Positions 1 to 64,000 of a DNA stretch of 64,000 nt are shown one piece after another. The stretch spans positions 124,001-188,000 of the forward strand of contig NZ_FMVM01000010.1 in the NCBI RefSeq assembly GCF_900102085.1, read 5' to 3'. Under the pieces are notes generated by a model, which had not been told where the DNA came from, searched no databases, and saw nothing but the letters and a program-made list of their open reading frames with translations. Within the stretch, counting starts at the first letter, position 1; each line of letters opens with the position of its first letter. A program made the position numbers and the translations under genes. The DNA is from Paenibacillus polysaccharolyticus (GTDB taxonomy: Bacteria; Bacillota; Bacilli; Paenibacillales; Paenibacillaceae).

Positions 1-702
1 AAAGTCTGTATAGACTTCGATATCGGTGAATCCAATCTTCTCCAGCACAAGACGTAACTCCTCCACACCATACCATCTTAAGGTGAGTTCCTGCATCTCC
101 GTGCCCACGAGTTTACCTTGGTGCCATTGTTCATAGCGAATCAGGTTTGTTTTATACTGGTGCAACAGATTGATTTCGGTCGTTCTCACTTCAATGGTAA
201 TCGTGTCACCGCCTGGTAAGCGAACAGTAGATGTATCAATGGAAGCGGGCTTCGTCACGTCAGGCAAAAAGAGATCAAAGATTAACCTGCCCCCTGCCTC
301 TAAGTGATCATACAGATTCTGCAGGATTCGAATAGAAGTACGACGATCCTGAATAAGCATCAGTGAGCCGCTTGGAATAATAATGGCTTCGTAACGATAG
401 GGAAGCTGCAAATTTTCAAGATCGGCTACAAACAGCTCAGGCATAGGTAGATTACGTTCGGTGCATCGGGAACGGCAGGACTTAACCATAGCTTCTGAAT
501 AATCGACTCCATCAACTTTCAACCCTGTTTCGAGTAATGGAATGAGCATTCGGCCAGAACCTGACATTGCTTCAAGAATGCGTCCGTTGCAATGCTGCAG
601 CAGGTTGCTGTAAAATTCGATATCGCCTCCCAAGGAGTATCCGATGGGCTTGGTAATATCGTATACCTTGGTGCATAAAGGGCCGTAATAACTGAATGAC
701 AT
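1..702 (-). CDS. Class I SAM-dependent methyltransferase (3' end outside window)
   Basis: Reads leftward from an ATG at 702 preceded by a good ribosome binding site (TGGAGGT on the minus strand, about 711-719) and stays open to the window edge, so the C-terminus is missing. The N-terminal half carries a SAM-binding glycine motif (ILEAMSGSGRM, about residues 42-52) followed by an acidic strand end (VDGVDYSEAMV), the usual Rossmann methyltransferase layout. A later segment (EAGGRLIFDLFLPD) fits the strand-4 region of the type 11/25 families. Substrate cannot be read from the sequence. It is divergent from the SRPBCC gene at 898. Confidence 0.85.
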   Translation of the reverse strand, partial: MSFSYYGPLCTKVYDITKPIGYSLGGDIEFYSNLLQHCNGRILEAMSGSGRMLIPLLETGLKVDGVDYSEAMVKSCRSRCTERNLPMPELFVADLENLQLPYRYEAIIIPSGSLMLIQDRRTSIRILQNLYDHLEAGGRLIFDLFLPDVTKPASIDTSTVRLPGGDTITIEVRTTEINLLHQYKTNLIRYEQWHQGKLVGTEMQELTLRWYGVEELRLVLEKIGFTDIEVYTDF

Positions 703-897
703 TGTATAATACCTCCACTAGTAAGTATGTTTAAAACAGAAGTGTGGAAGGTAAATTCTTGCGGAACTATCCCTTCCGGCAACCGTGTTTGGAAATGGAT
801 TTTTCAGAGCAGACTATCATAGGAATCACACACCTTATATGTAAGATAAACCCATTATAGGTTGAGTTAGAAAAAAGCGTCAAGGAGGTAACCCTGA

Positions 898-1317
898 ATG
901 GAGTCGTCACCAACGGCATTACCGGATATTAAGGAAGAACTTGTATTGAGGGCATCTTTTGAAAAAGTATGGCCTAAGGTCTCGACAGCAGAAGGCCTGG
1001 GTTCGTGGTTTATGCCCAGCGATTTGGAGCCAGTCGAAGGACATGAATTCACACTGGAAGCAGGGCCTTTTGGACAATCCCCTTGCCAAGTAATTGAAGT
1101 GCAACCGCAACAGAAGCTGAGCTTTCGCTGGGGAAAAGATTGGACGTTAACATTTGAACTTGCAGAACAAGCGGAAGGCACCCATTTTACATTGATTCAC
1201 AGCGGCTGGGATGCGGATAAACTGACTGAATTCGGACAGGCTCATGCGGTGATCCGTGAACGTATGGCTCAAGGTTGGGCCGGTCTTGTGCAGAAGCTAG
1301 CAGAGGCCGTCAAATAA
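898..1317 (+). CDS. SRPBCC / AHSA1-like domain protein
   Basis: A 139-residue single-domain protein. The patterns LRASFEKVWPKVSTAEGLGSW near the N-terminus, SFRWGKDWTLTFELAEQ in the middle and a C-terminal helix (RERMAQGWAGLVQKL) match the START-like fold of Activator-of-Hsp90-ATPase homologues, which bind hydrophobic ligands in a helix-grip pocket. The ATG at 898 has AAGGAGGT at 882-889 with 8-base spacing. The bacterial family has no single known substrate, so the role is unassigned. It is monocistronic, with a hairpin downstream. Confidence 0.85.
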   Translation: MESSPTALPDIKEELVLRASFEKVWPKVSTAEGLGSWFMPSDLEPVEGHEFTLEAGPFGQSPCQVIEVQPQQKLSFRWGKDWTLTFELAEQAEGTHFTLIHSGWDADKLTEFGQAHAVIRERMAQGWAGLVQKLAEAVK

Positions 1318-1407
1318 AGCTTAAACCAGCCAACACAAATATCACGAAATGTATGATGTGCGTCGCGTATCCTACGTGCCTACGTACCCTACCCTAAGAG
1401 CATCCCT

Positions 1408-1460
1408 AAGCCCCGGCTTCTCCCTGGTTTCCATCTGGCGAGAATAGTTCGGGGCTTTTT
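1408..1460 (+). terminator. Probable Rho-independent terminator
   Basis: AAGCCCCG at 1408-1415 pairs with CGGGGCTT at 1450-1457, followed by a short T run. The loop is long (about 34 bases), so this is a moderate prediction. The rest of the 316-base gap before 1634 shows no convincing gene. Confidence 0.5.
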
Positions 1461-1633
1461 GGCCTGCCGCCCTACCATAAGAAAGCCTTAAAAGTATTTT
1501 TTTGCTATGAAATGAGCTAAAACTGTTCATGAACTATTTCCGTGAGCACCGGAAACGTGTAACATGGATCTATAGAAAAAAATCGACAAAAAGTGATATC
1601 TGTCGCTGTAATGAGCGTGGAAGGAATACATAG

Positions 1634-4600
1634 ATGAGAAAACACTGGATCATGTTGACGCTAAGTTTCATTTGTGTTGTTCTGCTTCCACTGGGATGGA
1701 TCGCCCAGGTATGGATCAGTGAGCGGGACAATCCTCAGGTTATAGAGGGGCGTATAGATCTACGTCAATGGGATTTCAGCCAGGAAGGTGCCGCTCGGTT
1801 AAATGGCATCTGGAACTACTATCCTGACAAGCTGCTCGGTCCGGAAGATTTTGAAGCGGATATGTCAGGCCGCAGACCCTTGTCCGCTCCTATGGATGTT
1901 CGGGTTCCGTCCAAATGGAATGCAGCACTTGGAAAAGGACAAGGTTATGGAACATATCACTTGCAAGTGCGACTCACCCCTAGCCACTTACAAAAGCGTT
2001 ATGGGATTCATACACAGAATATACGCATGTCACATCGCATTTTTATTAATGGAAATCTCATAGGGGGTATGGGTTCTCCTGGGGTAACCAAAGATTCAGA
2101 CCGTCAAAAGAATCTACCCTTTACAGGCTTTACTTCCATAGAGGGAGATACAGCTGACATTATTATTCAGGTATCCAATTATAGCTATGCCTCTGGAGGT
2201 ATAGTTGCATCTGTTTTATTCGGGGATGAGGCTAGTATTTTCCGAAGCCAGCAGTTGGACGGGCTCAAGGATCTGATGACCTTGTTTGGATTTATTCTGC
2301 CCGCTGTTTTTTTTCTCGTGTTGTTCAGGCTGCGCCGCAGTGAGAAAGAGCTCCAATTTCTAGGACTGTTCAGCCTCTCGGGTGCATTGTATGCCCTCAC
2401 GCATGGTGAGAAGCTGCTGGCCACATTTATACCTTTACTGACGCATGATGTGATGCTTCGACTTCAACTTCTCAGCGGAGCATTCTCGTATTATTTTTTG
2501 CTTCGATATCTGGCTGCGTTAGTGCCGGGGGCCGTCCATGGTTGGTTTGTGCGTTTGGGCTTTATTCTGCTTGTTGCTCAGTCTCTGATAGGTCTTACTT
2601 TTCCCACCACACTATTCTCGGCCTTTGAAGCACCGATGCTGCTTATTTCGTTCTCGGTGTTATTTTATGCGATACGAACCATGATCTTTTGGTCGCGTAA
2701 GAGGACAAACGACAGCCACTTTGCGTTGGTCGGCCTAATGAGTATTATCATGGTTGTTGTGTTGTTCACGATCGGGGCATTTGTGGCCATTGATACCGCT
2801 TTTCTGGCATTGCTTGAACTTTTGTTATTTGTTCTGATTCAGATGTTTGTTACAGCTATTCGTTTTGCGCAGTCATTCCTTGAAGTGGAAGCTTTGTCGG
2901 AGCGTTTGCTGGTGATTGACAGCCTCAAGGATGAATTCATGGCGAATACGTCGCATGAGCTGAGGACACCGCTACATGGCATTATTAACATTGCGGAGTC
3001 TATGCTGGAAGGAGCGGCAGGAGCTGTTACGCCAAAACAAGCCAAAAATCTGTCCATGATTACTGCTACCGGGAAAAGATTATCTCTGCTAGTCAATGAT
3101 ATTTTGGACTTCTCCAAACTGAAAAACAGTGAAATCGAGTTAAATCGTGTCCCTGTTGATCTGGAGTCGGTCGCTCGAACAGTGGTTGAGGTTTCGGGGT
3201 TTACGTTCGATGACAAGCCCATTGTGCTGATTCAGCAGTGGCCTGATGCATTACCGTTGGTGGAAGCAGACGAGCATCGGTTGCGGCAGATTCTCTATAA
3301 CCTTCTTGGCAATGCTTACAAGTTTACGGAGCATGGCGTGATCCGGCTGTATGCCTCTGTGGAAGGGGACAAGGTCAGAGTATCTGTTGCGGATACTGGC
3401 GTGGGGATTGCATCCGAAAGGCTGCATGATATTTTCCAATCTTACGAGCAAAGCAATGGAACGATGGAACGGGCTTATGAGGGGACCGGGCTGGGTCTCA
3501 GCATCACGAAAAAACTTGTTGAGTTGGGTGAAGGCGAAATATGGGTCGAATCAGAACCGGGAGTCGGATCGACGTTTCATTTTACGTTACCCATTGTACA
3601 ATTACCGTTACTACAAGAACAGATCAACCCCGTGCCGGCTCGTTATGTGACAACACAAGGGAAAAAGGCGAAGGACTATGTTGCCGGGGATTTGAGTGAC
3701 TCCAGTCCAATGCAGGAACAGGATGGGAATCATGTTGGGGAACCTACGATTCTGATTGTGGATGATGATCCTGTAAATCGACATGTGCTTCTGAACTTGC
3801 TCTCTACGGAGCATTACCGGGTCATTGCAGCAGACAGCGGCATTAAAGCAATCGAGCTGTATGAGCAACACCCATCCATAGATCTGGTTATTACCGACTG
3901 GATGATGCCCAAAATGTCCGGTCCGGAGCTTTGTCGCAAGCTTAGGGAGCATCGTTCGTTGTCCGAATTGCCTATTCTGATGCTGACTGCTCGTGGATTA
4001 CCCGAGGATATTCGGCATGGCTTCCAGGCGGGGGCAAATGATTTTCTGAGTAAACCTGTCGATGCGGGTGAATTACGGGCGCGGGTTCGAACGCTGATCG
4101 ACCTGCGTACCTCTGTACAGGATACGATTCGGGCGGAGATGGCCTTTCTTCAGGCACAGATTAAACCTCATTTTCTCTACAATGCGCTGAATGTAATTAT
4201 TGCAACTTGTGCTGTAGATCCCGATAAGGCAACGGACCTGCTTATCGAATTGAGTCATTATTTGCGAGGTAGCTTTGATTTTCAGAACAGGGATCAACTG
4301 GTTCCGTTGTACAAAGAGCTCGAATTGGTAGAGTCCTACGTTCATCTGGAACAGGCGAGGTTTGAAGACAGGCTTGTCGTTAAATATGAAGTACAGCCGG
4401 ATTTAAGGTTGTTTTTACCACCGCTCACCATTCAACCACTTGTAGAGAATGCGATTCGTCATGGGGTTATGGAGAGGGCTGCAGGCGGTACGGTGCGGCT
4501 TCATATTTTCCAGGAAGGTGACGATGTCATCGTTCGTGTACAGGATGACGGTGTGGGTATACCTCCTGAACGTATGGCTCAGGTGAAGTCAGGTCGAACA

Positions 4601-4747
4601 GAAGGTCCCGGAGGTGTTGGGCTTCAAAATATCAATCGCCGTCTTATGTCGCTCTATGGACAGGGACTGAATATTCAGAGTCATGTAGGAAGCGGTACAC
4701 AAATTCAATTTCATATTCCGCTGAACCAGGTTAATCATTTTACATGA
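1634..4747 (+). CDS. Hybrid sensor histidine kinase with receiver and second LytS-type kinase module
   Basis: 1037 residues. Visible in order: an N-terminal membrane anchor (about 5-28); an extracytoplasmic region resembling a 7TMR-DISM sensor (about 30-195); about seven hydrophobic helices (about 210-410); a HisKA phospho-acceptor motif (FMANTSHELRTPLHG, His near 440); a HATPase domain (NLLGNAYKFTEHG, then GTGLGLSI); a receiver domain (ILIVDDDPVNRH near 706, acceptor Asp in VITDWMMPK near 755); then a second kinase of HisK_5/LytS type (IKPHFLYNALN, His near 845) with its own ATPase (PLVENAIRHG near 936). The next gene downstream encodes a response regulator, the likely partner. Two complete transmitter modules in one chain is a known but uncommon layout. 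The signal is unknown. Confidence 0.93.
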   Translation: MRKHWIMLTLSFICVVLLPLGWIAQVWISERDNPQVIEGRIDLRQWDFSQEGAARLNGIWNYYPDKLLGPEDFEADMSGRRPLSAPMDVRVPSKWNAALGKGQGYGTYHLQVRLTPSHLQKRYGIHTQNIRMSHRIFINGNLIGGMGSPGVTKDSDRQKNLPFTGFTSIEGDTADIIIQVSNYSYASGGIVASVLFGDEASIFRSQQLDGLKDLMTLFGFILPAVFFLVLFRLRRSEKELQFLGLFSLSGALYALTHGEKLLATFIPLLTHDVMLRLQLLSGAFSYYFLLRYLAALVPGAVHGWFVRLGFILLVAQSLIGLTFPTTLFSAFEAPMLLISFSVLFYAIRTMIFWSRKRTNDSHFALVGLMSIIMVVVLFTIGAFVAIDTAFLALLELLLFVLIQMFVTAIRFAQSFLEVEALSERLLVIDSLKDEFMANTSHELRTPLHGIINIAESMLEGAAGAVTPKQAKNLSMITATGKRLSLLVNDILDFSKLKNSEIELNRVPVDLESVARTVVEVSGFTFDDKPIVLIQQWPDALPLVEADEHRLRQILYNLLGNAYKFTEHGVIRLYASVEGDKVRVSVADTGVGIASERLHDIFQSYEQSNGTMERAYEGTGLGLSITKKLVELGEGEIWVESEPGVGSTFHFTLPIVQLPLLQEQINPVPARYVTTQGKKAKDYVAGDLSDSSPMQEQDGNHVGEPTILIVDDDPVNRHVLLNLLSTEHYRVIAADSGIKAIELYEQHPSIDLVITDWMMPKMSGPELCRKLREHRSLSELPILMLTARGLPEDIRHGFQAGANDFLSKPVDAGELRARVRTLIDLRTSVQDTIRAEMAFLQAQIKPHFLYNALNVIIATCAVDPDKATDLLIELSHYLRGSFDFQNRDQLVPLYKELELVESYVHLEQARFEDRLVVKYEVQPDLRLFLPPLTIQPLVENAIRHGVMERAAGGTVRLHIFQEGDDVIVRVQDDGVGIPPERMAQVKSGRTEGPGGVGLQNINRRLMSLYGQGLNIQSHVGSGTQIQFHIPLNQVNHFT

Positions 4748-4850
4748 GACTTTGAGTTCATGGTTGGGTAAGTATGGTTAACATGAATAAGCCAAAGCCG
4801 ATATAGCGGCTATCCATATTAAATCTCTCATGGCAGGAGGTTGGGGAACG

Positions 4851-6020
4851 TTGAGAGCCATAGTCATTGATGATGAGAAGCCGGCGCAGCTTCATCTGCA
4901 GCGCCTGCTGCAGTCAGATGGAAGAATTAATCCTGTTCAATGTTTTTCAACAGCACGCGAAGGTATTCATTATTTGACCATTGATCGTGTGGATGTTGTA
5001 TTTCTGGATATTGGTATGCCAGAGGTTAATGGTCTGGAAGCAGCTGAATATATACAGCAACTCGATTCAAGCATTCGAATCATATTTGTAACCGCGTATG
5101 CGGACCATGCGGTGGAGGCATTCGAGTTGCATGCTCTGGATTATGTATTAAAACCGGTCAGTTCTGCCAGACTTAGCAAGACCATCGATCGTATTGCAGG
5201 TACGATGTCTTATCACGCCCAGACAGCAGCGGCGATGGAGTTGCAAGAATCGGAACCTGAAGCCCAGGCCGAGGAGTTGGAATTGAAAGCACCTGGTTTG
5301 TTGACTTTTAAACATCTGGATATATTCAGAAGTATGGATCATAGCGCCGAGAAGCATAAATGGCGCACCACCAAATCTCAGGAGTTATTTGCATTTTTGT
5401 TTCATCACCGGGAAGAGTGGGTAAGCAAGGAGGTTCTGCTTGATAAGCTTTGGGCCGATGTATCTCAGGATAAAGGGCTGACACTGCTACATACTTCTGT
5501 CTATCAGATTCGCAAATTATTGAAGGAATGGAACATGACAGGCAAGCTGGAGTACAATATGAACCGTTATCGTCTGCTGAAAGGTAACTTGGTGAGCGAT
5601 ATTGAACAATTTGAGCAAGCCTTGTCCTATGAAGCTGTTACTTCGGATAATGTGAACGAGCTGAGACAGGTCGCCCTGCTGTATCGCGGCGATTATCTGG
5701 AGGAGCATGACTATGATTGGGCCAGATCCAAGAGCAGGGAGCTCCGTCGTAAGTATATGGGACTTGTCATGGATATCGCTCATTGGGAGATGTCCCACAA
5801 GCGGGGCGAGCAGGCGATTGAGCTATTAATGGAATTGCAGGAACGTGAGCCTTATTCAGAAGAAATCTGCCGGTTAATGATGGAAGTCTATGCTTCCATG
5901 GATGATCAACAAGGCATATTGCGACTGTATCATTCCTTTACATTGACCTTGAAAGAGGATCTGGGACATCAGCCCGAGCCTGAAACGAGCAAACTCTACG
6001 AAAGTCTGACCAAACAATAG
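4851..6020 (+). CDS. Response regulator with winged-helix and SARP/BTAD domains
   Basis: 389 residues from a TTG at 4851, chosen because AGGAGG at 4835-4840 is 10 bases upstream and the N-terminus then begins directly with the receiver strand (RAIVIDDEKPAQ). The ATG at 4830 lies upstream of that site. The receiver has its acceptor Asp in VVFLDIGMPE and the conserved Lys in DYVLKPVS. The C-terminal two thirds contain a DNA-binding winged helix (about 160-230) and a bacterial transcriptional activator TPR-like domain (about 245-385; DYLEEHDYDWA, EPYSEEICRLMMEVY) as in the SARP/AfsR family. It follows the hybrid kinase by about 100 bases and is probably its output regulator. Target genes are unknown. 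Confidence 0.9.
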   Translation: MRAIVIDDEKPAQLHLQRLLQSDGRINPVQCFSTAREGIHYLTIDRVDVVFLDIGMPEVNGLEAAEYIQQLDSSIRIIFVTAYADHAVEAFELHALDYVLKPVSSARLSKTIDRIAGTMSYHAQTAAAMELQESEPEAQAEELELKAPGLLTFKHLDIFRSMDHSAEKHKWRTTKSQELFAFLFHHREEWVSKEVLLDKLWADVSQDKGLTLLHTSVYQIRKLLKEWNMTGKLEYNMNRYRLLKGNLVSDIEQFEQALSYEAVTSDNVNELRQVALLYRGDYLEEHDYDWARSKSRELRRKYMGLVMDIAHWEMSHKRGEQAIELLMELQEREPYSEEICRLMMEVYASMDDQQGILRLYHSFTLTLKEDLGHQPEPETSKLYESLTKQ

Positions 6021-6032
6021 ACAATGGATATT

Positions 6033-6164
6033 TAGGGCGTGTCTGAAAACTCTGAAGAAGGCAGGTTTTGCTGAATTTTCGTTCCAAGCAAGGAAAACCG
6101 ACGCAGCAGGGGGGGCGAAAAGGCGGTGAAAGATGCACTTCAGTAGGTTTCAAGACACGCCCTA
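6033..6164. mobile_element. MITE-like element, 132 bp
   Basis: The left end TAGGGCGTGTCTGAAAAC (6033-6050) is the reverse complement of the right end GTTTCAAGACACGCCCTA (6147-6164) apart from a one-base shift inside. The outer TA on each side can be read as a target duplication. There is no room for a transposase. Such GGGCGTGTC ends resemble those of IS5/IS427-type elements, so it may be mobilised by a full-length IS elsewhere in the genome (inference). The right end abuts the ribosome binding site of the photolyase gene. Confidence 0.75.
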
Positions 6165-6183
6165 GGCAGAAGGGGTGTAGCGC

Positions 6184-7539
6184 ATGAAATTATTCATACA
6201 CCGCAAAGATCTGCGTACAGATGATCTAAGCGCTTTGGATTATTTGCGTGAGCAGGAAGAAGAGAGCCTGCATGTGTTGATCTATGATCCATTCCTGCTC
6301 CGGCAAGGCCGGGAGAAGGAGCATAGCGGTGCAAACTTCCTCCGTCATGCTGCAACACTGGGCAGAATGTATAAGAAAGCGAAACGGCAGCTGCAAGTGG
6401 CTTATGGCAAACCCGCCGAAGTGGTGGATTGGTTACTGAGCCACATGGAGGACAAGATCAGTGAGATTGTCGTCCATCGGGACATGACGCCATATGCGAT
6501 GGAACGGGATCGAGAGATACGTAAAGTCTGTGAATCCTATGGGATCACATTCACCCAACTGACGGATCATTTGCTGGTTGATCTGAAAGCCTTCGCCAGT
6601 TTCACAGGCAAATCAGAACCCTATAAAGTTTTTGCTGCCTTCCATCGACGCTGGGTTGAATTCATGAATGAACATCCTAATCCACCATCGGCAATCACGA
6701 TTGCAGACGTGGACGTCACTGAACGAAATGTGGATTGGCCGGAGGCTATGAAGGTTCCTCATGCTTTGTTGGAGAATTCGGATGAGGCAGGGGATGAAGA
6801 GAATCCACATATGTTGCTGGATCGTTTTCTTTCCGAACGAGTAGCAGATTACGGGGATCATCGGGATGAGTTCGAGGCCTATGAGCCAAGCCATCTCAGC
6901 TCTTATGTAGCTGTGGGGGCAGTATCTATTCGCAAGATGTATGATGCTGCACAGCGTATCTCCGAAGCTGGGGAGTGGATCAGACAGCTCTGTTTCCGCG
7001 ATTTCTACTTGTACAGGGCAGTCTATGAGCAAGATTATTTTACGTATGAAAAAGTGTATGATCTCTCTGTTCTTCAAGATACTCATTTCGAACGTTGGTG
7101 CAGAGCGGAAACGGGCATTCCGATTATTGATGCAGCCATGACAGAACTGAACGAGACTGGGCATATGCCTAATCGGCTCCGCATTCTGACAGCAATGTTT
7201 TTGACGAAAAACCTTCAGTGTCCGTTCACGCTGGGTGAAGCATACTTCAGAAGGAAGCTGAAAGATTATGATAACATCCAGAATCGGGGGAACTGGCTGT
7301 GGTGCACCTCGCTGGGTGAAAATGCTGCGCCATATTTCCGTGTGAATAATCCGGTTACGCAGTCTGAGAAGTATGATGCTCAGGGCGACTATATTCGCAA
7401 GTGGCTACCCGAGTTGAAGGATTTGCATAGCAAGGAGATTCACCAACCACGCAAGGATGCGATCGTAGATCTGAAAGTTTCCAGACAGGCAGCCATTGAC
7501 GTGTACAAGCAGATTCTGGCGAGTCGGGAGAAAAACTGA
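6184..7539 (+). CDS. phr: Deoxyribodipyrimidine photolyase (cryptochrome/photolyase family)
   Basis: 451 residues, normal length for a class I CPD photolyase. The N-terminus KLFIHRKDLRTDDLSALDYL is the antenna-binding Rossmann domain. The C-terminal FAD domain has the conserved blocks RQLCFRDFY, MPNRLRILTAMFLTKNL, NRGNWLWCTSLGENAAPYFR and YIRKWLPEL. It repairs UV-induced pyrimidine dimers with blue light. The ATG at 6184 follows GAAGGGG at about 6169. A MITE ends 20 bases upstream, so the native promoter may be displaced or supplied by the element. A strong terminator follows. Confidence 0.95.
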   Translation: MKLFIHRKDLRTDDLSALDYLREQEEESLHVLIYDPFLLRQGREKEHSGANFLRHAATLGRMYKKAKRQLQVAYGKPAEVVDWLLSHMEDKISEIVVHRDMTPYAMERDREIRKVCESYGITFTQLTDHLLVDLKAFASFTGKSEPYKVFAAFHRRWVEFMNEHPNPPSAITIADVDVTERNVDWPEAMKVPHALLENSDEAGDEENPHMLLDRFLSERVADYGDHRDEFEAYEPSHLSSYVAVGAVSIRKMYDAAQRISEAGEWIRQLCFRDFYLYRAVYEQDYFTYEKVYDLSVLQDTHFERWCRAETGIPIIDAAMTELNETGHMPNRLRILTAMFLTKNLQCPFTLGEAYFRRKLKDYDNIQNRGNWLWCTSLGENAAPYFRVNNPVTQSEKYDAQGDYIRKWLPELKDLHSKEIHQPRKDAIVDLKVSRQAAIDVYKQILASREKN

Positions 7540-7553
7540 ATGTTGAATGATAA

Positions 7554-7584
7554 TGAAGGCAGGGAGGAAACTCCTTGCCTTTTG
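7554..7584 (+). terminator. Rho-independent terminator after photolyase
   Basis: Near-perfect hairpin: AAGGCAGGGAGG pairs with CTCCTTGCCTT around a short loop, followed by TTTGTT. Confidence 0.8.
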
Positions 7585-7725
7585 TTATATAAATTAGGAC
7601 ATGTGCAAAATGAAATTAAATATGGTATTTAATTACATAATTTGTTACTGTTTTAGTATAAGATAGAGTTCGAACAGGAAAACATGGCATTGTCGATTTT
7701 ATTGTTGAACGAAGGGATGAGGTGT

Positions 7726-8214
7726 ATGAAACAAATACAATCTGCAGAGTTGATCGGTAAAGAGGCCGCAACAATGATTGGTCTGAAATGGGAGGGAACG
7801 TTCGCTGAGGCAGGGGCTGGAGGTATTCGCAAGGTGCAGACCGAATTTAAGCGTCGCCTGCATGAAATCAAGAATATGATGCACCCGGATGAGCTATTGG
7901 GTTTGTCGTATCATATGACAGAAACCGGGTTTGTCCACTATGTTGCCGTCCAGGTAGATGACGTGGCATTTCCGAATGTCCCGGAGGGAATGGTTCAATT
8001 TGAAGTTCCGGCACATGATTATGTGAAATACACCCATATCAAAGGAGAATCCATTGAATCTTCTTATCATTTAATCTATGCTTGGATTGAAGAACAGGGA
8101 CTTTTTCTATCGAATGAACCGCTTACGCATTATGAAGTGTACCCTATGAAGCAGGATTCCAATGATCATGAACCTGAGTTTAACATTTTTGTACCGGTAA
8201 ATAAAAAAAGTTAG
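7726..8214 (+). CDS. GyrI-like / AraC effector-binding domain protein
   Basis: 162 residues from ATG 7726 (MKQIQSAELIGKEAATMIGL), with AAGGGA about 10 bases upstream. An in-frame ATG at 7684 would add 14 residues without homology-like content. The pattern PNVPEGMVQFEVPAHDYVKYTH, followed by AWIEEQGL and HYEVYPMKQ, is typical of the stand-alone effector-binding (GyrI-like/SOUL-like) domain, which binds small ligands or partner proteins. No DNA-binding domain is present. Single gene with a downstream hairpin. Function unassigned beyond the fold. Confidence 0.85.
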   Translation: MKQIQSAELIGKEAATMIGLKWEGTFAEAGAGGIRKVQTEFKRRLHEIKNMMHPDELLGLSYHMTETGFVHYVAVQVDDVAFPNVPEGMVQFEVPAHDYVKYTHIKGESIESSYHLIYAWIEEQGLFLSNEPLTHYEVYPMKQDSNDHEPEFNIFVPVNKKS

Positions 8215-8234
8215 AGTAACGACACAACAAGCCT

Positions 8235-8260
8235 CAGGCCGCGTCACAGCGGTCTTTTTG
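8235..8260 (+). terminator. Probable terminator
   Basis: Short hairpin AGGCCGC / GCGGTCT with a 6-base loop, followed by TTTTTG. Confidence 0.5.
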
Positions 8261-8425
8261 ATATGTCTGACGATGTGAATGATCTGAAAACTTCTTGGAA
8301 ATTAAAGAAAAATTAAGGAATTGGACTACACATGTTAAGCGATATGCCTTTTAATAGATAGAGAGCTTAATGGACTAAGTCATATTTAACATATTGACGA
8401 ATACATAAAGGAGAACCTCTAAACC

Positions 8426-9598
8426 ATGAGTCAAACACTGAAAAGAGAACGAATCCCGGAGTTAAATCTCGTACGGGCTGTGGCGATTATCGGTGTGCTA
8501 TTTGTACATTCCACCTCCAATGCTACGCTGGAAATGACCAATTCCAGTTATTATTGGTTGTACAACTTTGTTAATATTTTCATGAAATATGGTACACCAA
8601 CCTTTATTTTTTTGAGCAGCTTTGTGCTGTTCTATAATTATTATACCCGTCCGCTAGACAAGAGATTAGTCACGAATTTTTACAAGAAGCGCTTTGTCTA
8701 CATTTTGTTGCCTTACTTCCTGTTTTCGATTATGTATTTTGTTGTGCTGCATTACCTGTATTACCAGGGACGCCCGTTTAATGAGTCGTTGATTACTTTT
8801 ATTGAAAGGCTGTTTACAGGCAAAGCCTACACGCATCTATATTTTGTTTTTATTAATATGCAATTTTATCTCATTTTCCCACTCGTGCTATGGCTATTGA
8901 AGAAACATCCTTCTGTTGTAAAGTGGTCTATTCCGATCGGGCTTTTTATTCAATGGGCCTTCATCGTCAGTAATAAATACGGGTTCCAGGTGCCCAACAA
9001 AGGAAGTTGGGCTTTCTCTTATTTCTCCTATTTCATGCTTGGAGCTTTTATGGGCGTGTATTTCCCGCAGATCAAACAATGGTTTGTGATCAGCCGGGCG
9101 AATGCAACTAAAGTGCGCGTAGTTTCATGGATTGTGCTGTGGGTTGTGTGGATCACGGCGGGACTTGCTCACGTATATATTTATTATTTGCTACGGTTGA
9201 AAATCGCGACCTATAACACGTTATGGTATGAGCTTTTCTGGAATGTGCATACCTTTGCCTGTGCACTGGTCATTATCCAGATTGCATACTTGCTCTACCG
9301 CAAAGGTCCTGCACTAATCGTCAAACCGCTAAATCGACTGGGTGCATTATCCTTCGGCATTTATCTGATTCATCCGTTTTTCCTTTTGTTTTATCGTGAG
9401 CATCCACCCCAAACGGGGGTATCCTGGTTGATTCATCTGTGGTACGCCGCCGGATTTGGTATTGCACTGATCGCTTCATGGATTGTGGTCGGGCTGGCGG
9501 CACGATTCCTGCCACATGCCTGGATTATCTTTGGTAATTTGCCCAAACCGAAGCCGCGTCTTGTACCGCAACAACATTCGGGGCAAGTGGATGTTTGA
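8426..9598 (+). CDS. Acyltransferase family 3 membrane protein
   Basis: 390 residues with about ten hydrophobic helices. The N-terminus (RIPELNLVRAVAIIGVLFVHS) contains the conserved R and H of the acyltransferase-3 (OafA/NodX-like) family, and the C-terminal FGIYLIHPFFLLF block fits as well. These integral membrane enzymes move acetyl or other acyl groups onto surface sugars or lipids. AAGGAGAACC at 8408-8417 sets the ATG at 8426. It sits alone with no glycan-synthesis neighbours, so the acceptor cannot be named. Confidence 0.9.
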   Translation: MSQTLKRERIPELNLVRAVAIIGVLFVHSTSNATLEMTNSSYYWLYNFVNIFMKYGTPTFIFLSSFVLFYNYYTRPLDKRLVTNFYKKRFVYILLPYFLFSIMYFVVLHYLYYQGRPFNESLITFIERLFTGKAYTHLYFVFINMQFYLIFPLVLWLLKKHPSVVKWSIPIGLFIQWAFIVSNKYGFQVPNKGSWAFSYFSYFMLGAFMGVYFPQIKQWFVISRANATKVRVVSWIVLWVVWITAGLAHVYIYYLLRLKIATYNTLWYELFWNVHTFACALVIIQIAYLLYRKGPALIVKPLNRLGALSFGIYLIHPFFLLFYREHPPQTGVSWLIHLWYAAGFGIALIASWIVVGLAARFLPHAWIIFGNLPKPKPRLVPQQHSGQVDV

Positions 9599-9788
9599 TC
9601 TTGAAGTCAGATCATACCTGTTCAAAAGCCATTTTTCGGTTCAGCCTTAGGTTGAGCTTGAGAATGGTTTTTTGTTGTGCTGAAGTGATTCAGGGGTTCT
9701 GCAGATACTATGGGTGTTTATCGTGGGAACGAATGTTTCTTTTTCATAATACAAGGGTAATCATAAGGCGGAAAGATAATAACTACTA

Positions 9789-9910
9789 TATAAGTTGAAC
9801 TATTTATTTACACAGAAACGGAGAGGACAGAAAAATCCGGGGATAACAGCGATGGGAAGGTTATTCTGTCGGCGTAGTGCTCCGTGTAGACAGCTTTAGT
9901 TCAACTTATA
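9789..9910. mobile_element. MITE-like inverted-repeat element, 122 bp
   Basis: Perfect 14-bp terminal inverted repeats, TATAAGTTGAACTA at 9789-9802 and TAGTTCAACTTATA at 9897-9910. A second, imperfect inner inverted repeat lies within (ACACAGAAACGGAG near 9810 against the complement of CTCCGTGT near 9880; GGACAGAA against TTCTGTC). No coding capacity. If the ends are TAAGTTGAAC, the outer TA dinucleotides could be a target duplication. It fills most of the 345-base gap between the acyltransferase and the small gene at 9944. Confidence 0.65.
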
Positions 9911-9943
9911 GAAACTTCGAGAACAGGATCAAGGTGATCATAC

Positions 9944-10093
9944 ATGACAAGATGTGAACAATGCGGGAAACCGATGCAAGATATATTGGAATATGTGGAG
10001 CATATTCTCCACGAATGCAGTGAGCAGATAACTGAATTTAAGTCGGAAGAGTACAAGGCTTACGGCTATGAGGGTGTTCGCGAGCAGTTGTGA
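9944..10093 (+). CDS. Small CxxC protein, 49 aa
   Basis: ATG at 9944 preceded by AAGGTGA at 9931-9937. The product starts MTRCEQCGKPMQDILEYVEH and has one CxxC pair plus a later Cys (HILHECSEQ), a layout that could bind zinc as a small ribbon. The rest is acidic and helical. It lies 45 bases upstream of the HNH protein gene on the same strand, so the two may be co-transcribed. No family recognised. The good ribosome binding site and clean stop support translation. Confidence 0.6.
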   Translation: MTRCEQCGKPMQDILEYVEHILHECSEQITEFKSEEYKAYGYEGVREQL

Positions 10094-10138
10094 TACAATA
10101 GAAAGAAACCGGATTCATTCGGAACCGAGGTGACAACC

Positions 10139-11665
10139 ATGGAGACAGGATCAGCCCCTTTCCGCGAAGGGAAGACAGAACACGAAACGCGACAAACCAA
10201 GACATGTATGTATTGCGGAGAGCGACGGCCTGCGTCGGAGTTTCGGCGTAGAACGGGAAGGCGTGCGAGTTCCGGAGCCAGACGCGGAGCCTGTCGCCGT
10301 TGTCGTCAACTCGGTGTACGAGAGCAACATAACCGTGATATGCGAGTAGCCGAAGCATCTCCATCTGAAAAGCTGGAGCGTCGTGGTCAAGATGGGATGG
10401 ACAACAACCTTCGGGAAGACATGGTGTCATCTCCGGTGAAGAATGAACGGGAACGGAATGAGCGGATTGCGCTGCAGGGGTCAGCCGGAGGTAAGGAACA
10501 AGGCCGTGATTTGGGGAACCGGGTAAATTCATATGAATTAGCAAGTCCGGTATCTTCTGAAGCTGGGGCTGTGATCGGCCAGACGGAGAAGGATGGTATG
10601 ATCGTTTCGGTTAGTGATACGCCCAGCCAGCGGAAAAAACGCCGAAGACGGCGGAAAAAGAAGCCGTCAGAGGTGATACATGCGCATGCCTCTGCTCAGG
10701 CAGAGAGCGAGAGTGAGGCATCCACCAATCTGTATGCGGTGGATGTGGGGCCGCCGGGCGGGGAGCTTCCGCCCGGCGATGTGCATTCGCCAGGCGTAGC
10801 CGCTGCGAATGGCAAGGGCAGTGCACAGCGGACGCGCAAGCGAGCTGCCGCTGCAGTTCCGGCCGCCGAGCAAGCATCGGCGGCCCAAGCCCTGCTGCCG
10901 GCTACGCCGGAAGGCCCGGCAGCAGGGCCAGCGCCTGTGGCTGCGGACGAGCCACCCGCAGCCCGGCGCAAACGCAAGCGGCGCCGCAAGCTTGCAGCGG
11001 CGCTCGCGCCCGGCGCAGGGCAGGCCCGCAGCGAAGCTGCTGAGGCCCCTGCGCCGGAGCCCGGCCTTGCCCGTGGCGAGGCCAGCACGGGCAAGGCTTC
11101 TGCGGCGGCGAAGGCACAGCCAGCCGCCGCCGGGCGCGAGCCATCGCATGCCAGCCGCAGTCACGGGGCTGGCATGGATGGCCGACCGCGGCGTCATCAC
11201 GCGCCGCCGGTAGCGATTGACCCGGAAGATCCGGCTTCGCTCCGGACCAACCGTCAGGGCATGGTGCGCATGCGCGGCAAAACGGACAAAGGACGCCGCT
11301 GGCATCAGGAAGTGGATATGGAACTTGCCGTTACACTGGTGAAGGAAAAAGCTGCCGTTGTGATTAATCGGTATACCATTCGCCGATTGTTCAGCAACAA
11401 GGATTTCAAGCGGTTTATTCTGGACCGTGACAAGTATACCTGTTACTTCTGCGGCTCCTATGGAGATACTATTGATCATCTTCTTCCACGGGCCAAAGGT
11501 GGACATACAACACCGCTCAATTGTGTATGTGCCTGCAATCTGTGTAATCAATCCAAAGCGGCGATGGATGCGGACGAATTCATGCGTTCGGGCATTCCAG
11601 AGTGGAATGCAGCCCATCAGGCAGAACTACTTGCGCTGGAGATACAGGAAACAGGATTGGAATAA
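10139..11665 (+). CDS. HNH endonuclease-domain protein with long Ala/Pro/Arg-rich linker
   Basis: 508 residues from ATG 10139 (GAGGTGA at 10127-10133; an in-frame GTG lies at 10130 inside that site). The N-terminus has a Cys cluster (TCMYCGERRPASEF, then ACRRCRQLG) like a zinc ribbon. Residues about 150-365 are low complexity, basic and Ala/Pro-rich. The C-terminus is an HNH nuclease domain: CYFCGSYGDTIDHLLPRAKG, then LNCVCACNLCNQSKAAM, holding the two CxxC zinc pairs and the DH catalytic dyad. The linker DNA (about 10740-11220) is far more GC-rich than its flanks. The HNH domain suggests DNA cleavage or repair; the true target is unknown. Confidence 0.85.
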   Translation: METGSAPFREGKTEHETRQTKTCMYCGERRPASEFRRRTGRRASSGARRGACRRCRQLGVREQHNRDMRVAEASPSEKLERRGQDGMDNNLREDMVSSPVKNERERNERIALQGSAGGKEQGRDLGNRVNSYELASPVSSEAGAVIGQTEKDGMIVSVSDTPSQRKKRRRRRKKKPSEVIHAHASAQAESESEASTNLYAVDVGPPGGELPPGDVHSPGVAAANGKGSAQRTRKRAAAAVPAAEQASAAQALLPATPEGPAAGPAPVAADEPPAARRKRKRRRKLAAALAPGAGQARSEAAEAPAPEPGLARGEASTGKASAAAKAQPAAAGREPSHASRSHGAGMDGRPRRHHAPPVAIDPEDPASLRTNRQGMVRMRGKTDKGRRWHQEVDMELAVTLVKEKAAVVINRYTIRRLFSNKDFKRFILDRDKYTCYFCGSYGDTIDHLLPRAKGGHTTPLNCVCACNLCNQSKAAMDADEFMRSGIPEWNAAHQAELLALEIQETGLE

Positions 11666-11681
11666 GCGATAGACAAGCTAT

Positions 11682-11705
11682 GCTCCTGAAGTTTCAGGAG
11701 CTTTT
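11682..11705 (+). terminator. Rho-independent terminator
   Basis: Perfect hairpin GCTCCTGAA / TTCAGGAGC with a 2-base loop, followed by TTTTAT, directly after the HNH gene. Confidence 0.85.
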
Positions 11706-11713
11706 ATATGTAG

Positions 11714-11749
11714 AGCACACCTGGATGAATGATCAGGGTGTGCTTTTTT
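11714..11749 (+). terminator. Second terminator hairpin
   Basis: AGCACACC at 11714-11721 pairs with GGTGTGCT at 11737-11744, followed by TTTTT. Tandem with the hairpin at 11682. Confidence 0.8.
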
Positions 11750-11881
11750 GATGTGCTCTCCTATTCAAATATTTCTTCAAATTGACAACGATGCGACATC
11801 CTAATGTACGTTATACTTGGAGGGCGGCAGTCGAATTGTTTTTTTAATGTACTGCTTTTATAGATCGAATAGATTGGATGG

Positions 11882-12547
11882 ATGCGGATGACACCAGCAG
11901 CCCTTGATATTATGTCATACATCACGGAGGAAAATATTCGGTTCTGGCTGGAGAAGTTTCGTTCTCTCGGTCCATTGCCGGGCATTTTGCTTACGTTTAT
12001 GAAGTCTTTTGTACCACCGCTTCCAACGTTATTAATTGTGGGTGTGAACGGAGCGGTGTACGGGTTGTGGGCAGGGTTTTTGTACTCCTGGATCGGCATG
12101 GTGCTTGGCTGTACCGTCACATTCCTGATCGTGCGAGAGATCGGGAAGTCTGCTTTTGTGGAAAAGTGGGCACGCAAACCGCGTGTAAAACGCAGCATGG
12201 TATGGATTCGTAGAAACGCATTCAGTTATGTATTCCTGCTTAGCATTTTTCCTGTGGGGCCATTTGTCATTATTAATGTGGCTGCAGGTATCGCCCGTAT
12301 GCGATTGTTATCCTTCCTGCTTGCGGTGGGGCTCGGTAAAGGTATTATGATTTTCTCTGTAACGTATATTGGTTCAAATGTAGAGCAGTTTCTGGAGCAT
12401 CCGGTACGCTGGATCGGCGTCGTGTTGTTCATTGCATTATCTCTGTGGGCGAGCCGGAAATTGGAACGTCACTTCACCCGGTTTAACCCTGATCAGGATG
12501 AACGACATCCGATACATCAGACTTCAGAAAAATCGATTTCCTCATAA
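11882..12547 (+). CDS. TVP38/TMEM64 (DedA-like) membrane protein
   Basis: 221 residues with about five hydrophobic helices. The central block (SFVPPLPTLLIVGVNGAVYGLWAGFLYSW) and the following FLLSIFPVGPFVIINVAAGIARM match the VTT domain of TVP38/TMEM64 proteins, polytopic membrane proteins linked to lipid scrambling or envelope homeostasis in related families. Start may be 11882 or the ATG at 11888; neither has an ideal Shine-Dalgarno. The reading frame continues for 40 codons after the TAA stop (see 12548). Confidence 0.88.
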   Translation: MRMTPAALDIMSYITEENIRFWLEKFRSLGPLPGILLTFMKSFVPPLPTLLIVGVNGAVYGLWAGFLYSWIGMVLGCTVTFLIVREIGKSAFVEKWARKPRVKRSMVWIRRNAFSYVFLLSIFPVGPFVIINVAAGIARMRLLSFLLAVGLGKGIMIFSVTYIGSNVEQFLEHPVRWIGVVLFIALSLWASRKLERHFTRFNPDQDERHPIHQTSEKSISS

Positions 12548-12670
12548 GAAGACAAGGCATACGATTGGGAATACCGGGTGCGTCAGCTTGTGCTTCAAGG
12601 CAAGCTCGATGTGGAGGGTAATCCGCGTGCCATGCGTTTCTATCGTGTTCGAATAGCAGGGGGAATGTAG
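12548..12670 (+). other. In-frame 40-codon continuation beyond the TVP38 stop; possible small ORF or remnant
   Basis: Directly after the TAA at 12545-12547 the same frame reads EDKAYDWEYRVRQLVLQG and continues through KLDVEGNPRAMRFYRVRI to TAG at 12668. The composition looks protein-like rather than random. An in-frame GTG at 12578 could start a 30-aa peptide but has only a weak upstream site. The end overlaps the 5' arm of the terminator at 12655. Could be a C-terminal extension cut by a stop mutation, a separate small gene, or chance. Confidence 0.3.
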
Positions 12671-12700
12671 CTCCAATCGGAAAATCTTCCCCCTGCTTAT
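12655..12700. terminator. Bidirectional terminator between convergent genes
   Basis: Perfect 11-bp inverted repeat AGCAGGGGGAA (12655-12665) and TTCCCCCTGCT (12687-12697), between the rightward TVP38 gene and the leftward cupin gene. Confidence 0.75.
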
Positions 12701-12723
12701 ATGGTTTTCATTACGACAACAAC

Positions 12724-13251
12724 TCAAACCCTGCGATTGAGCCACAGCTTGGTTAAAGGCCCGCCTTCCCCATACACGGGGTCTGTGCCCGGTACAGGAA
12801 CCTCTAGAATTTCTTGCAACGCCTCAGGCCGCTCCCCTGGTTTGCCTGTTCGAGTGTTGTAACCCATACCTCCAGGATAAGCTCCCGCGATCCGAAAATC
12901 GGGACTGGCTTCCAGACGTTTATGGCCGGTTCCAGCGGGCAATACAACCACATCACCACTCTCCAGATAGACCTTCTTTCCGTTCTCACCGCCTATAATT
13001 AACCTCACAAATCCGCTCATTACCGCAAGCACCTCGTGCGCATTGCTGTGATAATGATGATAATCGTATACACCGTTGATCCAGCTATTGCCCCATCCAT
13101 TCCGGTTCAAGTCGGATTCGGCACGGGTAGGTTCGGTACGCCAGACTCCTTTGTACAGAAGTACTGGTAGATGTGGATGATTCGGAATGACTCCGTCGTC
13201 TTGAAATTTCATAGACTGGATATCGCTATAATCTTGCCTTAGATCTCTCAT
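12724..13251 (-). CDS. Cupin-domain protein (YjlB-like)
   Basis: 175 residues. The cupin metal motif is visible as YHHYHSNAHEVLAVMSG (HxH, then Glu), followed downstream by LPAGTGHKR with the last His. Overall length and the C-terminal PVYGEGGPLTKLW match Bacillus YjlB-type cupins of unknown reaction. AGAGGTGA precedes the ATG at 13251. It is divergent from the epimerase gene, with a palindrome between them. In B. subtilis yjlB neighbours the yjlC-ndh operon; here similar genes lie at 15519-17163, separated by two other genes. Confidence 0.85.
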   Translation of the reverse strand: MRDLRQDYSDIQSMKFQDDGVIPNHPHLPVLLYKGVWRTEPTRAESDLNRNGWGNSWINGVYDYHHYHSNAHEVLAVMSGFVRLIIGGENGKKVYLESGDVVVLPAGTGHKRLEASPDFRIAGAYPGGMGYNTRTGKPGERPEALQEILEVPVPGTDPVYGEGGPLTKLWLNRRV

Positions 13252-13312
13252 TTGGGTTCACCTCTTTCCATGTATTAACCTTTCAGGGAATAAAGGAATA
13301 AAAAATATTTGT

Positions 13313-13337
13313 AAAATGATACAAATTGTATCGTTTT
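13313..13337. promoter_or_regulatory. Palindromic operator candidate in divergent intergenic region
   Basis: GATACAA-A-TTGTATC (13318-13332) is a perfect palindrome around one central base, extended by AAAAT and GTTTT. It lies between the divergent cupin and epimerase genes, near a TATACT hexamer at about 13343. Likely a repressor site; the regulator is unknown. Confidence 0.5.
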
Positions 13338-13405
13338 CAGGTTATACTCGATACAGACATTCTCTTTAAAGCGCCCGATGAAAAAAAGGAGTAGGGGGAA
13401 AATGT

Positions 13406-14407
13406 GTGAACATTGTGGTTACAGGAGCTTCAGGATTTGTTGGATTTAATCTTTCACAGTTTTTGGTGCAAAAGGGACATCAGGTCACTATGCTAGATCA
13501 GGATGACTACTGTCAGAGACTTGTTCACCGCTCTCCATTGCACGACATGCCATTCATCAAGTGTAACCTTGCTAAAGACAATATTCATTTACCCCCGAAC
13601 ATAGATTACATCATTCATCTTGCCGCCATGCCTCACGTCGACTATTCATATCATCAGCCCGCAGAGGTATTTCGCAATAATACCCTCAGTACACAAGCTA
13701 TCCTGCAATATGCTACCGATCGCGACATTCCTCTTTTACTCGCTTCGTCCGTTGAAGTGTACGGTGGCGAATGGGGCAGAGTTTACAACGAATCAGACCC
13801 TTATGCACCTGTCTCCCCTTATTCTGCCTCGAAAGTCGCTTGCGAGACACTAGCCCAATCCTACGCTCAATGTTATCAACTTCCGGTGAAAACATTCCGT
13901 CTGACCAATTTATACGGACCATGGCAACTTCCTGATCGCATTATCCCGCGTAATTTCGGGCGCATGCTGGATGGATTGCCACTGGATATTCAGGGATCAG
14001 CTGTACGTGATTTCCTGTATATCGATGATGCATTGCGAGCGATCGAGCAGATTATGACCCATGGCCAAGATGGACAGACCTATAACATCTCTACCGGTAT
14101 TGGAACAACGATGCAAGAGATCGGGATGTTACTGGAACCACTCGATCGATCAGCAACAGCGAAGGAGATCAGGGAACTGGAGCCTACGCAATCCAGAGGT
14201 TCCAGCTTGGTTGTACACTCCGGCAAGTTGCGCGCATCGTTTGGCTGGTATCCCCAGACTACACTGGAGCAGGGTCTGGAGAGAACATTCCAATGGTACC
14301 AGGAGCATGCCGACTGGGTTAGACTATTCAACCGGGAGTACCATACAACACGTACAAGTCGCAGCTTTATCATTGATATGGCACGGTATTCCGTACCAGC
14401 GTTATAA
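13406..14407 (+). CDS. NAD-dependent epimerase/dehydratase (extended SDR)
   Basis: 333 residues from GTG 13406 (MNIVVTGASGFVGFNLSQFL). The ATG at 13402 is out of frame, and AAAGGAG at 13385-13391 supports this region. Shows the Rossmann motif TGASGFVG, the catalytic YSASK (SPYSASKVACETLAQ) with upstream Ser in LASSVEVYG, and the RLTNLYGPWQ substrate loop of UDP-sugar epimerases/dehydratases. It probably acts on a nucleotide sugar in the cytoplasm. It has no polysaccharide neighbours here, so the exact substrate is open. A strong terminator follows. Confidence 0.9.
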   Translation: MNIVVTGASGFVGFNLSQFLVQKGHQVTMLDQDDYCQRLVHRSPLHDMPFIKCNLAKDNIHLPPNIDYIIHLAAMPHVDYSYHQPAEVFRNNTLSTQAILQYATDRDIPLLLASSVEVYGGEWGRVYNESDPYAPVSPYSASKVACETLAQSYAQCYQLPVKTFRLTNLYGPWQLPDRIIPRNFGRMLDGLPLDIQGSAVRDFLYIDDALRAIEQIMTHGQDGQTYNISTGIGTTMQEIGMLLEPLDRSATAKEIRELEPTQSRGSSLVVHSGKLRASFGWYPQTTLEQGLERTFQWYQEHADWVRLFNREYHTTRTSRSFIIDMARYSVPAL

Positions 14408-14410
14408 AAC

Positions 14411-14460
14411 AAAAAAAGCCAGGGAAGGGTGGTTGTTCGACACCTTCCTTGGCTTTTTTT
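14411..14460 (+). terminator. Rho-independent terminator
   Basis: AAAAAAAGCCAGGGAAGG pairs with CCTTCCTTGGCTTTTTTT. A-rich on one side and T-rich on the other, so it can work in both directions. The following 145 bases before csbD show no gene. Confidence 0.85.
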
Positions 14461-14605
14461 GCGCCCCCGTCATCAGATTCGGATTCAGATGTTCAGCGTA
14501 TCCGAACGAATTGAGGCCAAACTTCGACGGTCAGGCTGGTTTGCCACTCTTGCGATCTTCACACAAGGTGCGTAAAGATGATCCGAGAATGCAAACCAGA
14601 ATACA

Positions 14606-14782
14606 TTATTCGTGATGTTTTTTCACATCGGCCACTTTATCTTGAACGGCCCCTTTGGCCTTATCCATTTTACCCTCAGCCTGAAGGGACTTGTTGTTCG
14701 TCGCGTTACCGATCTGATCTTTCACTTCGCCTTTGGCCTTGTTAATGCCTGCTTTAATTTTATCGCCAGTTGAATTACTCAT
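14606..14782 (-). CDS. CsbD family stress protein
   Basis: 58 residues from ATG 14782 (MSNSTGDKIKAGINKAKGEV). The in-frame ATG at 14791 overlaps the AAGGAG site and is too close to it. The repeated helical pattern KIKAGINKAKGEVKDQIG / AEGKMDKAKGAVQDKVADV is typical of the CsbD family, small hydrophilic helical proteins induced by general stress in Bacillus. Exact role unknown. Confidence 0.9.
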   Translation of the reverse strand: MSNSTGDKIKAGINKAKGEVKDQIGNATNNKSLQAEGKMDKAKGAVQDKVADVKKHHE

Positions 14783-14791
14783 ATCGAACAT

Positions 14792-15193
14792 CTCCTTCGT
14801 TGTCTGGTGTAGTCCTTATTAACCGGGCTGAGGATAATTTAAACGTTCACGATTACACATAGATTTGAGAAGGGGTTCTAACCTGAGGTTGTGAGCGCAC
14901 CTTCCTAGGGTGGAATTTTTGCATTCTCTTTCGAGAAGGTTCATACTTGCTTGAGTAAGATGTTTGAACGGGGAGAATAAGGCTGAGGCTGTCGCTGCAT
15001 AATAACCAAAGTGACCAAATTCGTTGCATGAACGGTAGATTTTTGGAAATCCATTCCTGAAAAAACGTTCAACATGCACTTTCATATGTGCTTTTCGTAC
15101 ATATGGTTTGTTGTGATCATGTCTTAATACCACATATGGTAGCTCGTGGCGTTTGGAAAAGAAATATGACCCGTCGAGACAAGCCAACACTCC
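14792..15193. other. Intergenic region without a convincing gene
   Basis: A 123-codon frame is open on the minus strand (14819-15190), but it starts GTG-TTG almost on top of an AAGGAG, has no recognisable family and an unusual composition. I see no other feature here until the promoter at 15194. Confidence 0.4.
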
Positions 15194-15229
15194 TTGACAA
15201 AAAAATCGATTTTGTTACAATGTTCACAA
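15194..15229 (+). promoter_or_regulatory. Sigma-A promoter with overlapping Rex-like operator
   Basis: TTGACA (15194-15199), 16-base spacer, TACAAT (15216-15221). TTGTTACAATGTTCACAA at 15212-15229 matches the Gram-positive Rex consensus (TTGTGAA-N4-TTCACAA) at most positions and covers the -10 box. A further TTCACAA half-site follows at about 15234. Rex is the NADH/NAD+ sensor that represses ndh in B. subtilis, and this promoter leads to an ndh gene, so the match is functionally coherent. The leader to 15519 is about 290 bases. Confidence 0.75.
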
Positions 15230-15518
15230 TATCTTCACAAGTGTAAAAAATTTCTTTTTCATGTTCATGTGTAAGAGGTGTAATATAAGGGTATAGAGTT
15301 CGATTTCGGCCTGCTTGTCGTTTTGTGCGTCAACATGTGTTGTGCGCAACAGACCCAACATACCATGCATGCGAGAGAGTGGTCTTTCTGGATGCTCTTA
15401 TCCTAATGTGTGAAATTTGGTACATTTAGTGTATTGATGTATTTGTGGTTCGGCTCAGCTTGACAGGCATCATGAAAGTCGCGGACTTCTATCCCAAAGT
15501 AAAGGAGGACTTTCTCTT

Positions 15519-15956
15519 ATGTCACAATCGCCTACTCAACAAGAGGTGCCAGTAACAGAAGGCGCAGAGCGCCAGTCCCTGGACGTACTGGATCAACTGA
15601 TGAAGCCCGAGGTACAGGAGTCTTTAACTGTATTGGTGGAGAACCTGCCTAAATTGGCTGAAATGGTTACTGCAATGACGAAAGCTTACGACTTCGCACA
15701 AGGTATCGCTACAGACAAAGTTCTGATCAGCGACACAATGAGTGCAATGGGTGAGTTCGCTAAACCTGTTGTAGACAAAGCTAAAGGTGTAGCTTCTGCT
15801 GCCATCGAGGCAAATGACCGTGCACAAACCGAACAATCTTCGGTTGGCCTGTTCGCTATGCTTAAAATGCTTAAAGATCCAAACGTACAACAATCGCTTC
15901 GTTTTGCTCAATCTTTCTTGAGCATCTTGAACGAGCGTCAACAAACGAAACGTTAA
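15519..15956 (+). CDS. DUF1641 family protein (YjlC-like)
   Basis: 145 residues, acidic and helical, with no membrane segment. The block LDQLMKPEVQESLTVLVENL and the C-terminal LKMLKDPNVQQSLRFAQSFL fit the DUF1641 family. AAAGGAGGA at 15500-15508 sets the ATG. It lies 20 bases upstream of ndh, the same order as yjlC-ndh in B. subtilis, so the two probably form one Rex-controlled transcript. Biochemical role unknown; DUF1641 proteins often accompany flavin oxidoreductases. Confidence 0.85.
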   Translation: MSQSPTQQEVPVTEGAERQSLDVLDQLMKPEVQESLTVLVENLPKLAEMVTAMTKAYDFAQGIATDKVLISDTMSAMGEFAKPVVDKAKGVASAAIEANDRAQTEQSSVGLFAMLKMLKDPNVQQSLRFAQSFLSILNERQQTKR

Positions 15957-15981
15957 GACTTAGAAAGAACGGAGGATGGAT

Positions 15982-17163
15982 ATGTCGAAGCAAATTTTGA
16001 TCTTGGGTGGAGGATACGGCGGTCTGTTGACTGCGCTGACTGCGCGTCAATACTTGACTCCGGAAGAAGCGACAATTACTGTCGTGAACCGTTACCCTAC
16101 ACACCAAATTATTACGGAACTGCACCGTCTTGCAGCAGGAAGCATTGCTGAGCAAGCTGTTGCTCTCCCGCTTGAAAAATTGCTGCGCGGTAAAGATGTG
16201 AACCTGAAAATCGATACGGTGGATACAATCAAGCCGGACGAGAAAAAAGTTCTCATGACTAGCGGCTCCACATACTCTTACGATGCACTCGTTGTTGCTC
16301 TGGGTAGTGAAACAGCTTACTTCGGAATTCCGGGACTGCAGGAATACAGCTTCACGCTGAAATCTGTTAGTGATGCAAACCGTATTCGTGCGCATGTTGA
16401 AGCACGTCTGGATGCATACAAGCAATCCGGCAACAAAGCAGACGCTACATTTGTTATCGGTGGCGGCGGCTTGACAGGTATCGAGCTTGTCGGCGAATTC
16501 GTTGATCTTCTTCCAGGTGTATGTAAAGAAAAAGGTATCGATTTCAACGATATCTCCCTCTACACGGTTGAAGCAGGTCCTTCCATCCTGGCAGGTTTCC
16601 CGCCAGAGCTGGTTGATCGTGCAAAATCCAGTCTCGAAAAACGCGGCGTAAACTTCATTGTTGGCGTAGCGATTACAGAGATGAAAGAAAACGAAGTTAT
16701 GCTGAAAGACGGTAGCTCCATCCCTACGAACACACTGGTATGGACAGGTGGCGTACAAGGTAATGCCGTTGTTGCCAACAGTGGAATCGAAGTGGATCGC
16801 GGCCGTGCAAAAGTAACGGAAGTTCTGCAATCCACATCTCACAAAGATGTGTTTGTTGCTGGTGACAGCGCAGTAGTCTTCCCTAGCGAAGGCGCTCGCC
16901 CTTACCCTCCAACGGCACAACTGGCTTGGCAAATGGGTGAAACCATTGGTCACAACCTGGGCGTAATGTTCAAAGGTGGCGCAATGGAATCCTTCTCGCC
17001 AATCTTCTCCGGTACGCTGGGAAGTCTGGGTCGTAAAGACGCTGTCGGCATGATCGGTGGCAACCAGACTCGTCTGAAAGGTCTGCCTGCAACCATGATG
17101 AAAGAAGCAAGTAACATCCGTTACCTGTCCCACATCCATGGCTTGTTCGCACTGGCTTATTAA
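15982..17163 (+). CDS. ndh: Type II NADH dehydrogenase-like FAD oxidoreductase
   Basis: 393 residues from ATG 15982 (GGAGG at 15971-15975, 6-base spacing; the ATG at 15976 abuts the site). FAD motif ILILGGGYGGLLTAL at the N-terminus, NAD motif VIGGGGLTGIELVGEF near 155-170, then LVWTGGVQG and VFVAGDSA (FAD C-terminal motif). Length matches Bacillus Ndh. The enzyme passes electrons from NADH to menaquinone at the inner face of the membrane without pumping protons. Downstream of the DUF1641 gene and a Rex-like operator. A terminator follows at 17181. Confidence 0.9.
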   Translation: MSKQILILGGGYGGLLTALTARQYLTPEEATITVVNRYPTHQIITELHRLAAGSIAEQAVALPLEKLLRGKDVNLKIDTVDTIKPDEKKVLMTSGSTYSYDALVVALGSETAYFGIPGLQEYSFTLKSVSDANRIRAHVEARLDAYKQSGNKADATFVIGGGGLTGIELVGEFVDLLPGVCKEKGIDFNDISLYTVEAGPSILAGFPPELVDRAKSSLEKRGVNFIVGVAITEMKENEVMLKDGSSIPTNTLVWTGGVQGNAVVANSGIEVDRGRAKVTEVLQSTSHKDVFVAGDSAVVFPSEGARPYPPTAQLAWQMGETIGHNLGVMFKGGAMESFSPIFSGTLGSLGRKDAVGMIGGNQTRLKGLPATMMKEASNIRYLSHIHGLFALAY

Positions 17164-17180
17164 TCTATAACACCAACGTT

Positions 17181-17210
17181 AAAGGGCGCCCATTGGGCGT
17201 CCTTTTTTTG
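17181..17210 (+). terminator. Rho-independent terminator after ndh
   Basis: AAAGGGCGCCC / GGGCGTCCTTT hairpin with a 3-4 base loop, followed by a T run. Confidence 0.85.
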
Positions 17211-17230
17211 TTATGCTCTTCTGGACTTGA

Positions 17231-17256
17231 ACTTGCTTGATATGATCTAAGCAAGT
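17231..17256. repeat. 8-bp inverted repeat upstream of a small ORF
   Basis: ACTTGCTT (17231-17238) and AAGCAAGT (17249-17256), perfect, with a 10-base spacer, immediately before AGGAGGAG. Could be an operator or an RNA stem-loop. Confidence 0.45.
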
Positions 17257-17266
17257 AGGAGGAGAG

Positions 17267-17362
17267 ATGCTTCATGCAGATGATAAGCGAAGCACGGGGA
17301 TACTCACAGGTATGAACACAAGGCTTTATACAGATATTATACGGAACGTTAGAAACCGATAG
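17267..17362 (+). CDS. Possible 31-aa peptide gene
   Basis: ATG 17267 follows AGGAGGAGAG at 17257-17266, nearly abutting it. The product starts MLHADDKRSTGILTG and is rich in Arg/Asn at the end, with no hydrophobic helix or recognised family. The main support is the strong Shine-Dalgarno and the stem-loop just upstream. The rest of the gap to 17643 (about 280 bases) shows nothing clear. Confidence 0.25.
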   Translation: MLHADDKRSTGILTGMNTRLYTDIIRNVRNR

Positions 17363-17643
17363 GAGCGAAGAAAGGCAATAGTGAAAGAGAGGCAGGGTCT
17401 CCTTTATCATGAGCAGGACAATACGTGCGCGTTCCAAAGAATTATGTTGGTATACCGTATTGCGATATATCAAGGAGCCAAACGTGTAGCGTTGAGCGAC
17501 TCAGCTAGCGCTTAAAAGCAGCTGCTTTCGTTTAAAAGATAAGGTAAGGCTTTTACATTAAAAGTCTATAAGATAAACAAAAAATATAGCAGACAGGGAG
17601 CAATGATATCGCTCTTTTGCGCAACCTGAGAGGAGAATGAACA

Positions 17644-18288
17644 ATGAACGTACTGGTGATTGGAGCAAATGGACAGATTGGTAAACACCTGGTGGAACAG
17701 CTGGCACAGGAAGGCAAACATCAGGTTACGGCCATGATTCGCAAGCCGGAGCAGGCAGACGCACTGAAGGAACTTGGAGCACAAGTTGTCATGGGTGATC
17801 TGGAGGGTACCGTGGATGAGATTGCTGAAGCGATGAAAGATCAGAATGCCATCGTGTTTACAGCTGGTTCAGGCGGCTCCACTGGTCCGGACAAAACATT
17901 GTTGATCGACCTGGACGGTGCAGTGAAAACGATGGAGGCCGCAGAGAAACAGGGCATTTCCAGATATATTCTGGTCAGTGCCTATGGTGCCGATCAGCGG
18001 AGTAAATGGCCGGAAGAGATCAAACCCTATTATGTAGCGAAGCATTTTGCGGATCGTGCACTGTTCGCCAGTGATCTGAACTATACCATTATTCGTCCCG
18101 GAGGTCTAAAAAATGAACCGGGAACCGGCAGAGTGGCCGTGGGTACTGACCTGAAACCGGGTAGCATTGCTCGTGAAGATGTGGCACGTGTAATTGCAGC
18201 CTCCTTGCAGGAAGAGAAGACGTATCGGATGGCCTTTGATCTGATAGCTGGAGATCATGCTGTATCGGACGCTTTAGGCAAATTGTAA
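17644..18288 (+). CDS. Atypical SDR, NAD(P)-binding protein (YhfK-like)
   Basis: 214 residues. The N-terminus MNVLVIGANGQIGKHLVEQL holds the GxxGxxG nucleotide motif; VVMGDLEG and IVFTAGSGGSTGPDKT follow, and then RYILVSAYGADQRS and YTIIRPGGLKNEPGTG, as in the NmrA-like/atypical SDR5 group. This group lacks the full YxxxK catalytic set and often acts as a redox sensor or reductase of unknown substrate. AGAGGAG before the ATG. It is 53 bases upstream of the response regulator gene, possibly in one transcript. Confidence 0.88.
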   Translation: MNVLVIGANGQIGKHLVEQLAQEGKHQVTAMIRKPEQADALKELGAQVVMGDLEGTVDEIAEAMKDQNAIVFTAGSGGSTGPDKTLLIDLDGAVKTMEAAEKQGISRYILVSAYGADQRSKWPEEIKPYYVAKHFADRALFASDLNYTIIRPGGLKNEPGTGRVAVGTDLKPGSIAREDVARVIAASLQEEKTYRMAFDLIAGDHAVSDALGKL

Positions 18289-18341
18289 ACAGATGTTGTA
18301 AACTAGCGGGAGAAGGATATGACGGGTGAGGGGGAATCAGC

Positions 18342-19094
18342 ATGAATGAAGCTGTGCTGGTCATTGAAGATGAGCCCAAGATTGCAAGGTTGCTTGAACT
18401 GGAGTTGCAGTACGAGGGGTATCAGGTCACGAAGGCAGGAAGTGGGACGGAAGGGCTGGAAAAGTACAGTGAAGGACAATGGGATCTGATTCTATTGGAC
18501 ATCATGCTGCCAGGCCTAAGTGGTATTGAGGTTTTGCGGCGGATTCGAGCGAGAGATACAGCTATCCCAATTCTTATGCTGACAGCGAAAGATTCAGTGG
18601 AGGATAAAGTGTCCGGTCTGGATCTTGGTGCCAACGACTATATCACGAAGCCTTTTCAGATTGAAGAGTTGCTGGCCCGAATTCGTGCAGCGCTACGACT
18701 TGCTGCAGTTTCTACTGCCAGAACATTGAATCATGCCCCAGGGCAGGAAGCGGTGCATGAGTCAGTAGGTCAGCAACAGGAAACAGACACAGCGTGGTTA
18801 ACTGCAGCTGATTTAAAACTGCATGAAGGGACGCGTGAGGTTTTTCGAGATGGACAAGCCATAGAGCTTACCCCTCGTGAGTTTGATCTACTGGTGTATT
18901 TGCTACGCAACCAGCGTCAGGTGCTCAGTCGGGATCAGATCGTACAATCCGTGTGGGGATACGATTATTATGGCGATACCAATGTGGTGGACGTGTATAT
19001 CCGTTATGTGCGCAAGAAGGTGGACAACGGATTCACGCCACCTCTAATACATACCGTAAGGGGCGTAGGATACGTCCTGAAGGAGCAAACATGA
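18342..19094 (+). CDS. OmpR/PhoB-family response regulator
   Basis: 250 residues. Receiver domain 1-120 (LVIEDEPKIARLLELEL, acceptor Asp in LILLDIMLPG, Lys in ITKPFQ), then a variable linker of about 30 residues, then a winged-helix effector (about 155-248; AIELTPREFDLLVYLLRNQ, VVDVYIRYVRKKVD). The stop overlaps the kinase start (ATGA). With the kinase and two PepSY genes downstream it forms a four-gene unit. Confidence 0.93.
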   Translation: MNEAVLVIEDEPKIARLLELELQYEGYQVTKAGSGTEGLEKYSEGQWDLILLDIMLPGLSGIEVLRRIRARDTAIPILMLTAKDSVEDKVSGLDLGANDYITKPFQIEELLARIRAALRLAAVSTARTLNHAPGQEAVHESVGQQQETDTAWLTAADLKLHEGTREVFRDGQAIELTPREFDLLVYLLRNQRQVLSRDQIVQSVWGYDYYGDTNVVDVYIRYVRKKVDNGFTPPLIHTVRGVGYVLKEQT

Positions 19095-20476
19095 GCCTGC
19101 GCAGTAAAATCTACGGATACTCGTCGGTTCTATTTGCCGTGCTGTTAATTGCAGTGAATCTGTCTGTCTACCTTGTATTTGAGCGAGTATCCATTAATAA
19201 TGAGATTCGCCGAGTCGAAGCAGAAGCCGAATCGATCGTCGCAGGAGTACGTCAGTCCGCTGGCTCCATCCCGCCAGACGATCTTCTTCGGGCTTATGCG
19301 CCCGTGAACGGCATGCTACGCATTGTACATGAAGACGGCAGCAGTTCACCAGTAACCACAACGGGAGCATCCGAACAACTCAGCAAGTTATCTTATCAGT
19401 ATGAGAATGAGAAAAAGGCAGAGTATACCCAGGTGGATCAGGTCGGATATGTGTGGGTATCCATGCCATTAATCTGGCCGGACGGCGAAGTGGTAAATCT
19501 GCAGGTAACTCAGAGTGTAGCTGAAACAGAGAGTGGACTTGCTACCCTGCGTACAGTACTAGTCATCGTAACTATTGTTGCCCTGATTCCTGCCGTGATC
19601 TCCAGCCGAATTTTGGCGAATCGCATGACAAGACCGATCCAGCAAATGACTCGTACAATGAGTGATATTCAAGCGAGTGGGCAGTTCAAGCGACTTCCGC
19701 TGGAGGCAAAATCAAAGGACGAACTGAACACGATGGGGCAGACGTTTAATCGCATGATGGACCTGCTGGAATCAAACTTTGAACGGCAGGAACGTTTTGT
19801 CTCGGATGCATCACATGAGCTAAAAACACCGCTGACGATCATTGAGAGTTACGCCAGTCTGCTCAAGCGCCGGGGGAAGGAGCGGCCTGAAGTCTTTGAT
19901 GAAGCTGTGGAAGCGATTCTGTCTGAATCGGTACGCATGCGTGAGTTGACGGAGCAACTGTTGCTCCTGGCCAAGCAGCCGGAGCAATGGAATGTACAAC
20001 TGGAACGCGTAGATATTACGAAGTTGGCTACGGATTCTACGCGAGCATTCCGCGAAGCTTATCACCGAGAAGTACGGTGCGACGCTTCAGGCCCCATCTG
20101 GGCGATCAGCGATGAGAGCAAGCTGAAGCAGCTACTGTTTATTTTGCTGGATAATGCCCGGAAATATAGTGAAGATGCCATCGAAGTCAAACTGGAGAGC
20201 CAGGGCGAACAGTGCCGGATACGGATTGTGGATACAGGTATAGGTATGCGGCAGGAGGATCTGGAGAAAGTGTTTGACCGTTTCTACCAGGTCGATGTCT
20301 CTAGAACTAGAAGCGGAAGTGCCAGTGGGTCTGGTCTCGGACTGTCGCTTGCCAAGGAGTTGGCAGGCGCTGTCGGAGCACAGATTGAGCTAACGAGTAC
20401 CGAAGGTGTTGGCACGGAGGCATGTATTATTTTACCACGATCCAAATCGGACAGCCGAGGCAACTCACTCTCATGA
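19091..20476 (+). CDS. Sensor histidine kinase, HAMP type
   Basis: 461 residues from ATG 19091, which overlaps the regulator stop by 4 bases with GGAGC just upstream. Two membrane helices (about 10-30 and 155-175) flank a roughly 120-residue extracellular sensor. HAMP region (ILANRMTRPIQQMTRTM), HisKA (FVSDASHELKTPLTIIESY), N box (LLFILLDNARKYSEDA), G boxes (VDTGIGM, GSGLGLSLAKEL). Partner of the upstream OmpR-type regulator. Signal unknown; the linked PepSY proteins suggest an envelope or metal-related cue. Confidence 0.93.
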   Translation: MSLRSKIYGYSSVLFAVLLIAVNLSVYLVFERVSINNEIRRVEAEAESIVAGVRQSAGSIPPDDLLRAYAPVNGMLRIVHEDGSSSPVTTTGASEQLSKLSYQYENEKKAEYTQVDQVGYVWVSMPLIWPDGEVVNLQVTQSVAETESGLATLRTVLVIVTIVALIPAVISSRILANRMTRPIQQMTRTMSDIQASGQFKRLPLEAKSKDELNTMGQTFNRMMDLLESNFERQERFVSDASHELKTPLTIIESYASLLKRRGKERPEVFDEAVEAILSESVRMRELTEQLLLLAKQPEQWNVQLERVDITKLATDSTRAFREAYHREVRCDASGPIWAISDESKLKQLLFILLDNARKYSEDAIEVKLESQGEQCRIRIVDTGIGMRQEDLEKVFDRFYQVDVSRTRSGSASGSGLGLSLAKELAGAVGAQIELTSTEGVGTEACIILPRSKSDSRGNSLS

Positions 20477-20580
20477 AATTCTCATTCTTCTCTTCTATAC
20501 TGATGACATACAAGGCTAGTTATAACGTTTCAACGAGAATACTCAGATCAGTTGTGGAAGAATGTGAGGGGGAAGTGCGT

Positions 20581-21417
20581 ATGACAGAACAGGAACAGAG
20601 GCCTGAAATGAAACGAAGTGATAACAAACATGAGCTTAGGCATGGAGATAAAAATACCAAAAGAAGTCATACTGGTAAAGGGTCACGAAAATTACTGTGG
20701 TTGGGGGCCGGAATACTGGTTGTCGTACTTGTTGTAGCTCTGGTGTGGTGGAAACCGTGGGGACCTGCTCGTGAGCAGTTATCTGCTGATGCAGTCGCGC
20801 AATCTGTGCTGAATCAATATCCAGGGGAGATCATTCATTCTACCTTGAAAGACGGTACGTATTTGATGCAGCTTCGTTCGGAGACAGGTCTATACGATGT
20901 GCAGGTCGATGCATTTACGGCAGCTGTTCAATCCATCAAACGTCTGGAGTCGAGTCCGCAGGCTGAAGAGAAGACGTTGTGGAGCCGTGAGCAGATGAAG
21001 GCGGAGTTGCTGAAGCAAAGAGCAGGGGAGCAACTTATATCGCTGGAACTGGTTGAACAGCAGGGCAGTCCTATATACACTGCAGTGGTGAAAGCGAAGG
21101 ATAACAGCCGCCAAGAACTGACGCTTGATCCATATACGGGCGAGATTATTTCCTCCAAAGCGATCAAGTCACCTCCGTCATCGGCAACAGGAGGGACGGA
21201 TAAAGAGCCACAGTTTCTAAGTGAGAAGCAGGCAGAGCAGAAGGCGCTTGCGAGAGTTCCTGGCGAAGTGGATGATGTAGAACTACGTGGTACGAACAGT
21301 GGCAATCCGTATTACCTGGTTGAGATCGATCTGGAAGACGGCCGGGAAGCGACGGTACAGGTGAATGCGATCTCGGGTGCCATACGTTCGGTAACTTGGG
21401 ATAAGGACGATGATTAA
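20581..21417 (+). CDS. PepSY-domain membrane protein
   Basis: 278 residues from ATG 20581 (GAGGGGGAAG just upstream; the frame is open earlier but without a site). A charged, Lys/His-rich N-terminal tail, one membrane helix (about 42-58; LVVVLVVALVWW), then an extracytoplasmic part with two PepSY repeats, the last ending VEIDLEDGREATVQVNAISG. PepSY domains are small modules thought to restrain proteases or bind metal. Downstream of the kinase and followed by a second PepSY gene. Confidence 0.85.
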   Translation: MTEQEQRPEMKRSDNKHELRHGDKNTKRSHTGKGSRKLLWLGAGILVVVLVVALVWWKPWGPAREQLSADAVAQSVLNQYPGEIIHSTLKDGTYLMQLRSETGLYDVQVDAFTAAVQSIKRLESSPQAEEKTLWSREQMKAELLKQRAGEQLISLELVEQQGSPIYTAVVKAKDNSRQELTLDPYTGEIISSKAIKSPPSSATGGTDKEPQFLSEKQAEQKALARVPGEVDDVELRGTNSGNPYYLVEIDLEDGREATVQVNAISGAIRSVTWDKDDD

Positions 21418-21463
21418 GAGTTGTTTCTATTATGTTATTTTCTGAAAAGGGGTAAGAATACTC

Positions 21464-21511
21464 TCCTCATTTTCTCATCAAATTCTAATCTTTCTCTCTC
21501 TAATCTCTCAT
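21464..21511 (+). promoter_or_regulatory. Direct TTCTCAT-type repeats upstream of PepSY gene
   Basis: A CT-rich stretch with repeated heptamers: TCCTCAT 21464, TTCTCAT 21472, TTCTAAT 21483, CTCTAAT 21498, CTCTCAT 21505. Spacing of 8-15 bases with one 11-base pair fits direct-repeat binding by an OmpR-type regulator. A similar TTCTCATTCTTCTC lies at about 20478, upstream of the first PepSY gene. Inference only. Confidence 0.3.
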
Positions 21512-21570
21512 TCGCCTAGGTTATTCTAAATATGTAGACGAGAACGAGAACAATAACGAGGAGATGAACG

Positions 21571-22227
21571 ATGATGATGAACAAACATAAACTTTGGATT
21601 GGCAGCTTGTCCGCAGCGGTGTTGCTTGGCGGATCAGCGGTCGCGGCTAGCGGTAATATGAACGGGCAATCGGCATCACAAGTACAATCTGAAACTATAC
21701 AATCCGCACCAGCCTCAGTGACACAATCCACGAGTGCGAACCAGAACAACACAGGTAAACTGCTGACTGTATCCCAAGCTAAATCCATAGCGCTGAAAGC
21801 AGTGGAAGGTAAAGTGGATGATGTGGATCTGGAGCGTAGAAACGGTCAAACGTTCTATGAAGTCGAGATCGACCGAAAAGGTAACCCGGATGTAACAGTT
21901 AGGTTGGATGCCTATACAGGTAAGGTTTTGGCTGTTGTTAATGATGATGACTACGATGACGATGATGATTATCGGGATAATGGAACAGGCAACTCTTCGA
22001 GTGCGTCTGCCTCCAATCAGGTTAAATTGACGGTTGCACAAGCTTCCAACATTGCACTGAAACAAGTGACTGGTGGCAAAGTCACCAAGGTTGAACTGGA
22101 CCGTGATAACGGTCGCTATGTCTATGAGATTGAGCTGAGAACCGCTCAAGGTGAGGCAGACGTTGATATCGACGCAAACACAGGTAAGGTGTTGTCGTTT
22201 GATCAGGATTTTGATGACGAGGATTAA
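21571..22227 (+). CDS. Secreted tandem PepSY-domain protein
   Basis: 218 residues with a signal peptide (KLWIGSLSAAVLLGGSAVAASG). Two PepSY repeats (about 65-125 and 150-215), each of the form LTVSQAKSIALKAVEGKVDD ... FYEVEIDRKGN, joined by an Asp-rich stretch (DDDYDDDDDYRD) that could bind cations. GAGGAG at 21558-21563 before ATG 21571. Last gene of the regulator-kinase-PepSY-PepSY set; the AT/CT-rich gap before it may hold its own promoter. Confidence 0.85.
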   Translation: MMMNKHKLWIGSLSAAVLLGGSAVAASGNMNGQSASQVQSETIQSAPASVTQSTSANQNNTGKLLTVSQAKSIALKAVEGKVDDVDLERRNGQTFYEVEIDRKGNPDVTVRLDAYTGKVLAVVNDDDYDDDDDYRDNGTGNSSSASASNQVKLTVAQASNIALKQVTGGKVTKVELDRDNGRYVYEIELRTAQGEADVDIDANTGKVLSFDQDFDDED

Positions 22228-22321
22228 TTGTTGAATTGCGGCAAAGTAAGAAATAGATGAAATTGATTTTCGACTCTGATCACTGTTTGTGGTATATAGC
22301 TTAGACCGATCGTATCAGCGG

Positions 22322-22351
22322 AAAGACGCTTCGAATGAAGTGTCTTTTTTT
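22322..22351 (+). terminator. Rho-independent terminator
   Basis: AAAGACGCTTC / GAAGTGTCTTT hairpin with a 4-base loop and a run of T. Confidence 0.85.
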
Positions 22352-22443
22352 CGTACTCTATAGAGTTCATAGATCCTATAATCCAAACTGTGGTAAACTA
22401 GTAGAATTGTAGAAATAGTATAGACAAGGAGCTGGATAACGAA

Positions 22444-23256
22444 GTGGCTGGTGAACAAATGAGATCGGAAACGACTAGAGAACAAGTACTGTCAATTGAA
22501 GGCTTACGTATGCGGTATAACGGGCGTTATGTATTAAACGGCATCGATCTGGAAGTGAATCGTGGGGAGATGATCGGATACATCGGGCCTAATGGAGCTG
22601 GCAAGAGTACAACGGTCAAAATTTTGCTTGGATTAGTGGAAGGTTATGTGGGGAACGTTCGTATTTTTGGACAGGATATCGCTGACGGCGATGTGGAATA
22701 TAAGCGTAGAATCGGGTATGTGCCGGAAGTGGCAGAACTGTATGAACAGTTAACTCCGGCCGAGTATTTAACGTTTACGGGAGAGTTATATGGCTTGTCT
22801 TATGAAGATGCAGATTATAAAGCAAAGCTGCTGATGGATTGTTTTGGACTGGAAAAATCATATCATTCCCGCATTGCCTCTTTCTCCAAAGGGATGCGTC
22901 AGAAAGTGCTGTTAATCTCGGCTCTGCTACATGATCCTGATCTGCTGTTTCTGGATGAACCGCTGAGCGGGCTGGACGCCAACAGTGTGATGGTGGTGAA
23001 AGAGATTTTGTCACAGCTGTCCGCAAAAGGCACAACGATCTTCTATTCGTCACACATTATGGATGTGGTGGAGAAGATCAGTAGCCGGATTGTATTGATA
23101 GCCGAGGGCCGTGTCGTGGCAGATGGCACGTTCAAGCAACTCCAGCAACAATCGATGGAAGGGTCACTGGAGGAAGTGTTTAATCAATTGACAGGCTTTA
23201 ATGAACATAAGGCGATTGCTGAGCGCTTTGTGTCGATTGTGCAGGAGGTGAACTAA
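22444..23256 (+). CDS. ABC transporter ATP-binding protein (ABC-2 exporter type)
   Basis: 270 residues. Walker A GPNGAGKSTTVKILLG, signature FSKGMRQKVLLISALLHDP, Walker B LLFLDEPLSGLD, H-loop YSSHIMDVVEK. GTG at 22444 with AAGGAG about 12 bases upstream; ATG 22459 with GGTGA is an alternative. It pairs with the permease that starts one base after its stop. Together they would form an ABC-2 type exporter; the substrate is not evident. Confidence 0.92.
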   Translation: MAGEQMRSETTREQVLSIEGLRMRYNGRYVLNGIDLEVNRGEMIGYIGPNGAGKSTTVKILLGLVEGYVGNVRIFGQDIADGDVEYKRRIGYVPEVAELYEQLTPAEYLTFTGELYGLSYEDADYKAKLLMDCFGLEKSYHSRIASFSKGMRQKVLLISALLHDPDLLFLDEPLSGLDANSVMVVKEILSQLSAKGTTIFYSSHIMDVVEKISSRIVLIAEGRVVADGTFKQLQQQSMEGSLEEVFNQLTGFNEHKAIAERFVSIVQEVN

Positions 23257-23257
23257 T

Positions 23258-24925
23258 ATGGCGAAACCCTCCGATTTTCGTACGCTCCAAGTTCTGGATC
23301 GTTTTCGGCCAATCATTACCAAGACGGGTGCTGATTATGATGTGCTACGCCTTATTTTACGGGTGAAGTTCCAGATGGATCAGCGCAGAGTGCCTACGAT
23401 TATGGCTGGAAGGTCAAAGAGCAAGGAGAACAAAGAAGGTAACCAGTATGTTCGCTCTCTCTGGCTGTATGCCTTGATGGGAGCAATCATGGTTCCCTTT
23501 GTCGTCTGGGATACAGGACAATTCATGCTTCAGATGGGCATTCTGTTTGGCGTGCTGATGTTTATGATTATGACGTCGATGATTTCGGATTTTTCATCCG
23601 TGCTTCTCGACATCCGGGATAGAAATATTATTTTGACCAAACCCGTTAATGCGCGAACGGTGGGTATGGCGAGAGCCATTCATGCCGGAGTCTATCTGGT
23701 GCTGCTGACAGGTTCAGTGACGGCTGCGCCGCTGATCGCCGGGCTTGTTACGCACGGGATTGGTTTCTTTCTACTCTTTCTGTTACAGATTATTCTGATC
23801 AGCATCCTGATTCTGGTGAGCACATCTCTCATCTATCTGTTCATGATGAGGTTTCTGGATGGGGAGAAGCTGAAAGACATGATTAATATGGTGCAGATTT
23901 TGCTTTCCGTGGGGATTGCGATTGGATATCAGTTTGTCATTCGTTCCTTCGATATTATTGATTTTAAAGTAGCTTTTACGCCGGAATGGTGGCAACTGCT
24001 GTTACCTCCGCTATGGTATGCTGCTGCATACGATTGGTTATTCGCAGGAAATGGCGGGGTGTGGATCTATACGTTAACAGCGCTGGCTGTTGTTGTTCCG
24101 GTGATATGCCTGATCGTATATGTGAAGCTTATGCCATCCTTCGAGCTGTATTTAGAAAAAATGGCTCATTCCGGCCAGACATCGAGTCGCCGCCGGGGAA
24201 AGTGGGATCGTATGGTTGCCAAGCTGTTCAGTCGCTCTACCGAAGAACAAGCCTGCTTTCGTCTGTCGGCCAGCATGATGCGCGATGAACGGGAGTTCAA
24301 GTTGAAAGTTTACCCATCTTTAGGTTTATCGTTAGTTATGCCTTATATTTTCTGGTATACAGCTTTACAATCATCGACCTGGGCAGAATTCAGGCAAAGT
24401 TCCTTTGTGTACACCTTGTATATTATGCTGATCCTGTTGGTAACGGTAGTCATTATGCTACGGTATTCGGGTCAGTACAAGGCATCCTGGATCTTTCGCG
24501 CCGCGCCGATGTCTGATGAAAATATATTATATCGAGGCGCCCTGAAGGCATTTCTAAGCAACATATTTATACCGGTATTTCTGTTGAATGCGGCCATGTT
24601 CACATGGACATTTGGACTTCGGATTTTGCCGGACATTGCGATTATTCTGCTCACAGCTACAGCGCTGATCCCGGTATCCGGCAAGTTTATGCTGCAAAAG
24701 CCACCGTTCTCCCAATCGTTCAGTGTGGCACAGCAAAGTGACGGCTGGTATATTTTCGCTGCTTTGCCTGTGTTCGCTTTACTGTGGGGTGCTCATGTCT
24801 TTTTCCGTTCTTTCTCTGGAGGTGTCTGGATGTACGGTGTGATCTTGATTGTGGCGAATATGTTGTTGTGGACGCTGCTGTATCGTGTGAAGAAACCAGC
24901 GGTCAAGTCGGCTGTGGTCATTTAA
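23258..24925 (+). CDS. ABC-2 type transporter permease, large
   Basis: 555 residues with about twelve hydrophobic segments, in the pattern of two six-helix blocks separated by a cytoplasmic loop (about 300-345, basic: SSRRRGKWDRM). No signal peptide. AGGAGGTGA lies at the end of the upstream ATPase gene, so translation is coupled. It forms the membrane part of the exporter. No terminator immediately downstream except the weak hairpin at 25048. Confidence 0.85.
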   Translation: MAKPSDFRTLQVLDRFRPIITKTGADYDVLRLILRVKFQMDQRRVPTIMAGRSKSKENKEGNQYVRSLWLYALMGAIMVPFVVWDTGQFMLQMGILFGVLMFMIMTSMISDFSSVLLDIRDRNIILTKPVNARTVGMARAIHAGVYLVLLTGSVTAAPLIAGLVTHGIGFFLLFLLQIILISILILVSTSLIYLFMMRFLDGEKLKDMINMVQILLSVGIAIGYQFVIRSFDIIDFKVAFTPEWWQLLLPPLWYAAAYDWLFAGNGGVWIYTLTALAVVVPVICLIVYVKLMPSFELYLEKMAHSGQTSSRRRGKWDRMVAKLFSRSTEEQACFRLSASMMRDEREFKLKVYPSLGLSLVMPYIFWYTALQSSTWAEFRQSSFVYTLYIMLILLVTVVIMLRYSGQYKASWIFRAAPMSDENILYRGALKAFLSNIFIPVFLLNAAMFTWTFGLRILPDIAIILLTATALIPVSGKFMLQKPPFSQSFSVAQQSDGWYIFAALPVFALLWGAHVFFRSFSGGVWMYGVILIVANMLLWTLLYRVKKPAVKSAVVI

Positions 24926-25047
24926 GCTGAAGTCTATCGAGGTATTTTTTCAGAGTTGTTAGCCTGATTGAACTGGTCGCTGTCTTAAGCCGTGTAATTT
25001 TAAGTAGTGGGTCTAAGCATGATTGATGGAAGTGAGTATTTATTTTC

Positions 25048-25084
25048 GCCCCGTGAGCGGCTTGCAACTACCCGCACGCGGGGC
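25048..25084 (+). terminator. Hairpin, possible terminator of exporter operon
   Basis: GCCCCGTGAGCGG / CCGCACGCGGGGC with two mismatches and an 11-base loop, followed by TCTGTT rather than a T run. Confidence 0.4.
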
Positions 25085-25382
25085 TCTGTTACATAAAAGG
25101 GTGGTCCGTTGGGGGAAGAAGTGAAGGGATGGAGTAGGGTAGATTAAAATTAGGGTAGATTAAAATGAAATAAATGAAGGAAATGAAGAAATGAAGTAAG
25201 TATGCAAACAAAGTAATTGAACTGAATGAAGAAATGAAGCGAACAAAGGAAACAAATTGAATAAAGAAAACGGAGTAAACAGCGTAAATACAGTAGGTGA
25301 ACCGAGTGAAACGGGTACAGTAAGTAACCGAATACGCGGTAAATCGGATAAGTAAATCATACAAGTAGACCAATGTGTAGTA

Positions 25383-25496
25383 GTGACTCAAACAAGTAAC
25401 CTGACGAGTAGTAGAGGGGATAAGTAACTCAAACAAATAATCCTAGGTGCAGTAGATGGATAAGTAACTCAACAAGTAACTCTAGGTGCGGTAGAG
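25383..25496. repeat. Three degenerate ~40-bp tandem repeats
   Basis: Copies begin near 25383, 25421 and 25461, each with a TAACTCAAACAAGTAA-like start and a GTGCAGTAGA-like end. The preceding 250 bases (25130-25380) are purine-rich, C-poor, and contain shorter imperfect repeats such as GGGTAGATTAAAAT twice near 25136 and 25151. No convincing gene on either strand. Confidence 0.65.
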
Positions 25497-25515
25497 TAAA
25501 AAGTGTGTTGTGATT

Positions 25516-25710
25516 CTAACGATCACAGATGAGCTTATTTGGGTGAAAAGTGGCTCTCAGGAATTCTAACGATCACCAGGAAGCTTATTTCTGCAAAAGA
25601 GGGTGTTTTAGGCCGAAAATGAGCTGACTTTTGCAAAATAGCGTGTCTGGTGATCGTTAGCCTGGTACAGCATGCAAAATGGGCCAAATAACGTCTCCTG
25701 TGATCGTTAG
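25516..25710. repeat. 195-bp dyad-symmetric element, copy A
   Basis: Four boxes: CTAACGATCACAG at 25516, CTAACGATCACCAG at 25566, then the inverted CTGGTGATCGTTAG ending 25660 and CTGTGATCGTTAG ending 25710. Forward boxes are exactly 50 bases apart, as are the reverse boxes. Each is followed inward by a CTTATTT/CTATTT-like motif. The inner pair is perfectly complementary over 14 bp and the outer over 13 bp. The same geometry recurs at 55570-55764. Confidence 0.8.
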
Positions 25711-25741
25711 AGTGTGGCGACAACAGTGGTGCAGAAGTTAG

Positions 25742-25831
25742 TGTAAATGCAGATACAGATGCAAGTGCAGGTGTAGGTGCAGATGTAGATGTAGATGTAG
25801 AGATGAAAGTGAAAGTGAAAGTGAAAGTGTA
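25742..25831. repeat. Hexanucleotide tandem arrays
   Basis: A run of GATGTA/GATGCA-type hexamers (about 25742-25802) followed by four GTGAAA/AAAGTG hexamers (about 25805-25829). Non-coding, between the dyad element and the 3' end of the dehydrogenase gene. Confidence 0.75.
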
Positions 25832-25945
25832 AGAGGTGGGGAACTGTTTAGAAAAAAGAGCTCTGCAAATCTCCGGATAAAATGCTTAAACAGTACTCTC
25901 CTCATACCTGAAAGAAAGAGATGTTTTAAGTGTGACTTAATGGGC

Positions 25946-27403
25946 CTAGTCGGTCTGGCCTGATTCGAGAATGGCCTCGGCCAGACGATCGGCTGCATCT
26001 GCTGTGGAGATTCCAGATCGCGCAGCCTCGGCGAATACCTTGCTGAGCGTGCCTGCTATCCCCGCCACTTTCTGGCGGATCAGGTCAGGCCCAGCTCCCT
26101 GCAGTTCGCAGGCGGTGCTGATAATGCCGCCTGCGCTCAGCACGTAGTCAGGCGCGTACAGAATGCCGCGCGCCTGCATGCGGCCAGCAACCAGCTGTCG
26201 TTCACTCAGCTGGTTGTTGGCCGCCCCGGCGACAATGGAGCAGCGAAGCTCCTCCACGGTCGCCGGGGTGATCACGCCCCCTAGGGCACAGGGGGCGAAC
26301 ACCTTGCAGTCAGCGGCGTGAATACGGGCCGGATCGGCCGAAATGGCGCCGCTGAACTGCACAAGGGCACGTTGTACCCGTTCCGGTACAACGTCTGCCA
26401 CGATCAGCCGTGCCCCGGCTGCATGCAGGTAACGGCACAGGGCATGCCCGACCTTGCCCAGTCCCTGGACGGCAACGGGAATGCCCTGCAGATCCGCTAC
26501 GCCCTGGTGGCGCAGAGAGGTGACAATGCCGATGTACACGCCGTAGGCGGTCATGTCGGCAGTGAAGTCATCCTGTGCGCCAAGGGAACCCGTGGTATCC
26601 GTCACATATGCCGTCTCCACCCGGATCTGGTCCATGTCTGCCGCCGTTGTGCCCAGATCCAGACCTGTCACGAAGCGACCTTGTAATCGCTCCAGAAACC
26701 GCCCGAGAGCCCGAAACTGCGATGCACGAATTTCTTTATTCTTCGCTGGATCTGCCAGACCTTCGCCAAACGTACCATTCACTGACGAGTCTGCTTGCGT
26801 CCTGCTAAAAGAGCCATCTTTCGTTGTGTCCATCCACACTTTGTCTTGTGCTTGTGCTCGTGTTTGTGTTTCGTCTTCCGAATTCTCCGCTATGATCCCG
26901 TTGTTCGCTTCGCCTGCTTCGTCCATTCCTGAGTTTGCCAGCATCTTGCCCAGCACATTATCTTTCGATGAGTTCTCTAGCCCTTTACCCAATGTGTCTC
27001 CCCTAATTGATTCGATCAGCGTCCCACCAAGCATATCGCTTATATTCGAGTCTATCAGCAAGCTATCGAAAATATCGCTCTGCAATGAGTCCACCACGCC
27101 CCCACCGACCCGTTCCCCTGTCGTCATCTGCTCCGAAGCACCGGTCACATCCCAGACAACAGCCTTACCTCCGCCATAGGGCAAACCTGCCATGGCATTT
27201 TTGTAGGTCATGCCCTTGGCTAGCTTTATCGCATCCCGAATTGCTTCTTCTTTGGATGTATAGGCCCAGTAGCGGCATCCACCCAGAGCTGGACCAAGAG
27301 TTGTGTTATGAATGGCAATGATTGCTTGAAGTCCGCTGGAGGAATCGTGGCAAAAAACAAGCTTTTCCATACCTTCCTGCTCCATTTCCCGCCATATTTC
27401 CAT
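25946..27403 (-). CDS. Leu/Phe/Val dehydrogenase family enzyme with 134-aa insertion
   Basis: 485 residues, against about 360 for leucine dehydrogenases. The N-terminal catalytic region is intact (GGCRYWAYTSKEEAIRDA; GMTYKNAMAGLPYGGGKAV with both key Lys). After VVWD an acidic Ser/Asp/Gly-rich stretch of about 134 residues (about 86-219) interrupts the domain. The family sequence resumes at PAKNKEIRASQFRALGRFLE, then GLDLGTTAADMD, the NAD domain (VAVQGLGKVGHALCRYL) and CAAGAANNQL-like VAGAANNQLSE. The enzyme deaminates branched-chain amino acids with NAD. The insertion is in frame and its DNA is less GC-rich than the rest of the gene. AAAGGAGGAG sets the ATG at 27403. Confidence 0.88.
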   Translation of the reverse strand: MEIWREMEQEGMEKLVFCHDSSSGLQAIIAIHNTTLGPALGGCRYWAYTSKEEAIRDAIKLAKGMTYKNAMAGLPYGGGKAVVWDVTGASEQMTTGERVGGGVVDSLQSDIFDSLLIDSNISDMLGGTLIESIRGDTLGKGLENSSKDNVLGKMLANSGMDEAGEANNGIIAENSEDETQTRAQAQDKVWMDTTKDGSFSRTQADSSVNGTFGEGLADPAKNKEIRASQFRALGRFLERLQGRFVTGLDLGTTAADMDQIRVETAYVTDTTGSLGAQDDFTADMTAYGVYIGIVTSLRHQGVADLQGIPVAVQGLGKVGHALCRYLHAAGARLIVADVVPERVQRALVQFSGAISADPARIHAADCKVFAPCALGGVITPATVEELRCSIVAGAANNQLSERQLVAGRMQARGILYAPDYVLSAGGIISTACELQGAGPDLIRQKVAGIAGTLSKVFAEAARSGISTADAADRLAEAILESGQTD

Positions 27404-27603
27404 GGAACACTCCTCCTTTGAAGTTCATTCGTCCCGTACTCACCAAAGGCAACGGATTTCCTTATAGAACCTGCATCCCGTCTGTATTTTGGCTCGAATA
27501 TTTCTCTTGCATGGCTCGAAAGATAAGGGATCACCCTAAATCCAGTGTGATTTATACATCATATTCGCGCTACGGTTATTACGCCCCTGGGACTATCGCC
27601 GGG

Positions 27604-27632
27604 TTGAACATCGATACAAACGGTTTTATAAT
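27604..27632 (+). promoter_or_regulatory. Sigma-A promoter
   Basis: TTGAAC (27604-27609), 17-base spacer, TATAAT (27627-27632), pointing to the DUF2179 gene with a roughly 210-base leader. Rest of the 446-base gap (27404-27849): nothing else clear. Confidence 0.65.
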
Positions 27633-27849
27633 GGCAGTTCCGGGATCGTCAGACTGGACAGATGCCTGAAAATTTACATCAAACCGTTTAGGAAGAGGGC
27701 ATAACGTCCAATGATGGAGATAGAGGAATATGATGGAATACATGAGCCTGGGTTGTTAAAAGCATCTCCAATAAGGTGGAAATGTTCGCCATGCAACACG
27801 TAACAAAGGCCCTGATTCATCGAAAAGGTCTAGGAAAGAGGGATCGTCA

Positions 27850-28365
27850 TTGCTTAAAATTTTGTTATTTATCTTTTTGATTCAGATTGTATATGTATCG
27901 GCCTACACCCTTCGTATGATCTTAACGCTCAAAGGACAGAAATACATCGCTGCCCTGATCAGTATGGGTGAGATTGTAATCTATGTACTGGGCTTGAATC
28001 TGGTACTTAGCTATTTGACCCAGCCGTCTGCGCTGATTGTATACGCAGTGGGATACGGGCTTGGAGTACTGCTCGGAGCATGGATTGAGGAGAAAATTGC
28101 GCTTGGTTACGTTACCGTAAAAGTGATTTGCAACCAGATGGACGGAGGGCTTGCAAATGCTTTGCGCGATAAAGGGTATGGTGTAACCTCATGGGTTGGT
28201 AGCGGACGAGACGGAGATCGGCTGGTTATGGAAATTTTGGCGAAACGCAAAAACCAGAAACTGCTCTACCAGACCATTCTGGCTCTCGATCCCAAAGCTT
28301 TTGTCATCACCGTTGAGCCCAAACAGTTCCATGGCGGTTTCTGGACACGTTCCATCAAAAAGTAA
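27850..28365 (+). CDS. UPF0316 / DUF2179 membrane protein
   Basis: 171 residues from TTG 27850, with GAGGG about 8 bases upstream. Three N-terminal helices (about 3-20, 37-55, 62-80) then a soluble C-terminal domain (VTVKVICNQMDGGLANALRDKG ... VITVEPKQFHGGFW) that matches DUF2179 and UPF0316 (YebE-like) proteins. DUF2179 is often found in putative transporters and may bind a ligand. Monocistronic, strong terminator. Role unknown. Confidence 0.88.
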   Translation: MLKILLFIFLIQIVYVSAYTLRMILTLKGQKYIAALISMGEIVIYVLGLNLVLSYLTQPSALIVYAVGYGLGVLLGAWIEEKIALGYVTVKVICNQMDGGLANALRDKGYGVTSWVGSGRDGDRLVMEILAKRKNQKLLYQTILALDPKAFVITVEPKQFHGGFWTRSIKK

Positions 28366-28369
28366 AATC

Positions 28370-28407
28370 GGGCAGGTCCGCATTAGATGCGGTCCTGTCT
28401 TTTTTTA
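28370..28407 (+). terminator. Rho-independent terminator
   Basis: GGGCAGGTCCGCAT / ATGCGGTCCTGTC hairpin with a 3-base loop and seven T. Confidence 0.9.
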
Positions 28408-28563
28408 TTTCATTTATCTGCACACGTGTTATTCTCTTCACGGATTTCCCATTCCTACATCAAACCCCGTTATACAAGTTAACTTGATACGATGCCAGGT
28501 TGTTTCGGGTACCATTTGCCTCCTGTCGGCCGTTCTCACAGGGATGTGAAATCAGGATTATTG

Positions 28564-28578
28564 TTGTAATCGCTTCCA
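28564..28578 (+). promoter_or_regulatory. Catabolite response element (cre)
   Basis: TTGTAATCGCTTCCA matches WTGNAANCGNWNNCW at every defined position. It lies 103 bases upstream of the pectate lyase start, consistent with CcpA repression by preferred sugars. Confidence 0.7.
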
Positions 28579-28680
28579 ACATTTACATTGTGAATATGTC
28601 ACTTGCGACATGACATGCCGCAGAGAGACAGGCAGGACAACTCATCATTCATCATCATACTATCGGGAGGAATCAATTCG

Positions 28681-30108
28681 ATGAAAAAAACAGTACGAAG
28701 TTTATGTAGCACGGCTCTGGCCTTTACGCTAGGGTTCACCTTATTATCCGGACCTGCGAGTGTGCAGGCAGCGGGCAACGCGGATTACAATCTGACCGGT
28801 TTCTCCCAAGGGAACACAGGCGGCGGAATCATCAGTGAGTCGAGCACGTCCACGTACAAAAAAGTGTATAATGCCACCGACTTGGCACTGGCTCTGAAAA
28901 AGAACTCCGGTGTCAAAGTCGTTGAAATTATGAACGATCTCGATCTAGGATGGAACGAGATTCCTAGCGCCGCACAGACTGCACCTTTTGCCAAGCATAA
29001 CGATGCATTGACACATCCGGTATTGAAGCAGACGGGTGTCAGCAAAATTACGGTGGACGGCTTCAATGGACTCACCATTTTCTCGGCTAATGGCTCTAAG
29101 ATCAAACACGCTGCCATCACGGTGAAACGAAGCTCCAACGTGATTATTCGTAACCTGGAATTCGATGAGCTCTGGGAATGGGATGAATCGACCAAAGGGG
29201 ATTATGACAAAAACGATTGGGATTACATTACTCTGGAGGACAGTAGCGGCGTGTGGATCGATCACTGCACGTTTAACAAAGCCTATGACGGACTCGTCGA
29301 TTCGAAAAAGGGAACCAGCGGTGTAACCATCTCCTGGTCCACTTTCAAAGGGGATGACGGTAGTGCGAACAGTTGGGTTACCCGTCAGATTAACGAATTG
29401 GAAGCCAATAAATCTTCCTATCCAATGTATAACCATCTGCGTAGCAGTGCGGTCGGTTTAAGCAAAGAAGATATCATTGCCATCGCTGGACCGCAGAAAA
29501 AAGGGCATCTCGTCGGTGCGACCAGTCTAGAGTCGGCTAACGCTAACCTGTCGATTACTCTGCATCATAACCTGTATAAAGACATTCAGGATCGCATGCC
29601 TCGTCTGCGTGGCGGTAATGCCCACGCCTATAACATCATCATGGATGCTACAGATGCCCGTTCAGCTCAAGCGCGCATTACTAACGCTATGGCCACAGCC
29701 ATTGCATCTAAAGGCTACAAATTCGGTATTACCAGCAATGGGGCTATCTCAACCGAAAGCGGCGCAGTGTTAGTTGAAAAATCAGTAATCAAGGATGTGC
29801 AGTATCCTGTACGCAACAATCAGACAGATCCGACCAACGCCACATACACCGGAAAAATCAGCGTGCTCGATACGATTTACTCTCTGGATGGAAGTTCCTT
29901 CCGTGGTAATAGTGACACAGCAGGTAGTCCACTTGCACCTGTTCCGGCTGTCATCAAACCGTTCTCGTGGAATGGTTTTGGTTCCCTTCCATATAGCTAC
30001 CAGACAGATGATCCATCTACACTGAATGCACGTCTCATCGCTTCCAACGGTGCAGGAGCAGGAAAGTTAACTTGGTCTAAAGACAACTGGCTGAAGACAA
30101 GCTACTGA
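28681..30108 (+). CDS. Secreted pectate lyase, polysaccharide lyase family 1
   Basis: 475 residues from ATG 28681 (GGGAGGAATC at about 28665; the longer frame from 28603 has no site). Signal peptide about 1-31 (SLCSTALAFTLGFTLLSGPASVQAA). Parallel beta-helix lyase hallmarks: NVIIRNLEF, GVWIDHCTFNKAYDGLVD, SWSTFKGDD, and DIQDRMPRLRGGNAHAYN with the catalytic Arg of RxPRxR. It cleaves polygalacturonate by beta-elimination with Ca2+. Monocistronic, behind a cre site, and adjacent to the mannan locus. Strong terminator downstream. Confidence 0.95.
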   Translation: MKKTVRSLCSTALAFTLGFTLLSGPASVQAAGNADYNLTGFSQGNTGGGIISESSTSTYKKVYNATDLALALKKNSGVKVVEIMNDLDLGWNEIPSAAQTAPFAKHNDALTHPVLKQTGVSKITVDGFNGLTIFSANGSKIKHAAITVKRSSNVIIRNLEFDELWEWDESTKGDYDKNDWDYITLEDSSGVWIDHCTFNKAYDGLVDSKKGTSGVTISWSTFKGDDGSANSWVTRQINELEANKSSYPMYNHLRSSAVGLSKEDIIAIAGPQKKGHLVGATSLESANANLSITLHHNLYKDIQDRMPRLRGGNAHAYNIIMDATDARSAQARITNAMATAIASKGYKFGITSNGAISTESGAVLVEKSVIKDVQYPVRNNQTDPTNATYTGKISVLDTIYSLDGSSFRGNSDTAGSPLAPVPAVIKPFSWNGFGSLPYSYQTDDPSTLNARLIASNGAGAGKLTWSKDNWLKTSY

Positions 30109-30150
30109 GTGAAGTGCTCCGTACAATCTAACGATTAAAAATAAGTAAAA

Positions 30151-30190
30151 AACAAGCGCCCCTGCAGTTGTTGCGGGGGCGCTTGTTTTT
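30151..30190. terminator. Strong bidirectional terminator
   Basis: AACAAGCGCCCC / GGGGCGCTTGTT perfect 12-bp arms plus a short inner pairing, T run on the right and A-rich on the left. Lies between convergent pectate lyase and LacI genes. Confidence 0.9.
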
Positions 30191-30288
30191 AATGTTACTT
30201 GTCCATGTTACTTGCCTCAGCTCCAAATGCCTTCAATTTACTGTTCATGGCTTAAAGGCTTTATGTTCAGTGGTCTTCTGCTTCATTA

Positions 30289-31329
30289 TTATTGTGTCGT
30301 TGTTGTCACTTGAGGCTGAGTCTCTGGTGCAACACTTACTGATTCACGATAGATGATATTGCCCTTTACATGGACGCGACCGAAGCTACGGTTCGGGTTG
30401 TCGATCTTTTTGAGCATGGATTGAACAGCCGTCCGTGCCATCTGTTCGATATCTACTTCAACTGTGGTGAGTTTAGGTTCAGACAGCATGGCGTAGATAT
30501 CATTGTCGAACCCAACGACAGAGCATTGGGCCGGCACTTGAATACCCAGCGAAGTCAGCTTCTGCACGAGCAGATGAGCAACCTGATCACAGTTGCAGAC
30601 AAATGCGGTGGGAAGCTGTTCTGGTAGATTGATCTCGATAAACGTACCTCGTTCATCCCGATCATTAAGAACCAAATCCGGATTCATGGGCATCCGGTGC
30701 TCAAGCAAAGATTTGTAATAACCAAGAAAACGATCCTGAATGCTGCTTGTCGAATACAGATTACCTACATAAGCAATACTGCGGTGTCCCTGCTGGATCA
30801 GATAGTTTGTCATTTCATACGCGGCATAGAAGTTGTCCGTCACAACAGAATCGATATCGGAATGTTCATCGTAGAAATCGAGGAACATCTTAGGTACGTC
30901 CATCGACTGCACCAATTCAATATACTCCTTGCTGACCTGACCCAGCACAATGAAGCCGTCAACCTTGCTGTCACTGTACAGTTTGGGCAGGGATAGCTCC
31001 TCTTCATCCTCACTGTTCAAAATGTGAAGAATACCGTAATACCCCTGATCCTCCAGATGTTTGGTAATGCGTTGGAACACGCGTACATAGAACGATTGCG
31101 TAGGACCGGTAAACCGCTCCGGGATAATTACACCAACATTATGAGTTAAGCCTTCCTTCATTGAACGGGCTGTGGCGTTATACCGATAACCCATCTGGAC
31201 GGCAAGTTGTTTAATCTTTTCCTTTAATTCGCCACTGACGCCTTCTTTGTCATTCAACGCTTTCGAGACGGTCACACTGCTGACCCCGAGCCTGTCGGCG
31301 ATATCCCGCATGGTGATATTGTTCTTCAG
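30289..31329 (-). CDS. LacI-family regulator of the mannan locus; probable CTG start
   Basis: Helix-turn-helix at the N-terminus (MRDIADRLGVSSVTVSKALN) followed by a periplasmic-binding-like effector domain (VGVIIPERFTGPTQSFYVRV ... CSVVGFDNDIYAMLSEPKLTTVEVD). The first ATG (31311) has no ribosome binding site at the right distance. GGAGG at 31339-31343 is 9 bases upstream of an in-frame CTG at 31329, which would add six residues (xKNNIT) typical of LacI N-termini and give 346 aa. Adjacent to mannan genes with LacI-type palindromes at 33931, 34037 and 34072, so it is probably their repressor. Confidence 0.9.
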   Translation of the reverse strand: MKNNITMRDIADRLGVSSVTVSKALNDKEGVSGELKEKIKQLAVQMGYRYNATARSMKEGLTHNVGVIIPERFTGPTQSFYVRVFQRITKHLEDQGYYGILHILNSEDEEELSLPKLYSDSKVDGFIVLGQVSKEYIELVQSMDVPKMFLDFYDEHSDIDSVVTDNFYAAYEMTNYLIQQGHRSIAYVGNLYSTSSIQDRFLGYYKSLLEHRMPMNPDLVLNDRDERGTFIEINLPEQLPTAFVCNCDQVAHLLVQKLTSLGIQVPAQCSVVGFDNDIYAMLSEPKLTTVEVDIEQMARTAVQSMLKKIDNPNRSFGRVHVKGNIIYRESVSVAPETQPQVTTTTQ

Positions 31330-31417
31330 CTTTGGTCGCCTCCTTCAAGCCGGTTTAGGTACAATGTGCTGTCATTATGATGAGCGCGTTCTTCCAACAT
31401 AACAACAATCCATATTA

Positions 31418-31432
31418 GTATACATCGTTACC
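31418..31432 (-). promoter_or_regulatory. Half-operator-like site upstream of the LacI gene
   Basis: GTATACATCGTTACC shares the TCGTTACC half with the operators at 34037-34082. It lies about 90 bases upstream of the regulator start; possible autoregulation. Confidence 0.35.
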
Positions 31433-31520
31433 AACCTGGAATAAAGCCATTCCGGGTCTCACATCACTATTTTTCGCAAGTCCCGGAAGGTTGGACAAGG
31501 TTGATTGAGCGATGTTAGTT

Positions 31521-32699
31521 TCATTGATTTTGCAATAGTTGTTCGTTCTGTTCAATCAGGTCTCCCCGCTGGTTGGCACAGTCCAGGGATCGATAAGGGT
31601 CAGCAGGAGTATTAAACGTGTAATCCACCAATTGCTCCAGTGTGGTTGTGGCAACATGACAGCGTGTATCACTGGATGCATAATAGATAAAGACTTCACC
31701 CTTCTCATTAACCACGGCACCGTTGCAAAAAATAACATTGGATACATCGCCTACGCGCTCGTCATCGTAAGGGGCAATGAAGTGCCCGCCCGGCTTGGCG
31801 ATGATGCGTGCCGGATCATGCAGAGCGGTGGCGAAGGTGTACAGTACGTACCTAAGACCTGCTGCGGTGTTCCGTACGCCGTGGGCAATATGAATCCAGC
31901 CGCGGTCTGTTTTGATCGGGGCAGGGCCTTGGCCATTTTTTACCTCATACACCGTATGGTATTTCCGTTCATCTATAATGATCTCTTCGTGAATAACCGG
32001 ATTCAGGATATCCTCGCACAGACCGAAGGCAATACCACCACCGCTGCCTGTGGAGATAAATCCATCCTGCGGACGTGTGTAGAAAGCATATTTACCATCG
32101 ACAAACTCGGGATGCAGCACCACATTCCGTTGCTGCGGGGAGTTCGTCGTAATATTCGGAAGGCGTTCCCAACGGGTCAGGTCACGTGTGCGAACCAGAC
32201 CCGCCTGTGCAACAGCGCTGGAGGTATCGAAGGCAGGCGCATCCGGGTCTTTGCGTTCCGAGCAATAGATGCCGTAGATCCAGCCGTCCTCATGCTGAAC
32301 CAGACGCATGTCATATTGATTGGTTTCCGCTGCATCGATATCGTCCCAGACAAGCGGTTTGCGGGTGAAGCGGAATCCGTCCACGCCATTGTCGCTCTCG
32401 GCAAGGGCAAAGATCGATTTGCGATCCAGTCCTTCCGTGCGCACGACCATGATGTATTTGCCGTTGTGATAGATTGCTCCCGGGTTGAGTGTTGCGTTAA
32501 TGCCCAGACGCTCCATGAAATACGGATTCGTTGTTTCGTTTAGATCAAATCTCCAGTGCAGTGGCACATGATGGCGTGTAATGACCGGATACCGATAACG
32601 CTGGTAAACGCCATTGTAGAAGGAAGAATCCACCTCATTTTGACGTGACAAAAGCTGCTCCTGCTGTTCCAGTAACGATTTGTATTTTGGGTGTATCAT
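31521..32699 (-). CDS. GH130 phosphorylase, mannosylglucose phosphorylase-like
   Basis: 392 residues of the five-bladed GH130 fold. Features include [33 protein letters not shown] with the conserved Arg, [17 protein letters not shown] with the catalytic-Asp region, and the later [12 protein letters not shown]. Overall pattern and length match GH130 subfamily 1 enzymes, which convert mannosyl-beta-1,4-glucose plus phosphate into mannose-1-phosphate and glucose. It starts two bases after the stop of the epimerase gene, which would make its substrate. Cytoplasmic. Subfamily assignment is by pattern only. Confidence 0.88.
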
Positions 32700-32701
32700 G
32701 C

Positions 32702-33886
32702 TTATCCCATCCTCTCCATGAGTTCAATGCAAAATCGGCTGTTATGATACGGACATTTCCAGGGGCCAGCCATTTCATGATGATCAGGTGTGCCGTTTTC
32801 GTCCACAGCCCAGTACCACTCACCGCCTGGCCGGGAATCCACGATGTGCGTCTGCGTATAATTCCACAACTGTTCGACCGTTTCCAGAAATTTAGAATCC
32901 CCGGTGCGCTGATAGGCGTTATAGAAACCAACCATCGCTTCCGCTTGCACCCACCAGATACGCGTGGTATCCACATGGTTGCCTTCCTGTTCATTCATAA
33001 GTGAACCATCCGCTTGTACGGCCGCGCTCAGGATGTTGTAGGCGATATCCGTGACCATGGCGGCATATTGCGGGTGATGTTCAAGTCCCAGTACCTTGAG
33101 AGCATCGTCAATCAGCCAGCTTGCTTCGATGTCATGTCCGAACGAGCGCAGATCAATGATGGATTCCCACTTTTTGTTGAAAAAAACCCCGAGGAACCTG
33201 GTGTTCTTGTCATATACCCGTTCATACAGAATTCCGAGCAGTCGCTCAAGAGATGCTTTTACTTGTGGGTCCGGCCACACCCTGTATAGGGTGGTATAGG
33301 CTTCCAGCACATGAATATGCGTATTCATCGTGTAATCCGCAATGACCCCGTTTTCACTCAGCATTTCATTGGGCTGTTCGTTCCAGAAGCGATCAAACTG
33401 CTCTTTATAAGCAGGCGCTTCTGTGTTGAAGCCTTTGCTCTCTATCAGCGCAAAAAGCGTTTTCGCTAAGTCCAGCGCAGAAGCATCATGGGTTGCACGA
33501 TAGTATTCGCTGAGCGCATATATGCCAAAGGACTGAGTATACACATGCTTGCTCGTATCCAGCGCTTCACCAGTGGCATCGACCATCCAATACAGCCCTC
33601 CGTGTTCCCTGTCCATAAGGTGTCCAGTGAGAAAACGATAGGCGTGTTCAGCGTGCTCCCGCCAGATGTCCTCACCGGTTACCCGGTAGGCTGCGGAAAA
33701 AGACCAAAGCTGCCGTGCTGTAGCGATTCCGCCTTTGGGTGCCTGATGATTGATCTGCAGATCGTTGCCAACCCAGCCGTAGAATCCACCATGATCTTCA
33801 TCTTTTAACTTAGACCAGAACGGCATAATCTTCGTCTTCCAATGCTCCGCAATTTCTGTTTGAAGCTGATTCATCTTATGACTCAT
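32702..33886 (-). CDS. Cellobiose/mannobiose 2-epimerase (AGE family)
   Basis: 394 residues of an (alpha/alpha)6 barrel. [53 protein letters not shown] and [17 protein letters not shown] are hallmark blocks of cellobiose 2-epimerase, with the His residues used in acid/base catalysis. In mannan metabolism it turns mannobiose into mannosylglucose for the GH130 enzyme encoded next. AAGGAG before the ATG at 33886. First gene of the minus-strand unit, downstream of a LacI-type palindrome. Confidence 0.92.
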
Positions 33887-33930
33887 CCAGAGCGCTCCTT
33901 CATCCGTGCAAAATCATGTTTAATTAAATT

Positions 33931-33946
33931 AAGTTATCGGTAACTT
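33931..33946. promoter_or_regulatory. LacI-type operator, minus-strand unit
   Basis: AAGTTATCGGTAACTT, a near-perfect palindrome with a central CG typical of LacI-family sites, 45 bases upstream of the epimerase start. Confidence 0.55.
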
Positions 33947-34029
33947 TATAAAGTAATATTAGTTCTATAAAATTACCTTGTCAACGAAATATAACTTTCA
34001 TTTTTTTGGTGAAGTAATAAATAATTCAA

Positions 34030-34058
34030 TTGACACGTAAGCGTTACCATAATAAAAT
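34030..34058 (+). promoter_or_regulatory. Sigma-A promoter with LacI-type operator in the spacer
   Basis: TTGACA (34030-34035), 17-base spacer, TAAAAT (34053-34058), 55 bases upstream of the sugar-binding protein gene. The palindrome GTAAGCGTTAC (34037-34047) occupies the spacer, so a bound repressor would block RNA polymerase. The overlapping ACGTAAGCGTTACCA is one mismatch from the cre consensus, so CcpA is an alternative binder. Confidence 0.75.
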
Positions 34059-34071
34059 CTAATTTGTAACC

Positions 34072-34082
34072 TTAACGATAAC
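34072..34082 (+). promoter_or_regulatory. Second LacI-type operator
   Basis: TTAACGATAAC, an imperfect palindrome similar to those at 33931 and 34037, just downstream of the expected transcription start. Confidence 0.45.
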
Positions 34083-34112
34083 TTAACGGAATCAAGAAAG
34101 GGGTCGGAACAA

Positions 34113-35426
34113 ATGAGGAAAAATAAAGGCTGGATGATGCTGCTGACGATGCTGCTCATCACTTCGCTGCTTGCTGCGTGTTCATCAGGAGGTGGGTCTT
34201 CGCAGGCGGGGGAAGAGATTAGCACAGACCCGTCGGATATCAAGGGCGAAATTACCGTTTTGACGCAACGTACAGATATTGTTGATACCGTATTCAAGGA
34301 CTATGCGGCCGAATTCAACAAGGAGTATCCGGATGTGAAAGTGAACTTTCAGGCCTTGGCTGATTATGAAGGGCAAGTGAAAATTCGAATGAGCACCAAA
34401 GACTACGGCGACGTGCTTATGATTCCAACAAGTGTTCCGATCGCCGATATCCCGGACTTTTTCGAGCCGCTTGGCACGTACGATGAGTTGAAAGACAAAT
34501 ACACCGCTATTGAAGAACGTATGGTGGATGGTAAGGTATACGGAATTCCAACCGTTATTACGTTCTCCGGTATCATTTATAACAAACAAGTTTTCAAAGA
34601 CGCAGGCATCACCGAGCTTCCGAAGACACCGGAGCAATTCCAGGCAGCACTTCAGAAGGTAAAAGACAACACCAAGGCAATTCCGCTCTATACGAACTAT
34701 GCATCCGGCTGGGCGCTTACCCAATGGGAGGCGGACCTGCCAACGGTTGCAGGAAGTGTAGACTATGTTAACGTGGATCAACCGAATACGGATGAGAACT
34801 TTGTGCCAGGGAAGCCGCACTACGAGCTGTACAAAGTACTCTATGATGCAGCCAAGAATGGCCTGATCGAGAAAGATCCGACAACTACAGACTGGGAAAG
34901 CTCCAAGGCAGATCTGGCCAATGGCAAAATTGCAACGATGGCTCTCGGATCATGGGCGATTACACAGATTCAAGGCATGACAGATAAACCAGAAAATATT
35001 GGTTTCTTACCCTTCCCGACTAATGCTAGCGATGTAATCGTACCGCTGTCCGCGGATTACAACATCGGCATGAATGTGAACAGCGAGAACAAACCTGCGG
35101 CAAAAGCATGGATCGACTGGTTCCTGGCGAAATCCAACTATGCGGTTGAGCAAGGTGGAGGCATGAGTGCGGACAAGAGCGCAGAGCTACCACCGATTCT
35201 GGATCAGTATAAAGATGTAAAATTCTCTACTTTAACTCCGGCTAAAGAGGGGCAAGAGGGATTGATGGACAAAATCGATAACGAAGGCGAGATTGGCCTC
35301 TGGCAGCCTGACTTCAAGAAACGAATTATTGAAGCAGCTATCGGTAACCGAAGCGAATCGTATGATGACATCATGAAAGACCTGAATGATAAATGGGTAA
35401 AAGCCCGCGCAGAGGTTACGAAATAA
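34113..35426 (+). CDS. Sugar ABC transporter substrate-binding lipoprotein
   Basis: 437 residues. Lipoprotein signal (MLLTMLLITSLLAACSSGG, lipid Cys near 22). The rest is an extracellular solute-binding protein family 1 fold (ITVLTQRTDIVDTVFKDYAAEF; KVYGIPTVITFSGIIYNKQVF; GKIATMALGSWAITQIQG; PLSADYNIGMNVNSENKPAA). AAAGGGG upstream. First gene of an importer whose two permeases follow; no ATPase gene is in the cluster, so it probably shares a general MsmX-type ATPase as is usual in Bacillales. Context suggests mannan oligosaccharides. Confidence 0.93.
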   Translation: MRKNKGWMMLLTMLLITSLLAACSSGGGSSQAGEEISTDPSDIKGEITVLTQRTDIVDTVFKDYAAEFNKEYPDVKVNFQALADYEGQVKIRMSTKDYGDVLMIPTSVPIADIPDFFEPLGTYDELKDKYTAIEERMVDGKVYGIPTVITFSGIIYNKQVFKDAGITELPKTPEQFQAALQKVKDNTKAIPLYTNYASGWALTQWEADLPTVAGSVDYVNVDQPNTDENFVPGKPHYELYKVLYDAAKNGLIEKDPTTTDWESSKADLANGKIATMALGSWAITQIQGMTDKPENIGFLPFPTNASDVIVPLSADYNIGMNVNSENKPAAKAWIDWFLAKSNYAVEQGGGMSADKSAELPPILDQYKDVKFSTLTPAKEGQEGLMDKIDNEGEIGLWQPDFKKRIIEAAIGNRSESYDDIMKDLNDKWVKARAEVTK

Positions 35427-35666
35427 TAGGAAAAACGAGCGTTCATACAACAGATGTGAGCAGATGAAGCAGATGTAATACGGGTGCCGGTAGTTGTCGG
35501 ATTTTTGGGCCAGGTTCGCACGGGAGTTAAACCATCAAATGAATTGATTGTGGTGAAGACTTGTTAAACATGTGTATTCACTTGGCCCACCCTGCGGTTA
35601 CATCCGCGGAGCGATACGGAGCGTGTATGAACCAAGGCGGCTGAACCGCTGGGAGGTGTGGGGAGC

Positions 35667-36554
35667 ATGAAATACTGGAGAATTTCAAGCTGGAGTTACT
35701 CAGCACAACGCATATTTATTATCTGTGCCTTCTCGATTATTCCGCTGGCACTGTTATTTACGTTTGCTTATTTGCCTGTCATTAACATGTTCAAATACAG
35801 CTTTACCGATTGGAATGGATACAGCAAAAGGTTCGACTATGTCGGATTTGAGAACTACACACGGATTTTTAGCGATCCGGAATACTTTAAAGTATTCATC
35901 GTCAGTTTGTATTATTTTGTGGCAACCTTTGTACAGATGGGTCTGGCCCTCTATTTTGCCACGATCCTCAGCTTCAAAATCCGGGGCAAAAATTTCTTTA
36001 AAGGCATTCTGTTCTTCCCTTACTTGCTGAATGGCGTGGCTATCGGTTTTATCTTCCTCTTTTTCTTCAAACCGGACGGTACGCTTGATACGCTGATGCA
36101 GGCTGTCGGACTGGGACAGTACACCCAGCTCTGGCTGGGTAACCCGAATATTATTAACGTATCCCTCGCGGGTGCATCGGTCTGGAGATACATGGGCTTC
36201 AACTTCATCATCTTCCTGGGTGCGATTTCTTCGATTCCGAAGGATGTGTATGAGGCTTCCGATATTGACGGTGCGAACCGCTGGCAACAATTTCGCCATA
36301 TCATTTTGCCGAGTATTACCCGCATTCTGCAACTTAACCTGATCTTGGCCATAAGCGGCGCAATCAGTGCGTTCGATATTCCATATATTATGACCGACGG
36401 TTCCAACGGCAGTATGACCTTTGTTATTCAGACCGTTCACTTGGCATTTAAATACGGCAAATTGGGGCTCGCATCAGCGATGGCTGTCGTGCTGCTCCTG
36501 ATTGTTATTCTTGTAACGCTGGTGCAGCGTGTCAGCATGAAAGGAGAGGAATGA
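35667..36554 (+). CDS. Sugar ABC transporter permease 1
   Basis: 295 residues from ATG 35667 (GGGAGG at 35651-35656). Six helices. The permease signature region EASDIDGANRWQQFRHIILP matches the EAA loop (EAxxxDGA-G-I-LP) that contacts the ATPase. A 240-base gap separates it from the binding-protein gene. Its stop overlaps the next permease start (ATGA). Confidence 0.92.
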   Translation: MKYWRISSWSYSAQRIFIICAFSIIPLALLFTFAYLPVINMFKYSFTDWNGYSKRFDYVGFENYTRIFSDPEYFKVFIVSLYYFVATFVQMGLALYFATILSFKIRGKNFFKGILFFPYLLNGVAIGFIFLFFFKPDGTLDTLMQAVGLGQYTQLWLGNPNIINVSLAGASVWRYMGFNFIIFLGAISSIPKDVYEASDIDGANRWQQFRHIILPSITRILQLNLILAISGAISAFDIPYIMTDGSNGSMTFVIQTVHLAFKYGKLGLASAMAVVLLLIVILVTLVQRVSMKGEE

Positions 36555-37390
36555 ACGTGAATCAATTCAAATATACCATCGCCAGCATAATCAAATACGT
36601 TTCTCTGATTCTGGCGGCGTTCATTGCACTTTTGCCTATCGTAGTGATCCTGTTTGCGTCCCTGAAGACCAATGCCGAGTATGCCAATAGCAGTCCACTG
36701 GCCCCGCCCGCCAACTGGCTTAACTTTGCGAATTATGCCAAGGCATTTGTGGATGGCAACATGCTTGTCGGCTTCAAAAATACAATCATTATTCTAATCA
36801 TATCCATCGTGGGTGCAACGTTGACAGGTTCCATGATTGCTTATGTTCTGGATCGCTTCAAGTTCAAAGGCAAAAAAATCATGGTTGCTGCATTTCTGCT
36901 GGCTACCCTCATCCCGAGTGTAACGACACAAGTTGCCACCTTCCAGATTATTAACGCCCTCGACCTGTTCAACACACGGTGGGCAGCTATTGTCATGTAT
37001 CTGGGAACCGATATTATCGCGGTGTACATCTTCCTGCAATTTCTCGGCTCGATCTCCAGCGCGCTGGATGAATCGGCTATGCTGGACGGTGCTTCATACT
37101 TCACGATCTATTGGAGAATTATATTGCCTTTGTTGAAACCGGCGATTGTCACGGTCATTATCGTCAAAGGTGTCAACATTTACAACGATTTCTACACGCC
37201 ATTCCTGTACATGCCAAAAACCGATCTACAGGTAATATCCACCGCCCTGTTCAAGTTCAAGGGCCCCTTCGGATCACAGTGGGAGGTCATCAGTGCCGGG
37301 ATTATGATTGCCATTATTCCAACGATGATTATATTCCTGTTGCTTCAGAAATACATCTACAACGGTTTTGCGCAAGGTTCCGTGAAATGA
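36551..37390 (+). CDS. Sugar ABC transporter permease 2
   Basis: 279 residues, six helices, EAA-type loop DESAMLDGASYFTIYWRIIL. ATG 36551 overlaps the previous stop, with AAAGGAGAGG just upstream. With permease 1 and the lipoprotein it forms a carbohydrate-uptake-1 importer. Confidence 0.92.
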   Translation: MNVNQFKYTIASIIKYVSLILAAFIALLPIVVILFASLKTNAEYANSSPLAPPANWLNFANYAKAFVDGNMLVGFKNTIIILIISIVGATLTGSMIAYVLDRFKFKGKKIMVAAFLLATLIPSVTTQVATFQIINALDLFNTRWAAIVMYLGTDIIAVYIFLQFLGSISSALDESAMLDGASYFTIYWRIILPLLKPAIVTVIIVKGVNIYNDFYTPFLYMPKTDLQVISTALFKFKGPFGSQWEVISAGIMIAIIPTMIIFLLLQKYIYNGFAQGSVK

Positions 37391-37440
37391 TTGCGTGAAA
37401 CCATTCCTTGAAATCATTCAATTAGAAGGAGAAATGAGAT

Positions 37441-38478
37441 ATGACAGTCACTGAAACGAAAAAGGTACACATGGTTGGGGACGCGTTGCCAAATATGCCT
37501 TGGGAGGATAAGCCGGAAGGAACGGAAGGCCCGGTGTGGAGACACTCGGCTAATCCGGTGGTGCCACGTAATCCGGTGAAGGGAGTTGCCCGTATTTTTA
37601 ACAGTGCAGTCGTTCCTTATGAGGGGAAATTCATCGGTGTATTCCGTGCCGAGACAGTCAATGGCCGTCCACACCTGCACATGGGTTCGAGTGAAGATGG
37701 GTTATCTTGGACGATAGAGGAGGAGCGCATCACTTTTGTAGACGAACAAGGTGAACCGTTTATGCCGAACTACGCATACGACCCGCGTCTGGTCAAAGTG
37801 GAAGATACCTATTACATCATCTGGTGTACCGATTTTTACGGTGCGGCCCTGGGTCTCGCCAAGACGGAGGACTTCAAAACGTTTGTCCGTCTTGAGAATC
37901 CGATGCTGCCATTCAATCGCAATGGTGTATTGTTTCCACGCAAAATCAACGATAACTACGTGATGTTATCCAGACCAAGTGACAGCGGACATACTCCGTT
38001 TGGAGACATCTTTCTGAGCGAAAGCCCGGATCTGGTGTACTGGGGAAAACATCGTCACGTCATGAGCAAAGGCGGTCAGGGCTGGTGGCAATCCGTAAAA
38101 ATTGGCGGTGGCCCCGCTCCGATCGAGACGTCTGAAGGTTGGCTGATGTTCTACCACGGTGTAACCGGAACATGCAACGGTTTTGTGTACAGCATGGGTG
38201 CGGTGATTCTGGATCTGGATGAGCCGTCCAAAGTAAAATATCGTTCCTCCAACTTCGTGCTGACGCCGGAGAAATGGTATGAGGAGCAGGGCTTCGTTGA
38301 TAATGTTGTCTTCCCATGCGCAACCCTGCATGATGCGGATACCGGACGAATTGCCATCTATTACGGCGCAGCCGATACCTATGTCGGTGTGGCTTACACA
38401 ACGGTCCAAGAGATCGTGGACTATGTCAAAGAAACGGATGAAGTGATCGCTGGCGACCGCGAGGAAGGCAAACTATAG
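37441..38478 (+). CDS. GH130 phosphorylase, mannooligosaccharide type
   Basis: 345 residues. ARIFNSAVVPYEGKFIGVFRAE, YDPRLVKVEDTYYIIWC (catalytic Asp region), FNRNGVLFPRKINDNYVMLSRP and GGGPAPIETSEGWLMFYHGV are GH130 blocks. The pattern is closest to subfamily 2, which phosphorolyses beta-1,4-mannooligosaccharides to mannose-1-phosphate. GAAGGAG precedes the ATG. Second GH130 in the locus, complementing the mannosylglucose enzyme at 31521. Confidence 0.88.
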   Translation: MTVTETKKVHMVGDALPNMPWEDKPEGTEGPVWRHSANPVVPRNPVKGVARIFNSAVVPYEGKFIGVFRAETVNGRPHLHMGSSEDGLSWTIEEERITFVDEQGEPFMPNYAYDPRLVKVEDTYYIIWCTDFYGAALGLAKTEDFKTFVRLENPMLPFNRNGVLFPRKINDNYVMLSRPSDSGHTPFGDIFLSESPDLVYWGKHRHVMSKGGQGWWQSVKIGGGPAPIETSEGWLMFYHGVTGTCNGFVYSMGAVILDLDEPSKVKYRSSNFVLTPEKWYEEQGFVDNVVFPCATLHDADTGRIAIYYGAADTYVGVAYTTVQEIVDYVKETDEVIAGDREEGKL

Positions 38479-38605
38479 TGGGTTTTTGCAACGGGGAAAA
38501 TTAAATTTTACAAGTAAGACGGAAGGCGTATGTGAAGATGAATTTCAGACAGAAATCCTCATATGCGTCTTTTCTTTACGCTTTTACAGAATGGGAGTGG
38601 GACAG

Positions 38606-39568
38606 ATGGGCGAGATGCCTTTGGATCAGTTGAAAAAATATAACGGGAGCAGTCCGAAACCGGACGATTTCGATGCATACTGGAGCCGTGCGCTTGCGGA
38701 GCTTGATGCGCAATCGCTTGAATATGAATTGGTACCGGCGGCGATTACTTCACCTCTTGCCGAATGCTTTCACCTCTATTTTACCGGCGTAGGGGGCGCA
38801 CGCGTGCACGCCAAGCTGGTTCGGCCAATCGCATCGTCTACAGAAAACCAGGGCCCGGCCATGGCGATGTTCCATGGATATTCTTGTGATAGCGGGGACT
38901 GGTTTGACAAGATTGCGTATGCGGCTCATGGTATTACGGTGCTGGCACTCGACTGCCGCGGGCAAGGCGGGCTTTCCGAGGATAACCTGCAGGTAAAAGG
39001 AACAACCCTTCGCGGACATATTATTAGAGGCCTTGACGATCCAGACCCGGATAAACTTTATTTCCGCAACGTCTTTCTGGACACGGTACAGACCGTGCGC
39101 ATTCTGATGTCGATGCCACATGTCGATGCAGAGCGGGTAGGGGTGCATGGATGTTCTCAGGGCGGTGCACTCGCTACAGCTTGTGCCGGGCTTGAACCGC
39201 GTGTGAAGCTGGCGGTACCTGTGTATCCATTTTTGACCGATTATCGACATGCTTGGGAGATGGGAGCTTCGACCTCGGCTTACGAGGAGCTGGTGTACTA
39301 TTTCCGGTGGTTTGATCCGAATCACGAGCGGGAAGATGACATTTTCGAGAAGCTGGGTTACATCGATATCTCCAATCTGGCTGACCGGATTAAGGCCAAA
39401 GTGCTCTTTGTTACCGGGCTTGCAGACACCATCTGCCCGCCATCCACCCAGTTCGCGGTGTATAACCGGATTCGCTCATCCAAGGAACTGCTGGTTTATC
39501 CGGAGTATGGTCATGAATATATCCCCCGGCTATCGGACCGGACGCTGGAGTTATTTTTGAAGCTGTAA
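38606..39568 (+). CDS. CE7 acetyl esterase (acetylxylan/cephalosporin-C deacetylase type)
   Basis: 320 residues from ATG 38606 (GGGAGTGGG just upstream; the open frame from 38486 lacks a site). Alpha/beta-hydrolase with the CE7 blocks RGQGG (DCRGQGGLS), the nucleophile elbow GCSQGGALA, the acid Asp region VTGLADTICPPS and the final His (YPEYGHEY). No signal peptide, so cytoplasmic: it would remove acetyl groups from imported oligosaccharides. In this operon the likely substrate is acetylated mannooligosaccharide. Confidence 0.92.
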   Translation: MGEMPLDQLKKYNGSSPKPDDFDAYWSRALAELDAQSLEYELVPAAITSPLAECFHLYFTGVGGARVHAKLVRPIASSTENQGPAMAMFHGYSCDSGDWFDKIAYAAHGITVLALDCRGQGGLSEDNLQVKGTTLRGHIIRGLDDPDPDKLYFRNVFLDTVQTVRILMSMPHVDAERVGVHGCSQGGALATACAGLEPRVKLAVPVYPFLTDYRHAWEMGASTSAYEELVYYFRWFDPNHEREDDIFEKLGYIDISNLADRIKAKVLFVTGLADTICPPSTQFAVYNRIRSSKELLVYPEYGHEYIPRLSDRTLELFLKL

Positions 39569-39629
39569 TAAGGATACAAAAAATAGGGCTGTACCTGCAC
39601 ATCACATATACAGGGAGGATGTTATTCGG

Positions 39630-42600
39630 ATGAAGAAAACTCGGGTAGTCATGAGCACGGCACTTAGTGCCGTATTGTTGGGAACCACAGCTTTGCCGGC
39701 TTATGCCGGTGCACAGGCACAAGGGGAGATCTCTGCTGGAGCTGGCACGGAAGCAGTGCAAAAGGCAGCAACGGACTGGTCAGGTCATTGGGCTGAAGCT
39801 GTGGTGAACAAATGGAAATCAGCAGGACGGATCAGTGGATATCCGGATGGATCATTCCGGCCTGACCAGCGTGTTACCCGAAGTGAATTTGTAACCGTTC
39901 TCAATAAAATCTTTGGTTTTTATGTTCCCGATCCGGACGGGGTCTTTACGGATGTACAAGCCGGCCAGTGGTATGCTTCCGATTTTTCCATCGCCCGGGA
40001 AGCGGGATATTATCTCGGATATCCTGATCAGACAGCCAGACCCGATCAGGAAATCAGTCGTGAAGATGCCGCCGTGCTGCTGGCCCGTGCGTTTGGCTTG
40101 GAGCAGCAGGCAGAAGAAGCGAAAACAGCCGTTCACTTCACGGATGAGTCCGAAATCAGGGGGTACGCTCTTGCGTCCATCCGTGCGCTGTCCGGAATTA
40201 TCGAGGGATACCCGGATGGATCATTCCAACCCGGGAGACAGTTAACCCGGGCAGAAATGCTGACCTGGTTGGAAGACCTTGCTCCGGTGATTAATGCATC
40301 AGACCTTTCGGCAGGTCAGACTATTGATGGCAACGTAGTCATTAATCGAACCGGGGTGAAGCTGAATAATGTAACCATTAACGGCAATCTGTATATTGCC
40401 CCGGGCATTCGGGAAGGAGAAGCGGATCTGTCGAAAGTCACTGTCAAGGGCATCACACATATCCTAGGTGGCGGGCTGCACTCGATCACCGTTGCGGATT
40501 CCACGCTGGGTACCGTTGTGGTGAATCGCCGGGAAGGTGAGGTGCGACTGGTGCTGACAGGAACCACGAAGGCTGAGCGTCTTCAGGCTCTACACCCTTC
40601 CACAGTGGAACTTGGAACAGGCTCTTCCATTCAGGCTACGGAGCTGCTGGCTCGAACGGTGCTGAAACTGGATGATGGCTCCAGTGTGGGAGAATTGCAT
40701 GTGAACAAGGAAGCCTATGGCTCATCCATTAACGGGACGGGCAATGTAGGCCATGCAGATGTTAAGGCTGTTGATGTAACACTTAATGGTCAGTCTTTAA
40801 AAAAAGGTACATGGTCCATTCAGGCAGGTAAAGGTGCACAAGCGAATACCGGAGCGACCAACAATAACAACAGCAATAACAGCCCAGCCGGTGGAAATAC
40901 AGGAGGAAACAGCAGCTTGGTTGGCAACAGCGGTGGAAGTTCCGGAGGCGGAACGACAACACCGTCAAATCCATCTAATCCGGGATCAGGCAGTGTGACC
41001 CCAGACAACAATCAAGCTCCAATTAGTACCGCTACGTTTGACCTCAGCGATGTTAAAATGGTCGATGAGCATGCTTCAGCAGCTACCAAATCATTGTTTG
41101 CTTACCTGAATAATGTACGTGGGCAAGCTATTTTGTTTGGGCAGGAGCATGCAACAACCGAAGGTGTGACCATCACAGCGAATGACGGAACACAGTCCGA
41201 TATATTTAACAATGTGGGTGCATTCCCTGCAGTATACGGCTGGGATACATTAAGCCTGGAAGGGAACGAGAAACCGGGTTCTCTAGAGGTTAATTCAGAA
41301 GAAAATACAGCCCGGCTTGCAGCGGTAATGAAGAAGGCGTATGAACGGGGTGGAATTGTAACGCTAAGCGCTCATATGAAAAACTTTGTGACAGGCAATG
41401 TATTTACGGATACAAGCGGCTCCGTCGTTTCTCACATTTTGCCGGGCGGAGACAAAAACGCCGAGTACAATGCCTATCTTGACCAGATAGCCGATCTGGC
41501 GCACCAGTTATCGGACGATAAGGGGAATGATATTCCGGTTGTGTTCCGTCCATTCCACGAGAATAACGGCAGCTGGTTTTGGTGGGGTGCGGCTTTTACA
41601 TCCAAGGAACAATATGTGCAACTATACCGTTACACAGTGGAATACCTGAGAGATACCAAAGGCGTTAACAACTTCCTGTATGCCTTCTCTCCTAACGGTT
41701 TCTTTAACGGCAGCGAGAGTGAATATCTGAAGACTTATCCAGGTGACGATTATGTCGATATTCTCGGGTTTGATATTTACGATTCTACGGAAGGCTCTGC
41801 GGGCTGGTTTGCCAAGCTTGTGCAGGATGCCAAAATGATCTCCAAACTTGCGGACAGCAGGGGAAAAGTGGCGACACTTAGCGAGTTTGGCTACAGCACC
41901 AAAGGCATGAAAATTAGTGGAAACAAAGATACGTCTTGGTTTACGAATTTGCTCAAAGCTTTGGAATCAGACCCGGATGCCAAGCGGATGGCTTACATGC
42001 TGACCTGGGCAAACTTTGGCACAGAGCAGGTCTTTATCCCTTATCGCAATGCTCCAGGCGGATTGGGGAATCATGAATTGCTGAACGACTTTGTGCGTTT
42101 GTACAATGCGCCGTATACCGCTTTTAATGATCGCCTGAAGGGAGTATATGATCTGAACGTATCGACTAAGCCCAGTGCGCCAAGACTGAATATCGTTTCC
42201 CCGCTGAACCAGGAGCAGATCAAAGAGAGTGAAGTGACGGTACGTGCAAGGGTGCTTGGTCAGCAAGCGGATCGTGTGGTCTATACGGTTGGGCAGGAAA
42301 CCGAAGAACATGAGATGACGTTTGGGGCAAAGGATAACTATTATACGGCTGTATGGCAGCCAGATTCGGATCTGGATCAACAGACCGTTAAGTTGCATGT
42401 GAAAGCTTATCGGAACGGTACAGTGGTGTTGCAGGATGAGGTTGCCGTGAACTTCAACTTCGATGCCAGCAAACTGTATACGTACACCTTTGATAGTGAT
42501 ACCAATGGGGTTTCTAACAGTGGTGGGTATCAGGCTGAGTTGACTTCTCTGGATCAAGCCGAGTTTAATGGCAGCGGCATGCTGAAAGTTGGCGCCAAGT

Positions 42601-43529
42601 TTGAGAAGGAAACAGACACATGGCAGGAATTGAAGCTGACACTGGATGCGATCGCACAGAAAGTCAAGCTGGCAGATGTCAGCAAAGTAAAGCTGGATAT
42701 GTATATTCCGCTAAGTGCAGGTGCGGGTAGTAACCCGTCCATCTATGCAGCAGCCACGTTGCCAGAGGATTGGAATACCAAGTATAACCTCGGTAATTCG
42801 GTTCCGCTAAGCGATCTGGAGAAGGTAACTGTTGATGGTGTTCAGTACGGCAAGTATACTGGTGAGATTTTGCTCAATGATCCCGAAAAATCGGCGTCTG
42901 CAACGTCCATGATGCTGTCGATCGTAGGTAGCGGCTTGAAATATACTGGTCCGATCTATGTAGATAATATCCAACTGATTCATGTGAAGCCGGAACCTGT
43001 AGTGGATAAGGATCTGGTGGATGATTTTGAAGGCTATGCTGGCAATGATACTACGCTTGGCAATATGTATACGCCTAATGCTCAGGGAGACAAGATTGAA
43101 ATCAAACTCACTCGGGAGCAGAAGGGAGCAGGAGAGTACGGCTTGCAGTACAACTATACGCTCGGCAGTTCCGGTTATGGTGGGGTCACGCGAACCATGA
43201 ATAGTGTAGACTGGTCGGATCGGGATACGCTGAGACTGTGGCTTGTGCCTGATGGCAAAAACCAGAAGCTGGTGCTGCAAGTGAAGGCGAGTGGCGTTTC
43301 CTTTGAAGCGTATCCTTCTTTAGCGGGAACACAAGCAGGCTGGATCGAGATTCCGTTTAGTGAGTTTAAGCCAGCTCCATGGGATACAGCTAATGCAGAT
43401 GCAACTTTTGATGCAAACAGAGCCAAAAACATTCAGGAGTTCTCCCTTTATATCAATGCAGCTAATCCGGCCCAGCCCGTTTCGGGTACACTGTATTTTG
43501 ATGATATCCGGGCTGTTAGCCAGAAATGA
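39630..43529 (+). CDS. Cell-surface GH26 beta-mannanase with SLH and carbohydrate-binding domains
   Basis: 1299 residues. Signal peptide (about 1-26, ends ALPAYAGA). Three SLH domains (about 48-90, 105-155, 165-215; SGYPDGSFRPDQ, LGYPDQTARPDQ, EGYPDGSFQPGR) that anchor it to secondary cell-wall polymer. A repeat-rich beta segment (about 228-390). An Asn/Gly/Ser linker (about 405-455). The GH26 domain (about 470-845) with acid/base Glu in FRPFHENNGSWFWWG and nucleophile Glu in ATLSEFGYS. An Ig-like domain (about 855-945), a CBM27-like module (about 950-1110) and a CBM11/23-like module (about 1125-1297). It cuts mannan outside the cell, feeding the importer encoded upstream. Confidence 0.93.
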   Translation: MKKTRVVMSTALSAVLLGTTALPAYAGAQAQGEISAGAGTEAVQKAATDWSGHWAEAVVNKWKSAGRISGYPDGSFRPDQRVTRSEFVTVLNKIFGFYVPDPDGVFTDVQAGQWYASDFSIAREAGYYLGYPDQTARPDQEISREDAAVLLARAFGLEQQAEEAKTAVHFTDESEIRGYALASIRALSGIIEGYPDGSFQPGRQLTRAEMLTWLEDLAPVINASDLSAGQTIDGNVVINRTGVKLNNVTINGNLYIAPGIREGEADLSKVTVKGITHILGGGLHSITVADSTLGTVVVNRREGEVRLVLTGTTKAERLQALHPSTVELGTGSSIQATELLARTVLKLDDGSSVGELHVNKEAYGSSINGTGNVGHADVKAVDVTLNGQSLKKGTWSIQAGKGAQANTGATNNNNSNNSPAGGNTGGNSSLVGNSGGSSGGGTTTPSNPSNPGSGSVTPDNNQAPISTATFDLSDVKMVDEHASAATKSLFAYLNNVRGQAILFGQEHATTEGVTITANDGTQSDIFNNVGAFPAVYGWDTLSLEGNEKPGSLEVNSEENTARLAAVMKKAYERGGIVTLSAHMKNFVTGNVFTDTSGSVVSHILPGGDKNAEYNAYLDQIADLAHQLSDDKGNDIPVVFRPFHENNGSWFWWGAAFTSKEQYVQLYRYTVEYLRDTKGVNNFLYAFSPNGFFNGSESEYLKTYPGDDYVDILGFDIYDSTEGSAGWFAKLVQDAKMISKLADSRGKVATLSEFGYSTKGMKISGNKDTSWFTNLLKALESDPDAKRMAYMLTWANFGTEQVFIPYRNAPGGLGNHELLNDFVRLYNAPYTAFNDRLKGVYDLNVSTKPSAPRLNIVSPLNQEQIKESEVTVRARVLGQQADRVVYTVGQETEEHEMTFGAKDNYYTAVWQPDSDLDQQTVKLHVKAYRNGTVVLQDEVAVNFNFDASKLYTYTFDSDTNGVSNSGGYQAELTSLDQAEFNGSGMLKVGAKFEKETDTWQELKLTLDAIAQKVKLADVSKVKLDMYIPLSAGAGSNPSIYAAATLPEDWNTKYNLGNSVPLSDLEKVTVDGVQYGKYTGEILLNDPEKSASATSMMLSIVGSGLKYTGPIYVDNIQLIHVKPEPVVDKDLVDDFEGYAGNDTTLGNMYTPNAQGDKIEIKLTREQKGAGEYGLQYNYTLGSSGYGGVTRTMNSVDWSDRDTLRLWLVPDGKNQKLVLQVKASGVSFEAYPSLAGTQAGWIEIPFSEFKPAPWDTANADATFDANRAKNIQEFSLYINAANPAQPVSGTLYFDDIRAVSQK

Positions 43530-43608
43530 CTAAATAAATTGATTATAGATATGAAATGAAAAGGAAATATGCAGAGAATATGCAGTAAATTTGCTTAAAT
43601 GAACCTAA

Positions 43609-43641
43609 GAAGCCCCTCATCCTATAGGAAGGGCTTTTTTG
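43609..43641 (+). terminator. Terminator of the mannan operon
   Basis: AAGCCC ... GGGCTT hairpin with an inner TCCTATAGGA and a run of six T. Confidence 0.75.
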
Positions 43642-43677
43642 GCTATTTAATGGGCATACATATTATGTCGATTTTTG

Positions 43678-43730
43678 TTGACAAAAGGGAGGCTACTTCA
43701 TATTCTTAATGAATATGAGAATCATTATCA
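43678..43730 (+). promoter_or_regulatory. Promoter with Fur-like box
   Basis: TTGACA (43678-43683), 17-base spacer, TATTCT (43701-43706). TGAGAATCATTATCA at 43716-43730 differs from the Bacillus 7-1-7 Fur box TGATAATNATTATCA at one position. An overlapping dyad ATCATTATCATGGTAATGAT (43721-43740) could also suit Zur. Confidence 0.7.
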
Positions 43731-43781
43731 TGGTAATGATCAGGTGAAGAATGAGAGAAGAGAGAAAAGGGGTTTATATCT

Positions 43782-45422
43782 ATGTTAGGACAACAACACA
43801 AACGTTCTACTACCCTTATGATGGTGACAACACTGTTGTTGCTGTTATTTATCGTGGGTTGCAGTAATAAAGAGAGCAGTTCGGCGTCTTCTTCTGCTTC
43901 GGGAGATCAGGCGTCTTCGGCGAAGTCGATTACGATGTCTTGGCCACGGGATATCGGTACAATGAATCCACATACGTACAATCCGTCCCAATTGTTTGCC
44001 CAATCCATGATCTATGAACCACTGGTGAGTTACCAGAAGGATGGTAAACTGGAACCGGCACTTGCTGAGTCATGGACCATCTCTGAGGATGGCAAAGTAT
44101 ATACATTCAAGCTGCGCCAAGGGGTGAAATTCTCCGATGGCACACCTTTTAATGCTGAAATTGTGAAAAAGAATTTTGACTCCATCATGAAAAATAAAAA
44201 AACACATAGCTGGCTTGGCATCGTCAGTGTGCTGGACAAGACAGAGGTCGTGGATGACCATACGTTCCGTATGACTCTGACCGAGCCGTATTATCCTGTA
44301 CTTCAGGATCTGTCCGTTGTTCGTCCGTTCCGTTTCCTGGGTGCGGCTGGATTCCCGGATGATGGGGATACGTCCAAAGGCATTAAAGAGCCGGTGGGTA
44401 CGGGCCCGTGGATGCTCGCTGATTATAAGCAGGATGAGTATGCGGTCTTCAAACGCAACCCGAATTACTGGGGTACTGCACCGGCGTTCGATCAGATTAC
44501 GGTCAAAATCATTCCTGATGCAGAGACCCGTGTGCTTGCTTTTGAAAAGGGCGATCTGGATCTGATTTACGGTGAAGGCGTGATCAGTCTCGATGCGTTC
44601 CAGCAGCTGCGTGAGAACGATAAATATGTAAGCGAACTGTCTGATCCTGTAGGTACTCGTGACCTGTTGCTTAACTCTTCGAATCCGAAGTTGTCTGATG
44701 TGAGAGTGCGGAAGGCACTTCAACAGGGCTTCAATAAAAAAGCGATGGTGGAAGGCGTTACGTCGGGTCTGGAAGAACCGGCTGATACGGCACTGTCCAA
44801 AAACTATCCATATACCAATGTGGATCTGAAACCGATCGAATATAACGTGGAGCAATCCAAAGCATTGCTGGATGAAGCAGGCTGGAAGTTGCCGGCAGGC
44901 GGAACCGTGCGTGAGAAGGATGGACAGAAGCTGGAATTCGAATTGATTTTTGATAAAACCGATCCGATTCAGAAAGCGATGGGTGAAACCATTCAGGCCG
45001 AATGGAGCGAGCTGGGGGTTAAAGTAAACCTTACCGGACTTGAACTGACGGTACAGATTAAACGTCTGAAAGCCAATGATTTCGATCTATACTTCTGGTA
45101 CAATTACGGGGCACCATACGATCCACATTCCTTCATTAACGTCGTAGCAAGCCCGGGATTCGGAATCTCCGAGACACTAACTGCTTTGCCGATGAAAAAG
45201 GAACTGGACGAGCAGGTGCATGCAGCACTGTCTTCTACAGATGAGAAGAAACGTCAGGAACTGTATACATCCATCCTGACGACTTTACAGGACCAATCGG
45301 CGATTGTGCCGATCTCTTATGTGAAGAAAACAGCCGTATATCAGAAGAAAATTGCTAAATTTGTCTTCCCGGCCAATCGGGATGAAAATCCGTTTGTGGG
45401 GATGCAGTTAAGCAATCCATAA
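43782..45422 (+). CDS. nikA: NikA-like nickel/metallophore-binding lipoprotein
   Basis: 546 residues of the family 5 solute-binding fold. Lipoprotein signal ending FIVGCSNKE (Cys near 28). Colinear with E. coli NikA over its length: SWPRDIGTMNPHTYNPSQLF, MIYEPLVSYQKDGKLEPALAESW, VVRPFRFLGAAGF, VGTGPWMLADYKQDEY, YGAPYDPHSF. NikA binds nickel via a small chelator; related CntA binds metal-opine complexes. First gene of a five-gene importer. The Fur-like box suggests iron or zinc limitation as the cue, so the cargo could be a metallophore complex rather than nickel alone. Confidence 0.9.
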   Translation: MLGQQHKRSTTLMMVTTLLLLLFIVGCSNKESSSASSSASGDQASSAKSITMSWPRDIGTMNPHTYNPSQLFAQSMIYEPLVSYQKDGKLEPALAESWTISEDGKVYTFKLRQGVKFSDGTPFNAEIVKKNFDSIMKNKKTHSWLGIVSVLDKTEVVDDHTFRMTLTEPYYPVLQDLSVVRPFRFLGAAGFPDDGDTSKGIKEPVGTGPWMLADYKQDEYAVFKRNPNYWGTAPAFDQITVKIIPDAETRVLAFEKGDLDLIYGEGVISLDAFQQLRENDKYVSELSDPVGTRDLLLNSSNPKLSDVRVRKALQQGFNKKAMVEGVTSGLEEPADTALSKNYPYTNVDLKPIEYNVEQSKALLDEAGWKLPAGGTVREKDGQKLEFELIFDKTDPIQKAMGETIQAEWSELGVKVNLTGLELTVQIKRLKANDFDLYFWYNYGAPYDPHSFINVVASPGFGISETLTALPMKKELDEQVHAALSSTDEKKRQELYTSILTTLQDQSAIVPISYVKKTAVYQKKIAKFVFPANRDENPFVGMQLSNP

Positions 45423-45516
45423 TCATAGTTGATGAACGTCAAAAACATAGCAATGAACACGTAACACATCAGGCAACAAGAGCTTGTGTGGCATGGTAAA
45501 AGGGGAGGAAAGTTTG

Positions 45517-46461
45517 GTGATCGGCTATATAGGTAAACGAATGATCGCGATCATTCCTATCGTTTTTATCGCTACACTTGTCACGTTTGGGCTAATCCAT
45601 ATTTCACCGGTTGATCCAGCCGAAGCGTATCTGACAGCAGCACATATTTATCCAACACCAGAGCTGCTGGCGGAGAAGCGACATGAATTCGGTCTGGATC
45701 GGCCTTTGCTCACTCAGTATGTGGATACGTTGAAGAGGATGGCCCAGCTGGATTTTGGTACCTCGTATCTCACGAATAAACCCGTGATCGATGAGGTCAA
45801 AGATAAGTTCCCAGCCACAGCAGAACTGGCCTTGTGGAGCATTCTGTTCTCTGCTCTGGTGAGTATTCCTCTCGGGATTTTGGCGGCGGTATACAAAAAT
45901 AGCTGGATTGATATGGTGAGCCGGGCGATCTCTTATTTTGGTGCTTCCATTCCGCAGTTCTGGCTCGGGTATCTGCTCATTTTCTTTTTTGCGGTCAAAC
46001 TGGACTGGCTTCCCGTCGAAGGGCGCGGCTCTTGGGAGAACCTGGTGCTGCCTACGCTTACGCTCTCTATGGTGATGATTGCGTTATACACCCGTATGTT
46101 GCGTACCAGTGTACTCGAGCAATTACAGGAAGCATATGTGCAATACGCAAGAACCCGGGGCATACGTGAACGTGTTATCATGCTGAAACATGTGCTCAAG
46201 ATTGCCATTACCCCGTTTATTACAGGAATGGGCATGACCATGGGCAGGCTGTTAACAGGAACAATTATTGTAGAGCAGGTCTTCTCATGGCCGGGTTTCG
46301 GACGTTACTTTGTCGAAGCCATCTTCAACCGAGATATTCCCGTGATCCAATGTTATGTCTTTATTTCGGCGTGTCTGTTCATCGTGTGTAATCTGATCGT
46401 TGATCTGGTGCAGCTGTATATGGACCCGCGGATTTCGGCGAAAGGACGGGCAGAGCATTGA
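45517..46461 (+). CDS. nikB: NikB-like ABC permease
   Basis: 314 residues from GTG 45517 (GGGGAGG at about 45502-45508). DppB/OppB-family permease: GYIGKRMIAIIPIVFIATLV N-terminal helix, conserved RMAQLDFGTSY, and the EAA loop EAYVQYARTRGIRERVIMLKHVLK. Stop overlaps the next start by one base. Confidence 0.9.
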   Translation: MIGYIGKRMIAIIPIVFIATLVTFGLIHISPVDPAEAYLTAAHIYPTPELLAEKRHEFGLDRPLLTQYVDTLKRMAQLDFGTSYLTNKPVIDEVKDKFPATAELALWSILFSALVSIPLGILAAVYKNSWIDMVSRAISYFGASIPQFWLGYLLIFFFAVKLDWLPVEGRGSWENLVLPTLTLSMVMIALYTRMLRTSVLEQLQEAYVQYARTRGIRERVIMLKHVLKIAITPFITGMGMTMGRLLTGTIIVEQVFSWPGFGRYFVEAIFNRDIPVIQCYVFISACLFIVCNLIVDLVQLYMDPRISAKGRAEH

Positions 46462-47288
46462 TGAACCGATGGCGAACGATATTTCGAGGAAAAAAAATAA
46501 TTTGGATTTGCGCTACGATCGTGCTGCTTTTCTTCATCTTGGCATTATTGGCTCCATGGATCGCACCGTATGATCCGGTCAAAGTGAATCTGTTACAGAA
46601 GTTAAAGGACCCTTCTGCCGAACACTGGCTTGGCACAGATCATCTGGGCAGGGACAATCTCTCCAGACTTCTCTATGGAGCGCGGGTTTCGATTGGATTT
46701 GCAACGATGATCTTCCTGTCATCTTTGATTATCGGGCTTATCGTTGGGTCGATCTCCGGTTATCTGGGCGGCTGGATTGACAATGTGCTGATGCGTTTAT
46801 GTGAAGGCATATTGGCATTTCCACAACTGGTACTTGTGCTAGGCATCGTCGGGATCTTCGGTCCAGGTCTGATGCAGATTCTGCTGGCGCTCATGATGGT
46901 ACAGTGGGTGCATTATGCGCGCATATGCCGAAACATGGTGGTTAGCTTGAAGGAACGGAACTTTATCGCAGCCGCTCGAATTAGTGGTTCCTCTACCTGG
47001 ACGATCATCCGTAAACATATCATTCCCAATGTGCAACGTCCCATCGTGGTCATGGGCACACTGGAGATGGGCTGGGCGATTATGGATATCTCGGCGCTGT
47101 CCTTCCTCGGACTTGGCATTCAGCCGCCTAATGCGGAGTGGGGAGCCATGATTCATGAAGGCACAGGGTATATTCGCAGTCATCCGGAGCTGATGATCTA
47201 TCCGGGTGTAGCCATTCTGCTGGTGGTGATGACGTTTAACATTTTGGGAGAAGCCTTATCTGATCGTTACGGCATTTCCAAAAAGTAA
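46461..47288 (+). CDS. nikC: NikC-like ABC permease
   Basis: 275 residues from ATG 46461, overlapping the nikB stop. OppC/DppC type: LAPWIAPYDPVKVNLLQKL, HWLGTDHLGRDNLSRLLYGAR (the family signature), and the EAA loop ERNFIAAARISGSSTWTIIRKHIIPN. Forms the heterodimeric channel with NikB. Confidence 0.92.
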   Translation: MNRWRTIFRGKKIIWICATIVLLFFILALLAPWIAPYDPVKVNLLQKLKDPSAEHWLGTDHLGRDNLSRLLYGARVSIGFATMIFLSSLIIGLIVGSISGYLGGWIDNVLMRLCEGILAFPQLVLVLGIVGIFGPGLMQILLALMMVQWVHYARICRNMVVSLKERNFIAAARISGSSTWTIIRKHIIPNVQRPIVVMGTLEMGWAIMDISALSFLGLGIQPPNAEWGAMIHEGTGYIRSHPELMIYPGVAILLVVMTFNILGEALSDRYGISKK

Positions 47289-47324
47289 TGGTGAAAATAA
47301 ACTGAACAAGGGGGGAATGTGACG

Positions 47325-48131
47325 ATGGACAAGGCAGAGATTGTACTTGAAGTGCGTGATCTAGAGGTTAAGCTCAAGACAGCGAAGGGAGCCGTCCCGT
47401 TACTGGAACCTGTTCAGTTGAATTTGAAAAAGGGTCAGGTCTTCGGCCTTGTCGGTGAGAGTGGCTGCGGCAAAACGGTGACTTGTAATGCGCTACTGCG
47501 CTTGCTTCATCCCCGCAGAATGGAATTGTCAGGCAGTGTTCGTCTGAACGGACGGGAGCTTAGCAACTTATCTGAAGAAGAGATGCGGCGCATACGAGGG
47601 AGGGATATCGGATTTATTATGCAGAATCCGATGAATGCTTTTACCCCCGTATATACGATCGGCTCTCAATTCATTGAAACATTACGAACCCATAAGAAGA
47701 TGTCCAAAGCAGAGGCGCGGGAACAGGCCATTGCCGCGCTGGCTGATATGAAACTTCCAGACCCGGCAAAGTTGATGAAACGATATCCGTTCCAACTCAG
47801 CGGAGGTATGTTGCAGCGAGTGATGATTGCCGTGTCGATGTGTCTGCGGCCTGCTTTGGTTATAGCAGATGAGCCTACAACAGCACTGGATGTCGTGAAT
47901 CAGTTGAATGTGCTACGGGAACTGGATCGACTTCGCAAGGAACACGGTACATCTATTTTGCTGATCTCACACGATCTGGGTGTCATCTCACAGATGGCAG
48001 ACGAAGTGGCCGTTATGCAGAAGGGGCGGATTATCGAACAGGCAGATGTATACGAATTGTTTGATCATCCACAGCATGAGTATACGCGGATGTTATTGAG
48101 TGCTCGGCCGAAACTGTCCATCGGTCGCTAA
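47325..48131 (+). CDS. nikD: NikD-like ABC ATPase
   Basis: 268 residues from ATG 47325 (AGGGGGG at 47309-47315; an in-frame GTG at 47319 is possible). Walker A GESGCGKTVTCNALL, signature LSGGMLQRVMIA, Walker B VIADEPTTALD, H-loop LISHDLGVI. OppD/DppD class. Confidence 0.92.
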   Translation: MDKAEIVLEVRDLEVKLKTAKGAVPLLEPVQLNLKKGQVFGLVGESGCGKTVTCNALLRLLHPRRMELSGSVRLNGRELSNLSEEEMRRIRGRDIGFIMQNPMNAFTPVYTIGSQFIETLRTHKKMSKAEAREQAIAALADMKLPDPAKLMKRYPFQLSGGMLQRVMIAVSMCLRPALVIADEPTTALDVVNQLNVLRELDRLRKEHGTSILLISHDLGVISQMADEVAVMQKGRIIEQADVYELFDHPQHEYTRMLLSARPKLSIGR

Positions 48132-48208
48132 AGGTGAGAAGATGTGGAGTAGTGTGCAACATTGTCTGGATACGTACTATTGAAACGAGGAAGGAGGCGG
48201 AGAACCGG

Positions 48209-49009
48209 ATGTTACAAGTACATGAAGTAAGTCATCGCTATGGCAAGCGGAGCTGGCTGGAGCGTTCGGGATCGCGCCCTTCTGTTCTCGAAGATGTTTC
48301 ACTTACGATTGAAGAAGGCATGTGTTTAGGACTGCTTGGAACGAGTGGAGCAGGTAAAAGCACCTTGGGCAAAGTTATTCTTGGGCTGGAGAGACCCAGC
48401 CAAGGTCAGGTGTTATTTCAAGGCCAGGATATCTATCGAGCGGATAAAACGGTGCTCAAAGGGCTACGTCGTGACTTGCAAGTCGTTTTCCAAGACTGTT
48501 ACTCCGCCGTGAATCCAATGATGACGGCCGCGCAGATTATTGGAGAGCCGCTGGACAATTACGAGCGCCTGTCTGCCAAGGAACAACAGCGCATGATTGA
48601 ACAGCTACTCGTGCAGGTCGGGCTTACACCGCAGGACGCGAGCAAGCTTCCACATCAATTCAGCGGAGGGCAATTGCAACGGGTCAACATCGCCAGAGCC
48701 ATTGCCCTTAAACCGAAGTTAATCGTGCTGGATGAATCGATCAGCAGTCTGGATATGGTGCATCAGACACAAATTCTGTCTTTACTGGCAGATCTACGAG
48801 CAACGTACGGGCTGTCCTATCTGTTTATCACGCATGACATCCGCGCCGCACTGACGATCTGCGACAGCATCGCCGTGATGGATCAGGGAAGGCTGGTCTA
48901 TACCGGGGATGCCACGGATTCCATCTTGGAGTCGGATCAGCCTGCTGTCCGGCAGTTGGTGTCGTCGATTTTGCCTGAGCATCCGTCAGGGAGAATTGTG
49001 TTTGAATAG
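48209..49009 (+). CDS. nikE: NikE-like ABC ATPase
   Basis: 266 residues from ATG 48209 (AAGGAGGCGG upstream; the open frame from 48134 lacks a site). Walker A GTSGAGKSTLGKVILG, signature FSGGQLQRVNIARAI, Walker B IVLDESISSLD (an E-S variant of the usual E-P), H-loop FITHDIRAA. OppF/DppF class, last gene of the operon; a terminator follows. Confidence 0.92.
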   Translation: MLQVHEVSHRYGKRSWLERSGSRPSVLEDVSLTIEEGMCLGLLGTSGAGKSTLGKVILGLERPSQGQVLFQGQDIYRADKTVLKGLRRDLQVVFQDCYSAVNPMMTAAQIIGEPLDNYERLSAKEQQRMIEQLLVQVGLTPQDASKLPHQFSGGQLQRVNIARAIALKPKLIVLDESISSLDMVHQTQILSLLADLRATYGLSYLFITHDIRAALTICDSIAVMDQGRLVYTGDATDSILESDQPAVRQLVSSILPEHPSGRIVFE

Positions 49010-49041
49010 GTGTGAGAAACCAAAACCAATTTGAGTTACCA

Positions 49042-49079
49042 AAAGAACCAAGTCGAATGATCGGCCTGGTTCTTTTTTT
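49042..49079 (+). terminator. Rho-independent terminator after nik operon
   Basis: AAAGAACCA / TGGTTCTTT stem with a 17-base loop and a T run. Confidence 0.7.
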
Positions 49080-49130
49080 GTATGCATTGGATTCGGCTGG
49101 CGCTCAGTATTTTATTCTCTGGAAACCGTT

Positions 49131-49574
49131 CTAATCCTTCACCGCAAACTGATAAGATGAGGCAATAACCTCAACATAACTGTCATATCCGGCGACAAGA
49201 TAATGCTTCAGATCAAGCCGGTTTCGGGGATCAAATAGTGTTCTTTTCTCCTCTAGAATGGGTGAATCTACGACCTGATAAAAGCCGGGATCGGGATGAT
49301 AGCCGTTAGTCTCCCAGAAGGCGAGCACATCGTCTTGCTGGCTGATCCCTTCAACCTGACCTGCATGTAGCTCGAAGAAATTAACCGTGATGCAGCGCAG
49401 TTCAGCAACGGTGTCGAAAGTGAGTTCGATTTCTCGATAATGATCTAGAGGTACATCCCCACGCGTTTGCACATCTATCCGTAAAGTGACACCGCCGGAT
49501 TCGGTATAGATGGCCTTCAGATCGGTTGTGGAGATGCGGAAATCTACTTTTTCAGGTATCAGTACAATGCTCAT
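49131..49574 (-). CDS. Uncharacterised 147-aa protein
   Basis: From ATG 49574 (MSIVLIPEKVDFRISTTDL) with TAGGAGG upstream. No signal peptide or membrane helix. Beta-rich, acidic, with Tyr/Phe-rich segments (PDPGFYQVVDSPILEE; VAGYDSYVEVIASSY). I do not recognise a family. It is transcribed toward the nik terminator and divergent from the phosphotransferase gene at 49800. Confidence 0.75.
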   Translation of the reverse strand: MSIVLIPEKVDFRISTTDLKAIYTESGGVTLRIDVQTRGDVPLDHYREIELTFDTVAELRCITVNFFELHAGQVEGISQQDDVLAFWETNGYHPDPGFYQVVDSPILEEKRTLFDPRNRLDLKHYLVAGYDSYVEVIASSYQFAVKD

Positions 49575-49799
49575 GGTCGTTCCTCCTATGCAAATGTTCA
49601 AGTACCCTCACAATCTGTCGTTCCATTATATCATTGTTTATAAAGGGATCGGAAAGGAATGAATGGCACAGGGAGAAAAATGTACTTGCGATAGCCCTCT
49701 GCTTAACAGTAAGAAACACCTCTTGCAGGCCGTTCATCTGCAACGTATGATGGATAGAAATCCTGTACGGAACGGTTAAACAGAAAGGAGGGTGAGTTT

Positions 49800-50807
49800 A
49801 TGAAGAGCATGGAAAATATAGAGGATGCAGAGAATTTCGAGAACATGTTTCCAGAGCGCTGGGTGACATCCGAAGGAACAGTAGATGAAAAGCAGGTTAC
49901 AGCACGGCAGATTCTCTATAAGGGGATGAACGGCAGGTGTGTGGAACGATTTACTGTTCAATCCGGCCAGACTTATATTTTCAAACCGCTGACGAATCCT
50001 GCACAGCATGGACGGGAACGCTGGATGTACGAGCATGTGATGGCACAATTGCCACCCGTATATCCGCAGCTCATTGCGGCTTCGGACCAGGCGGCGACTC
50101 CGGAGCAGAGCTGGATGATCTACGAGGACATGGGACAGCTGGAGCATCACTTGTGCGAATCGACGATATTGAATGCTGCCGCACATATGGCGGCTTGGCA
50201 TGCACTTCCCGTTGCAACGTTCCAAGACCTGCCGCGAGTCGGGCATAAGCCGCCCATTCGGGATATGCTGCATGAACTGCTGCAGTACCCGTCAGCAACG
50301 GATAAACTGCTACGCGAACTGCATCTGACGTTGTCTGCAGCGGACTGGGACAGACTCACCATGTTGATCCTCACGGCAGAGGACGAGCTACCGCTGGTGC
50401 TGTGCCATGGTGATCTGCACCCCGGCAACGTAGCCGAGGTGGAGGGTAGATTGGTCATTCTCGACTGGGAGCATGCTCACCTGAATATGCCATTGTGGGA
50501 CGTATATCATCTGCTGGACTTGTCGCATCCGCTCTTTCCACGTACGATGACGCCGGGGCTTCGGGCGCGTGTGATGAAGGTGTATCTGGACAAGCTGAAG
50601 AGCCTTGGCGTGCAGGTTGAACCGGTTTCTTTTGCTAAGTGGTACGATGCTTATGCGATTGTATTCTCGCTCTGGATGTTACGTCTGATCGACGGCGATT
50701 TACGGAATCCGGACTGTGTGTGGCCGCAGGAACAGCTGCGCAATCAATGGCATGAGACGGCTACGACGCTGGAGCAATGCATGAATCATCTGAACGAGGT
50801 AAGATAA
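49800..50807 (+). CDS. Aminoglycoside phosphotransferase-family kinase
   Basis: 335 residues of the APH/choline-kinase fold. The catalytic loop LVLCHGDLHPGNVAEV (HGDxxxxN) and Mg-binding ILDWEHAHLN are intact; the N-lobe has QTYIFKPLTNPAQHGRERWMYEHV. AAAGGAGGGTGA before the ATG. Such orphan kinases act on diverse small alcohols or drugs. The next gene is a glycosyltransferase (46-base gap), suggesting a shared pathway, but no substrate is evident. Confidence 0.88.
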   Translation: MKSMENIEDAENFENMFPERWVTSEGTVDEKQVTARQILYKGMNGRCVERFTVQSGQTYIFKPLTNPAQHGRERWMYEHVMAQLPPVYPQLIAASDQAATPEQSWMIYEDMGQLEHHLCESTILNAAAHMAAWHALPVATFQDLPRVGHKPPIRDMLHELLQYPSATDKLLRELHLTLSAADWDRLTMLILTAEDELPLVLCHGDLHPGNVAEVEGRLVILDWEHAHLNMPLWDVYHLLDLSHPLFPRTMTPGLRARVMKVYLDKLKSLGVQVEPVSFAKWYDAYAIVFSLWMLRLIDGDLRNPDCVWPQEQLRNQWHETATTLEQCMNHLNEVR

Positions 50808-50853
50808 AAGATTAGACGGTTGAAGTGCAATATGGATATAAGGGGTGAAAAGT

Positions 50854-51852
50854 TTGCGTAAAGTCGGACTGGTTATGCGTAAAATTCAATTCACGGAGGC
50901 TCAGGGGCCGCGGGTGTTCGCGGATCGACTGAAACAGATCGGGCTGGAGCTGGGTGTGGACGTTGTGTTCATCTCGCCGGAGCGCCATGTGAGCGGATAC
51001 GACTGGCTACCGGGGTACGAGCATGAGAAGGGTGACCTGGTGAACTATGATATCGTGCTGGATCAGATTCATAGCCAAAATATTGAGCATGTGATCTATA
51101 CGGTATCGGGATTTACATTTCTAAAAATGTTTTTGCCGAAAAGTGTTCTGTTTCCGCACAGTTTCCCTGACCCGGCACTAACCGGGTATGAGATGATGAA
51201 GCCATTCTATACGATGGTGGATAAAGCGATTGTGCAGACCGAGTTTTTGAAAAGAGAGCTGGGGCGCAATTTCGGCGTGCATGACGTGAACGTCATTCCG
51301 ATTGGCTTCAACGAAGAGCTGGCGCACCGCCATTATGACCCGAGTCAGGTCGTGCATAATCGCGTGCTCTGGATCGGGCGGGATGAGGCGAACCGCCGTC
51401 CCGACCTTGTGCTGGAATATGCCCGGCAGAATCCGGACAAGGAAGTGTACATGGTGTTTGGCGGTGTGCGCTACCAGGAGAGTATGAAGAAATACGACAT
51501 CCCAAGTAACGTGAAGCTGAAGTTCGCACTCACCCAGGATGAGATATTTACGCTGATGAACTCGGCCAAGGTATACTGGAGCTGTTCGGCGTTTGATACG
51601 TTTGCGATGCCACTTACGGAAGCGATGGCGATGGGGAAAATGGTCGTGAAGCCCGAACATGCCTGCTACGGTCACATCAGATCCACGCACGCCTTTGCCG
51701 GCAACGAGGATAACTGGTTTGAACTGGTGAACATGGCTGCGGCTGCGCCGCGCAGTGTATCGGAGGACAACCGCGAGTATGCATTTGGTGCCTTTTCAAG
51801 AACGATTATGAAGGAAGGGTATCGGAACTTTTTTGCAGACTGGCTCAAGTAG
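50854..51852 (+). CDS. Glycosyltransferase (GT4-like)
   Basis: 332 residues from TTG 50854 (AAGGGGTGA just upstream; GTG 50845 overlaps that site). N-terminal Rossmann-like half (VGLVMRKIQFTEAQGPRVF), then NRVLWIGRDEANRRPDLVLEYARQ and the nucleotide-sugar region SCSAFDTFAMPLTEAMAMGKMVV (the E-x7-E-like block of GT-B retaining enzymes). Cytoplasmic; substrate unknown. Confidence 0.82.
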   Translation: MRKVGLVMRKIQFTEAQGPRVFADRLKQIGLELGVDVVFISPERHVSGYDWLPGYEHEKGDLVNYDIVLDQIHSQNIEHVIYTVSGFTFLKMFLPKSVLFPHSFPDPALTGYEMMKPFYTMVDKAIVQTEFLKRELGRNFGVHDVNVIPIGFNEELAHRHYDPSQVVHNRVLWIGRDEANRRPDLVLEYARQNPDKEVYMVFGGVRYQESMKKYDIPSNVKLKFALTQDEIFTLMNSAKVYWSCSAFDTFAMPLTEAMAMGKMVVKPEHACYGHIRSTHAFAGNEDNWFELVNMAAAAPRSVSEDNREYAFGAFSRTIMKEGYRNFFADWLK

Positions 51853-51890
51853 CGGTCGATATGAATATCCAATCATAAGGAGAGGATTTT

Positions 51891-52178
51891 GTGGATATCG
51901 TTATTTTGTGGACGATTGGGATGTGGGTGGTGCAATTGCTGATCGAATGGATCGTGTATCGGGCGCAGGGGCGTCAGATGACGTGGATTCAGTCCATTTT
52001 GCCATGTCTGACGTTGCTTGGCGGAGCGGGTGTGATCGTGATGAGTATCGATATGGAAAGCTGGAACGCAATTGGCTATGCGCTGCTTGGTGCAGCAATA
52101 GGTACATCGGGGCTGCTGACGCTTGTTACGGTTGCGATTACGGCTCTAGTGCTTCGGCGCCGAGGAAAGGACATATGA
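51891..52178 (+). CDS. Small membrane protein, 95 aa
   Basis: GTG 51891 with AAGGAGAGG at 51878-51886. Three hydrophobic segments (about 3-20, 33-52, 60-85) and a positively charged tail (LRRRGKDI), so the C-terminus is probably inside. Its stop overlaps the next start (ATGA), implying coupling. No family recognised. Confidence 0.7.
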   Translation: MDIVILWTIGMWVVQLLIEWIVYRAQGRQMTWIQSILPCLTLLGGAGVIVMSIDMESWNAIGYALLGAAIGTSGLLTLVTVAITALVLRRRGKDI

Positions 52179-52645
52179 TGAATAGCTTAATCATGGAACA
52201 TTGGTCCGCTGAACAGCGAGAGATGCCAGGTATAAATTGCATCGCTTTTCCAGAAGGAACGGTCATTATTTTAGATATCCGCACATATTTTGACCCTAAC
52301 AGCAACGAGCGAACCATGTATTGTTCTCCCGTTTGTGATACGACGATAGACAGTATTGTGAAATACAATCCGGATTGCTGGACGATGGTAGATGCATGGA
52401 CAAGTGTGGATTATCAAGGTGGGAAAATCGTTGGCGGAGACGGGCAAATGGGGAATGAAGGCTTCATTGCTTGTACCGATGCAGAAGATCATTTGGTGTG
52501 GGCGATTTTTTTGGAGGACACCAATCCCATCAAAAAATTAAGTGTTAGCGGTAACTCATTAATTGCGATCAATGAGCATGAGGAACTGCGCGTGGAGATA
52601 AATTTGCACAATATCGTGGATATTCGGATGACTTATCTAGGGTAA
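52175..52645 (+). CDS. Uncharacterised 156-aa cytoplasmic protein
   Basis: ATG 52175 overlaps the stop of the small membrane protein and has GAGGAAAGGA just upstream. The frame is also open far upstream to 51833, but that part is a shadow of the 51891 gene. The product is beta-rich and acidic (EGTVIILDIRTYFDPNSNER; LVWAIFLEDTNPIKKL; INEHEELRVEINLHNIVDIR). Its size and composition resemble small immunity-type proteins, but no toxin gene is adjacent, so this is a weak guess. Confidence 0.75.
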   Translation: MMNSLIMEHWSAEQREMPGINCIAFPEGTVIILDIRTYFDPNSNERTMYCSPVCDTTIDSIVKYNPDCWTMVDAWTSVDYQGGKIVGGDGQMGNEGFIACTDAEDHLVWAIFLEDTNPIKKLSVSGNSLIAINEHEELRVEINLHNIVDIRMTYLG

Positions 52646-52807
52646 TTTGCCTTCCGAGTAGAAGAGTGGTAGAAAATCGGAAGAAGAGCCGTGGAAGATC
52701 GTAGGAATTCAGCAAAAGTAGTTAGGGAATGAAAACTACTGATGGAGAATGGCGAATGAAAACCGTGGGCACAGGCAAATGACAGGGATGCTAGGCGCAT
52801 GAGGTGG

Positions 52808-52837
52808 TTGCAGAGGTGCAGCCGTCTGTGATATATT
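52808..52837 (+). promoter_or_regulatory. Promoter candidate for the ABC-F leader
   Basis: TTGCAG (52808-52813), 18-base spacer, TATATT (52832-52837), about 34 bases upstream of the leader ORF. Confidence 0.45.
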
Positions 52838-52870
52838 GACATTACTTATGAAAAAGGGAGGTGAAGACAG

Positions 52871-53032
52871 GTGAATCACGAGATGCTTAACAACCGTATT
52901 AGCCAGCTGCCGATTGCTATGGCTGGCATTGTTCATACTTTTTCGAACAACGGGAGAAGTCTGTCCAATTTTGAATATACGGAAGTTAACATGTGCGAGA
53001 AGATGCCTGCCTTGACCTCATTCGGACGATAA
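52871..53032 (+). CDS. 53-aa leader ORF upstream of ABC-F gene
   Basis: GTG 52871 preceded by GGGAGGTG (52856-52863). Product begins MNHEMLNNRISQLPIAMAG and ends at TAA 53030, about 20 bases before a terminator-like hairpin and 98 bases before the ABC-F start. Position and context fit a leader peptide used in ribosome-mediated attenuation of antibiotic-resistance ABC-F genes, where a stalled ribosome prevents termination. 53 residues is longer than most such leaders, so it could also be an independent small protein. Confidence 0.55.
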   Translation: MNHEMLNNRISQLPIAMAGIVHTFSNNGRSLSNFEYTEVNMCEKMPALTSFGR

Positions 53033-53051
53033 GCATATTTGCTTGAATTCT

Positions 53052-53108
53052 GAAGAGCCGCGGAGCTAACCTCCTGCTGCTCTTTTTGTGTTGCGGTTAG
53101 GCTCTTCC
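53052..53108 (+). promoter_or_regulatory. Attenuator: terminator with competing long hairpin
   Basis: Terminator: AGAGC (53054-53058) with GCTCT (53079-53083), inner GGAG/CTCC, then a run of T (53083-53087). Competing structure: GAAGAGCC (53052-53059) and CTAACC (53066-53071) are complementary to GGTTAGGCTCTTC (53095-53107), so the 5' terminator arm has a second partner downstream. This lies between the leader ORF and the ABC-F ribosome binding site (AGGAGG 53117-53122). Confidence 0.6.
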
Positions 53109-53130
53109 AATCCATAGGAGGAACCTTATT

Positions 53131-55311
53131 ATGATCATTATTAGCGCGCAACAGTTGAAACAATATCACGGAGCACATCTGGTGCTGGACGGCATTACAT
53201 TTGAAATTATGGAAGGCGACAAGGTGGCCCTGATCGGCCGCAACGGAAGCGGCAAAACCACCTTGATGCGTCTGATGGCCCGGATAAGCCAGCCGGATGA
53301 AGGCCAACTGATGCTAAAAAAAGATACACGGGTCGGTTATGTCGCCCAAGTACCCGAAGGAATGGATGACCACACGGTGCTGGATGTACTGGGCCTTGGT
53401 TTTCGGGAACTTATCGCTTGCCGCACCCAGATGACCGAATTGGAGCAGCAGATGTCCGATCCCGCCTGTGCGGCAGATCCAGAGCAACTGGAGCGTCTGT
53501 TGAAGCGGTACGCAGCACTGCAGGAGCGGTTCGAACGCGAAGGTGGATACGAAATGGATGCACGGATTGATCAGGTTGCGGATGGCCTGGATATTGCCAA
53601 GGCGCATTACGGCTGGCGGTTCGGTTCACTCTCAGGTGGCGAGCAGATCCGTGTGGTGCTGGCTTCGCAGCTGATCGTCAGTCCGGATCTGTTATTGCTG
53701 GATGAGCCGACGAACCATTTGGATCTGGAGCGGGTGGAGTGGCTGGAAGGATTTTTACGAGATTATTCGGGTACCGTCATTCTGATCTCACATGACCGCT
53801 ATTTTCTGGATCGGGTCGTGACACGTACGCTGGAGCTGGAGGACGGAGAGGCCGAAATCGCTACGGGCGGATACACCGAATATATGAAGGTGAAGGAACA
53901 GCGGCTGCTGAAGCAGTTTGAGGAGTTCAAGGAGCAGCAGAAGGTTATGAAAAAAATGAAGGAAACGATCCGCCAACTGGAGGAATGGGGCCGTGTTGGT
54001 GGTAACGAAAAGTTCTTCCGCCGTGCAGCCTCCATGCGCAAAGCACTGGAGCGGATGGAGCAAATAAAACGTCCTGTGCTGGAACGTCGTCATGCAGATT
54101 TTGATGTGCGTCCGACGGATCGGACAGGTAAACGTGTAGCTGTGCTGGAAGACGTGGAAAAACGATACGGTGACCGGGATATTTTACAAGGCGTCTCGGC
54201 GTTACTGGAATACGGGGACAAAACGGCCTTGATTGGCCGTAACGGTTCCGGTAAAACCACGCTGTTCAAGCTGTTGCTGGGTGAAGAACAGCCGGATGCA
54301 GGCAAGCTGGAATGGGGCGCGCGCGTTGATGTGGGATATCTGGCGCAGCAGGAGGAGCCTGAGGATCCAAAGCTGAGTGTGCTGGAGCACTTCCGTCTGG
54401 AAGCAGGCGTAGAGGAAGGAGAAGCCCGTGGCATTCTGGCGAGATATCTATTCTATGGCGCAGATGTTTTCCGTTCGGTAGGGCAACTGTCCGGCGGGGA
54501 ATGGACTCGCCTGAGGCTTGCGTTGCTGGTACATCGCAAACCCAATGTATTACTGCTGGATGAGCCGACCAACCATCTGGATATTGCCTCAAGAGAAGCG
54601 CTGGAGGATTCGCTCGCTGATTTTGAAGGAACCGTACTGGCTATCTCACATGACCGATACTTTGTGAACCGTCTGGCTTCCCGTGTCTGGGAACTGGAAA
54701 GCGGGCAGTTAACGACATACCTTGGGGATTACGAAGCATATCGGGAGAAGAAGCTTGATTTGCAGGCTCGTGCAGCGAAGGAAGTTTCACAAGACCTTGG
54801 AGCAGGTAGCGCTGGAAACGGATCGAAAACTGGAAGAAGAGCAACAGAAAAGGGAACCGGGACGGGGCTCAATGGGAAGTCAGCAGAGACGGGAGAGAGC
54901 AAAGGTGCCCGACTAAAAGCCGGAGGCGCCGGACATGATGCTGCATCTGCAAGCGGAGAGATCCTGTTGGAGCAAGCTCATACTGAGCTCGATGCTGGAC
55001 GGGTGGACAAGAATGTTGGAAGTGTGAACGGTGACCGCAGTAGCAGTCAAAGCCGAAGCCGAAGTGATAGCAGTAATGGGAATAGTGACCACAGTAACAA
55101 TCAAAGCCGAAGTGGTGGCAATCGTGGGAGTCACAGGTCTGCTCAGCAACTGGAGCAGGCGATGGCTCTTATAGAAACGCAGATTCGGGAACTTGATCAG
55201 CAGCTTGAATCGTTAGCCAATGATCCGATAGCGCTGGAGCAAACCTGGAACGAGCGTGAGCAGTTATCCGCAGCTTATGATGAGTTATTGGCTCAATGGG
55301 CTGAGATGTGA
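53131..55311 (+). CDS. ABC-F ATPase, possible ribosome protection factor
   Basis: 726 residues, two ABC domains and no membrane segment. Domain 1: LIGRNGSGKTTLMRLM, FGSLSGGEQIRVVLA, LLLLDEPTNHLD. The linker (about 235-325) holds basic coiled-coil blocks. Domain 2: LIGRNGSGKTTLFKLL, LSGGEWTRLRLALL, LLLLDEPTNHLD. Residues about 550-670 are Gly/Ser/Asn/Arg-rich low complexity, then a C-terminal coiled coil (about 672-726). Family members bind the ribosomal E site and act in translation or antibiotic resistance. The upstream leader and attenuator favour a drug-induced protection role, but sub-family cannot be fixed by eye. Confidence 0.9.
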   Translation: MIIISAQQLKQYHGAHLVLDGITFEIMEGDKVALIGRNGSGKTTLMRLMARISQPDEGQLMLKKDTRVGYVAQVPEGMDDHTVLDVLGLGFRELIACRTQMTELEQQMSDPACAADPEQLERLLKRYAALQERFEREGGYEMDARIDQVADGLDIAKAHYGWRFGSLSGGEQIRVVLASQLIVSPDLLLLDEPTNHLDLERVEWLEGFLRDYSGTVILISHDRYFLDRVVTRTLELEDGEAEIATGGYTEYMKVKEQRLLKQFEEFKEQQKVMKKMKETIRQLEEWGRVGGNEKFFRRAASMRKALERMEQIKRPVLERRHADFDVRPTDRTGKRVAVLEDVEKRYGDRDILQGVSALLEYGDKTALIGRNGSGKTTLFKLLLGEEQPDAGKLEWGARVDVGYLAQQEEPEDPKLSVLEHFRLEAGVEEGEARGILARYLFYGADVFRSVGQLSGGEWTRLRLALLVHRKPNVLLLDEPTNHLDIASREALEDSLADFEGTVLAISHDRYFVNRLASRVWELESGQLTTYLGDYEAYREKKLDLQARAAKEVSQDLGAGSAGNGSKTGRRATEKGTGTGLNGKSAETGESKGARLKAGGAGHDAASASGEILLEQAHTELDAGRVDKNVGSVNGDRSSSQSRSRSDSSNGNSDHSNNQSRSGGNRGSHRSAQQLEQAMALIETQIRELDQQLESLANDPIALEQTWNEREQLSAAYDELLAQWAEM

Positions 55312-55420
55312 TCGTAGAAGTGAAGATGACAGTAAAACGTGCAAGTAAAACATCTAAGACTCGTACCATGGGGTAAATACTAGGCTGATTGTTGAAGGTA
55401 AATAGCTATAACTGTAGGGA

Positions 55421-55480
55421 ACTAACTGGAGTGCAAGGAAACTGAATAGAGCACAAAGAAACTGACTAGAGTACAAAGGA
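55421..55480. repeat. Three 20-bp tandem repeats
   Basis: Units ACTAACTGGAGTGCAAGGAA (55421), ACTGAATAGAGCACAAAGAA (55441) and ACTGACTAGAGTACAAAGGA (55461), exactly 20 bases each, 3-6 mismatches between copies. Confidence 0.75.
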
Positions 55481-55483
55481 CGT

Positions 55484-55543
55484 AAAGGGCTATCTCACGG
55501 TTGATGCATTTGGTGTGCATTGACTGACATGGGGCAGCCCTTT
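55484..55543 (+). terminator. Possible terminator of ABC-F gene
   Basis: AAAGGGCT (55484-55491) and AGCCCTTT (55536-55543), perfect 8 bp, long loop with an inner ATGCA/TGCAT pairing. No clean T run. Confidence 0.4.
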
Positions 55544-55569
55544 GCTGTGTGGTTGTGAATCAGAATATT

Positions 55570-55764
55570 CTAACGATCTCAGGAGACGCTATTTGGCTGT
55601 TTTTTAGCGATTTAAAATTCTAACAATCACCAGTGACCTTATTTGCTAGAAATGTGGAGCTTTTAGCCGATTTCACTGTTTTTTCTCCGAAATAACGTTT
55701 CTCCTGATCGTTAGAATTTGATCAGCCTGTTTTTTCGCCAAATAAGCTTTCTGGTGATCGTTAG
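55570..55764. repeat. 195-bp dyad-symmetric element, copy B
   Basis: CTAACGATCTCAGGAG at 55570, CTAACAATCACCAG at 55620, then inverted CTCCTGATCGTTAG ending 55714 and CTGGTGATCGTTAG ending 55764. Same 50/95/50 spacing and same total length as copy A at 25516-25710, although the sequence between boxes has diverged. A TTTTAGSCCGA-like centre is shared. Confidence 0.8.
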
Positions 55765-55794
55765 CGCATGAGCGGGGGATAAAATTAGGAAAGT

Positions 55795-55925
55795 ATGGAG
55801 TTAGGTTGTTAGGTAAGTAAGGGAGTATAGGAAGTAAGGTAGTTAGGGAAGGGAGGTAGATAAGCAGGTAATACATGTAAGGCATGTTAAGTAGGCAGGC
55901 AGATAAGTAGGTAAAGTAAGTCTGG
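55795..55925. repeat. C-poor degenerate GTAAGT/GTAGGT repeats
   Basis: Almost no C on the plus strand; many GGTAAGTAAG, GAAGTAAGG and AGTAGGCAGG variants. Similar in style to 25130-25500. No gene seen. Confidence 0.6.
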
Positions 55926-55966
55926 TGTGTGGGCTGGAGCATAGTTAAAAGAGCACCATAAATTAA

Positions 55967-56566
55967 ATGTGTTTCTTTTTACATGTCTCGGCGAATAGTG
56001 TAACTTTTTTCCTCCTCATGCGTTTAATACGTTTGTGTATATTGAATCGGCTCACCTACGAGCTTGCAGATTGGGAGGGAATCACCATCTATTATTCATT
56101 GATGTATCGCAGTTGGTCGGAGGATAAACAGGCAGAAACAGGCGTGCTTGAACAGGCTTCAGTGACGCGGGATGAACTGTTTATGCGTAAGCTGGTGGAT
56201 GCTACCCTGATGAAAAACAAACTATGGGCCCATCTGTCCAATGAGTGTCAGGATCGGCGGGATCACGCCATTTATGTGACTGCGTATGACCAGCAGATGC
56301 CGGAAGGGCATGGTGCTGCTATTGCGGATGCAGCGCTGGGCATGTGTAAAATGTCTTCCATGTACAGCCCGGAATATATGCTGTGGAATGGACGTTCCTT
56401 TGAGGAACTGGAGCTTGCGGAATCCTGGGGTTACACCATGGAACTGGCCGAACAGCTGCTGGATCATTACATGGTACGCGAAGGCAAGACGTACGAGTTT
56501 TTGTACTCCGTGCTCGATGCGGATCGGAAGAAAGTACTGTTTTTCATGAAAGAGGTGGATCTGTAA
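55967..56566 (+). CDS. Uncharacterised protein, first gene of the YgiBC/DUF350-type module
   Basis: Up to 199 residues; the start is uncertain. None of the in-frame candidates (ATG 55967, ATG 56018, TTG 56042, ATG 56102) has a well-placed ribosome binding site. The conserved-looking part begins about ADWEGITIYYSLMYRSWSED and is hydrophilic, with several Trp/Tyr/Met. The stop TAA shares its last base with the next ATG (56566), so it is coupled to the YgiB-like gene. The C-poor repeat block ends about 40 bases upstream of the frame and may have replaced the original 5' region. No family recognised. Confidence 0.6.
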   Translation: MCFFLHVSANSVTFFLLMRLIRLCILNRLTYELADWEGITIYYSLMYRSWSEDKQAETGVLEQASVTRDELFMRKLVDATLMKNKLWAHLSNECQDRRDHAIYVTAYDQQMPEGHGAAIADAALGMCKMSSMYSPEYMLWNGRSFEELELAESWGYTMELAEQLLDHYMVREGKTYEFLYSVLDADRKKVLFFMKEVDL

Positions 56567-57012
56567 TGAAGGAAGCAGAGGTGCAAAAACCTGTATCCGG
56601 GCAAGTGTCCAGAAATGTCATCGGGGATGAAATTGCGTTCACGTTAGAGTCTAGTTCTGAGACTGTAGTAGCATCTAGCAAAGCATTAGAATCAGAATCA
56701 TCATCTATTTTAAGCTCTGAAATAGGCTTTGAACCACACTCTACTCCAAGCGCCAAACCAGGCTCCAAAGCGAAACTGGTTGCATTCTCGCTGATGCTGG
56801 CTGTGCCTGCGGTGCTTGCGGGATGTGGCAGTAGCAATGACGAATGTGATCCCGAATATGATACAGGCTGCGAGTACGATTCCAGCAGCGGTCATTATTA
56901 TTACGGCGGATCTTCTTATCGCGGAAGCAAAGACGGCAGTAGCTCTTATAAAAGCTCAACCAAATCCAAATCGAGCGGCTTTGGCAGCTTTTTCCGAAGT
57001 TCGGGAGGTTAA
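56566..57012 (+). CDS. YgiB/DUF1190-like lipoprotein with long N-terminal tail
   Basis: 148 residues. A roughly 68-residue Ser/Glu-rich N-terminal tail precedes a hydrophobic helix ending in a lipobox-like LAGC (KLVAFSLMLAVPAVLAGCGS). The C-terminal part is Asp/Cys then Ser/Tyr/Gly-rich and ends GFGSFFRSSGG. Layout resembles E. coli YgiB, which also pairs with a glutathionylspermidine-synthase-like gene. The long N-region is unusual for a lipoprotein signal. Function unknown. Confidence 0.7.
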   Translation: MKEAEVQKPVSGQVSRNVIGDEIAFTLESSSETVVASSKALESESSSILSSEIGFEPHSTPSAKPGSKAKLVAFSLMLAVPAVLAGCGSSNDECDPEYDTGCEYDSSSGHYYYGGSSYRGSKDGSSSYKSSTKSKSSGFGSFFRSSGG

Positions 57013-57066
57013 TGACATCATGAAGCAGGCAAATATTCTCCGCATCATCCGGAGGAGGTTGGTGGG

Positions 57067-58461
57067 ATGAGGGAAATGTACTCATTGCCGTTCAGTCATG
57101 AAGAGATTTTCGCGAGCGAAGCTGGTGAGCAAATCCCATATCATCGTATGTACGGCAAACAGTACTGTGTGCCCGCATTGACGGTTTATACACCGGAAGA
57201 ACTGAAAGAGCTACGAACCGCGACAGAGGCAGTGGACGCCATTTATAGTAAAGTGATGCGTTTCATCCAGCGTTATATGCCGGATTCGTTTCTGGAGAGT
57301 CCTCTTGGTATCCATCCCGGGTTGATTCCCGCAGCGCGTATGGAGGCTGTTACAGGCGGAATCACTCGTCAGGACTGGATTATTGGCGAAGCTGGTTTGA
57401 AATGTATTGAAAATAACACCGACACGCCCACAGGTATTCCTGAATCGGCGGCACTTGAACACATTTTGATCGGACGGACAGAAGACCAGGCATGGACTGC
57501 ACCCTCTGTGCATATGGATGCACGTATCCGAGATTGCTTCCGATCGTGGTTATCCTTTTATGCTGAGCAAGGGTTGCAGGGGCCAGTCACATTCACCTCT
57601 TACGGTGAGCATGTCGAGGATCGTACGAATACCACCTACCTGATGGAACGCTGCCGTGAGGCTGGATATGAGGTGTTATATGCTCCGCTGGAGGAGCTTG
57701 AGATTGTGCCTGGAGAAGCGCTGTGTCATCAGGGCCGCGAGATTCAATTGTTATATCGGTTGTATCCGCTGGAATACCTGATTGGGGATCGGGACGAAAC
57801 GACCGGTGTAGACATTGGTGTTGCTCTGATTGAACTGGTACGAGAAGGACAGCTTGGCCTGATGAATCCTTTACAGCATGTGCTGATGCAAAGCAAAGGT
57901 TTTATGGCTACCATCTGGTCGCTGTACGAGCGGAATGAGCAGACGCCCGAGTACTGCGGATTTACGCTTTTTGACGAGGCAGAGTTGGACGTGATTTCAC
58001 GGTATTTGCTGCCGACCTACTTCACCGCGGAGCCGTTTGAGCAGAGCGATGCACCTTACGTAGCCAAGAGCTATTGGGGGCGCGAGGGCCGGGGGACTAT
58101 TTTGCTGGATCATCAAGCAGATTCTCTTTCTAAATTGAAAAAACAACCGGAGTCAGACACCACGGGGGACATCCCTGCAGTCTTGAATAAGGATGATGAC
58201 GAGGACGAAGAGGTCGCCGCCTATTACGAGAATCAGCCTAAGATCTATCAGCAACTTGTGCCAATGGAACAGGCTGTCATTCAGACAGAAGATGGCGAAT
58301 ACAGCGGTTATTTGCTAACCGGTGTATTCGTAATTGGTGGACATTTTGCCGGAATGTTGCCCAGGGTCGGGGAGAAGGTAACCGGAGATATGGCGTATTA
58401 TTGCGCAGCCGCTGTACGTAAACCAATGAATGATGAGGAGGAGAAGGAATGGAAAAGCTAG
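57067..58461 (+). CDS. Glutathionylspermidine synthase-like ATP-grasp (YgiC/YjfC-like)
   Basis: 464 residues. GEAGLKCIENNTDTPTGIPES near 118-138 matches the GSP-synthase family; later blocks LLYRLYPLEYLIGD, YVAKSYWGREGRG and YQQLVPMEQAVIQTEDGEYSGYLLTGVFVIGG follow the C-terminal ATP-grasp order, with the Lys and Arg for ATP binding. An acidic insert (DDDEDEEVAAYYE) lies near 377-390. GGAGGAGG before the ATG. Family members form amide bonds between a carboxylate and an amine, such as polyamine. The true acceptor of this branch is unknown. The next gene overlaps by 13 bases. Confidence 0.88.
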   Translation: MREMYSLPFSHEEIFASEAGEQIPYHRMYGKQYCVPALTVYTPEELKELRTATEAVDAIYSKVMRFIQRYMPDSFLESPLGIHPGLIPAARMEAVTGGITRQDWIIGEAGLKCIENNTDTPTGIPESAALEHILIGRTEDQAWTAPSVHMDARIRDCFRSWLSFYAEQGLQGPVTFTSYGEHVEDRTNTTYLMERCREAGYEVLYAPLEELEIVPGEALCHQGREIQLLYRLYPLEYLIGDRDETTGVDIGVALIELVREGQLGLMNPLQHVLMQSKGFMATIWSLYERNEQTPEYCGFTLFDEAELDVISRYLLPTYFTAEPFEQSDAPYVAKSYWGREGRGTILLDHQADSLSKLKKQPESDTTGDIPAVLNKDDDEDEEVAAYYENQPKIYQQLVPMEQAVIQTEDGEYSGYLLTGVFVIGGHFAGMLPRVGEKVTGDMAYYCAAAVRKPMNDEEEKEWKS

Positions 58462-58853
58462 GGTTGAACCTCGTGACTGTTGCAGTGGGGATCGGCATTC
58501 TGTTAGTGGTGTTGATTGTGGGGTATTTTGCATTTAGCAAATTGACCCGGTATAACGACAGTGAGGAGATCGCCAAAGGCAACGAGGCGGCAGGTATGTA
58601 CATGGGCAGCAAGCTGCTGGGTCTGTGTATTATTGTGGGTATGGTGTCGTTCTCAACGCATGCATGGCTGGATATGCTTCTGTGGTCGGGACTGGGTATC
58701 ATTATTCTGTGTCTGGTCTATATTATATTTGATTTCTTGACGCCTAAAATAAAGGTCTGTGATGAAATTGCGCGTGGCAATATGGCGGTAGCACAGTTGT
58801 TACGCTCCGTGATCATCGGCGTTTCCATCGTCATTGGTACGTTTTTGATGTAA
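58449..58853 (+). CDS. DUF350 membrane protein (YjfL-like)
   Basis: 134 residues, four hydrophobic helices arranged as two similar pairs: LTRYNDSEEIAKGNEAAGMYMGSKLLGLCI and KIKVCDEIARGNMAVAQLLRSVIIGVSI, each with the family E-I-x-x-G-N motif. GAGGAG upstream, 13-base overlap with the ATP-grasp gene. Found next to such ATP-grasp genes in many bacteria; role unknown. Confidence 0.9.
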   Translation: MEKLGLNLVTVAVGIGILLVVLIVGYFAFSKLTRYNDSEEIAKGNEAAGMYMGSKLLGLCIIVGMVSFSTHAWLDMLLWSGLGIIILCLVYIIFDFLTPKIKVCDEIARGNMAVAQLLRSVIIGVSIVIGTFLM

Positions 58854-58966
58854 AATAAACCCTGACGTTACGCGTAGATATGTCCGTTGAATAAGTATGG
58901 TGATATAAACGAAGGTCGTTTGGCGGATATAGAACGAATATTATACAGAAGAAGGAGCGCGGCAGC

Positions 58967-59914
58967 ATGAGAAGAGTCATCATTGATACGGATACAGCAG
59001 GAGACGATACGATTGCGATCCTGACGGCATTGCATCATTTTCAGGTGGAAGGCATTACGATTACCGGAGGGAACGTGCAGTTTGACCAAGAGGTTGAAAA
59101 TGCACTGTACACCGTGCAGGTTGCCGGACACGGCGGCAAGGTCCTGGTATATAAAGGCTGCGAGCGTCCACTCATGGCCTATGGTCAGGCTCAGCATCGT
59201 ACGGTAGAAGATGTGCATGGCGATGACGGTATGGGCGGCGCGCATTTCCCCAAGGCGGATCAACGTCCCGAGAGCGGGCATGCGGTTGATTTTATTATCG
59301 AGAAGGTTCACGCACATCCTGGGGAGATTGAACTGCTGGCGATTGCGCCGCTAACGAACATTGCGATGGCGATTCAGAAGGACCCAACGATTATCCCTGA
59401 GATTGCTCATCTATATATCATGGGTGGAACGAACAATGCACTGGGCAATATCACACCGGCGGCGGAGTATAACTTTTACGTAGACCCTGAGGCAGCCAAA
59501 ATTGTACTGCATGCAGGCATCCCTATTACGATGGTTGGCTGGGAGATGTGTACTCAATATTCCGTTATGGATGATAACGATCATGCAGAGATTGCAGCAC
59601 TCCGTACCTCGGGCTCCGATTTCTTCATTGCGATCAATAAAGTGGTCATGCAATTCAACAAGTCGGTACATAAATTGAACGGAACAACGCATCCTGATAC
59701 CCTGTTAATGGCGGTAGCTGCAGAAGAGTCACTCATGACGAAGTCTGGTCATTACTATGTCGATGTTGAAGCGGCAGGAGAATTGACACGAGGATACAGC
59801 GTGGTGGATATCAACGGACGTTTTGGTAAAGCGCCAAATGTACGTGTCTGTGAGGCGATTGATCGTCCGAAGTTCAAGTCCATGCTACTGGATGTGCTGT
59901 CTGCAATTAAGTAA
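58967..59914 (+). CDS. Nucleoside hydrolase (IunH-like)
   Basis: 315 residues. N-terminal Ca2+-binding Asp cluster VIIDTDTAGDDTIAIL (the family is usually DTDPGxDDA, here with TA in place of PG), IELLAIAPLTNIAMAI, YIMGGTNNALGNITPAAEYNFYVDPEAA. Cleaves the N-glycosidic bond of ribonucleosides in salvage. GAAGGAG before the ATG. Monocistronic with a terminator. Confidence 0.93.
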   Translation: MRRVIIDTDTAGDDTIAILTALHHFQVEGITITGGNVQFDQEVENALYTVQVAGHGGKVLVYKGCERPLMAYGQAQHRTVEDVHGDDGMGGAHFPKADQRPESGHAVDFIIEKVHAHPGEIELLAIAPLTNIAMAIQKDPTIIPEIAHLYIMGGTNNALGNITPAAEYNFYVDPEAAKIVLHAGIPITMVGWEMCTQYSVMDDNDHAEIAALRTSGSDFFIAINKVVMQFNKSVHKLNGTTHPDTLLMAVAAEESLMTKSGHYYVDVEAAGELTRGYSVVDINGRFGKAPNVRVCEAIDRPKFKSMLLDVLSAIK

Positions 59915-59993
59915 ATGCATCGTTAAACGCAGAGCAGGAGAACCGTTTGTTAAATGGTTGACTGAACATGCATAGACTAAGGTTACAGCTCTT

Positions 59994-60030
59994 AAATCCG
60001 TACCTCTAACCAGGTGCGGATTTTTATTTT
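59994..60030 (+). terminator. Rho-independent terminator
   Basis: AAATCCGTACCT / AGGTGCGGATTT hairpin with a 6-base loop and TTTATTTT. Confidence 0.85.
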
Positions 60031-60045
60031 GCCTATTTTAACTAA

Positions 60046-60104
60046 ACTACTTCATCTGTCGTAGTAACTGTGCTATACTCAAACTACTACGACAGATGAA
60101 GTAA
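60046..60104 (+). promoter_or_regulatory. Two inverted PadR-type operators around the -10 box
   Basis: ACTTCATCTGTCGTAGTA (60049-60066) and its exact reverse complement TACTACGACAGATGAAGT (60085-60102) flank TATACT (60074-60079). Each arm is part of an ACTAC-N9-GTAGT-like palindrome. Located 20 bases upstream of the PadR gene, so autoregulation is likely. Confidence 0.75.
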
Positions 60105-60122
60105 TGAGGGGGAATACCTTTT

Positions 60123-60449
60123 GTGATTAGCAGTGACGTAATACGGGGGTATAATGATACGCTGATCCTCTACATGTTGCTTGAAGGAGAATCGTACGGA
60201 TACGAGATTTCCAAGAACATCCGGCAGCTAACCGATGAAAAGTATGTCATGAAGGAAACTACACTCTATTCGGCCTTTACCCGCTTGGAAAAAAACGGAT
60301 ATATTGAATCTTTTTATCAGGATGAAAGTCTGGGCAAACGCCGCACGTATTACCGGATCACGCCAGCTGGCCTGGACTACTACAGAGAAAAATGCGAGGA
60401 ATGGAAGGTTACGCAAGAGGTCGTTAATCTGTTTATCAGGGAGCTGTGA
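60123..60449 (+). CDS. PadR-family transcriptional regulator
   Basis: 108 residues from GTG 60123 (GAGGGGG at about 60106-60112). The winged-helix pattern is clear: NDTLILYMLLEGESYGYEISKNIRQL, TLYSAFTRLEKNGYIESF, GKRRTYYRITPAGLDYY. Cytoplasmic repressor. Six bases before the membrane-protein gene, which is the standard PadR-DUF1700/permease-prefix pairing in Bacillales. Its operators are at 60046-60104. Confidence 0.93.
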   Translation: MISSDVIRGYNDTLILYMLLEGESYGYEISKNIRQLTDEKYVMKETTLYSAFTRLEKNGYIESFYQDESLGKRRTYYRITPAGLDYYREKCEEWKVTQEVVNLFIREL

Positions 60450-60455
60450 TCGGAC

Positions 60456-61433
60456 ATGGAGACAATAATGGTATATCTGGACAATATGTTTGCGGGATTG
60501 CCGAGAAGTCCTGAGGTGGAGCGCATGAAACAGGAGCTTCTTTCGGGTATGGAAGATAAGTATCTGGAGTTAAAACAGGAGGGCAGATCAGAGAATGAGG
60601 CCGTTGGCATTGTGATCTCTGAGTTTGGCAACATCGAAGAATTGATGGAAGAGCTCGGAATTCAGACTGAGGATGCTGCGGAAACCTATCCAGTGCTGAC
60701 CGAAGAAGAGGTTCAGGCCTATCTCGCGGCTAAGCGAAGTGCAGGCTTCTGGACGGGGCTGGGCGTGTGGCTGTCCTCGGCGGGAATAGCTTTTCTCATA
60801 TTAATGGATACGCTGTTCGAGAGCTTAGGATCTTCATCAGATCAAGGTACGTTCGGCATTGGCTCTGTAATTGGCATGAGTGGTATGTTTGTGCTGGCGG
60901 CTGTTGCTGTGGGTATGTTCATCTATAGCGGCATGAAGCTGGGACGGTTTGAGTATATGGAGAAAGGGTTCCAGCTCCCTCGTTCCCTGTTGATGACTAT
61001 CCAGCGCAGTAAGGTAAGCTTTGCACTCACATATCGTGTGGCTCTTATTACGGGCGTGTGTCTGTGCATCCTGTCTCCTGTTTTCATATTTGCAGGGGCC
61101 TATGTGAATGATACGTATGCGGCTTACGGTGTATCGACTCTCTTGGCTACAGCGGGGATCGGTGTGTTTTTGTTTGTCTATTACGGTAATATTCAGGGTT
61201 CCTATACGACGTTGCTTGAGGATCAGCATCTGAATGCAGCCAAGAGAGAAGAGGCACGAGCAGTGCGAGCCGTTGAGGCTGTGGTTTGGCCACTCGCGAC
61301 AGCGTTCTTCCTCTTTACCGGTTTCGTCTACCAGCGCTGGGACATTAACTGGGCGATTTTCCCGATTGTCGGCATTCTCTCCGGCAGCTTTAGCAATGTA
61401 TATCACATGATGAAAAATAAAAAGCCATCCTGA
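60456..61433 (+). CDS. Permease-prefix (HAAS/DUF1700-like) domain membrane protein
   Basis: 325 residues. The N-terminal soluble helical domain (about 1-75; LDNMFAGLPRSPEVERMKQEL, SENEAVGIVISEFGNIEEL) is the prefix domain found next to PadR regulators. Then six hydrophobic helices (about 100-315). Expression is probably controlled by the PadR protein encoded six bases upstream. Likely an envelope-stress or transport function, unassigned. Confidence 0.88.
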   Translation: METIMVYLDNMFAGLPRSPEVERMKQELLSGMEDKYLELKQEGRSENEAVGIVISEFGNIEELMEELGIQTEDAAETYPVLTEEEVQAYLAAKRSAGFWTGLGVWLSSAGIAFLILMDTLFESLGSSSDQGTFGIGSVIGMSGMFVLAAVAVGMFIYSGMKLGRFEYMEKGFQLPRSLLMTIQRSKVSFALTYRVALITGVCLCILSPVFIFAGAYVNDTYAAYGVSTLLATAGIGVFLFVYYGNIQGSYTTLLEDQHLNAAKREEARAVRAVEAVVWPLATAFFLFTGFVYQRWDINWAIFPIVGILSGSFSNVYHMMKNKKPS

Positions 61434-61473
61434 TTCCTTAACTGCGTTCTGGATCGGAAAAGTTAAAAATACT

Positions 61474-61510
61474 AAACCCGCCTTATTCAATCATATAAGG
61501 CGGGTTTTCA
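61474..61510. terminator. Strong bidirectional terminator
   Basis: AAACCCGCCTTAT / ATAAGGCGGGTTT perfect 13-bp arms, loop of about 7, T run. Between convergent genes. Confidence 0.9.
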
Positions 61511-61556
61511 CGTGCACAACGTTCCAGGACACGCAGTTATGAGTACGGAGTATGTA

Positions 61557-62039
61557 TTACCTCTCTAAAAATGAGCGAATGCCTGTGGTGACGAGATCAT
61601 GATCTTCCTCATCAGGCAGACCCGATATTGTGATTGTCCCCACATGCCCTTCCTCTTTTAGTATCAGCGGAAATGCGCCACCAGCCAGTACATAATCGGA
61701 GTCAGATAGTTGGTAATCTTGCTCCAATATTTTATTTTCGCTCCGTAGTCGTAAGGCCGTATGCCAGGAGCTGGAGCCGAAGTGGTTGACCACGTTGTTT
61801 TTGCGCCGAATCCAGTTTTCGTTATCGGGGTGGGTGCCTTCCATCGCATGCAAAAAGAGACGGTGTCCCTTTAGCGTAATATCAATGGTCACCGCTTGTG
61901 AGCGGCGTTTCGCTTCCTGAACTAGATACAGGCCGAGTTGTAGTGCTGTTTCGGAGTTGAATGTATCCCATATCAGTTCCTGTTCTTCCTGTTGCATCTG
62001 TGCAAGTCTTGCAGTGATTTCGGGATTAATCGAATTCAA
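61557..62039 (-). CDS. UPF0303 / heme-degrading-domain (GlcG/HbpS-like) protein
   Basis: 160 residues from TTG 62039 (AAGGAG about 11 bases upstream). The blocks EEQELIWDTFNSETALQLGL, VDITLKGHRLFLHAMEGT-like TIDITLKGHRLFLHA, NWIRRKNNVVNHF, LAGGAFPLIL and GTITISGLPDEEDHDLV match UPF0303 proteins of the GlcG/HbpS fold. Cytoplasmic. Biochemical role not settled. Confidence 0.88.
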   Translation of the reverse strand: MNSINPEITARLAQMQQEEQELIWDTFNSETALQLGLYLVQEAKRRSQAVTIDITLKGHRLFLHAMEGTHPDNENWIRRKNNVVNHFGSSSWHTALRLRSENKILEQDYQLSDSDYVLAGGAFPLILKEEGHVGTITISGLPDEEDHDLVTTGIRSFLER

Positions 62040-62261
62040 ATGAAAGACATCTCCTTCGTATGTGTGATAAAGCTCTACATTCGACGCGGATCAGGGTCCT
62101 ACCTGCCTGAAGTAAATTGCTGATTTTAACGGATGTTAGAAGAGACTTAAGGCTGGATCATTTGGAGACGTTATAACCGCTGTGGTAGAGTAAGAAGAAC
62201 GTTATAATGATTTTTCTGCAATTGAACATAAAGAGCGGCTTAGGCAGGCAGGGGGAAAACG

Positions 62262-62744
62262 ATGTTGTTTTATTTTATCGCGTTGCTGGTTACGCTTGTG
62301 GATCAGGGTACTAAAATTGCAGTTCGGATGTATATGGAGGTTGGCGAAGTGATGCGGCTTGGGGATTCAGGGATGCAGCTGCAACATTACGAAAATAGCG
62401 GTATGGCCGGAAGCATGTTTCAAGGGAATGCACGTTTATTCGGGGTCATTGCCGTGCTGTTTATCGTAGGTATGCTCTATTATCGGCGCAAAGGTGAGAT
62501 ACGGGGATTCTGGATGCAGGCCGGGGCAGGTTTCATGGTCGGCGGTGCACTCGGCAACGCCATAGATCGCTTTGTATATGCTCGTGTGACGGACTTTCTG
62601 GTGTTTCCGTCGGGGCGGGGCATATTGAATCTGGCGGATGTGGCGATTAACATCGGTGTGGTAATGATCATCATCGGCATGCTGATTCGTGCCTATCAGA
62701 GGTATCGGGAGAAACGTCTACGTAATGCGCTGCCTAAAGGGTAA
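62262..62744 (+). CDS. lspA: Lipoprotein signal peptidase (signal peptidase II)
   Basis: 160 residues, four membrane helices. The two catalytic aspartates appear in GALGNAIDRFVYARVTDF and GILNLADVAINIGV; the N-terminal DQGTKI and ENSGMAGS (usually ENxGAAF) are also conserved. It cleaves prolipoproteins after lipid attachment. The ENSGMAGS variant and the lack of an adjacent rluD-like gene suggest it may be an accessory copy; a terminator follows. Confidence 0.88.
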   Translation: MLFYFIALLVTLVDQGTKIAVRMYMEVGEVMRLGDSGMQLQHYENSGMAGSMFQGNARLFGVIAVLFIVGMLYYRRKGEIRGFWMQAGAGFMVGGALGNAIDRFVYARVTDFLVFPSGRGILNLADVAINIGVVMIIIGMLIRAYQRYREKRLRNALPKG

Positions 62745-62796
62745 CATTGATGGATATAAGCAATGATTGGTGACGAATGTTCTAATGTATGGTTGC

Positions 62797-62837
62797 AAAA
62801 GAGCCGAAGCAGAGGTTAGTCCTGTTTCGGCTCTTTG
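62797..62837. terminator. Rho-independent terminator
   Basis: AAAGAGCCGAAGCAG / CTGTTTCGGCTCTTT hairpin, usable in both directions between lspA and the convergent gene. Confidence 0.85.
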
Positions 62838-62860
62838 TTATGGCGACTTTTAAAAGGGAT

Positions 62861-63529
62861 TTAGTCATTCAATTTAGATAATTCTGCATCAAGATCGGCT
62901 AGTTTTGCAGACGAGGTGGTCAGATCCTTTTGTATGTATAGCCGGGTCATGATTGCCTCCTCGTTTGACAATTGAGCGAAATTTTCATTGATATATTTTT
63001 TATAAATGGCTGTATTTAATTGAACGATTTCATTTGCAAGTTTTAGACTCTTATCTAAGCTAGCAGTTACAACTAAGTCAGAAGCTAGTTCGCTTTGCAA
63101 AAGAAGTTTTTCAAACATAGCTTTGCTTGAATTAAAGTAGATAAAACCAGGAAGATAATTAAGAGTAATAGGTTCATTCTTGTCCAGAGAAAAAGCCTCT
63201 TTCCCATCAGGAGAGTTATAGATCAGCACATAGTTTGCATATTGAATCTGATTTTGATTTAACTGTTCATAGCTCTTGTATAACAATAATAATTCCTCTT
63301 TACTAATCTTCTTTTTATCTATAGCGCTCTGCAAAGTTGACAAGATTGAATCTGAAGTGGAAAGAATGCTGCGTTCGTAATCTGACAGCACCTGACTGTA
63401 TTGTTGATTTAAATAATCTTTTAGTCTTCCATTACTTGAACTATACCCAACAACATTTGCAACTAGAGAGGAGGCTAAAAGAGTAAGTGTTAAAATGATA
63501 ATCCAATTTTTTAGGCTCATTTTTTTCAT
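62861..63529 (-). CDS. Uncharacterised membrane-anchored protein, AT-rich
   Basis: 222 residues from ATG 63529 (AAGGAG about 10 bases upstream). One N-terminal helix (about 8-28; WIIILTLTLLASSLVANVVG), then a largely helical extracytoplasmic region with coiled-coil stretches (YSQVLSDYERSILSTSDSIL; ITLNYLPGFIYFNSSKAMFE). No catalytic motif. Codon use is richer in A/T than in neighbours, which may indicate transfer. The shape resembles the sensor half of a chemoreceptor or kinase without its signalling domain, but no family is recognised. Confidence 0.75.
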   Translation of the reverse strand: MKKMSLKNWIIILTLTLLASSLVANVVGYSSSNGRLKDYLNQQYSQVLSDYERSILSTSDSILSTLQSAIDKKKISKEELLLLYKSYEQLNQNQIQYANYVLIYNSPDGKEAFSLDKNEPITLNYLPGFIYFNSSKAMFEKLLLQSELASDLVVTASLDKSLKLANEIVQLNTAIYKKYINENFAQLSNEEAIMTRLYIQKDLTTSSAKLADLDAELSKLND

Positions 63530-63955
63530 AAGTTAAGAATCTCCTTAGAAAGTTAGGTATTTGATATCATTTTTCATATTGTCTATCATAATAGAATATT
63601 TCATAATATTATATATAATTACATATTAAGGAGTTTCGTGGGGGGTGGATCTTCCATTGCTCCATGTCCTCCTCTTATCATGTTCTAATCTATTAAAGAT
63701 CAGTTGAAATCCATTGATCCCCAAATAAAACTATGTTATCTTGAATGAGTTAATTTAATCGATAAACAAAGGTTGATCCGCTAAGAGGAAAAGAAACATA
63801 AGAGAGTTTAATTTGTCGGCTCTTTTGCAAGCGCTTCAATATAACCTTAACAGAATAACGTAGATGAATCCGGCATCGAGTGTATCCCGTTATGTAACAT
63901 ACGGGCGTGAGATGGTGGTTTCTTTTACATGCAGAAAGAGGAGGACGTCTAGATA
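63530..63955. other. AT-rich intergenic region
   Basis: 426 bases. The first 120 bases are very AT-rich (TATATATAATT-like near 63605). No RNA gene or terminator recognised. The 73-codon minus-strand frame at 63750-63971 has no support. Confidence 0.4.
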
Positions 63956-64000
63956 GTGCAGCGGAAAACAAGGCATTTTAACTCGCTTCGTAATCAGATC
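63956..64000 (+). CDS. Possible start of a truncated gene
   Basis: GTG 63956 follows GAGGAGG at about 63938-63945 and the frame stays open to the window end (VQRKTRHFNSLRNQI). The RN-Q-I context resembles the N-terminal cytoplasmic stub of membrane sensor kinases, but 15 codons cannot settle this. Confidence 0.4.
   Translation, partial: MQRKTRHFNSLRNQI

Follow-up and report, generated by a model that had tools for sequence, protein, structure and literature searches.

A dispersed four-box element with helically phased spacers in Paenibacillaceae chromosomes, a candidate site for DNA wrapping

The matS sites of MatP and the ram sites of RacA are short protein-binding sequences, scattered within a single region of the chromosome, and we know of no wrapping signature associated with them. 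Retroviral integrases, for their part, insert on nucleosomes at one helical phase of the wrapped DNA. About 70 NBS in Bacillus subtilis and 24–52 SBS in Escherichia coli are reported in the sections of PMC4726725 used here, both being underrepresented near the terminus. The E. coli gyrase motif is 130 bp long with a period of 10.75 bp, is degenerate and without fixed boxes, and is read as protein-wrapped DNA in the part of PMC6379681 consulted. Among extragenic repeats, REPs are targets of the IS3-family insertion sequences IS1397 and ISKpn1 (PMC1525189, in part), and REPINs keep a hairpin in which compensatory changes are common (PMC3116915, in part).

Layout, copies and distribution of the element

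The window, by which we mean the whole 64,000-nucleotide stretch of Paenibacillus polysaccharolyticus DNA analysed here, contains two copies of a 195-bp element, copy A and copy B (Table 1). The repeat unit is a 25-bp bipartite box, CTAACGATC-N11-TATTT, and is larger than the 9-mer core alone. Each element has two forward boxes (F1 and F2) followed by two reverse boxes (R1 and R2), with anchors 50, 94 and 50 apart. A preliminary description had reported four CTAACGATC boxes in copy A, spaced 50/95/50, and a recurrence of the layout farther along the window. All four boxes of copy A are indeed exact, the spacing is the same as our anchor distances, and copy B repeats the layout with three exact boxes and one carrying a single mismatch. 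The description had also staked the arrangement on other copies sharing the four-box geometry, and the further copies reported below uphold it. The intergenic DNA around both copies (window positions 25200–25500, 25740–25840 and 55790–55920) is made up, by eye, of degenerate short repeats such as GTAACTCAACAAGTAA and AGATGTAGATG.

Table 1. Positions of the two elements and their boxes in the window
Feature	Coordinates	Strand	Basis
Copy A, whole 195-bp element	25516..25710	.	Window sequence, box positions
Copy A box F1 (25 bp)	25516..25540	+	CTAACGATC exact at 25516 (+)
Copy A box F2 (25 bp)	25566..25590	+	CTAACGATC exact at 25566 (+)
Copy A box R1 (25 bp)	25636..25660	-	CTAACGATC exact at 25652-25660 (-)
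Copy A box R2 (25 bp)	25686..25710	-	CTAACGATC exact at 25702-25710 (-)
Copy B, whole 195-bp element (L019)	55570..55764	.	Window sequence, box positions
Copy B box F1	55570..55594	+	CTAACGATC exact at 55570 (+)
Copy B box F2	55620..55644	+	9-mer with single mismatch, CTAACAATC, at 55620 (+)
Copy B box R1	55690..55714	-	CTAACGATC exact at 55706-55714 (-)
Copy B box R2	55740..55764	-	CTAACGATC exact at 55756-55764 (-)

Several patterns emerge from the wider set of copies. First, the bipartite box, with at most one mismatch allowed, has 240 matches in the P. polysaccharolyticus genome compared to two for a reversed-pattern control, and 118 of 125 distinct complete quartets from its own clade (this genome, close relatives, P. 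xylanexedens DE0019, P. amylolyticus 27C64 and P. barcinonensis CECT 7022) are spaced exactly 50/94/50, the other seven deviating by 1 nt at one or two spacings; the box pattern is therefore not a chance one. The P. polysaccharolyticus genome alone has 43 complete quartets, 41 of them exact, and the 195-letter pattern occurs in dozens of copies per chromosome in Paenibacillus relatives. A BLAST search of the same genome with copy A gave 40 distinct loci for the best 40 of 80 candidate places (L025 was dropped as the same element as L005), and 34 of the 40 form alignment A1, with L004, L008, L010, L016, L022 and L058 omitted as partial or off-spacing.

Secondly, there are two size classes. Among 158 elements in which the outer spacings were fixed at 50, the middle was left free between 70 and 120 and at most five mismatches were allowed (other copies fall outside this set), the middle spacing is 94 in 129, 84 in 26, 83 in two and 93 in one. 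The second class is 185 bp long, its middle being one helical turn shorter. All 111 own-clade elements in the set have a middle of 94, the first other genera read have 84 instead, and the model matches in G315, from another genus, are as long as the 195-bp class. A step of 10 bp in the middle is expected if the boxes must keep to one face of B-DNA.

Thirdly, the element was found only in one family. A sequence-only model (R1, built from 34 copies) matches 145 of 245 sampled Paenibacillaceae genomes, in 16 of 19 genera, the remaining approximately 100 being without a match; in a sample of the class, the 20 matching genomes of 299 are all Paenibacillaceae, 27 genomes of this family being among those listed, and none of about 272 other Bacilli matched under strict filters that distant versions may escape. 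Only the best ten candidates per genome in the family sample, and the best eight in the class sample, were scored, so diverged versions may be missed.

Some loci depart from the single complete element. Two truncated elements (L247 and L248, at C15 and C17 of the own genome) comprise F1-F2 with a shortened remainder and a lone F2-R1 core. Two elements occur together in a single locus or intergenic region at L087 (6159/6442), L130 (2182/3831), L195 (1502/1889), L203 (1045/1502) and L204 (1501/2237). The L087 pair is 98% alike and its flanks resemble diverged tandem repeats, a combination suggestive of gene conversion; recent transposition in this pair was considered and dropped, as a gapped alignment suggests that the flanks are such repeats.

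Helical phasing and sequence conservation

Outside the boxes the copies have diverged widely, with 37–47% identity in the spacers and middle (37% in the middle) and 28% in the flanks. In spite of this low identity, certain spacer columns are nearly always A or T, with either letter serving. Across the whole element, the power of the A/T columns is maximal at 10.0 bp (2.177), compared to 0.093 at 10.5 bp and 0.137 at 12 bp. Restricted to spacer columns, both classes peak at 10.1 bp (1.571 for the 195-bp class, where the null is 0.073, and 2.235 for the 185-bp class, where it is 0.095), and power at 10.75 bp is at the null level (0.054 and 0.023). Spacer-only power at 11.5–12 bp is likewise above the null (up to 1.815, at 12 bp in the 185-bp class) and is taken as side lobes of the short spacer blocks. 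The phasing is also seen in individual elements, exceeding at 10.1 bp the mean of the element's own spacer shuffles in 128 of 129 elements of the 195-bp class and in all 26 of the 185-bp class; mean phasing at 10.0 and 10.5 bp is 19.1 and 5.2 in the former and 19.6 and 6.8 in the latter, with shuffles giving about 6. Left-handed wrapping of the nucleosome type would be expected to produce a helical repeat shorter than 10.5 bp.

Many copies occupy equivalent positions in different species and have homologous flanks there. At the position of copy A, for example, an element is also present in G004, G069 and G053, and in G049 and G051 an element with diverged boxes lies between homologues of the same two genes, with cores CTAACGAAC or CTAACGAAT, one beginning CTAATG. 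Over 33 disjoint pairs sharing at least one homologous flank, substitutions per site are 0.040 in the F1/R2 core, 0.107 at the variable box positions, 0.127 in tract columns and 0.226 in other spacer columns; the 0.014 of the F2/R1 core is given separately, because loci L067–L139 were found by an exact F2-R1 pattern, a search that itself imposes part of the conservation in these two boxes. In 35 disjoint pairs at least 80% alike, the A/T class is kept in 59 of 140 changes in tract columns compared to 99 of 466 elsewhere. These comparisons of copies show purifying selection on the boxes and on the A/T tracts. Partial and IS-broken copies also occur, so single sites are dispensable.

The box cores themselves differ between lineages. 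CTAACGATC is present in 416 of 444 boxes of the 111 own-clade elements and in 13 of 188 boxes of the 47 elements from other loci (a set that includes some from G053, a close relative), where the leading cores are CTAACGAAC (50), CTAACGAAT (27), CTAACGGTT (19) and CTAACGCTT (17); G260 has mixed box cores. The change of cores by lineage with the geometry kept suggests that the boxes are read by a putative trans-acting protein of drifting specificity.

The nested inverted repeats could in principle pair. The arms are complementary in 81.8% of cells, and pairing drops to 27–45% when one arm is slid by 1–3 columns (with covariation scores of 0.042–0.085), as fixed-core inverted repeats must give. 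Pairing arms should, however, co-vary (F1 with R2 and F2 with R1), and both the paired fraction (81.8 against 84.1) and the covariation score (0.080 against 0.107) lie below all 500 shuffles. The preliminary description had noted that box variants match outer with outer and inner with inner; this does not generalize, and over the 34 aligned copies the variable 11-mers are less similar within than between elements (0.455 and 0.521 for F1-R2, 0.529 and 0.586 for F2-R1).

Chromosomal context and insertion sequences

Own-clade copies with both neighbours called (n = 103) lie between convergent genes in 55 cases, tandem genes in 42 and divergent genes in six, compared to 31, 90 and 44 for the 165 spaces that lack an element and measure at least 250 bp. 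The gene calls are custom ones; as the same place in several species is counted repeatedly, these counts are not independent. In the 185-bp class (n = 27) there are 11 convergent, 14 tandem and two divergent locations. One copy overlaps a called gene, and within convergent spaces the copies lean towards the centre (mean minor fraction 0.325, with 0.25 expected). The neighbouring genes, listed for part of the loci, are mostly ordinary, and a marker gene beside the elements was dropped from consideration for this reason. We note that a gene of approximately 217 codons adjoins the element at six loci in two genera (L035, L036, L038, L051, L190 and L146); one member had no Pfam match at an E value of 0.01.

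In six genomes the listed elements are concentrated in the origin half of the chromosome, i.e. the part within a quarter chromosome of the origin, and share the scarcity near the terminus of nucleoid-occlusion-type sites. Among the matches listed, which are about half of all matches, those in the origin half number 29 of 32 in G052, 26 of 34 in G317 and, for three possible origin positions, 32, 28 or 26 of 37 in G053, with the origin placed by sampled GC skew; assuming the origin at coordinate 0, the numbers are 14 of 15 in G034, 26 of 27 in G002 and 11 of 12 in G035. Intergenic spaces of at least 250 bp are similarly frequent in the sampled parts of the origin and other halves of G053 (36 and 32, in 200 kb each) and in the two sampled halves of G052 (14 in 72 kb and 10 in 48 kb). 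The bias in these two genomes is therefore not accounted for by the space available. The bias is weaker in G317, where available space may contribute (nine and three spaces in 60 kb each).

Some copies in the P. polysaccharolyticus genome are interrupted by other DNA, often at contig ends. One inserted sequence, IS-A, has an OrfA fragment that matches HTH_Tnp_1 (PF01527, E = 2.8e-8), and we take it to belong to the IS3 family. A search for its ends in this genome and G069 gave 12 left and 10 right ends, the insertion events being fewer than the ends where a left and a right end stem from one insertion. Twenty of the 22 ends in the two genomes are inside elements: 18 were placed by strict fit (three on the nine core bases only), one lies in a copy that has lost a single base (L296), and one, at L288, is by eye in a degenerate copy; the ends at L289 and L304 are outside elements. 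When the 19 placed ends are folded on the dyad, assuming a 5-bp duplication and with L296 adjusted by hand, 15 fall at 4 mod 10 (14, 34, 64 and 94) and the other four deviate by one base. Most lie within boxes, where recognition of the sequence alone could account for them, and only three are in spacers, at 34, 34 and 94, in the same phase. The best explanation of this placement appears to be that IS-A uses the same helical face of the element as a landing site.

Against this, related IS ends in G055, G068, G054, G019 and G066 adjoin, by eye, no recognisable element; in G016 one end adjoins, also by eye, a sequence like the CTAACGAAC type that is just below strict fit (38/48), and a second does not fit. 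IS-A is inside elements at 11 contig ends of the P. polysaccharolyticus genome (L230, L233, L238, L246, L252, L022, L251, L008, L253, L258 and L265), among 30 ends examined of a total of 68, ten of the 30 having been picked for carrying boxes, and it probably breaks the assembly at those 11. An autonomous parent element had been expected at contig ends and was rejected, the DNA there being insertion sequences inside elements. Elements are also interrupted by two further kinds of inserted DNA, at L243 (start of C19) and L010 (start of C24), by eye in the same part of a box, and one of the two kinds starts an ORF, MGEQRQRYNEEFKKQTV.

Interpretation and comparison with known sites

We favour, with a probability of roughly 0.6, the interpretation that the element works as double-stranded DNA and is the assembly site of a putative lineage-specific protein, which wraps or sharply bends the approximately 195 bp (185 bp in the second class). 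The boxes would give specificity, the A/T minor grooves would face the putative protein at each turn, and the middle would have to contain a whole number of helical turns. The preliminary description had offered a protein-binding chromosome site as one option, and the rigid geometry, the helical phasing, the selection and the origin-half bias all support it. Weighing against our interpretation are the spacer-only power at 11.5–12 bp, the IS ends that mostly fall in boxes, the partial and IS-broken copies, the weaker origin bias of G317 and the approximately 100 sampled family genomes without a match. Less certainly, the sites would label the origin-proximal part of the chromosome or organise it, in the way that NBS, SBS, matS and ram mark chromosome regions elsewhere, and organisation of this region is the probable role. 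Because the distribution recalls that of the terminus-poor NBS and SBS, plausible roles, by analogy, are nucleoid occlusion, forespore capture or a mark for the origin part. We also put forward, tentatively and as the lesser possibility, a nucleosome-like system in which a sequence-specific assembly wraps 185- and 195-bp sites, dozens of them origin-proximal and few near the terminus, which together would signal an origin domain or exclusion from the terminus; the specificities of protein and sites would change in concert, and insertion sequences would read the wrapped DNA as retroviral integrases read nucleosomes.

A selfish non-autonomous element of REPIN or MITE type, whose four boxes are bound by a transposase supplied in trans and whose phased tracts help to join the ends, would place the selection on transposition rather than on the cell, and we consider it unlikely. 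Copies 0.78–0.89 alike without flank homology (e.g. L006/L022, 0.872; L030/L057, 0.851; L099/L126, 0.892) fit such an element, as do the two copies within one intergenic region at L087, L130, L195, L203 and L204, the terminal inverted repeats (F1/F2 against R1/R2) typical of MITEs, and the convergent and downstream positions that REPs likewise occupy in the portion of PMC1525189 used. However, most copies differ widely and yet keep boxes and tracts, the same place is held across species with few core substitutions, and the exact tandem-pair pattern was not matched in viral contigs, nor copy A in plasmid and phage collections. The non-autonomous mobile element suggested in the preliminary description is a possible if unlikely reading: alike copies without flank homology exist, and no target-site duplication, dedicated enzyme or clean empty site was seen by eye or among the partial set of loci examined. 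Integron attC sites, considered for a CTAAC/GTTAG likeness, were dropped as the copies are scattered and fixed in length.

Less probable still is a site at which DNA gyrase or another topoisomerase would remove positive supercoils from between convergent genes, the role suggested for BIME-2. The frequent convergent location favours it, and the phased A/T composition resembles that of the E. coli gyrase motif (PMC6379681, in the part consulted), but the element is 195 or 185 bp long with a period of 10.0–10.1 bp and specific boxes that differ by lineage, instead of spanning about 130 bp with a period close to 10.75 bp and lacking fixed boxes, and gyrase is universal whereas the element is seen only in Paenibacillaceae. 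A structured RNA, attenuator or bidirectional terminator formed by the nested inverted repeats, an option of the preliminary description to which the complementary arms and the position of most copies downstream of genes would lend themselves, is very improbable and was rejected, given within-element similarity below that between elements, covariation below all shuffles, size classes one DNA turn apart, and zero Rfam matches at the gathering score in the window, with chance-level matches only at seven loci.

If the wrapped protein site is the correct interpretation, the element is a family-wide, selected component of the chromosome with rules set by the DNA helical repeat, namely base-exact spacing, two sizes that differ by precisely one turn, and phased tracts in which the individual letters are immaterial. 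Such an element would offer a route to how spore formers of the Paenibacillaceae distinguish the origin part from the remaining chromosome, and it is a natural and very specific landing site for an insertion sequence. Among the open-licence PMC papers listed for this element, none was seen to describe such a four-box, helically phased site, and a word search of PMC12306157 (RepRanger) did not find Paenibacillus mentioned; a specialist may instead class the element with dispersed extragenic repeats.

Like the matS/MatP and ram/RacA sites, the elements are dispersed and largely confined to one part of the chromosome. The phased insertions differ from those of integrases on nucleosomes in that the inserting DNA is a bacterial IS, the site is one for a putative protein, and most insertions are in boxes. 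With REP, BIME and REPIN sequences the elements share a high copy number, extragenic positions often between convergent genes, and lineage-specific sequence, and they are hit by an IS3-like IS as REPs are by IS1397 and ISKpn1 (PMC1525189, in part); unlike REPINs, they lack compensatory hairpin pairing, with covariation below chance, and have a spacing fixed over 195 bp and helically phased spacers. Like the Noc sites (NBS) and SlmA sites (SBS), they are dispersed in dozens with few near the terminus, but NBS and SBS are short palindromes with a known protein (14 bp for NBS, in the sections of PMC4726725 used here), whereas the element is a 185/195-bp four-box site with a 25-bp box consensus that is not a 14-bp palindrome. 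The gyrase motif is similar in being a long site with helix-phased A/T and G/C content (PMC6379681, in the part consulted). We regard the four-box, helically phased 185/195-bp site as new, and dispersed extragenic protein sites as a known broad kind.
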